Virus record (IMG/VR): IMGVR_UViG_3300032516_000156 | Location: 1-27,162 of that record | Strand: one strand, 5' to 3' | DNA length: 27,162 bases | Source of the DNA: a virus | In this document: in pieces, positions 1 through 27,162 of the stretch | Layout: each line of letters opens with the position of its first letter | How positions within the stretch are numbered: position 1 is the stretch's first letter | Notes under the pieces: model-generated | What the model was told of the DNA's origin: nothing | What the model saw: the letters and a program-made list of their open reading frames with translations, nothing else | Database searches by the model: none | Program-made: the position numbers and the translations under genes

Positions 1-1
1 T

Positions 2-958
2 TTTATAACTGGTGCAACAGGGCAAGATGGAAGTTATTTGGCTGAACTTCTATTAGAAAAAGGATATAATGTTGTTGGTATGGTTCGTAGGTCTAGTACT
101 GTAAATACTTTAAATGTTAATCATATTTTAAAAGATATAGAATTAGTTTACGGAGACCTCTCGGATGGTAACTCCATTTCTACTATAATGGAAAAATATA
201 AACCAGACGAATTTTATAATTTAGGAGCAATGTCTTTTGTTCCTACATCATGGAAAATTCCAGAATATACTGCTGATATCGATGCAATTGGTCCACTTAG
301 ATGCTTGGAAGCAATAAAAAGAATTAAACCAGATACTAAATTTTATCAAGCATCTACATCAGAAATGTTTGGTAAGGTTCAGGAAATTCCACAAAATGAA
401 AAAACTCCATTCTATCCAAGAAGTCCATATGGAGTTGCTAAATGTTTTGGTTTCTATATTACACGCAATTATCGTGAATCATTTAAAACATTTGCTGCAT
501 CTGGTATTTTAATGAATCACGAATCTCCAAGACGAGGAATAGAATTTGTAACAAGAAAAATAAGTAATGGGGTTGCTAGAATTAAGTTAGGTCTAGATAA
601 GGAACTTCGTTTAGGAAATATAGAGTCTAAAAGAGATTGGGGATTTGCTGGTGATTATGTTAGAGCAATGTGGTTAATTCTACAGCAAGATATTCCAGAT
701 GATTTTATAATAGGTTCTGAAATAACTCACACAATAAGAGAATTTTGTTCAATTGCTTTTAGCCATGTAGGTTTAAATTACGAGGATTATGTAGTTATAG
801 ACCCACTGTTCTACAGACCAGCAGAAACAGACACATTATTATCTGATTGTACTAAGGCGCATACTATACTAGGCTGGAAACCAGAAGTTAGTTTTCAACA
901 GTTGGTTGAAATGATGGTGGAGGCCGATTTAAAATTGGAGAAACAAAATGATTGCTAA
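2..958 (+). CDS. gmd: GDP-mannose 4,6-dehydratase (5' end cut by window edge)
   Basis: Short-chain dehydrogenase/reductase enzyme that converts GDP-D-mannose to GDP-4-keto-6-deoxy-D-mannose in the cytosol, the entry step to fucose, rhamnose and related GDP-deoxysugars. The frame is open from base 2 and reads FITGATGQDGSYL, the NADP-binding glycine-rich loop at the very start of the fold, so only a few N-terminal codons are missing. The TTG at base 38 lies inside this motif and is not the start. The family signatures follow in order: TSEMFG, then YPRSPYGVAK carrying the catalytic Tyr-x3-Lys, NHESPRRG, VTRKI, KRDWGFAGDYV and FYRPAETD. The last 11 nt overlap the methyltransferase gene, implying translational coupling. 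The homology is unmistakable. What is inferred is that it feeds the downstream glycosyltransferases rather than host metabolism. Confidence 0.96.
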   Translation, partial: FITGATGQDGSYLAELLLEKGYNVVGMVRRSSTVNTLNVNHILKDIELVYGDLSDGNSISTIMEKYKPDEFYNLGAMSFVPTSWKIPEYTADIDAIGPLRCLEAIKRIKPDTKFYQASTSEMFGKVQEIPQNEKTPFYPRSPYGVAKCFGFYITRNYRESFKTFAASGILMNHESPRRGIEFVTRKISNGVARIKLGLDKELRLGNIESKRDWGFAGDYVRAMWLILQQDIPDDFIIGSEITHTIREFCSIAFSHVGLNYEDYVVIDPLFYRPAETDTLLSDCTKAHTILGWKPEVSFQQLVEMMVEADLKLEKQNDC

Positions 959-2168
959 TTGTAGAATGTGTGGTGGAATTTTAAGAACGGTTTATGACCT
1001 AGGAGATTTTTATCTTTCTGATTTCTTAAAAGAGGGAGAAGAGTCAGTAAAAGATACTCTTGCATTAGCAAGATGTGATAATTGTGGTCTGCATCAATTA
1101 AGAGACACTCCAGATTTAGATTTTATGTATAAAGATCATTATTGGTATAGGTCTGGATTAAATGGGTCTATGTTAAAAGACCTAAAAGATATTGTGGAAA
1201 ATATAGAAAAGAGAATAGAACTCAAAGATGGAGACATAGTAGTAGACATTGGTTGTAATGATGGTTCTATGCTAGGAATGTATTCTAACAAAAATATAAA
1301 GAGAGTTGGTTTTGACCCAGCCCCAAACCTACAGGAGCGGGCGGAGAAAAACAGTGACTATTTTATTAATGATTATTTTTCTAGGGATTTGTATCCTTTT
1401 GGGTTGGCTAGGGCGAAAGTTATCACAACGATAGCCATGTTTTATGATCTACCAGACCCAAATAAATTTATAGAGGATGTAAAGTTTATTTTAGATAAAG
1501 ATGGTATTTGGGTTATTCAGTTAATGGATTTATATTCAATGTTAAAGGTTAATGGGGTAGATGATTTAAATTCTGAACATTTGGAATATTATACACTTTC
1601 AGATTTGGATGTGTTTATGAGATGGCATGACCTTGAAATTTTTGATATGGAATATAATAAGGTAAATGGCGGCTCTTTAAGAGTATACATTTCTTATTTG
1701 AATAAATATCCAGAATCCATAAAAGTAAAAAATGCTATTGCACAAGAATTTTTTGATTTTCAAATGGGTGTAGTTTCTGTAGAAAAACTTAAAAGTAATA
1801 TAGAAAAGTTTAAAGAACATATACAAACATTTTTATTGCCATATGGTATAGATAGTGTTTATGCTTTAGCTGCAAGTACAAAAGCTAATACTATGTTACA
1901 AGTGATGGAACTTGATAATAAATGGATTAAAGCCATTGGAGAGGTAAACGAAGACAAATTTGGTTTACGAACTTCTGGAACTAATATTCCCATAATCCCA
2001 GAGAAGGAAGTTTTTGATGCAAAACCGGCAGTAATAATTGTTTTGGCTTGGCATTTTACAGAAACATTCGATAGAATCCTAAAAGATTTTCTTGAGCGAG
2101 GTGGACTTGCTTTATATATGCTTCCTTATCCCCATGTTAGAACAAAAGATGGTGGGTGGAATCTATGA
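948..2168 (+). CDS. Zinc-binding SAM-dependent sugar C-methyltransferase
   Basis: Three-part architecture of the NDP-sugar C-methyltransferase family (TylC3/NovU/TcaB9 type), 406 residues, a normal length. There is an N-terminal zinc site (C5-x2-C8 and C43-x2-C46), a class I SAM-binding domain with motif VVDIGCNDGS at about residues 98-107, and a C-terminal Rossmann-like domain from about 305 on. The pair E210-H211 in SEHLEYYT matches the EH..Y(Y/F) motif whose His is the proposed base in TcaB9. GGSLRVYI at 241-248 is another family hallmark. Known members add a methyl group next to the keto group of 4-keto-6-deoxy nucleotide sugars, which is exactly the type of product GMD makes. The start at 948 has GGAG seven bases upstream. 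Substrate and regiochemistry are inferred. Confidence 0.88.
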   Translation: MIANCRMCGGILRTVYDLGDFYLSDFLKEGEESVKDTLALARCDNCGLHQLRDTPDLDFMYKDHYWYRSGLNGSMLKDLKDIVENIEKRIELKDGDIVVDIGCNDGSMLGMYSNKNIKRVGFDPAPNLQERAEKNSDYFINDYFSRDLYPFGLARAKVITTIAMFYDLPDPNKFIEDVKFILDKDGIWVIQLMDLYSMLKVNGVDDLNSEHLEYYTLSDLDVFMRWHDLEIFDMEYNKVNGGSLRVYISYLNKYPESIKVKNAIAQEFFDFQMGVVSVEKLKSNIEKFKEHIQTFLLPYGIDSVYALAASTKANTMLQVMELDNKWIKAIGEVNEDKFGLRTSGTNIPIIPEKEVFDAKPAVIIVLAWHFTETFDRILKDFLERGGLALYMLPYPHVRTKDGGWNL

Positions 2169-2407
2169 ACATAAAAGAAAAAACTGTGGCACAATTAATT
2201 GATGAATTAATTTCCAATAACATACGCTGCTGGTTTTCGCAGGACAAACTGATGGATTTATCTTTATCAGACGAAGAAAGATTATCTTCTGCTATTACTG
2301 CACAGCAAACTAATGCAAAAAGAACGGAATTAATACGGGCAATTGATGAATTACTTGGATTTGGTAAGTATACAAATATAACTAAAACATATAACAAGGA
2401 TAAATAA
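2165..2407 (+). CDS. Small helical protein of the glycosylation cassette
   Basis: An 80-residue protein starting at an ATG that overlaps the methyltransferase stop as ATGA, with GGTGGGTGG just upstream. A GTG nine bases earlier is possible but less likely. It is predicted mostly helical, soluble and without membrane segment or signal. The opening TVAQLIDELISNNIRCW resembles the start of the helical DUF4254-type proteins found in bacterial glycan gene clusters (pattern T-x-x-x-LID-L-x-x-x-N-x-x-x-W), and the middle TAQQTNAKRTELIRAID resembles their later helix. This is a resemblance from memory, not a search result. Its position suggests an accessory role for the enzymes on either side. No catalytic motif is visible. 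Confidence 0.72.
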   Translation: MNIKEKTVAQLIDELISNNIRCWFSQDKLMDLSLSDEERLSSAITAQQTNAKRTELIRAIDELLGFGKYTNITKTYNKDK

Positions 2408-3352
2408 ATGCTAAAAGGAGTTTTTGTAAATCAACAACGTGCTAATTGTAGCATTTATGAGGCCGGAGTAATGATAAAAGATGCCCTTATGGGCGGAGAG
2501 CCAAATTATTCTTTAGAGTATAAGGAAGTAGATAGGCTTGGAAACATATTAATTTCTCAAGCCAAATATGATTTTTATGTTTTTAACTGGCATCCATTTA
2601 CCTTACCAATTACTCAAAAGAATATTAATAGGCTAAAAGGAACAAAAATAATAGTAGTTTTGGAAGTTACCCCAACGGTGTATCTTCCATATACTCCTCC
2701 TGTAGTTGATGCCTATATGATTATAGACCCAACCAAAGAAAGAACAAAAAACTACTATCCTTTTCCTAGACCACTAGAAGTAGTTTCTGATTTAAAACCT
2801 TTGTTAAGTACAGATAAAACGGTTATTGGCGGTTTTGGATTGGTATGTCCAACAGGTGCTGCTTTATCATATAAAAGATTTTATGAAGTAGTGGAAAATG
2901 CAAATAAAATCGGAAATTGTATTGTAAGATTTAATTTTCCAGAAGGTCAATTTACTGGTATTCCACTCTCAATGTTAAAGCAATATGGAGATACCCTTAA
3001 AAGACTAGCTAATCCAGATGTTGAAGTAATAGTAACTCATGATTATATGTCGAAACCAGAATTAATTAGATGGTGTTCAGAACACACTATAAATTCTTTT
3101 CCATATTATAGAGATTTATCTGGACTTTCAGCAGTAACAGACCAAGCTATTTCTGCTGGAAGGCCAATAGCAATTACTGACTGTAATACTTTCAGACATC
3201 TGCATAAATATATTTCTTATTATCCTAAACAATCTTATGAAGAACTTATAGTTTCTACACAATCTGGAGTTAAACAAATGCAAGAAGATTGGCATCCAAA
3301 TAAATTTCGTGAGAAGTTTAAGGAACTTCTTCATGAAAAGGGATTAATATGA
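2408..3352 (+). CDS. GT-B-like glycosyltransferase, paralog 1 of 3
   Basis: 314-residue soluble protein, first of three tandem paralogs. Shared landmarks are an N-terminal beta strand followed by a Cys-containing loop (NQQRANCSIYEAG), a mid-N-domain strand of the type KYDFYVFNWHPFTLP, the domain-two strand VIGGFGLVCPTG, and a C-terminal segment LSAVTDQAISAGRPIAITD. That segment occupies the place of the nucleotide-sugar-binding E-x7-E region in GT4-type enzymes. The usual first acidic residue is absent from this copy, so catalysis of the standard retaining type is not assured. It begins right after the previous stop, and its own stop overlaps the next gene as ATGA. The role is probably transfer of one sugar of a phage-encoded glycan. 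Donor and acceptor are unknown. Confidence 0.7.
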   Translation: MLKGVFVNQQRANCSIYEAGVMIKDALMGGEPNYSLEYKEVDRLGNILISQAKYDFYVFNWHPFTLPITQKNINRLKGTKIIVVLEVTPTVYLPYTPPVVDAYMIIDPTKERTKNYYPFPRPLEVVSDLKPLLSTDKTVIGGFGLVCPTGAALSYKRFYEVVENANKIGNCIVRFNFPEGQFTGIPLSMLKQYGDTLKRLANPDVEVIVTHDYMSKPELIRWCSEHTINSFPYYRDLSGLSAVTDQAISAGRPIAITDCNTFRHLHKYISYYPKQSYEELIVSTQSGVKQMQEDWHPNKFREKFKELLHEKGLI

Positions 3353-4293
3353 AAAAAATTCTTATAATAAATAATAGTATTAAGCCTTGTGGAATACAAC
3401 AGTGGGCAGAAAGAATACCAAAGATACTTAGAACATCTAAGAAATTCAATTTTATTTACAGAATGGTAATTAGAGAGTCAGATATTATTGGTGAAATATC
3501 TGCCATAAAACCAGATGTAGTTTTGTATAACTATAGTCCTTCTACCCTACCATACTTAACCAAAGAAACATTAGAACAGTTTAAAAGTATTAAGCACGTA
3601 GCCATAATACATGAAGGATACTCCATAGAAAAAAATGCGATTGGTTTTAATTATTTTATATATATGATATCAAAAGCCAACATTTCTTCAGAAATGGCAA
3701 GTAGAGTTTTTATTGTTCCAATTAGATATTTGTTGGAGTATTCTGGAGGGTATCCAAAAAATACAGTTCCTACAATAGGTAGTTTTGGATTTGGATTTCC
3801 AAGTAAAAGATTTGATTACATTGTAGAAAAAATAAATGAAGAGTTTGATGTTGCTGATATTAAATTTGCCATTTCTAATTCATTTCATGGAGATGTAAAT
3901 GGTTTTGTAACAGACGCAACAATAGAGTTATGTAGAACTAAAATAACCAAACCAAGGATTAGTTTACAAGTTAATAGAGATTTTCTTACCGATAATCAAG
4001 TTTTGGAATTTTTAGCCGGTAATGATATTAATTGTTTCTTTTATGATGCTTCTAAAACAGATGGAATTGCTGGCTCAACAGATTTTGCTCTTTCTGTAAA
4101 ACGCCCAATAGCAGTAACCAAAGTTCCTATGTTTGAACATCTGTATAGTTTAGTACCTTCAATTTGTATTGAAAATTCTTCTATAAAAGAAATAATGGGT
4201 AGAGGAATAGACCCATTAAAACCAATTTATGATGCATTTTCAAATGATAATTTTGTTAAATCATTTGAAAATATTCTAGAGGAAATAACTTGA
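3349..4293 (+). CDS. GT-B-like glycosyltransferase, paralog 2 of 3
   Basis: 314 residues, the same architecture as its neighbours: first strand and Cys loop NNSIKPCGIQQWAE, KPDVVLYNYSPSTLPYL, IGSFGFGFPSKRFDYIV, then LEFLAGNDINCFFYD and GIAGSTDFALSVKRPIAVT. The last block is nearly identical to the corresponding block of paralog 3 (LASSLDYALSVKRSIAV), so these two are closer to each other than to paralog 1. The ATG overlaps the upstream stop by 4 nt. No signal peptide or membrane helix is seen, so it should act in the cytoplasm. Glycosyltransferase assignment rests on fold-like motif order and context rather than on a conserved catalytic residue, so a degenerate or non-catalytic role cannot be excluded. 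Confidence 0.7.
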   Translation: MKKILIINNSIKPCGIQQWAERIPKILRTSKKFNFIYRMVIRESDIIGEISAIKPDVVLYNYSPSTLPYLTKETLEQFKSIKHVAIIHEGYSIEKNAIGFNYFIYMISKANISSEMASRVFIVPIRYLLEYSGGYPKNTVPTIGSFGFGFPSKRFDYIVEKINEEFDVADIKFAISNSFHGDVNGFVTDATIELCRTKITKPRISLQVNRDFLTDNQVLEFLAGNDINCFFYDASKTDGIAGSTDFALSVKRPIAVTKVPMFEHLYSLVPSICIENSSIKEIMGRGIDPLKPIYDAFSNDNFVKSFENILEEIT

Positions 4294-5228
4294 AAACAGT
4301 ATTATTTATAAATTCTACAGTAGCTAATTGTGGTATTTACCAATTTGGTAACCGTGTATATGAAATAGTAAAAGATTCTGAAGGGATAAATTATATTTAT
4401 AAGGAACCAACTTCTCTTAATGAATATATGAATTTATTACTTACAATTAAACCAGATTTTGTATTTTTAAATTGGTATAGTACAGTTATGAGTTGGCTTC
4501 CTTATACACATAAAATTCCATCAAAAATTCCACACTATTATGTTTTTCATGAAAGACCTATTAGAAAATATTATGATAAGTACATATTTTTTGGTGATTA
4601 TGGAATACAAAATGGAATTATAGATTCAAGTAATATATTATCTCCAGAAAAGTGCGTTACTCTAACCAGACCATTATTTAACTATGTTAATTTATATCCA
4701 AAAAATGATATACCAACAATTGGAACCTTCGGGTTTATGAGTAGTTATCAAAAGGGATTTGATACTTTAACTAAGCGAATTAATAAAGAATTTGATAAAG
4801 CTATTTTTAATTTACATATGGTTTGGTCTCCTTTTTGTGATGTTTATAAATCAATGTTACAAGAAATGGTAATTAGGTGTATAAAATTAAATACTAATCC
4901 TGGTATACAACTTAATATAACACATGACCTTTTTGATAATAAGACAATGTTAGATTTTCTAGCAAGAAACGATATTAATATTTTTATGTATAATGATTTA
5001 CCACAATTTGGATTGGCTAGTTCTTTAGATTATGCATTATCAGTAAAAAGGTCAATAGCGGTAGATTCTAATAATTCATTTAGACATGTATTAAAAGATG
5101 AAATTAATATAGATAAACACTCAATAAAAGAAATTATGAACTTAGGAACCAAACCACTAGAAGAATTTTATGTTGCTTGGTCTTCAGAAAATCTAAAGAA
5201 AGGAATGGCTTCATTATTCCATGTATGA
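4290..5228 (+). CDS. GT-B-like glycosyltransferase, paralog 3 of 3 (TTG start)
   Basis: 312 residues. The start is TTG at 4290, overlapping the previous stop as TTGA, with an AGAGGAAA ribosome binding site just upstream. Initiation here places the first strand KTVLFINSTVANCGIYQFG in register with both paralogs, which supports the choice. Other matched blocks are KPDFVFLNWYSTVMSWLP, IGTFGFMSSYQKGFDTL, LDFLARNDINIFMYND and LASSLDYALSVKRSIAVD. The C-terminal codons overlap the next gene by 8 nt. Likely a cytosolic sugar transferase acting with its two paralogs, for example on successive residues or different acceptors. Donor specificity is not readable. Confidence 0.7.
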   Translation: MKTVLFINSTVANCGIYQFGNRVYEIVKDSEGINYIYKEPTSLNEYMNLLLTIKPDFVFLNWYSTVMSWLPYTHKIPSKIPHYYVFHERPIRKYYDKYIFFGDYGIQNGIIDSSNILSPEKCVTLTRPLFNYVNLYPKNDIPTIGTFGFMSSYQKGFDTLTKRINKEFDKAIFNLHMVWSPFCDVYKSMLQEMVIRCIKLNTNPGIQLNITHDLFDNKTMLDFLARNDINIFMYNDLPQFGLASSLDYALSVKRSIAVDSNNSFRHVLKDEINIDKHSIKEIMNLGTKPLEEFYVAWSSENLKKGMASLFHV

Positions 5229-6078
5229 TAAAGTAGTTTGGTTTAATCCGTATGGAGTAGGAGATGTATTTGAAAGTAGAGAATTTGTTAGGGAATGTAT
5301 GAAAATAATCCCTGCCAAAGAATATTTTTATGCTCATAACAAACCTCCAAGAATGTTAATAGACATTGATAACTTACAATATACTCCTATTACAGATAAA
5401 ATGAATGTTGGAATAAGTCACACGGTAGAAGATAATTGTTTATATATTTCTACTTGGATTGGTCAAAAGGGTTTAAAGTATGGTTGTACAGTAGAGTCTA
5501 TCTTTGAAATGAACAATGAAATACTTTTAGAATTAGGATTTGAACCATTAAAAGGAATTCCATTAGAGTATCTTACAACTATTGATTATACAAAATTTCA
5601 AATTCAAGGGGTGGATGCATTTGTAGAGAAATGCACAGGAGATAAAATATTAATTTGTAACGGAGATGTTTTATCTGGACAAGCCGCAAATTTTAATTTC
5701 GTTCAAACAATAAATTTTTTATCTTTAAGATATCCACAAAAAACATTTATACTTACCAATAAATTTAAAACAGACCTTACAAATGTATTTTTTACAGGTG
5801 ACATTACTAAAACCACCGATGGTTTTGATATAAATGAAATTTCCTATTTGAGTACTTTTTGTGGTGTTATTGCTGGTAGATATTCTGGACCACATACTTG
5901 TTCTCAAGTGAAACAAAATTGGTTTGACCCAAATAAAAGATTAGTTACTTTTACATATAGGGAACCGGGATGTTCTTTCACTCATAGTAAAGATGTGTTA
6001 ATGAGGCAGTTTTGGTCTAATGCAATACATCCTAAATTAGTTGCGGATAAAATTTCAGAAGCAATAGAAAGTAGGTAA
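5221..6078 (+). CDS. GT9-like (heptosyltransferase-type) glycosyltransferase
   Basis: 285-residue soluble protein. The N-terminus FNPYGVGDVFESREFV resembles the glycine-rich loop (G-x-GD-x) that begins GT9 heptosyltransferase-type GT-B enzymes. The C-terminal block around residues 205-226 (INEISYLSTFCGVIAGRYSGPHT) matches the family pattern of a helix, a strand and then D/N-x-GP-x-H, which lines the nucleotide-sugar site. It is shorter than cellular heptosyltransferases (usually about 320-350 residues). The gene starts 8 nt inside the previous one and ends one base before the next. In context it is another step of the glycan-building cassette. The sugar need not be heptose, since family members act on diverse donors. 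Confidence 0.68.
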   Translation: MYDKVVWFNPYGVGDVFESREFVRECMKIIPAKEYFYAHNKPPRMLIDIDNLQYTPITDKMNVGISHTVEDNCLYISTWIGQKGLKYGCTVESIFEMNNEILLELGFEPLKGIPLEYLTTIDYTKFQIQGVDAFVEKCTGDKILICNGDVLSGQAANFNFVQTINFLSLRYPQKTFILTNKFKTDLTNVFFTGDITKTTDGFDINEISYLSTFCGVIAGRYSGPHTCSQVKQNWFDPNKRLVTFTYREPGCSFTHSKDVLMRQFWSNAIHPKLVADKISEAIESR

Positions 6079-6079
6079 A

Positions 6080-6907
6080 ATGAGAATATTTGAAAATAGT
6101 AATCCTGATTTTGGTAGAGCATTTAAAAGAATAAGTTTGGCATTGAGAACACATTTCCCTAATGTTGACTGGGTAACTACAAATCCAGATATAGAAATTA
6201 TACAAGTAGTGGGAAAAAAAGAATATGAATATTTAATGTCCAAAACTTCTTTAAGCAATGTAGTTATGTTTCAACAGTGCCTTTATACTACCGATATACC
6301 AGTTACTAATTGGGCAACTTTATGGAACGAATGTAAACTAACACTATCTTTTCATGACCTTACAGGTTATATAAATGATGCTTCTAAGTTCCTTAGAACT
6401 CCTTTAGGAGCAGAACCAGATTTATTTCCTATAAGTAAAGTTCAAAGAACATATACTGTTTTCTCTTCAGGGCATGTTGCAGAAACAGAATGTTTAGATA
6501 AAGTATTCGAAGCTTGTGTTTTAGCAAATAAGACCATGTTACATACTGGTGAAAACTTTAAATGGAACGATAGTCGTTATCAATTTATGGAATATATGAC
6601 AGATTCTTGGTATACAAGTTTTCTTCAAAGAGTTAAGTATGTTACAGGACTTAGGATAATAGAAGGATTTGAAATGCATTGTATAGAGGGTGCAATGACT
6701 GGTGCAGTGCCAATAGTTCCGAATCTTCCCACTTATTCTTACTATAAAGATTTTGGAAAGTATATTGATATGAAAGGTGATATAGTAAAACAACTTGCTA
6801 GTATTTTTGAATCAGAATATAAGCCACTTTCACCGAAACAGATAGCATATATAAGAGATAGGTTTTCTTGGAAGACAATTTGCGGAGATATTTATAAAAA
6901 ACTATGA
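6080..6907 (+). CDS. GT4-like glycosyltransferase
   Basis: 275 residues, cytosolic. The best marker is the acidic pair of the E-x7-E motif, E195 and E203, in EGFEMHCIEGAMTGAVPIVP, the donor-binding signature of retaining GT4-type GT-B enzymes. The second domain appears to start near TYTVFSSGHVAETECLDKV (about 124-142), which replaces the usual strand and Lys helix. The N-terminal domain is short for the family, so the total length is at the low end. The final ATGA overlaps the terminase start, which physically couples the sugar cassette to the packaging genes. Arg codons are 10 AGA/AGG to 1 CGT, unlike the capsid gene downstream. Confidence 0.78.
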   Translation: MRIFENSNPDFGRAFKRISLALRTHFPNVDWVTTNPDIEIIQVVGKKEYEYLMSKTSLSNVVMFQQCLYTTDIPVTNWATLWNECKLTLSFHDLTGYINDASKFLRTPLGAEPDLFPISKVQRTYTVFSSGHVAETECLDKVFEACVLANKTMLHTGENFKWNDSRYQFMEYMTDSWYTSFLQRVKYVTGLRIIEGFEMHCIEGAMTGAVPIVPNLPTYSYYKDFGKYIDMKGDIVKQLASIFESEYKPLSPKQIAYIRDRFSWKTICGDIYKKL

Positions 6908-8451
6908 TTGAGGAAAAATGTACTAGGGATGACCTCATTATCTATGAAATATTTAAAAACCCTGTTTTATTCGGAGAGTTTTTAATGAACATAGATAGGA
7001 CCGAATATGAGGAAGAATTTATCTTATCCATCTATCAAAAAGAATATTTATGTGACTTCAATCATTATGTGTCTATGATGGCTGCTCGTGCTGTAGGAAA
7101 GACGCAAGCCATATCATTAAATATTACTTGGGCATTAATATTTAATATTTTTCCAGAAAATTATATAGTTTATTCTGTTCCTAGTAAGGTTCACCTAGAA
7201 CCTGTGTTTGCAAATCTTACCAGAATATTCAGGTCTAATTCTTTATTACAACATTACATTGAAAGAAATGGTGGAATTAACGGCTCAGAGTTTTCTATAT
7301 CATTAAAAAATCAATCAAAATTAATGTGTCGTATTGCTGGTATGAGTGGTACAGGGGCAAACGTTATTGGTTTGCATACTCCCTATGTATGGGTAGATGA
7401 ATCTGGTTATTATCCTTGGGGAACATGGGTGGAAATGCAACCTATTTTAAATACTTGGCAATCCGGATTTAAAATGTCAACTTCTGGAGTTCCAACAGGA
7501 TTGCGTGAAAAGAATGTTCTATGGCATACAGACCAAGAAAATACCAGCTATACTAAACATAGAATTTCTGCCTCTCAAAATCCTAGATTTACTAATGAAG
7601 ATAAACAAAAAGCCATAGAACAATATAATGGAGAAGGTTCTGATGATTACATACACTTGGTTCTGGGACAGCATGGGAAACCTGTTTTCTCTCTATTTGA
7701 CAGAAATGCCTTTGATATTCAGTCTTATCCCGTATATAAGTTTGAATTTGATGGTGTTAGGGAAGGAGACAACCTAGTAAATGTTATAGGGAATATAGCA
7801 ATTCTTCCTCCTATTCCAGAAAAGAATAAAGGTTGTATTGTGGGGGTTGACCTAGGATATACTGAACCTACTGCTATCTGGATAATGTATGAAGAACCTA
7901 ATGGATATATTAAGTTTCATGCAAAGATAAAACTTACTAAGGTTTCTTATCCACTACAAGAAAAACTTATAGACCTATTGGATACTAAATATCAACCATA
8001 TATTATAGGAATTGATAAGGGTAGTGCTGGTATCTCTGTGGTGCAAAATCTTTTGGAGCATAGAGATTATCTTCATAAAGATTATAAAAAGAAAGTAGTT
8101 CCTATAGACTTCTCATCTTGGGTTTCTATGGGAATAGATTCTGAAGGAAAAGAAATAAAACAAAAAACTAAACCATTTTCTGTGTCTATTTTACAGGAAT
8201 ATACTAACAGCAGAAAGATTATTTATTCCTATACTGATACAGAAATGATTACGGAGTTGGAAAGAATGACCTACTCCAAGTCTCCTACTGGAGAAATCAC
8301 ATACAAAACTCTTACACAAAGAGGTGGAAAAAGAGGTGATGATCACTTTACTGCCGCCCTACTTTGTGCTATGACTAGTTACTATATGGTCAATGATTAT
8401 TCTCTTTTTGCTACTGAGAAGAAACGACTAATGAGGGCTAGCTGGTGGTAA
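6904..8451 (+). CDS. terL: Terminase large subunit
   Basis: DNA-packaging motor ATPase and headful nuclease, 515 residues. The ATPase domain has the Walker A loop AARAVGKT at about 60-67 (a variant lacking the first Gly), Walker B YVWVDE at 161-166 with the catalytic Glu, and a motif-III-like STSGVPTG at 192-199. The RNase H-like nuclease domain shows the expected three acidic positions: GVDLGYTEPT (D316), IGIDKGSAG (D371) and RGDDHFTAA (D479/D480). Start ATG 6904 overlaps the upstream glycosyltransferase. No small terminase gene lies next to it in this window. The glycan cassette takes the place where terS often sits. The protein would act at the portal vertex of the prohead. Confidence 0.96.
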   Translation: MIEEKCTRDDLIIYEIFKNPVLFGEFLMNIDRTEYEEEFILSIYQKEYLCDFNHYVSMMAARAVGKTQAISLNITWALIFNIFPENYIVYSVPSKVHLEPVFANLTRIFRSNSLLQHYIERNGGINGSEFSISLKNQSKLMCRIAGMSGTGANVIGLHTPYVWVDESGYYPWGTWVEMQPILNTWQSGFKMSTSGVPTGLREKNVLWHTDQENTSYTKHRISASQNPRFTNEDKQKAIEQYNGEGSDDYIHLVLGQHGKPVFSLFDRNAFDIQSYPVYKFEFDGVREGDNLVNVIGNIAILPPIPEKNKGCIVGVDLGYTEPTAIWIMYEEPNGYIKFHAKIKLTKVSYPLQEKLIDLLDTKYQPYIIGIDKGSAGISVVQNLLEHRDYLHKDYKKKVVPIDFSSWVSMGIDSEGKEIKQKTKPFSVSILQEYTNSRKIIYSYTDTEMITELERMTYSKSPTGEITYKTLTQRGGKRGDDHFTAALLCAMTSYYMVNDYSLFATEKKRLMRASWW

Positions 8452-8456
8452 ATAAA

Positions 8457-9962
8457 ATGACTGATAAACCAAGGTTACAAAATGCAACTGCTGCTATAGT
8501 ATCTTTAGACCAAAATGATATTTCCAAAAATCCTTGGAGATATACTTGGAAGAAAGATAAAGATACTAAGGGTCCACAACCAGACTTTATAGAAATGATA
8601 AAGCGGTGTAGATTTTATTATAAACGTGACCCGCTTACAGCAACTACTATCAATAAATTAATTGATATTGGTATTAATAATTTAGTGTTTCATAAAAACG
8701 GACTATCTGATAATGAATTCAGAGTGTTTGAAGGATTAAGTGATAAACTTATAGTCTTTGCAGAAGATATGGCATTAGAATTTCTTATATCTGGATTAGT
8801 TGTTCCTGAAATTGAATATGGAACAATGGAAAAAGACGAAGTTAAATCTTTAGGAATAAAGAAATATGACTCTTTACAAATGCCTGAAACTATGTGGGTT
8901 AGAGACCCAGCTACCATAGAAATAAAATCGTCAGTTCTTCCAGATCAACCATCATATTTTGTTACTATTCCTGATGAAATGTTACACTTTATTAGGAATA
9001 ATGGTATATATCCAGATGGTAGTGAAGACCAAGCATTATATAAAGAATTTGAATCTTATTCACCAACTTTTGTAAGTAAAATAAAAGAAGGACAGAATAA
9101 AATATTACTCGAAAATGATTTTATTATAAGACGAAGAATTACTACAGAATCTCCATATCCTACACCATATCTTTCTGCTGCTGTGGATATTTTAGAGCAT
9201 AAAAGAAATCTTAGACGAACAGATTATTCTATTGCAAATAAAGTTCTAAGTGCTATTTTACAAATTTCTGTTGGTAGTGATGACTATCCAATGACTGAAA
9301 GTGAAGAAGATAAGAAATTTATGGATGGTTTAAAGGAACAATTACTATGGAGAAATCGTGGAAATAACGATATTGAGAACATATTTCAGCTGTTTACGTC
9401 ACATGTGGTACAATTAAAGTGGATATTTCCTGACGTTGATGTCCTAATTAACGATTCTAAATATCAGGAAATAAACCAAGAAATTTTATTTGCTCTGGGA
9501 TTTCCAAGAATATTAATCACAGGAGAAACAGAAAAAAGTAGTGCAGGAGACCAAGAATTTGCTTCCTTATCCCCTATTAAAACAATGGAAAACTTTAGGG
9601 AAAAGATATTAACAGTTATTAAAGAAATTGTTTATCAAGTTTCTAAAAGAAATAAATTTGCTAATACTCCAGAAGTGGAATTTGAACCTATTAACTTCCA
9701 CAAATTTGAGTCTTATATTACGGCATTAGCTAAATTATTTGATAGTGGTGGATTAAGTAGAGACTCTATGGCAAAGGTTCTTGGTTACAACTTTAATGAT
9801 GAAGTTGAGAAAAGAGCATTAGAACAAGATAAAGTAGAAGTATTTGATGTTCCGGCTTTTGGTGAAAGTCCCAACAGTAGACCGCCAACTGGTCCCGGAC
9901 AAGCACCTACAGTAAAGAAAACAACTACTACACAAAAGAAGGTAACAAATAATGGAAAATAA
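8457..9962 (+). CDS. Portal protein
   Basis: 501-residue dodecameric portal expected at the unique capsid vertex, the docking site for TerL and later the neck. It follows terL directly. I chose ATG 8457, five bases after the terL stop with GGTGG upstream. A GTG at 8445 inside the terL end would add four residues. Portal-like features are the PWRYTWKKD opening, RDPLTATTINKLIDIGINN (wing helices) and the C-terminal stretch EINQEILFALGFPRILITGETEKSS, followed by a long stem/crown helix around KTMENFREKILTVIKEIVYQV, typical of SPP1/phi29-type portals. The low-complexity, Pro- and Thr-rich tail after about residue 470 is probably disordered. Confidence 0.9.
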   Translation: MTDKPRLQNATAAIVSLDQNDISKNPWRYTWKKDKDTKGPQPDFIEMIKRCRFYYKRDPLTATTINKLIDIGINNLVFHKNGLSDNEFRVFEGLSDKLIVFAEDMALEFLISGLVVPEIEYGTMEKDEVKSLGIKKYDSLQMPETMWVRDPATIEIKSSVLPDQPSYFVTIPDEMLHFIRNNGIYPDGSEDQALYKEFESYSPTFVSKIKEGQNKILLENDFIIRRRITTESPYPTPYLSAAVDILEHKRNLRRTDYSIANKVLSAILQISVGSDDYPMTESEEDKKFMDGLKEQLLWRNRGNNDIENIFQLFTSHVVQLKWIFPDVDVLINDSKYQEINQEILFALGFPRILITGETEKSSAGDQEFASLSPIKTMENFREKILTVIKEIVYQVSKRNKFANTPEVEFEPINFHKFESYITALAKLFDSGGLSRDSMAKVLGYNFNDEVEKRALEQDKVEVFDVPAFGESPNSRPPTGPGQAPTVKKTTTTQKKVTNNGK

Positions 9963-10938
9963 GGCTACATTTACTGCAAATTTAGAAGATATGGTACAAT
10001 CATTAGAGGGTCCAGAAACTGGTGGAGATGCAACTGCATCACTATCTTTGAACCCAAGTGTAAATTATATTAAGTTTACACTTACTGATGATAAACCAAA
10101 CGGAAATAAGCAGCGAATTCCACAAGAAGAGTTTCCTAATCTTATTAATAGTGGTATATATATGCCTATTAAAAAGGCATTTAATAAGATTGAAAAGGGA
10201 CATAATGAATCTTTCCCTATGGGAGTTATAACGCATCTAAAACAGGTGGAAGATAAGGTTAAGGGAATTGCTACATTGTGGAGTAAAGAAAGACCCAAGG
10301 ATGTTGAACAAATTAAAGAAGAACTAAAATCTGGAAAGAACGTCAATCTTTCTTGGGAATTAACATATGATACAGAAGCATCTGAAGAAACAGATGGTAT
10401 TACCACACTTAAAAATGTGTTTTTAACTGCTGCAACTATTGTGGGATTACCCGCATATCGTGGCAGAACATCAATAGAAGCATTCGCTTCTGACGAAAGG
10501 AAAGAGGAAATGGCTGACGAAGTTGAGAAGGAATTGGAAAAAGCACAAAAAGAACGGGATGAATTTAAATCCCAACTAGACGAAATAAAGAAACAAAGTA
10601 TTGAAAAAGATACTGAACTTGTCGGGTTAAAGAATTTTAAAGCTGAAGTAGAAAAAGTAGAATCAGAACGTAAAAAGTTAGGAACTATTAAACAGAAATT
10701 TACTTCCGCTAAGATTGTAAAAGATGACAAATATTTTGAAGAGAATAAGGAAAAGTTATTGTCTTTAGATGAAAGTACTCTTGAATTCATGTTACAGGAT
10801 TTAAAAGTATTTACTGTTCCTGAAACTCTAGAAAATAAAGAGGACAAAACTAAAATTCCTCCTATTACTAACACGACAACCACACCTGACTTTACCCCTA
10901 AATTCCTTGGCGAAGCCCTGCGAACTCAGGGGAAATAA
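9952..10938 (+). CDS. Putative prohead protease fused to scaffold
   Basis: 328 residues in two clear halves. Residues about 35-178 form a compact domain with RIPQEEFPNLINSGIYM, EKGHNESFPMG, VNLSWELTYD and GLPAYRGRT. The order and the SWEL and PAY-x-GR motifs resemble capsid maturation proteases, with S134 and H84 as plausible but unproven catalytic residues. Residues about 187-255 are a Lys/Glu-rich coiled coil with the look of a scaffold delta domain, and the rest is a low-complexity linker and a short basic end. It overlaps the portal gene by 11 nt and precedes the capsid genes, the usual place for this fusion. The protein would be packed inside the prohead and degraded. Confidence 0.68.
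   Translation: MENKATFTANLEDMVQSLEGPETGGDATASLSLNPSVNYIKFTLTDDKPNGNKQRIPQEEFPNLINSGIYMPIKKAFNKIEKGHNESFPMGVITHLKQVEDKVKGIATLWSKERPKDVEQIKEELKSGKNVNLSWELTYDTEASEETDGITTLKNVFLTAATIVGLPAYRGRTSIEAFASDERKEEMADEVEKELEKAQKERDEFKSQLDEIKKQSIEKDTELVGLKNFKAEVEKVESERKKLGTIKQKFTSAKIVKDDKYFEENKEKLLSLDESTLEFMLQDLKVFTVPETLENKEDKTKIPPITNTTTTPDFTPKFLGEALRTQGK
10510..10938 (+). CDS. Possible separately initiated scaffold protein (internal start)
   Basis: In-frame internal ATG at codon 187 of the protease-scaffold gene, preceded by GAAAGGAAAGAGGAA. The AAAGG element ends nine bases before the ATG, an effective spacing. The product would be a 142-residue coiled-coil protein without the protease domain, as in lambda Nu3 within gene C. 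The start falls exactly at the domain boundary. The purine-rich stretch also encodes Glu and Lys, so the match may be incidental. Confidence 0.4.
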   Translation: MADEVEKELEKAQKERDEFKSQLDEIKKQSIEKDTELVGLKNFKAEVEKVESERKKLGTIKQKFTSAKIVKDDKYFEENKEKLLSLDESTLEFMLQDLKVFTVPETLENKEDKTKIPPITNTTTTPDFTPKFLGEALRTQGK

Positions 10939-10960
10939 ATATTGGAGATTATAAAATACT

Positions 10961-11527
10961 ATGGAAATTAATAGATTTGAAGACGTTTTAGGCGTTATTC
11001 CTACAGAAGATATCGTTGAAGGAAGATTTGTTCTACTTTGTGAACATTCTTTTTCCTACGATTTTGGTAGTAGGGAAGACGTAGTTGGTGTAAAACTTCC
11101 TGCCTCTGCTGATGACGCAACTCGTTGCAAGTTTTGTTTGACTTGGGCTGTTAGTAATAGTTCTACACCTATGTATATTCCTCAACCGACACTTGACCAA
11201 GGTGCTCGAAGAGGTGGGTGGAGTGAGGACGCTAATACCCCAATTGAAGGCTCCACAATTTATTTGACCTATCCGGGTTACACCGAAGGTCAGACTATTC
11301 CTTCTGGTACTCCTTCACTGGTTTATACAGAGGGCACATTCACCATTCCGCTTGGTGGATATGTTTCTAGTGCGGACATTATTAAACCCGGTGCTGGCGT
11401 TAAAATTGCTTACGATGGGAATAACAAGGGTAAACCTACATACTGTTCTGCTAATGCAGTTGGTATGATTGGATATACTGAACGGTACGATTCTGCTGAC
11501 GGTGATTTAACAATCCGGGTAGAATAA
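10961..11527 (+). CDS. Putative head decoration/virion protein
   Basis: 188-residue soluble protein rich in beta-prone Gly, Thr and Val segments, between the protease-scaffold gene and the major capsid gene, the place where many siphoviruses encode a capsid decoration or stabilization protein. It contains a CKFC pair (TRCKFCLTWAV), plus one Cys near residue 28 and one near the end. Whether these bind metal is unknown. The ribosome site GGAG lies about 14 bases upstream, somewhat far. Arg codons are half CGN, like the capsid gene and unlike most neighbours, suggesting high expression. No specific family recognised. Confidence 0.62.
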   Translation: MEINRFEDVLGVIPTEDIVEGRFVLLCEHSFSYDFGSREDVVGVKLPASADDATRCKFCLTWAVSNSSTPMYIPQPTLDQGARRGGWSEDANTPIEGSTIYLTYPGYTEGQTIPSGTPSLVYTEGTFTIPLGGYVSSADIIKPGAGVKIAYDGNNKGKPTYCSANAVGMIGYTERYDSADGDLTIRVE

Positions 11528-11549
11528 TTTTTAGGAGGAATTTAATAAA

Positions 11550-12452
11550 ATGGATGAAAAATTAAAGGATGCTGTCGCTTCCGTAATAAAGGACTCAGGG
11601 AAGAGAGACGCACTTGCTCAGATGATTGTGGAGTATGCTAATCCCGGTCATATTGGGGTTGATTTTATTGGTATGTTCTTGAATACCAGAGCACTTCAAC
11701 CCGGAGACCAGCTTGTTAAGAAAATGAGAAAGGGTATTAAAGTTCGCACGCTTGTTCCCGGTGCTATTCATCTGAAAGATGAAATCACTGTGTCAGAACG
11801 TATGAACTATGTTCTAGACGGTGCTGTTGTTAGCGTTGGTGCTAATGCTTGGGAATTAGATTCAGGTGAACTTGGTACTGTTGGTTCAATTCGTAACGAG
11901 ATGCTCTCCAAACTTCGTGACTTTTACTTCGGTAAAGTCTTCACAGCTCTTTCAACCCTGTGGACTGCTGGTAATAACGCTACTAACTTTACGGACATTG
12001 GTGGTGATATTACCGCTCTAGCTCTGAAAAATGCCATTGATTATATCAATGAAACTACAGGTGGAGTTCGTGCTGTTATTGGTACTCGTGCTGCCTTGAC
12101 ACCTATTACTACCTTTGGTGCTTCTTGGTCTGATGGTACTGATAATATTGAAGTTCCTGACAATATTCGTGAAATAATGCAAACCGGTTGGTTAGGACGC
12201 TATTATGGTGCTCCTATTATAGCTGTTGAGCAGGTCTACGATAATCTTGATGATTATAACACTATGATTCCTACCGATAAGGTTGTTGTTATTGGTAAGA
12301 ATGTTGGTGAGTTTATTACTTACGGTGACATTAAATATCAAGAATGGACTGACCCACGACCCATACCTCCGTACTGGACTCTGTCTTTATATCAGCAATT
12401 TGGTATGATTATAGACAAGGCCGAAGGTATCTTTGTTCTAGAAGTTGTGTAA
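11550..12452 (+). CDS. Major capsid protein
   Basis: 300-residue shell protein, probably HK97-fold. Evidence is position (portal, protease/scaffold, decoration, then this gene), a near-consensus ribosome binding site AGGAGG at 11533-11538, marked codon bias (9 of 12 Arg codons are CGN, against almost all AGA in the cassette) and a hairpin terminator directly after it. The early segment (about 60-95, KGIKVRTLVPGAIHLKDEIT) could be the E-loop. NEMLSKLRDFYFGKVFTAL looks like the long spine helix, and IPPYWTLSLYQQFGMII is a typical P-domain end where capsid proteins return to strand. No Lys/Asn cross-link chemistry can be assigned. Confidence 0.82.
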   Translation: MDEKLKDAVASVIKDSGKRDALAQMIVEYANPGHIGVDFIGMFLNTRALQPGDQLVKKMRKGIKVRTLVPGAIHLKDEITVSERMNYVLDGAVVSVGANAWELDSGELGTVGSIRNEMLSKLRDFYFGKVFTALSTLWTAGNNATNFTDIGGDITALALKNAIDYINETTGGVRAVIGTRAALTPITTFGASWSDGTDNIEVPDNIREIMQTGWLGRYYGAPIIAVEQVYDNLDDYNTMIPTDKVVVIGKNVGEFITYGDIKYQEWTDPRPIPPYWTLSLYQQFGMIIDKAEGIFVLEVV

Positions 12453-12465
12453 TTAGGCATTAGAA

Positions 12466-12505
12466 ATAATAAGGGGTAAACTGTATAGCATCCTTATTAT
12501 ATTTT
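12466..12505 (+). terminator. Hairpin terminator after the capsid gene
   Basis: Perfect 9-bp inverted repeat ATAATAAGG (12466-12474) and CCTTATTAT (12492-12500) with a 17-nt loop, followed by ATTTT. The stem is AT-rich and the T tract short, so it may terminate only partly and reduce expression of downstream genes relative to capsid. Confidence 0.55.
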
Positions 12506-12535
12506 AAAATAAAGGTTTGAAGAAAGGATTATAAA

Positions 12536-13024
12536 ATGACAGAGAATAGGTTAGAAACGTTTTCCAATATGCAAACTGGAAAGCCATATAAAAGCTATAA
12601 GAAAACAATTTTAGCGAAAATCTACGTACAACTTCTAGACCCATTTTCGGAGACTCCGGTGGGTCTAATTTTGGAAACCAATCCGAAATTTCCAGGAAGA
12701 GATATTGTTGATGTTTGGTCTGAAAAAGAGGATGTTTTTTTCAAAAGAGCAAATAAACGTCAATTTGACCAAGGAAATATTATACCACATACTCGTCCTG
12801 AAATAGTAAATGAGGAGCCTAAAATTGAATCTTATTCTGATGAAAAACTTACCGAAATTGTAAACTCTAAGTTTTTAACCTTACAAAGTATTCTTAATAA
12901 GGTAGAAACAGAAGCAGTTCTTTTTCGTATGATAACAATTGCTAAAGAACAAGAAAAATCTGTAAAGATTGTAGGAGCAATTGAAGCAAGACTTTCTGAA
13001 ATAAATAAACTTCCAGTAAGTTAA
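12536..13024 (+). CDS. Hypothetical protein downstream of capsid gene
   Basis: 162 residues, soluble, no membrane segment. The N-terminal half contains aromatic and Pro-rich segments (LLDPFSETPVGLI, NPKFPGRDIVDVW). The C-terminal part (about 105-158) is predicted helical and may form a coiled coil. It has a clear ribosome site AGAAAGGA seven bases before the ATG and is the first gene after the capsid terminator. No family recognised. The position suggests a virion or head-completion role, but this is not shown by the sequence. Confidence 0.65.
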   Translation: MTENRLETFSNMQTGKPYKSYKKTILAKIYVQLLDPFSETPVGLILETNPKFPGRDIVDVWSEKEDVFFKRANKRQFDQGNIIPHTRPEIVNEEPKIESYSDEKLTEIVNSKFLTLQSILNKVETEAVLFRMITIAKEQEKSVKIVGAIEARLSEINKLPVS

Positions 13025-13035
13025 TTGGAGTAAAT

Positions 13036-13170
13036 ATGGAACCAAAACCTAAAATAAAAGAAGAAGAAGAAGTAATAGAGGAAAAGAAAGAAGAACCAAA
13101 AGAAGTAAAACATTATGTTCTTGAAGTTCAAGACTCTATTATGGGACAAAAAACAATTATAGGAGAATAA
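13036..13170 (+). CDS. Small charged protein (44 aa)
   Basis: 44 residues, with ATG preceded by TTGGAG at five bases and a TAATAA double stop. The first half is almost only Glu, Lys, Pro and Val (EEEEVIEEKKEEPKEV) and is likely disordered. The second half (HYVLEVQDSIMGQKTIIGE) is strand-like. It fits tightly between two genes with the same spacing as its neighbours, which supports it being real. Function unknown. Possible linker or assembly peptide. Confidence 0.55.
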   Translation: MEPKPKIKEEEEVIEEKKEEPKEVKHYVLEVQDSIMGQKTIIGE

Positions 13171-13174
13171 TAAT

Positions 13175-13546
13175 ATGGGAAAAGTAGCCCCAGATTCAAT
13201 GATTGATGCCGCATTTGCTTATGTACAAGCGTGCGATAAAGAGTTTGTTTGTTCAGCAGAACCTACTGACTATAGTAATGCCGCAACTGTTGTGGATTTA
13301 GCAACAACCGCAATGACACCCACTACAGATTTTCCAGTAGCTAATGGTACAAGTGGTCGTAAATGTACCCCAGCCGCAAAGTCTGGTGTAACTATTGATC
13401 ATGGTGGAACAGCAACACATATAGCCCTTGGTTTAACTGCTGGTTCAACCCTGAGATATGTTACAACTTGTACCTCACAGGTTCTAACTGGTGGTGGTAC
13501 GGTTGATATTCCCGCTTGGATAATTCAAATAAACGACCCTACCTAA
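13175..13546 (+). CDS. Virion protein, small head/appendage family
   Basis: 123 residues. The layout DSMIDAAFAYVQACDKEFVCSAEP, then SGRKCTPAAKSGVTI, GGTATHIALGLT and TLRYVTTCTSQ, with a C-terminal strand, matches a common family of small phage structural proteins, which I recall from many tailed phages, usually encoded between capsid and tail genes. Beta-rich, soluble, no signal. Start ATG is supported by TAGGAGAA upstream. The exact place in the virion is not known to me. Confidence 0.62.
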   Translation: MGKVAPDSMIDAAFAYVQACDKEFVCSAEPTDYSNAATVVDLATTAMTPTTDFPVANGTSGRKCTPAAKSGVTIDHGGTATHIALGLTAGSTLRYVTTCTSQVLTGGGTVDIPAWIIQINDPT

Positions 13547-13558
13547 AAGGAGGCAATT

Positions 13559-14023
13559 ATGCCTAGTAGATACCAGTGTGCAGGTCGTTCAACAGCTACT
13601 GCCTCCACCGCAGACTACGTTATAGCTAACTTCTGGAATCCACATGCAAGTAAACCATTGTGTGTAAGAGAGATTTGGTATGCAAAAACCATATCGACAG
13701 CAGATTATATACAGGTTGCTCGTTCAACCACTGCTGGAACAACCCCAGGGAGTACTGTAACTCCAAATATATACAATGATAGAGATAGACAACTTGCTCC
13801 AGGAACAGGTGTGCTGTTGTATATGGGAACATACGCATCTACTCAGCCTGTCTTACAAACTCCTGCTCTAGCCAGATATGCTTTACCTGCCGCTATTGGA
13901 TCAGGTATAGTATTGGTATTCGATCCTCCTATTAGAGTTGCTGCTGGTGAGGGATTAGCAGTTGCAACATCCGTAGCCACAATAGGACAACCAGCAGATG
14001 TAACTTTTGTCTGGGAGGAGTAA
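13559..14023 (+). CDS. Beta-rich virion protein, tandem paralog A
   Basis: 154 residues, with strong ribosome site AAAAGGAGG. Tandem paralog of the next gene: shared blocks are RYxxxGR near the start, TTPGSTVTPNIYNDRDRxLAP, an AAIGSG-like turn, FDPPIRV, GEGLAVA and the identical end FVWEE. Strands alternating with Gly/Ala-Thr turns suggest a beta-sandwich or jelly-roll fold. Proteins with this pattern recur beside head and appendage genes in siphoviruses. A decoration, head-fibre or adhesion role is an inference. Confidence 0.65.
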   Translation: MPSRYQCAGRSTATASTADYVIANFWNPHASKPLCVREIWYAKTISTADYIQVARSTTAGTTPGSTVTPNIYNDRDRQLAPGTGVLLYMGTYASTQPVLQTPALARYALPAAIGSGIVLVFDPPIRVAAGEGLAVATSVATIGQPADVTFVWEE

Positions 14024-14025
14024 TT

Positions 14026-14484
14026 ATGACACAAAGATACTCAGTAAGCGGAAGAAATGCCGCTACGGGTGCTTCAGTTGACCAAGCAGGAGCAGTATTG
14101 TGGAACGCCTCTGCAATAAAAGTAATTTATTGTAGAGAGATAAGTGGGTTTACCTCATCTGCTGTAGCATGGGCATTACAACTTATTAGGACCTCTACAA
14201 GAGGAACTCCAGGAAGCACAGTAACTCCGGATATTGACAATGATAGAGACCGTTTGTTAGCTCCTCAATCCACTTGTGTTTTAGACCTTGGATTATTTTC
14301 ATCTGCTCCTACAGTACAAGGACCTGCTATGGCAAGAACACACCTAGGTGCAGTTATTGGAAGTGCATTTGGTTGGATATTTGATCCTCCTATTGCTATT
14401 CCAGCAGGAACCGGATTGGCTATTGCAAATGTTCCAGCAACTGCTAGTCCCACTGTAGATTGGACTTTTGTCTGGGAGGAATAA
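14026..14484 (+). CDS. Beta-rich virion protein, tandem paralog B
   Basis: 152 residues, two bases after paralog A, with ribosome site GGGAGGAG inside the end of the previous gene. Shared landmarks with A are GTPGSTVTPDIDNDRDRLLAP, AVIGS, IFDPPIAIP, GTGLAIA and TFVWEE. Divergence outside these motifs indicates an old duplication rather than a recent copy. The pair may form a heteromeric surface assembly or may have specialised in binding. Confidence 0.65.
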   Translation: MTQRYSVSGRNAATGASVDQAGAVLWNASAIKVIYCREISGFTSSAVAWALQLIRTSTRGTPGSTVTPDIDNDRDRLLAPQSTCVLDLGLFSSAPTVQGPAMARTHLGAVIGSAFGWIFDPPIAIPAGTGLAIANVPATASPTVDWTFVWEE

Positions 14485-14487
14485 CCC

Positions 14488-16281
14488 TTGCCTAGTTATA
14501 GAACCGGATCTTCTCTTTATGCGGTTCAACTATTTCATCAAACCACCAAAAGTAGTTCTTCTGGTGGTATTGCCAATACCTCCGGTATGGCAACCGGAAT
14601 GGAAGATAAAAGACTACTAGATACACATGCAAAATTTTATAAGGGACTATCTCAATCTAACACAGATGCTTATTTTGTAGCAAATCTTCCACCCCCTACA
14701 GTAGAAGTTCAAGACTCAACGCAAGACCAGTCTGCTGAAAATGTAGTTCTTATACAACATAATATCCTTGTAGTACAGGATGCTACCCAACTACAGTCAG
14801 TAGATACTGTCGGATACCTTGTTCAGAATCTTGCAGTACAGGACGCTACACAGGATCATACAGTTGAAAATATAGGATACCTAGTTCAGAATCTAGCTGT
14901 AGATGCTGCTACTCACGACCATACCGCAGAAAATGTTGGGTATCTAACTCAGAATTTAGCAGTTCAAGACTCAACGCAAGACCAATCTGCTGAAAATGTA
15001 GTCGTTACTGCTCATGAACCAGTAACAGTACTTGAAGTTCAAGATGCTACTCAGAATCATTCTGTAGAAAATGTTGTTCTAGTACAGCATAATATCTTAG
15101 TAGTTCAAGACGCAACACAAGACCAATCTGCTGAAAATTGTACCTTAATACAGCATAATATACTGGTAGTAGATAATGCCACACAACTACAAACAGCAGA
15201 GAATGTCATTGTTACCGCTCACGGAGTTCTTCTAGTAGTAGATAACGCTACACAAGACCATACTGTTGAAAACGTAGGGTACTTCACTCAGAATCTAGCT
15301 GTTCAGGACGCTACCCAAGCACAGTCAGCAGATACAGTAGGAATATTTACACAAAATCTAGTTGTTCAAGATGCTACCCAAACTCAGACATCAGAGACTG
15401 TAGACTTAGTTCAACATAATATTTTAGCAGTACAAGATTCAACTCAACTACAAACTTCTGAAAACACTGTGTTAGTACAGCACAACCTACTTGTAGTAAG
15501 TGACGCAACTCAGTTACAAACATCCGAAAATGTTGTACTAATTCAACATAATATACTAGCTGTAGACAATGCCACTCAAGACCATACTGCGGAGAACTGT
15601 GTTGTAATTGCTCATGCTCCAGGAGCAGTGGTAGCGGAAATACAAGACGCTACTCAGAGTCACTCAGCAGAAAATGTAGTTCTTGTACAGCACAATATAT
15701 TAGTAGTAGACAATGCTACTCAGGCCCATACTGTTGAAAGTGTAGGGCTAACTCAACATAATATTCTTTCTGTAGATAATGCAACTCAATTACAATCTGT
15801 AGAGAATGTATTATTAGAAATATCAGTTGCTATACAGAACGCTACACAAGACCAAAGTGCAGAAAATGTAGTTCTAGTTCAACATCATATTCTGGAAGTT
15901 CAGAACTGTTATCAGGATATGATCAGTGAGACAGTAGGACTTGTACAGCATAACATACTTGTAGTACAGGATGCCACACAACTTCACTCCGCAGAAGAGA
16001 TAATCTTCTATATATTACCTGCAATATTGGAAGTACAAGATGCAATACATTATCAAACTTCCGAGATTCTTGACCTTGTACAACATAATATACTTCAGGT
16101 GGATGATGCAATTCAAATACATATTTCTGATACAATAGATATGACCCCACTATTTGTTTTGTTATTCGCACTAAATTACGCCAGAGGTTACTTCAACGAT
16201 TTGAGTATAGATAGAAATCAAGAGGTAGGTAAAGATTTGAAAATAACAAAGGCCATAACAAAGACTTTTAGGAGAAGGTAA
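14488..16281 (+). CDS. Repeat-built virion surface protein (22 repeats)
   Basis: 597 residues starting at TTG 14488. GGGAGGAA lies eight bases upstream, and the first residues MPSY parallel the start of paralog A (MPSRY), which supports the choice. Residues 1-71 form a non-repeat N-terminal domain, perhaps an anchor. Residues 72 to about 550 consist of 22 degenerate repeats, mostly 22 residues, with consensus VQDATQ-x-x-(S/T)-AENV-x-L-x-QHNIL-x. The last about 45 residues end in a basic tail (KTFRRR). The strict strand-turn periodicity suggests a fibrous beta structure. The many Ser, Thr and Asn positions make it a possible glycan acceptor, which is speculation. No enzymatic motif. Confidence 0.72.
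   Translation: MPSYRTGSSLYAVQLFHQTTKSSSSGGIANTSGMATGMEDKRLLDTHAKFYKGLSQSNTDAYFVANLPPPTVEVQDSTQDQSAENVVLIQHNILVVQDATQLQSVDTVGYLVQNLAVQDATQDHTVENIGYLVQNLAVDAATHDHTAENVGYLTQNLAVQDSTQDQSAENVVVTAHEPVTVLEVQDATQNHSVENVVLVQHNILVVQDATQDQSAENCTLIQHNILVVDNATQLQTAENVIVTAHGVLLVVDNATQDHTVENVGYFTQNLAVQDATQAQSADTVGIFTQNLVVQDATQTQTSETVDLVQHNILAVQDSTQLQTSENTVLVQHNLLVVSDATQLQTSENVVLIQHNILAVDNATQDHTAENCVVIAHAPGAVVAEIQDATQSHSAENVVLVQHNILVVDNATQAHTVESVGLTQHNILSVDNATQLQSVENVLLEISVAIQNATQDQSAENVVLVQHHILEVQNCYQDMISETVGLVQHNILVVQDATQLHSAEEIIFYILPAILEVQDAIHYQTSEILDLVQHNILQVDDAIQIHISDTIDMTPLFVLLFALNYARGYFNDLSIDRNQEVGKDLKITKAITKTFRRR
14701..16143 (+). repeat. Degenerate 66-nt coding repeats (22 copies)
   Basis: Tandem in-frame repeats with a period near 66 nt. 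Copies 2-4, 9 and 10 carry a VG-Y/I-x-x-QNL variant in place of L-x-QHNIL. Copies 5, 8 and 14 carry longer turns (TAHEPVTVLE, TAHGVLLV, IAHAPGAVVAE). Copies 19-22 are degenerate and more hydrophobic. DNA copies are diverged at synonymous sites except for a 40-nt pair at 14707 and 14962. Confidence 0.85.
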
Positions 16282-16602
16282 ATGGAAGAGATTACTAAAT
16301 TACGTTTAGGTGATGTTGGAACGGTATTCAGGATAAGGGTTGTAGAGGATGATCTTCCAGTAGACCTACAATCCTGTACTGTAAAACAAATCTTACTTAA
16401 GAAGCCAGATGGAACTTATCTTACCAAGACAGCTAGTTTCTATACTAATGGAATAGATGGATATATTCAATATACATCTGTTGAAGGAGATATAGACCAG
16501 ACTGGTATATGGAAGATACAGGGATATGTTGAATTTACTAACCAAGGGTGGCATACCACCATAGATTCTTTCTTGGTACAAATCAATATATCTGAGGATT
16601 AA
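16282..16602 (+). CDS. BppU-N-like immunoglobulin-fold virion protein
   Basis: 106 residues, one Ig-like domain. The sequence LRLGDVGTVFRIRVVEDDLPVDLQ, then LKKPDGTYLTKTASFY, GYIQYTSVEGDIDQTGIWKIQGYVEF and a final SFLVQINI follows the pattern of the N-terminal domain of baseplate upper proteins (BppU_N) and similar fibre-anchoring Ig domains. It stands alone here, without the usual C-terminal fibre. The ATG follows the previous stop directly. Likely role: small adaptor or decoration domain joining surface proteins. Confidence 0.62.
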   Translation: MEEITKLRLGDVGTVFRIRVVEDDLPVDLQSCTVKQILLKKPDGTYLTKTASFYTNGIDGYIQYTSVEGDIDQTGIWKIQGYVEFTNQGWHTTIDSFLVQINISED

Positions 16603-16605
16603 TAA

Positions 16606-16734
16606 ATGGCTACTAGAACTTTTACTAATGGCGGAGTAAACAATCTGTGGACAACTGCTGGCAATTGGGATACTCCTGAAGGAAGATGGACAGCTACATC
16701 TGAGTCGTTTAAAGTAAGAGGAGAATTTGATTAA
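16606..16734 (+). CDS. 42-aa partial duplicate of the spike N-terminus
   Basis: Short reading frame MATRTFTNGGVNNLWTTAGN, then WDT and a 19-residue unrelated tail. Its first 23 residues match the first 23 of the following gene at 14 positions, including R-T-F, NNLW and NWDT. The stop overlaps the next ATG by one base (TAATG), and the ribosome site AGAGGAG of the next gene lies inside it. It may be a remnant left by deletion within a tandem duplicate, or a tiny coupled leader peptide. A GAGGAT motif precedes its own ATG. Confidence 0.5.
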   Translation: MATRTFTNGGVNNLWTTAGNWDTPEGRWTATSESFKVRGEFD

Positions 16735-18551
16735 TGCCTACTAGAACCTTTGCAACAGCAGGAATAAATAATTTATGGAGTAACTCTGCTAACTGGGATA
16801 CAGGAGTTCCAGCTAATACAGATACTGCTATTATTCCAGTTGGACAAACGGTTGAATTTGATGTAAGTCAAAGTGGATTCGCTGCTGGAATAACACTAAC
16901 ACTTAATGGAGTTTTTACTGCCTCACTTACTGCCGGTACTTATTACTTGAAATTACAAGATAATGTAACTGGAACAGGAACATTTAGAGCAGGAACAGAG
17001 GCAGTTCCATACCCCACAACTTGTTTATTTACCATATATTTTGCTGCTGGAAAAGCATTTACTGGCAGTTTGGTAATGGATATAAATTGTACAGAACCCA
17101 CACATAGATATATAAAACTAAGTCAGGCTGAAATTGCTGGAGCAACTCTTCTTCATGTGGATGATGATGTTGTTGGAGATTTGTGGGCTGTTGGAAATGT
17201 AATACATATTGATAATATAAATAAAGCACAACAAAGTGAGGAAAGAACCATTGCGGCAGGTGGCATAACTGCAACCACAATCACCATTACAGCCGGATTA
17301 ACCGCAGCCAAATTACTAGGAGCTAAAGTAATTTTACTTAACAGGAACATTATTATTACAGGAGCATTATCTACGCCCTTTAATGCGGTAACAACTGCTG
17401 GAAGAGTTTTTGCGTATGTAAGAAGTTATATGGGATTTACCTCTTGTAGTAATCTTGTAATAGGAGGAGTCTTAGCATATTCTGGTTCGTCATTTGGAAT
17501 TGTTATGTGTTCTTACATCACTTTTATTGGAGTGGCTACTGGACTACTGAGCTTCGCTCAATATTCTCAATACTGTACTTTTAATGGGTTTTATAGTGGT
17601 TGTTATGACACCTTTAATAACATATGGCAAGGTTGTACTATAGGAGGTTTAATAAGCGGGGCTAGGTCTGGACTCAACGGAGCACAACCAGATATAAAAA
17701 TTACTGCGACAATAGAATATAGTCAATATGGGATAATAACCCTCAGTGGAGGACTTTTTACTGGAACAATTAGATATGGTAGTTATGGTATTTATCCTCA
17801 AGAAGGAATATCAGACATTGTAATATCAGGAACTATTTCATACTGTACTACAGGTATAAGAAATGGTACAAATCTTCGTATAATAAATGCCAATATACTT
17901 AATAATACTACTGGAATGGTTGGAGGAAATGGTATTATAGTAGATACCATATTTTCGGGAAATACTTACGATTTTAGTTTGGATGAGGGCGGTTCTTGGA
18001 AACTATATAATACCCCACTTCCAGTTGTTAATAGGTCTGCACCCAAGTATTCAGAAAATTCTTTTTCATTTATAGAATCATTTAATGATACTGTAGAAGG
18101 AAATTATAAGGCATGGTCAAGGAATGGGCCTACAATTTCTGTTAATGACCCTGTTCCTGATGGGTTTGTAAGAGCCTATAAAACAACGCTTCTTGAAGCA
18201 AATTATTGTGCATTTTGGCAAAGAGAAGTTTTAGTTCCAGCAAATGCAACCATTTCATTTGTCATGTGGATTCGTAAGTCTGTATCTATGTTGTATAATC
18301 CTCGATGGTGGATATTTCCAGAAAGTATGGAACCATTTTATTCTGGAACACCACTAAAAGAATTTATATTTCCTGATGATGATAATGATGTGTGGGAACA
18401 AGATACATATGTATATACCAATACCAGTAACTATGATAAAACCCTTATTGCTAGATGTATAGGAAAAAACGCAAGCGGTGATATATTCTCGCAGTTGATT
18501 ATTACGTCTAGTATGGCTCCCCGCTCAAGAGGACTTGGAGGTGTTGGATGA
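16734..18551 (+). CDS. Spike/fibre protein with G8-like domain and beta-helix
   Basis: 605 residues. About residues 14-100 match the G8-domain pattern: W..ANWDTGVPANTDTAIIP, VGQTVEFD, then repeated strands leading to GTFRAGTEAVPYP. About 130-195 follows the post-G8 pattern WAVGNVIHID and SEERTI. Residues about 205-420 are short strands with turn Asn/Gly ladders (YGIITLSGGLFTGTI, TNLRIINANILNNTTG), typical of a right-handed parallel beta-helix. Residues about 435-595 look like a beta-sandwich, perhaps carbohydrate-binding (RWWIFPES, YTNTSNY). No signal peptide. The likely role is a virion spike or receptor-binding/polysaccharide-binding protein. No catalytic residues can be assigned. It overlaps the next gene by ATGA. 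Confidence 0.72.
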   Translation: MPTRTFATAGINNLWSNSANWDTGVPANTDTAIIPVGQTVEFDVSQSGFAAGITLTLNGVFTASLTAGTYYLKLQDNVTGTGTFRAGTEAVPYPTTCLFTIYFAAGKAFTGSLVMDINCTEPTHRYIKLSQAEIAGATLLHVDDDVVGDLWAVGNVIHIDNINKAQQSEERTIAAGGITATTITITAGLTAAKLLGAKVILLNRNIIITGALSTPFNAVTTAGRVFAYVRSYMGFTSCSNLVIGGVLAYSGSSFGIVMCSYITFIGVATGLLSFAQYSQYCTFNGFYSGCYDTFNNIWQGCTIGGLISGARSGLNGAQPDIKITATIEYSQYGIITLSGGLFTGTIRYGSYGIYPQEGISDIVISGTISYCTTGIRNGTNLRIINANILNNTTGMVGGNGIIVDTIFSGNTYDFSLDEGGSWKLYNTPLPVVNRSAPKYSENSFSFIESFNDTVEGNYKAWSRNGPTISVNDPVPDGFVRAYKTTLLEANYCAFWQREVLVPANATISFVMWIRKSVSMLYNPRWWIFPESMEPFYSGTPLKEFIFPDDDNDVWEQDTYVYTNTSNYDKTLIARCIGKNASGDIFSQLIITSSMAPRSRGLGGVG

Positions 18552-19105
18552 TACAAGCAAGAAAACAAAATACTACTACATATCCAATAGTATTTCTATT
18601 GGTAGATTCTAATGACCATGTTACAGGTAAAACAGGTCTAGGAGCAACACCTACAATTACCATAAGCAAGAATGGAGGTTCTTTTGGTCCAGCTTCGGGA
18701 ACAGTAAGTGAACTTGTTGATGGTTGGTATGTTCTGTCCGGAAATGTATCTGATAGGGATACTCTGGGAAGTTTAGGAATACATGTAGAGGCTACTGGAA
18801 CAGACCCATGTGACCTATTAGTTCTAATTGTAAAATATGACCCATTTGATTATATATCAATTATTGGTGGAAATGGTGGAGATAAAACACTAACATATAC
18901 TCTGACAGATAGTGGAACAGCATCTCCGGTTTTTGGAGCAACAATAGAACTCTATGCTACTGAAGGAATGACAAGTATTATTGACAGTCAAACAACTAAT
19001 GTTCTAGGTCAAGTTACTTTTAGTAATTTAATAGCAGGAACATATTATCTAAAATGTATAAAATCAGGATTTGTAACAACTACTGATACGGAGGTAGTGG
19101 CATGA
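18548..19105 (+). CDS. Two-domain Ig-like virion protein
   Basis: 185 residues. The N-terminal domain (about 12-100), with IVFLLVDSNDHVTGKTGLGATPTI, SKNGGSFG and LVDGWYVLSGNVSDRDTLGSLGIHVEATGTDP, is a widespread phage appendage module that I recognise from many tail or head fibre genes. The C-terminal domain (about 112-185), with LTYTLTDSGTASPVFGATIELY, TTNVLGQVTFSNLIAGTYYLKCIKSGF, is a CnaB/carboxypeptidase-regulatory-like beta sandwich. The gene overlaps both neighbours by 4 nt. Likely a surface or connector-associated protein, possibly the partner of the spike encoded just upstream. Confidence 0.7.
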   Translation: MIQARKQNTTTYPIVFLLVDSNDHVTGKTGLGATPTITISKNGGSFGPASGTVSELVDGWYVLSGNVSDRDTLGSLGIHVEATGTDPCDLLVLIVKYDPFDYISIIGGNGGDKTLTYTLTDSGTASPVFGATIELYATEGMTSIIDSQTTNVLGQVTFSNLIAGTYYLKCIKSGFVTTTDTEVVA

Positions 19106-19632
19106 GTGATGGAAGCGGAACAATTACCCCAATTACCCCATCTACGTCTGGTGCTGTAGCTACATCAATTGACTATTTAATTCCAACATTGAGAATTGAG
19201 ATTGGTGATATAGATAGTTCAACATATAGATACTTAGATGAATGGTTAATGATTGCTCTAATAGCGGCTACTAGAGGACTTGAAAGATATTGGGATAGTA
19301 AATATATTATAACTGATGGTGGTGCAATAAGTAGAAATATCGACTATGAGTACTTTACCTTTGAAGAAGAAGATAGTATAATCCAAAGAATGGATGAACG
19401 AATTATAATTGTAAAAGCAGCACTTATTATATTAAATGGAAGTCTTGAAAATTCTGCTTGGAATTTAGGAAGTTGGAGAGACGCTGAAATATCTTATTCA
19501 AATATTGCTTCTGGAAGTTTGAGGGGCGATACCATAAGAAGACTTCAACATGAATTAGATGATTTAATCAAAGCACCAATGAAGAGATTAACAATATCTA
19601 GTAGAATGTCAATATTAGAAACTGATAAGTAG
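19102..19632 (+). CDS. Putative head-tail connector (adaptor) protein
   Basis: 176 residues. A Ser/Thr/Pro-rich N-terminus of about 20 residues is followed by a helical domain: SIDYLIPTLRIEIGDIDSST, YRYLDEWLMIALIAATRGLERYW and a second helix at RMDERIIIVKAALIILNGSLE. The motif R-x-x-IGD-x-D followed by Y-x-x-L-D-x-x-L-x-x-A-L resembles the helical adaptor proteins that bind the portal in HK97/SPP1-type necks. Its place between the surface-protein block and the neck genes agrees. It overlaps the upstream gene by 4 nt. Confidence 0.52.
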   Translation: MSDGSGTITPITPSTSGAVATSIDYLIPTLRIEIGDIDSSTYRYLDEWLMIALIAATRGLERYWDSKYIITDGGAISRNIDYEYFTFEEEDSIIQRMDERIIIVKAALIILNGSLENSAWNLGSWRDAEISYSNIASGSLRGDTIRRLQHELDDLIKAPMKRLTISSRMSILETDK

Positions 19633-19644
19633 AAAGGATTATGG

Positions 19645-20802
19645 ATGATAAATGTATTATGGATTTCGGACTTAGTAGTTCCTACGGGTTGGTCTAGAGT
19701 AGCACACGGAATTATTAAACATCTACCAAAAGAAGAATTTAGTATAACAGGTTTGGGAATAAATTACTTTGGAGACCCACACCCATATGATTTTCCGATT
19801 TATCCCGCAGCAGTAGGTCAATTAGGAGACATTTATGGATTTAGTCGCTTAGAAGGAATTCTAAAGTCTAAAAAATTTGACCTAATCTATATTCTAAACG
19901 ATATCTGGGTAATAAAGGAGTACTTAAAGAGATTAGAATCGTTTAAAGAATATAGACCTAAGATAGTTGTATATTTTCCTGTAGATGCTAGAGACCATGA
20001 CCCTGAATGGTACACCAATATTCCACTAGTTGATAAGGCAGTAGTTTATACTAAATTTGGAAAAGAAGTTGCAGAAAAAGCACTACCTGATTACTCTTTT
20101 GATATAATTCCTCATGGAATAGACCAAGAAATGTTCTTTCCTGTAGATAGAACATTAGCTAGAAAATCTATTTTTAAAAACGCAGAATTGGAAACAGCAT
20201 ATATTATTTTAAACGCCAATAGAAATCAACCACGTAAAAGATTAGAGCTAACTCTGGAAGGTTTTAAATTATTTGCAGAAAATAAACCAAGTAACGTTTT
20301 AATTTATATGCACTGTGGGGTAATGGATTCTGATTTAAAAATAACTAATTTAGCAACCAGACTTGGTATAAGTAAAAGACTTATTGTAACTAGTTTTAAA
20401 ACTGGAGTTCAAAGTGTAACAGTAGAGAAATTAAATCTTATTTACAATGCTTCCAATATAGGAATAAATACTTCTCTTGGAGAAGGTTGGGGTCTTTGTA
20501 ATATGGAACATGCAATAACTGGTGCTCCGCAGATAGTTCCAGATTCTAGTGCTTGTGGTGAAGTTTTTAAAGATTGTGGACTATTAATTCCTAATGGCGA
20601 CCCCTTTATTCAAACTAAAGTTATGACCACAGGAATCTTAGTTCATCCAACAGATGTAGCGGAACAAATGGAAAAACTATACACTGATGGGGCACTATAT
20701 AAGAAACTTTCTAAAGCAGCACTAAAAAAGTTTTCTTCGCCAGAATATAGTTGGAAAAATATTGCTGGAAAGTGGGCAGAGGAATTTAAAAACGTATTAT
20801 GA
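19645..20802 (+). CDS. GT4-family glycosyltransferase among neck genes
   Basis: 385-residue GT-B glycosyltransferase, full length for GT4. The N-terminal domain starts INVLWISDLVVPTGWSRVA, the Gly-rich acceptor loop. IPHGID at 155-160 is the typical linker motif. NANRNQPRKRLELTLEGF at 190-207 carries the phosphate-binding Arg and Lys. The E-x7-E motif is E280 and E288 in GEGWGLCNMEHA, followed by GAPQIVPD. All catalytic landmarks are intact. Start ATG 19645 has AGAAAGGA six bases upstream. An out-of-frame ATG at 19641 is ignored. It overlaps the next neck gene by 4 nt, so it is co-translated with virion assembly genes. No membrane segment. Confidence 0.9.
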   Translation: MINVLWISDLVVPTGWSRVAHGIIKHLPKEEFSITGLGINYFGDPHPYDFPIYPAAVGQLGDIYGFSRLEGILKSKKFDLIYILNDIWVIKEYLKRLESFKEYRPKIVVYFPVDARDHDPEWYTNIPLVDKAVVYTKFGKEVAEKALPDYSFDIIPHGIDQEMFFPVDRTLARKSIFKNAELETAYIILNANRNQPRKRLELTLEGFKLFAENKPSNVLIYMHCGVMDSDLKITNLATRLGISKRLIVTSFKTGVQSVTVEKLNLIYNASNIGINTSLGEGWGLCNMEHAITGAPQIVPDSSACGEVFKDCGLLIPNGDPFIQTKVMTTGILVHPTDVAEQMEKLYTDGALYKKLSKAALKKFSSPEYSWKNIAGKWAEEFKNVL

Positions 20803-21239
20803 TAATATCATTTCCCGAAAATACTGAAGATGTAATCAATGCAATTAGAACTGCTATTGGAAGAGATGTTATTTTCTATGTAGTAGCATCTGCCACTGCT
20901 TGTACTTTATGTGATTTAGACCCAGTAACTAATACTTCTACAGATTCTTTTTGTCTAGAATGTAACGGAGATTATTGGATTCCAGTGTTTTCTGGAGTAA
21001 CCATTTTAGGTCATATTTCTTGGGGTAAAAGTGACCAGATGAGGTGGGAAACAGGGGGAATGTGGTACGAAGGTTCTTGTGGAGTACAAATCGAATATAC
21101 TCCTGAAAATCTTGCAACAGTAAACAGTGCTATTTATGTAACAGTAGATGAGAAAGAAATGGAAATTCGCAAAAAGATGATGCGTGGAGTACAAAATATA
21201 AACAGGATTCTTTTAGACCTGATAGAAAAAGAACCATAA
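20799..21239 (+). CDS. Neck/head-closure-like protein with CxxC pairs
   Basis: 146 residues. A zinc-ribbon-like segment, CTLCDLDPVTNTSTDSFCLEC, has two C-x2-C pairs separated by 14 residues and sits after a helix and a strand (VIFYVVASATACT). The rest is beta-rich (WIPVFSGVTILGHISWGK, MWYEGSCGVQIEYTP), ending in a helix. Phage neck proteins with C-x2-C-x-LDPVTNTS patterns are familiar to me from siphoviruses, and the order adaptor, this gene, tail completion, terminator fits a head-closure (stopper) role. Metal binding is inferred from the Cys spacing. Confidence 0.55.
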   Translation: MIISFPENTEDVINAIRTAIGRDVIFYVVASATACTLCDLDPVTNTSTDSFCLECNGDYWIPVFSGVTILGHISWGKSDQMRWETGGMWYEGSCGVQIEYTPENLATVNSAIYVTVDEKEMEIRKKMMRGVQNINRILLDLIEKEP

Positions 21240-21255
21240 AGGAGTGTGGAGTATT

Positions 21256-21477
21256 ATGACAAAGGTAATTCAAGAAGTGGATTTGTTTGATTTGATAGGA
21301 TATTGTTCTAAGAAAAATAAAAAGTTACAGGCAGTTTTATTACAGAAATTAGAAGAATACTTTGCAAAAGATAGTCAGGAATATATAGAACTTCGCAAGT
21401 GTGTGCTAGATGAAACTAGCGGTGCTTTCAGAGCAATTATTAGAGAAATATTCGGTGATGTAGAATACTTGGTTTAA
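21256..21477 (+). CDS. Small hypothetical protein
   Basis: 73 residues from ATG 21256, which I prefer over GTG 21244 because that codon lies within the AAAGGAG ribosome site. Predicted entirely helical and soluble (TKVIQEVDLFDLIGYCSKKN, KLQAVLLQKLEEYFAKD). No family recognised. Placed between neck and tail-completion genes and one base before the next start, so probably a structural or assembly accessory. Confidence 0.6.
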   Translation: MTKVIQEVDLFDLIGYCSKKNKKLQAVLLQKLEEYFAKDSQEYIELRKCVLDETSGAFRAIIREIFGDVEYLV

Positions 21478-21478
21478 C

Positions 21479-22552
21479 ATGTTTATTGATATTAAGACTT
21501 CTTTACAGCAAGACCTAAGTAGAATTCCCTCCTATATACGCCAAGCACAGTATTTAGATAGGGAGTATGCTAGACTTTCTGCAAAATATGATAGACTTTC
21601 TGATGAAGTAGAGAAGGTAGAAAAAGAACCAGAAAAAGTTTCTTCTGGAGATGCTTTAGAAAAAACTATTTTGGAAGCACCTAATATATTAATGCAAGAA
21701 ATAAGACTTGCTGCAAAGATAAATACAGAGTTTAATAAGCCTTTCTTTATAGATAGATTAAAAAAAGCAGTATATACAGAAGGAACCTTTACTATTTTTC
21801 AGTTTAAAAATGGAAACTTAAAAGTAAAAATTAATTTAAATGATACTGCTGGTAGTCTTTCAGATTATGGTAGTGGAATAAAGAAAGTAAGAGAGGAATT
21901 AGGTACACACTCTGGTGCAGATATTGCTAGTAAGTTTTGGTCTGAAAAATATTATGGTGCAGCTAGAGAAGGTAAACCAGCAAAGGTTTGGAGAGGAAAA
22001 GGAGCAAATAGAAAACAAGAAGATAAGTCTGCACAATTTGCTTGGAAATATTGGGACACTATGAGAAGAAGAATGGATGCAGCAGGTAAAATCGCTCCTT
22101 TCTGGCAAATATTAGATAAAGGAACTATTCCAATTCCTAATGCTAAACGTAAAGGTGGGTCAGGAACAGTATATCCAACCAATGACGCTACAGATTTTAC
22201 TGGTAAAGCACAACGTAAAATAAAAGAATTTTTTGAGGGCCAAGCTATACAAACTATAGCAAACAAAGGTTTTGATGTTGTTGAGGCTAAAAAAACATTA
22301 GCCGAATTTAAAAAAGCTTTAACATTTATAGATAAACAACTTGCAAAACTAAATGAACTGGCTTTAGACCCCGGTGCAGAATTAGCTGTAAGAATCGGTG
22401 AAGATAATATGAAAAAAGCTGATAGTGTTAAAGTACATAACCTTGAAGAAGCTCTTAAAAATAAAAAACCAATTCTAGGAAGAATTAGATTGGGTGCTGG
22501 AATAAGAGTAAGAACCAAAGAAATGCAAGAAGCATTTGGTTACGGTAGATAA
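21479..22552 (+). CDS. Putative tail-completion/minor structural protein
   Basis: 357 residues, basic, mostly helical. An N-terminal coiled-coil-like segment (residues about 10-55, YLDREYARLSAKYDRLSDEVEKVEKE) is followed by a domain with FTIFQFKNGNLKVKINL. A central block YWDTMRRRMDAAGKIAPFWQILDKGT and later GGSGTVYP recall the W-x-x-L-D/E-x-GT motif and following Gly-Tyr-Pro segment of HK97 gp10-type minor tail-completion proteins. It is much longer than that family (about 110-150 residues), so this is a weak assignment. It ends just before the tail terminator gene, the usual gp10 neighbour. Confidence 0.42.
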   Translation: MFIDIKTSLQQDLSRIPSYIRQAQYLDREYARLSAKYDRLSDEVEKVEKEPEKVSSGDALEKTILEAPNILMQEIRLAAKINTEFNKPFFIDRLKKAVYTEGTFTIFQFKNGNLKVKINLNDTAGSLSDYGSGIKKVREELGTHSGADIASKFWSEKYYGAAREGKPAKVWRGKGANRKQEDKSAQFAWKYWDTMRRRMDAAGKIAPFWQILDKGTIPIPNAKRKGGSGTVYPTNDATDFTGKAQRKIKEFFEGQAIQTIANKGFDVVEAKKTLAEFKKALTFIDKQLAKLNELALDPGAELAVRIGEDNMKKADSVKVHNLEEALKNKKPILGRIRLGAGIRVRTKEMQEAFGYGR

Positions 22553-22566
22553 AGTAGAGGTGTGAT

Positions 22567-23013
22567 ATTTACGCAGAGAGAAAGGAAGACCTAAGTATTT
22601 ATTATTGGTTAGTAGATAAATTTTCAGCCTACCCATTTGTAACCATTGTGGATGGATTCCCTGTTGAAGATTTAGTCATACCATCCATTTCTATAGAACA
22701 AGATGAATTAGAATATTATCCTTTACAACTTGGAGATAGAAAAGGTGGTTCAATTCGTACTTGGTATATAGATATTTTTGCTAAAAATAAGTCGCAAAGA
22801 GATGAATTTGCGTATAAAGTTTATAATGACCTAAAGGACGGAATTACGGTTTATGATTATGATGAGGGATTTGTTTCTCCATCTGCAATAGGTCATTTGG
22901 ATATTGAATATAGAAAAATACAAATTGTTAGAATAGACCCAGAATTAATTACCCCGCTTTATTATAGAGCGACAGTAACTATTCTAGCAGAAAATGTAAT
23001 TTTGGAGGATTAA
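22567..23013 (+). CDS. Putative tail terminator protein (non-canonical start)
   Basis: The open frame runs from 22558 and reads coding-like sequence (EDLSIYYWLVDKFSAYPFV) well before the first ordinary start, GTG 22648, which has no ribosome site. I place the start at ATT 22567 (148 residues), four bases after GAGGTG. ATT 22597, ten bases after AGAAAGGA, is the alternative. The alpha/beta content, size and position immediately before the tail tube gene suit a tail terminator, the hexameric ring that ends tail growth and joins the neck. Features such as VIPSISIEQDELE, a long strand WYIDIFAKNKSQRDEFAYKV and IRTWYIDIF are compatible with that fold, not diagnostic. Confidence 0.58.
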   Translation: MYAERKEDLSIYYWLVDKFSAYPFVTIVDGFPVEDLVIPSISIEQDELEYYPLQLGDRKGGSIRTWYIDIFAKNKSQRDEFAYKVYNDLKDGITVYDYDEGFVSPSAIGHLDIEYRKIQIVRIDPELITPLYYRATVTILAENVILED

Positions 23014-23018
23014 TTAGG

Positions 23019-24218
23019 ATGGCAAAGAGATTAGCGATACCTTCAAAGGAACTACAGTTGCACATTATTGGGCCGCTGGAATCCTTTAAGGCTACTAGAG
23101 TACAAAAGACTAGTTTTGGACAGGATATCCCTTCCACTACAGTTGATGAGTTGGGCAACTCTGCCCACACCGGAGAGAGTAAAGACACACCTAACGTTAC
23201 TCTGACCTTCTCCGCCTTTGATGTTGGTGTAAAAATATTTTCCGCCCTTACTGGTACAAATGCTGCCGCATATCCGGAAGCAGGTGTAGGTATTTCAGAA
23301 TTGGGTGAAGTTGATGCTGCATTCTATGTGAAAGACGAAACATTAGCAGTTTATGCAAAATGTGGACACGGTAGACGGTTACAGGTTAGAGACTTCTCTT
23401 ATTCTTATACCGTTGATGGTGAATCTACCGAAGACTATACTCTTATTGGCTCTGAAAAAAGATGGCTTAAATATGATGTAGTTGTGGATAAATTCTCTAC
23501 CGGTACTGTCACATGGACACTTACTCATAACCCTATTCAATTAAGAAATGGTAGATATGGTCTTTCAGTAATAGTTGATGGTCATTATTTGACGGAAACT
23601 ACTGCTGTTCCTGCTGCAGGTGAATATAGACTTAATGGTGCTGGAAATAAAACATTAACTATTAATGCTGCAGATACTAGATTAGAACAAGTAATAGCAG
23701 TTTATCATGCTGATGCTGACCATGTTTGGGCAGATGCTGCTGATGGAACTATGCCAGTTGCTATTAAGGGTAAAGATGTTCCCGTTAGCATTTTGGCGAA
23801 TGATATTTCTAGAGTGCAATCTATTACTATTAATGGTAACATGCAAGTTCAACCCGTGAAAGAAATGGGTAATAGAGAGGTTGTTGGGTATCAACGACAG
23901 ATTCCTACTGTAGAAGGTTCAATCACTGTATTGGATACTGATACTGAACTTATTGCACTTTTAACCTATGGTACTATAACCAGTGGTGTTGAATGGCAAC
24001 CCGGTTTGGGTTGTGAAGCAACCCCAGTTGCTTTGAAAGTTGAATTGTTAGACCCATGTGATGTTGATGCTCCTTATACTGTTATTAAAACAGTTAACAT
24101 CCCATCAATTACTATTGTTGGTGATTCTTATACAGCAAATGTAAATAACAATGCCTCACAGGTATTTAACTGGAAATCTACTGATGGTATACTTACGGTA
24201 TATTCTGGTGCAATGTAA
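23019..24218 (+). CDS. Major tail (tube) protein
   Basis: 399 residues, beta-rich. The N-terminal domain with ATRVQKTSFGQDIPSTTVDELGN, then NVTLTFSAFDVGVKIFSALTG and FSYSYTVDGESTEDYTLIGSEK has the character of tail tube subunits, including the long hairpin loop and the strand that stacks between rings. It is longer than minimal tube proteins (about 150-250 residues). The second half (about 175-399) probably adds Ig-like or decoration domains. It sits between the tail terminator and chaperone genes and is followed by a strong terminator, as expected for a very abundant protein. No separate sheath gene is present. GGAGG lies upstream. Confidence 0.78.
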   Translation: MAKRLAIPSKELQLHIIGPLESFKATRVQKTSFGQDIPSTTVDELGNSAHTGESKDTPNVTLTFSAFDVGVKIFSALTGTNAAAYPEAGVGISELGEVDAAFYVKDETLAVYAKCGHGRRLQVRDFSYSYTVDGESTEDYTLIGSEKRWLKYDVVVDKFSTGTVTWTLTHNPIQLRNGRYGLSVIVDGHYLTETTAVPAAGEYRLNGAGNKTLTINAADTRLEQVIAVYHADADHVWADAADGTMPVAIKGKDVPVSILANDISRVQSITINGNMQVQPVKEMGNREVVGYQRQIPTVEGSITVLDTDTELIALLTYGTITSGVEWQPGLGCEATPVALKVELLDPCDVDAPYTVIKTVNIPSITIVGDSYTANVNNNASQVFNWKSTDGILTVYSGAM

Positions 24219-24262
24219 TATAATATAACGTTTCAAACAATTTAAACCGAAGGAAGATTAAA

Positions 24263-24308
24263 GGAGTTACACATGCTGCGGGGTCAGAGGTGTAACTCCA
24301 TTTCTTTT
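24263..24308 (+). terminator. Strong intrinsic terminator after tail tube gene
   Basis: Perfect 10-bp inverted repeat GGAGTTACAC (24263-24272) and GTGTAACTCC (24290-24299), followed by ATTTCTTTT. Inside the 17-nt loop a small CTG/CAG stem can stack (CTGCGGGGTCAG). It separates the tube gene from the chaperone gene and would lower expression of the latter. Confidence 0.82.
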
Positions 24309-24333
24309 AACTAATAAGAAAGGATAGTGGATT

Positions 24334-25044
24334 ATGGCAGTGGAAAAGAATGATGTAAATATTTCCCAATTGTTTTCTTGGTCGAAAGAATCAGCTATAG
24401 CAGACAGTCATGGAAATATATTAACAAAAATTTGGATTAGGCTTGTTGGTGATGCAGACTTGAATAGAGCAAGGGTTTTTGCCTTGCGTAAAAGTGCTGA
24501 ACTTCGTGCTAAACTGAAAGATAAGAATAGTGATGAAAGTATGGCTTTTATTCAAGACTTAGATGTGGTTGATAAAAGTAAGATTGTAGACGTTGTTGTT
24601 GGATTGAGTTTGCGTGATTTTAGTAGGGAAGCATATAGAGAGGTTGATATACCAATTCCTGTGGAACCAGATTCTGATGCTTCATTAGAGAAGCAAGAAA
24701 AATTCCAAAAGGAAATAGATGCATATCCTAAGAAACGGGAAGATGCTATTCGTAAGTATTTGAAGAAAAAAGTTGATAAACTTACAGAAGAATATAATAA
24801 TTTATCTAATGAAGAATTGCAAAAGAAATATGAATCTTTAATGATAAATGAATTGTGTGAGCAAGAGTCTTTTAAGAAGTTTAAAGAAATGAGCGTATAT
24901 TTCAGTATCTATAAGGATAAAAACTTTAAGACTAGATTATTTAAAGACTTTGATGAGTTTGACAATCTTGCTCCAGAAATTAAGAACAAAATAATTAATG
25001 AATATACTTCTCTAGAGTTGGATACAGACACCCTAAAAAAATAG
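24334..25044 (+). CDS. Tail assembly chaperone, unshifted product (gpG-like)
   Basis: 236 residues, the short product of the lambda G/GT-type tail assembly chaperone pair. It sits between the tail tube and tape measure genes. N-terminal part NISQLFSWSKESAIADSHGN and ILTKIWIRLVGDADLNRARV is mixed alpha/beta. Residues about 130-205 are a very charged helical or coiled-coil region (KKREDAIRKYLKKKVDKLTEEYNNLSNEELQKK in total). It ends at the TAG 25042, directly after an A-AAA-AAA slippery site, and most ribosomes would stop there. It is not part of the mature virion in known phages but coats the tape measure protein during assembly. Ribosome site AGAAAGGA nine bases upstream. Confidence 0.88.
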   Translation: MAVEKNDVNISQLFSWSKESAIADSHGNILTKIWIRLVGDADLNRARVFALRKSAELRAKLKDKNSDESMAFIQDLDVVDKSKIVDVVVGLSLRDFSREAYREVDIPIPVEPDSDASLEKQEKFQKEIDAYPKKREDAIRKYLKKKVDKLTEEYNNLSNEELQKKYESLMINELCEQESFKKFKEMSVYFSIYKDKNFKTRLFKDFDEFDNLAPEIKNKIINEYTSLELDTDTLKK

Positions 25045-25067
25045 CTGGAAGCAATGCGATTGCTTCC
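25035..25067 (+). promoter_or_regulatory. Programmed -1 ribosomal frameshift signal
   Basis: Slippery heptamer A-AAA-AAA at 25035-25041 (zero-frame codons CTA AAA AAA TAG), a 5-nt spacer TAGCT, then a perfect 9-bp hairpin: GGAAGCAAT (25047-25055), GCG loop, ATTGCTTCC (25059-25067). The frame joined by the shift is open. Position and geometry are classical for G/GT genes. Confidence 0.93.
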
Positions 25068-25334
25068 TTGTGGTCCGTAGCAAAAGCATTGCAAATTCCA
25101 CTAGATTCAAAAGTAAAACTTCTTACAGATTTACCTTTTACTATAAGTTTTGTTATTCGTAAGAGGCAACAGATTGATAATTTAAATGAATTGCCAAAAG
25201 AAAAACGACCACCGGAACGCATAATTTGGGAAGGTACATCCAAAGATTTAGATAGTTGGTTAGACAAAGTTATGGAAAAAAATTCTAAGGAAGATACTGA
25301 AATTATAATCAGAGATATAGACGTAGAGGGCTAG
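25041..25334 (+). CDS. Tail assembly chaperone frameshift extension (gpT-like)
   Basis: Read only after a -1 shift from the gene ending at 25044. The -1 frame is open across the site and reads KK-IAGSNAIASLWSVAKALQ and onward, giving a fused product of about 333 residues (236 plus 97). The extension is helical (ALQIPLDSKVKLLTDLPFT, FVIRKRQQIDNLNELPKEKR) and ends one base before the tape measure ATG. No ribosome site or ATG precedes it, and the first candidate codon (TTG 25068) lies just after the hairpin, so it is not an independent gene. In lambda the GT fusion recruits tail tube subunits to the tape measure protein. Confidence 0.87.
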   Translation: MAGSNAIASLWSVAKALQIPLDSKVKLLTDLPFTISFVIRKRQQIDNLNELPKEKRPPERIIWEGTSKDLDSWLDKVMEKNSKEDTEIIIRDIDVEG

Positions 25335-27162
25335 ATGGCAATTACTAATATACAACTGAATGCATACATACAAACCTTGGCAAAAGTAGATACTGCCATT
25401 AAGACTACAATATCAAGTCTTAGGGCACTTGAGACATACTCAGACAGAATTGGTGGAACAATGGGAACTGCACTTCTTCCCCTTGAAAACCAAATTACTG
25501 CTATGGGTCAAAGACTAAGAGCCTTGTATTCTATGAAAGAACAATTACTTTCTAATTATTCTTCCGGTCAGGGTGGTATGCCATTTAAAAATGTTGGTGC
25601 AGGATTTACTACTACTCCTCCAAGTGCTGCAAATATTCCAAATTCCTATCAAATAACACCATATACTAATCCTACTGCTAATGATACACAAAAAAGAATA
25701 TTAAGTGAGTATATTGCTGCATATAGAGATCATATTGCTAGAATAGAAAGTTTGGATGGGCCTTTAGAAAGACAAAGAACCTCCATTGAACAACAAATAC
25801 GAAGTGCCTCCTCAGCTGCACCCGCTCAAACATTTAATTTAGGTGGATTAAACGCTTTATTTGGCAAAGAAGATAGGGCTATAGAAGAAAGTTGGAAAAA
25901 AGGAGTACAGTGGTTTGCACAAAATCAGGAATGGACTACTAATAAAAGATATGCAAGGTCTAGAGAATATGCTGCTCAAGCAGGATTTACTGGTCTACCA
26001 ACTGTAACTCAAATAGGAACTTCAGGAGTACAGCAATTAGATTGGAAACGAGTAGATGAACTAACCAAAATGACCGAAAAGATGAGACTTTTCAATACTC
26101 CTTCTGGTGGTAATATAGAATCTACTTCTAGACAATTTCAGACTTTAACTTCTGCTATTGGTAGAGATATTAGAGAATTAACTAAGTGGTCTATTGCTAT
26201 TGCTGTAATTTATGGTCCACTAAATGCTTTAAAATCTTTAATGGCAGATATGGTGGAAAATGAAACTAGATTAGCTAATGCTATGATAGCAGTAACTGGT
26301 TCTACACTTCGTATGGGAGAAATTTTTAATATTGCCAAACAAGCTGCTGATGAGTTGGGTACTGGTGTAAGTGATACCATTAACAGTTTTACTATGGCTT
26401 ATAGAGCTACTGGAAATTTAGGAAGTTCTTTCGAAAGAATAACAGTTGGAACACAACTTCTTAAAGATTCTTTAATTCTTGCTAAATTATCTGGAATGGA
26501 AGAAGCGGTAGCCATTGATACATTGGCTGCTTCTTTGAGACAAACCAACACTCCACTGGACGAAGGTGCATCTTTACTAGACAAGTGGATAAAAACTACA
26601 CAAAACGCTAATGTAGACCTAGCAACCTTAGCCACTGGTTTTGCTGTTCTTGGAGATGCTGCTGAAACTGCTGGAATGAATATTGATGAATTAAATGGTT
26701 TAATAGCAGCTATTGCAGAAACAGGTATTGCTAGTGGTAAAGAAGTTGCTAATACTGCTAAAGCGATTGTTTCTGGTTTATATGGAGAAAAATCAACTGC
26801 ACAAATAATGAAGTTAGGCATTGCTACAAAAGATGCTGAAGGAAATCTTAGAGATTTTAATAGTATTGCTACCGAAATTTATCAACAAAGACAACTAGGT
26901 TTAATTAGTGATACAGCATTTCAAGAAACTGCTAGAGCTATTGGTGGTGGTGGAAACCGTAGACAAGCAGCAGTTACTACCCTTATTGAAAACTATGCAA
27001 GAGTTCAGCAAGTAGCTGCATTATCTGCAACTGCAAATGGTGAAGCACAAGAAGCTATGGGTAGAAGATTAAATACTGTTCAGACAGCATCTACAAGATT
27101 AAATAACTCTTTTCAATCCTTAGCGGCAACCTTGGGCAATGAAGGAGGATTACTAGATTTAT
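25335..27162 (+). CDS. Tape measure protein (3' end cut by window edge)
   Basis: Open from ATG 25335, one base after the chaperone stop, to the end of the window (609 codons, no stop). Tape measure proteins set tail length and carry injection and cell-wall functions. Residues about 1-260 are helical with long Gln/Ala/Ser stretches. From about 265 there is a typical block (RQFQTLTSAIGRDIREL, then a hydrophobic WSIAIAVIYGPLNALKS), NAMIAVTGSTLRMG, ELGTGVSDTINSFTMAYRATG, GTQLLKDSLILAKLSGM and ATGFAVLGDAAETAGMNIDEL. This matches the TP901-1-type tape measure core domain. The rest lies outside the window. Confidence 0.93.
   Translation, partial: MAITNIQLNAYIQTLAKVDTAIKTTISSLRALETYSDRIGGTMGTALLPLENQITAMGQRLRALYSMKEQLLSNYSSGQGGMPFKNVGAGFTTTPPSAANIPNSYQITPYTNPTANDTQKRILSEYIAAYRDHIARIESLDGPLERQRTSIEQQIRSASSAAPAQTFNLGGLNALFGKEDRAIEESWKKGVQWFAQNQEWTTNKRYARSREYAAQAGFTGLPTVTQIGTSGVQQLDWKRVDELTKMTEKMRLFNTPSGGNIESTSRQFQTLTSAIGRDIRELTKWSIAIAVIYGPLNALKSLMADMVENETRLANAMIAVTGSTLRMGEIFNIAKQAADELGTGVSDTINSFTMAYRATGNLGSSFERITVGTQLLKDSLILAKLSGMEEAVAIDTLAASLRQTNTPLDEGASLLDKWIKTTQNANVDLATLATGFAVLGDAAETAGMNIDELNGLIAAIAETGIASGKEVANTAKAIVSGLYGEKSTAQIMKLGIATKDAEGNLRDFNSIATEIYQQRQLGLISDTAFQETARAIGGGGNRRQAAVTTLIENYARVQQVAALSATANGEAQEAMGRRLNTVQTASTRLNNSFQSLAATLGNEGGLLDL

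Follow-up and report, generated by a model that had tools for sequence, protein, structure and literature searches.

Within the window, the 27,162-nucleotide stretch that was analysed as a whole (positions 1 to 27,162 of the viral record IMGVR_UViG_3300032516_000156), a gene next to the head genes encodes a protein made up largely of units of about 22 residues. This raises the question of what kind of protein it is and where it would serve in the phage. We analyzed the repeat array, its relatives in other viral genomes, its neighbours and its predicted fold. The protein is probably a structural fibre or stalk associated with the head or neck of the virion, forming a module with the small gene g13175.

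Anatomy and conservation of the repeat array

The repeat protein gene (14488..16281; features written as x..y lie on the plus strand) is an open reading frame of 597 aa with a TTG start, preceded by the Shine-Dalgarno sequence GGGAGGA at 14474..14480. Both are kept in L009, one of the contigs with an orthologue (L001/L015, L009, L022 and L023). The N-terminal 75 aa (MPSYRTGSS...NLPPPTVEVQ, 14488..14712) are also conserved in L009 and gave no match among cultured phages; by eye, the protein start in L083 resembles them. The repeat array (14713..16170) follows, and 3' of it lies a basic C-terminal tail (16171..16278).

The initial annotation had proposed 22 copies, QNL-type variants at copies 2-4 and 9-10 and longer turns at copies 5, 8 and 14, all of which we could confirm. 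Exactly 22 units were counted, with lengths of 22, 21, 21, 21, 25, 22, 22, 23, 21, 21 and 22 residues for copies 1-11 and 22, 22, 26, 22, 22, 20, 22, 22, 23, 22 and 22 for copies 12-22. Unit typing assigned the QNL type to copies 2-4 (14779..14967) and 9-10 (15244..15369), each of 21 aa. The long turns belong to copy 5 (14968..15042, 25 aa), copy 8 (15175..15243, 23 aa) and copy 14 (15568..15645, 26 aa, AHAPGAVVAEIQ); copy 20 is likewise long (23 aa), copy 17 is short (15778..15837, 20 aa) and the last four copies (19-22) are degenerate. None of 2000 shuffles contained the core motif more than 2 times, compared with 22 occurrences in the protein, and identity autocorrelation has its maximum at lag 22 (0.31; mean 0.09). 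At the DNA level the 22-aa units are just 61% identical to each other and Tandem Repeats Finder reports 2.7 copies. The array is therefore an old, protein-level repeat and not a recent DNA expansion.

The composition of the array is strongly acidic, with 36 Asp and 27 Glu (63 in total) and no Lys or Arg in its 483 residues (residues 73-555). Because of this, trypsin would leave residues 53-566 as a single peptide (about 514 residues), and trypsin-based virion proteomics would largely miss the protein. HxH occurs in 1 of the 22 copies; the remainder carry QxQ, QxH, HxQ or QxM.

Among the orthologues, the gene of contig IMGVR_UViG_3300031746_000309 (L001/L015) differs by one nucleotide, while the proteins of L009, L022 and L023 are 56-60% identical to that of the window. 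L022 has the unit lengths of the window, except that a TAH-type copy and two QNL copies are swapped: the QNL pair (copies 9-10 of the window) lies 5' of the TAH-type copy in L009 and L022 and 3' of it in the window. The L009 array is like that of L022 with three extra copies, and in L023, where the contig begins inside the gene, 20 copies are seen. Near its N-terminus the L009 protein also has an insertion, a domain of roughly 160-170 residues that has no Pfam match and that, on reading its sequence, we take to be DNRLRE-like. The type and order of copies 2-4 and the long turn of copy 5 are the same in L009 and L022. Copies 14 and 17 are kept in four genomes, which also agree fully in the lengths of the final nine units. 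Compared with 1000 shuffles, the order of the repeats agrees with that of the orthologues at z values of 9.9, 9.6 and 7.1. The order of variant units, largely conserved and far beyond chance, is thus inherited, which supports the earlier proposal of ordered, specialised sections. For the gene as a whole, comparison with L009 gave dN 0.29 and dS 1.13, which indicates purifying selection.

The wider repeat family and its partner gene

The gene g13175 (13175..13546, 123 aa) has no Pfam match, and the copy in the window has no PHROG match; profile searches of Pfam and PDB found no relative. Together with the repeat gene it is the only gene of the window that recurs in unrelated repeat contigs, where the capsid, terminase and portal of the window were not found. 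Such contigs came from a degenerate DNA pattern search, which revealed 16 viral stretches with repeats mostly of the form DASHxHTADNVxLTQ. A profile of the window family aligned with one of the other repeat contigs at E 7.7e-19 over 42 of 44 columns. The repeat of the wider family can be written as [DN]A-x-[HQ]-x-[HQ]-T-A-[DE]-N-V-x-L-x-Q-x-x-x-L-x-V. Across genome contigs the pattern had one match, an Omnitrophota MAG contig; plasmids gave no match.

Starting from the repeat, a g13175 profile found the partner gene in 13 of 18 repeat records; the five others are L009, L022 and L023, whose contigs end too soon, the 4.1 kb fragment L011 and a bacterial MAG. Starting from g13175, at least 355 viral contigs matched, of which 80 were fetched and reduced to 55 non-redundant loci. 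The repeat was scored in 34 of these 55 and, where at least 4 kb of downstream sequence was available, in 27 of 39 (29 of 39 if L083 and L126, recognised by eye, are added). At many loci less than 60 bases separate the two genes; at some the repeat gene lies 5' of g13175 or several genes distant. Repeat and g13175 are thus linked across unrelated phages from either search direction. We took a profile match together with g13175 in the same module as the mark of a new repeat family, and the window has both. Among 50,697 cultured phage records, Microcystis phage Mae-JY22 is the sole carrier of g13175 or the repeat, and it has both. Environmental phages therefore commonly carry a component, probably structural, that has been left unannotated, since at least 355 contigs carry g13175 and most of those examined with sufficient sequence have the repeat, compared with one of 50,697 cultured records.

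Because the DNA pattern had restricted positions 4 and 6 to His or Gln, the residue tallies were drawn from the loci found via g13175 without the repeat pattern (357 repeats, 34 proteins). Asp or Asn occupies position 1 in 81% and Ala position 2 in 75% of these repeats, Asp or Glu position 9 in 84%, Leu positions 13 and 19 in 92% and 83%, and Gln position 15 in 71%. Positions 11, 13, 19 and 21 are regularly hydrophobic. Acidic residues average 2.24 per repeat and basic residues 0.05. The pair at positions 4 and 6 is of the type HxH in 140 repeats, QxQ in 61, HxQ in 43, LxL in 17 and HxV in 16, besides others. Most arrays use one type, HxH being the common form of the wider family. The arrays of L064, L120, L086 and L096 are of HxV, LxL or SxS type instead of HxH, mostly uniformly throughout.

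Array identity accounts for 0.78, 0.74 and 0.66 of the residue entropy at positions 4, 6 and 8 (null 0.21) and for 0.56 at the next-highest position. These three positions vary together across whole arrays (HxH, QxQ, HxV, LxL, SxS). Their 4-6-8 alternation implies that they share one side of a strand, which in the simplest case would be turned towards the core of the fold. Agreement between nearest-neighbour repeats was above chance at position 3 (z 5.1) and weakly at position 4 (z 2.9), and not at positions 6 and 8. As agreement at 6 and 8 is no better between neighbouring than between distant repeats, we do not claim rung-to-rung stacking; the concerted change may have its source in array ancestry or in array-wide selection.

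In the wider family the array is usually preceded by a variable N-terminal domain, and three relatives contain LamG. A C-terminal module beginning LSGLTPxxxFSxxDHQRxYWEAQTGL... is shared among L063, L071, L072, L083, L091 and L094; some of its carriers are repeat proteins, whereas others are encoded 3' of g13175 and have no recognised repeats. The family is large and uncatalogued, and its members are probably fibre-like virion proteins.

Gene neighbourhood, predicted fold and possible roles

In many unrelated phages the module is preceded by genes for terminase, portal, major head and scaffolding proteins and followed by genes for head-tail adaptors, neck and head morphogenesis proteins. The window has the order terminase (6904), portal (8445), protease-like gene (9952) and probable capsid (11550), followed by the module. 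The probable major capsid protein (11550..12452) matches phrog_29, a major head protein, at E=0.003 and phrog_16565, of unknown function, at 1.3e-13. Searches of cultured phages gave no match for the capsid and g14026 and one distant record for the terminase. Two paralogous genes of 154 and 152 aa (13559..14484, 47% mutual identity) lie between g13175 and the repeat gene. Directly 3' of the latter is a gene for a BppU_N-domain protein (16282..16602; PF10651, 4.1e-7), whose orthologues are 61-96% identical.

Further genes of the window are of interest in their own right. A G8-domain-like protein (16734-18551; Pfam G8 below cut-off) is 34% identical to its counterpart in L001, a contig otherwise nearly identical to the window, and absent from the corresponding place in L009, L022 and L023; perhaps it is a variable host-recognition gene. 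A glycosyltransferase (group 1, GT4) is encoded at 19645-20802 within the head/tail operon, with 55-79% identity to L009, L022 and L023. Three paralogous proteins of 312-314 aa (2408-5228), presumably glycosyltransferase-like as judged by reading, lie near a GDP-mannose 4,6-dehydratase (38-958) and a methyltransferase (948-2168); the one tested gave no Pfam match.

Given its surroundings of genes for terminase, portal, capsid and neck proteins, the repeat protein is probably a head- or neck-associated fibre; that it belongs to the virion at all we infer solely from this neighbourhood. The position in the head module supports a head or neck component and is compatible with a part of the tail.

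A regular repeat protein with beta structure had been anticipated, and the AlphaFold2 (AF2) models agree with this, showing only beta structure, with each repeat forming two to three strands. The model of the full protein (five sequences) had a pLDDT of 42 and about three strands per repeat; it was used for secondary structure alone, being too poor otherwise. Six repeats (42 sequences) were predicted as a beta-solenoid at low confidence, with a pLDDT of 66.8 and a pTM of 0.61. The turn of variable length is a predicted inter-strand turn around positions 14-19. A fibrous beta form is plausible.

The chain might be a monomeric parallel beta-solenoid with one rung per repeat and ladders of Gln, His, Leu or Ser inside. 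The six-repeat model indeed aligns with parallel beta-helices, namely with tailspike 6nw9 (Z 11.9, rmsd 2.6 over 129 residues) and also with CsgA 8enq (Z 11.0, rmsd 8.5), and array-wide matching of positions 4, 6 and 8 would fit such ladders. However, Foldseek gave no match at E<=0.001, and AF2 is known to make unrealistic beta-solenoids from repeats, one sign of which is the stacking of uncompensated charges (PMC11795689). In an in-register solenoid about 2.2 Asp/Glu per repeat would stack, uncompensated by 0.05 Lys/Arg, and for this reason we doubt it, although it keeps some chance of being correct. We favour over it a homotrimer in the style of HxH proteins and of PTR (PF12789, "Phage tail repeat like"), to which we give roughly an even chance.

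The protein could also be a tail fibre of the PTR/HxH kind, acting in receptor binding and encoded in the head module by chance. Proteins of cultured phages that resemble PTR carry tail or minor tail protein annotations, LamG domains occur in the three relatives mentioned, and the HxH motifs of the R22Y tail fibre gp12 stand at steps of 22 residues (135, 157, 179, 201; PMC11705849). The head/neck neighbourhood in many unrelated phages argues against it, however, and none of nine PTR phages tested has g13175, so that we regard a tail fibre as rather improbable.

Still less likely is the earlier suggestion that the long turns bind host receptors or take up glycans from phage glycosyltransferases. 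The marked length changes do sit in one turn and the GT4 gene at 19645, conserved in the orthologues, lies nearby, this proximity being the sole tie. However, the longest turn, that of copy 14, ranks with the best-conserved parts across four genomes, unlike a variable receptor site, and the repeat gene of L001 differs by one nucleotide whereas the nearby G8-domain-like protein, the variable neighbour, is just 34% identical. We therefore consider these roles unsupported. A disordered or non-structural acidic protein outside the virion would fit the low AF2 confidence and the strong negative charge, but the regular hydrophobic positions 11, 13, 19 and 21, the purifying selection and the place in the head operon make it very improbable.

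For the head- or neck-associated fibre, the repeat protein and g13175 would be made as one module, and with each 22-residue unit the fibre would gain a beta-rich segment. Within one strand, positions 4, 6 and 8 would lie at the fibre core and be matched over the entire array. The versions HxH, QxQ, HxV, LxL and SxS would follow from this matching, the window being QxQ/QxH, and length variation would be confined to the turn around positions 14-19. Adhesion would sit in the variable N-terminal domain (LamG in some) that precedes the array. A more specific version, which we put forward tentatively and think somewhat doubtful, is a widespread, uncatalogued two-gene phage-head fibre module in which the acidic array, almost free of Lys and Arg, can swap its entire core chemistry in concert while keeping its fold (HxH as metal-binding type, QxQ or SxS as polar and LxL as hydrophobic type), g13175 is a dedicated anchor or assembly partner and divalent cations may be required for folding.

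Relation to PTR and other known fibre systems

The repeat protein gave nothing meaningful against Pfam, NCBIfam and PDB sequences, and the repeat profile had no match in PDB. Matches to Abhydro_lipase (0.037), Ribosomal_L27 (L010) and Caspase (L008) were read as low-complexity chance. In PHROG the window protein weakly matches phrog_12973 (2.9e-5) and phrog_38767 (1.6e-4), which are short models of unknown function.

The closest known system is PTR. The relative L013 passes PF12789 at 1.6e-14, above the curated cut-off of 27 bits, and other relatives of the H.H type match more weakly. Aligned with PTR repeats of cultured phages, the H.H family scored 21.9 in the exact HxH register, compared with at most 17.9 in 60 period-preserving shuffles. 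The H.H relatives are thus probably related to PTR, as judged from these alignments. PF12789 did not match the window protein up to E<=0.1, nor did a scan of the whole window up to E<=10 reveal it, and the profile of the window family scored 5.4 against PTR repeats, with a null of up to 18.6. The window protein is therefore not filed under PTR. It shares the 22-residue period, and the HxH-T of the H.H relatives stands in the same register as in PTR. However, where PTR has GLQxALDGK the window protein has a hydrophobic beta segment and no Lys, and HxH in every repeat, which is our reading of the PTR members, is found in just one of its 22 copies.

Curlin/CsgA and the parallel beta-helix tailspikes, with about 22 residues per rung, are resembled by the low-confidence AF2 model; they have no sequence link to the window protein, and the Pfam scans gave no curlin families. 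The PDB chain 9d93_La ("Tail collar fibers, gp4"), which we take to be from phage Bxb1, matches a self-written PTR-like query and neither the window protein nor the family profile. As a solved phage fibre it is a possible structural guide. In trimeric HxH phage fibres (T4 gp37 type) a homotrimer holds metal on its threefold axis. For the R22Y fibre, both the trimer and iron binding are predictions (PMC11705849), and its HxH motifs correspond to QxQ/QxH in the window array. The series HxH, QxQ, HxV, LxL and SxS offers a natural test of the role of HxH in phage fibres, including the iron claim.
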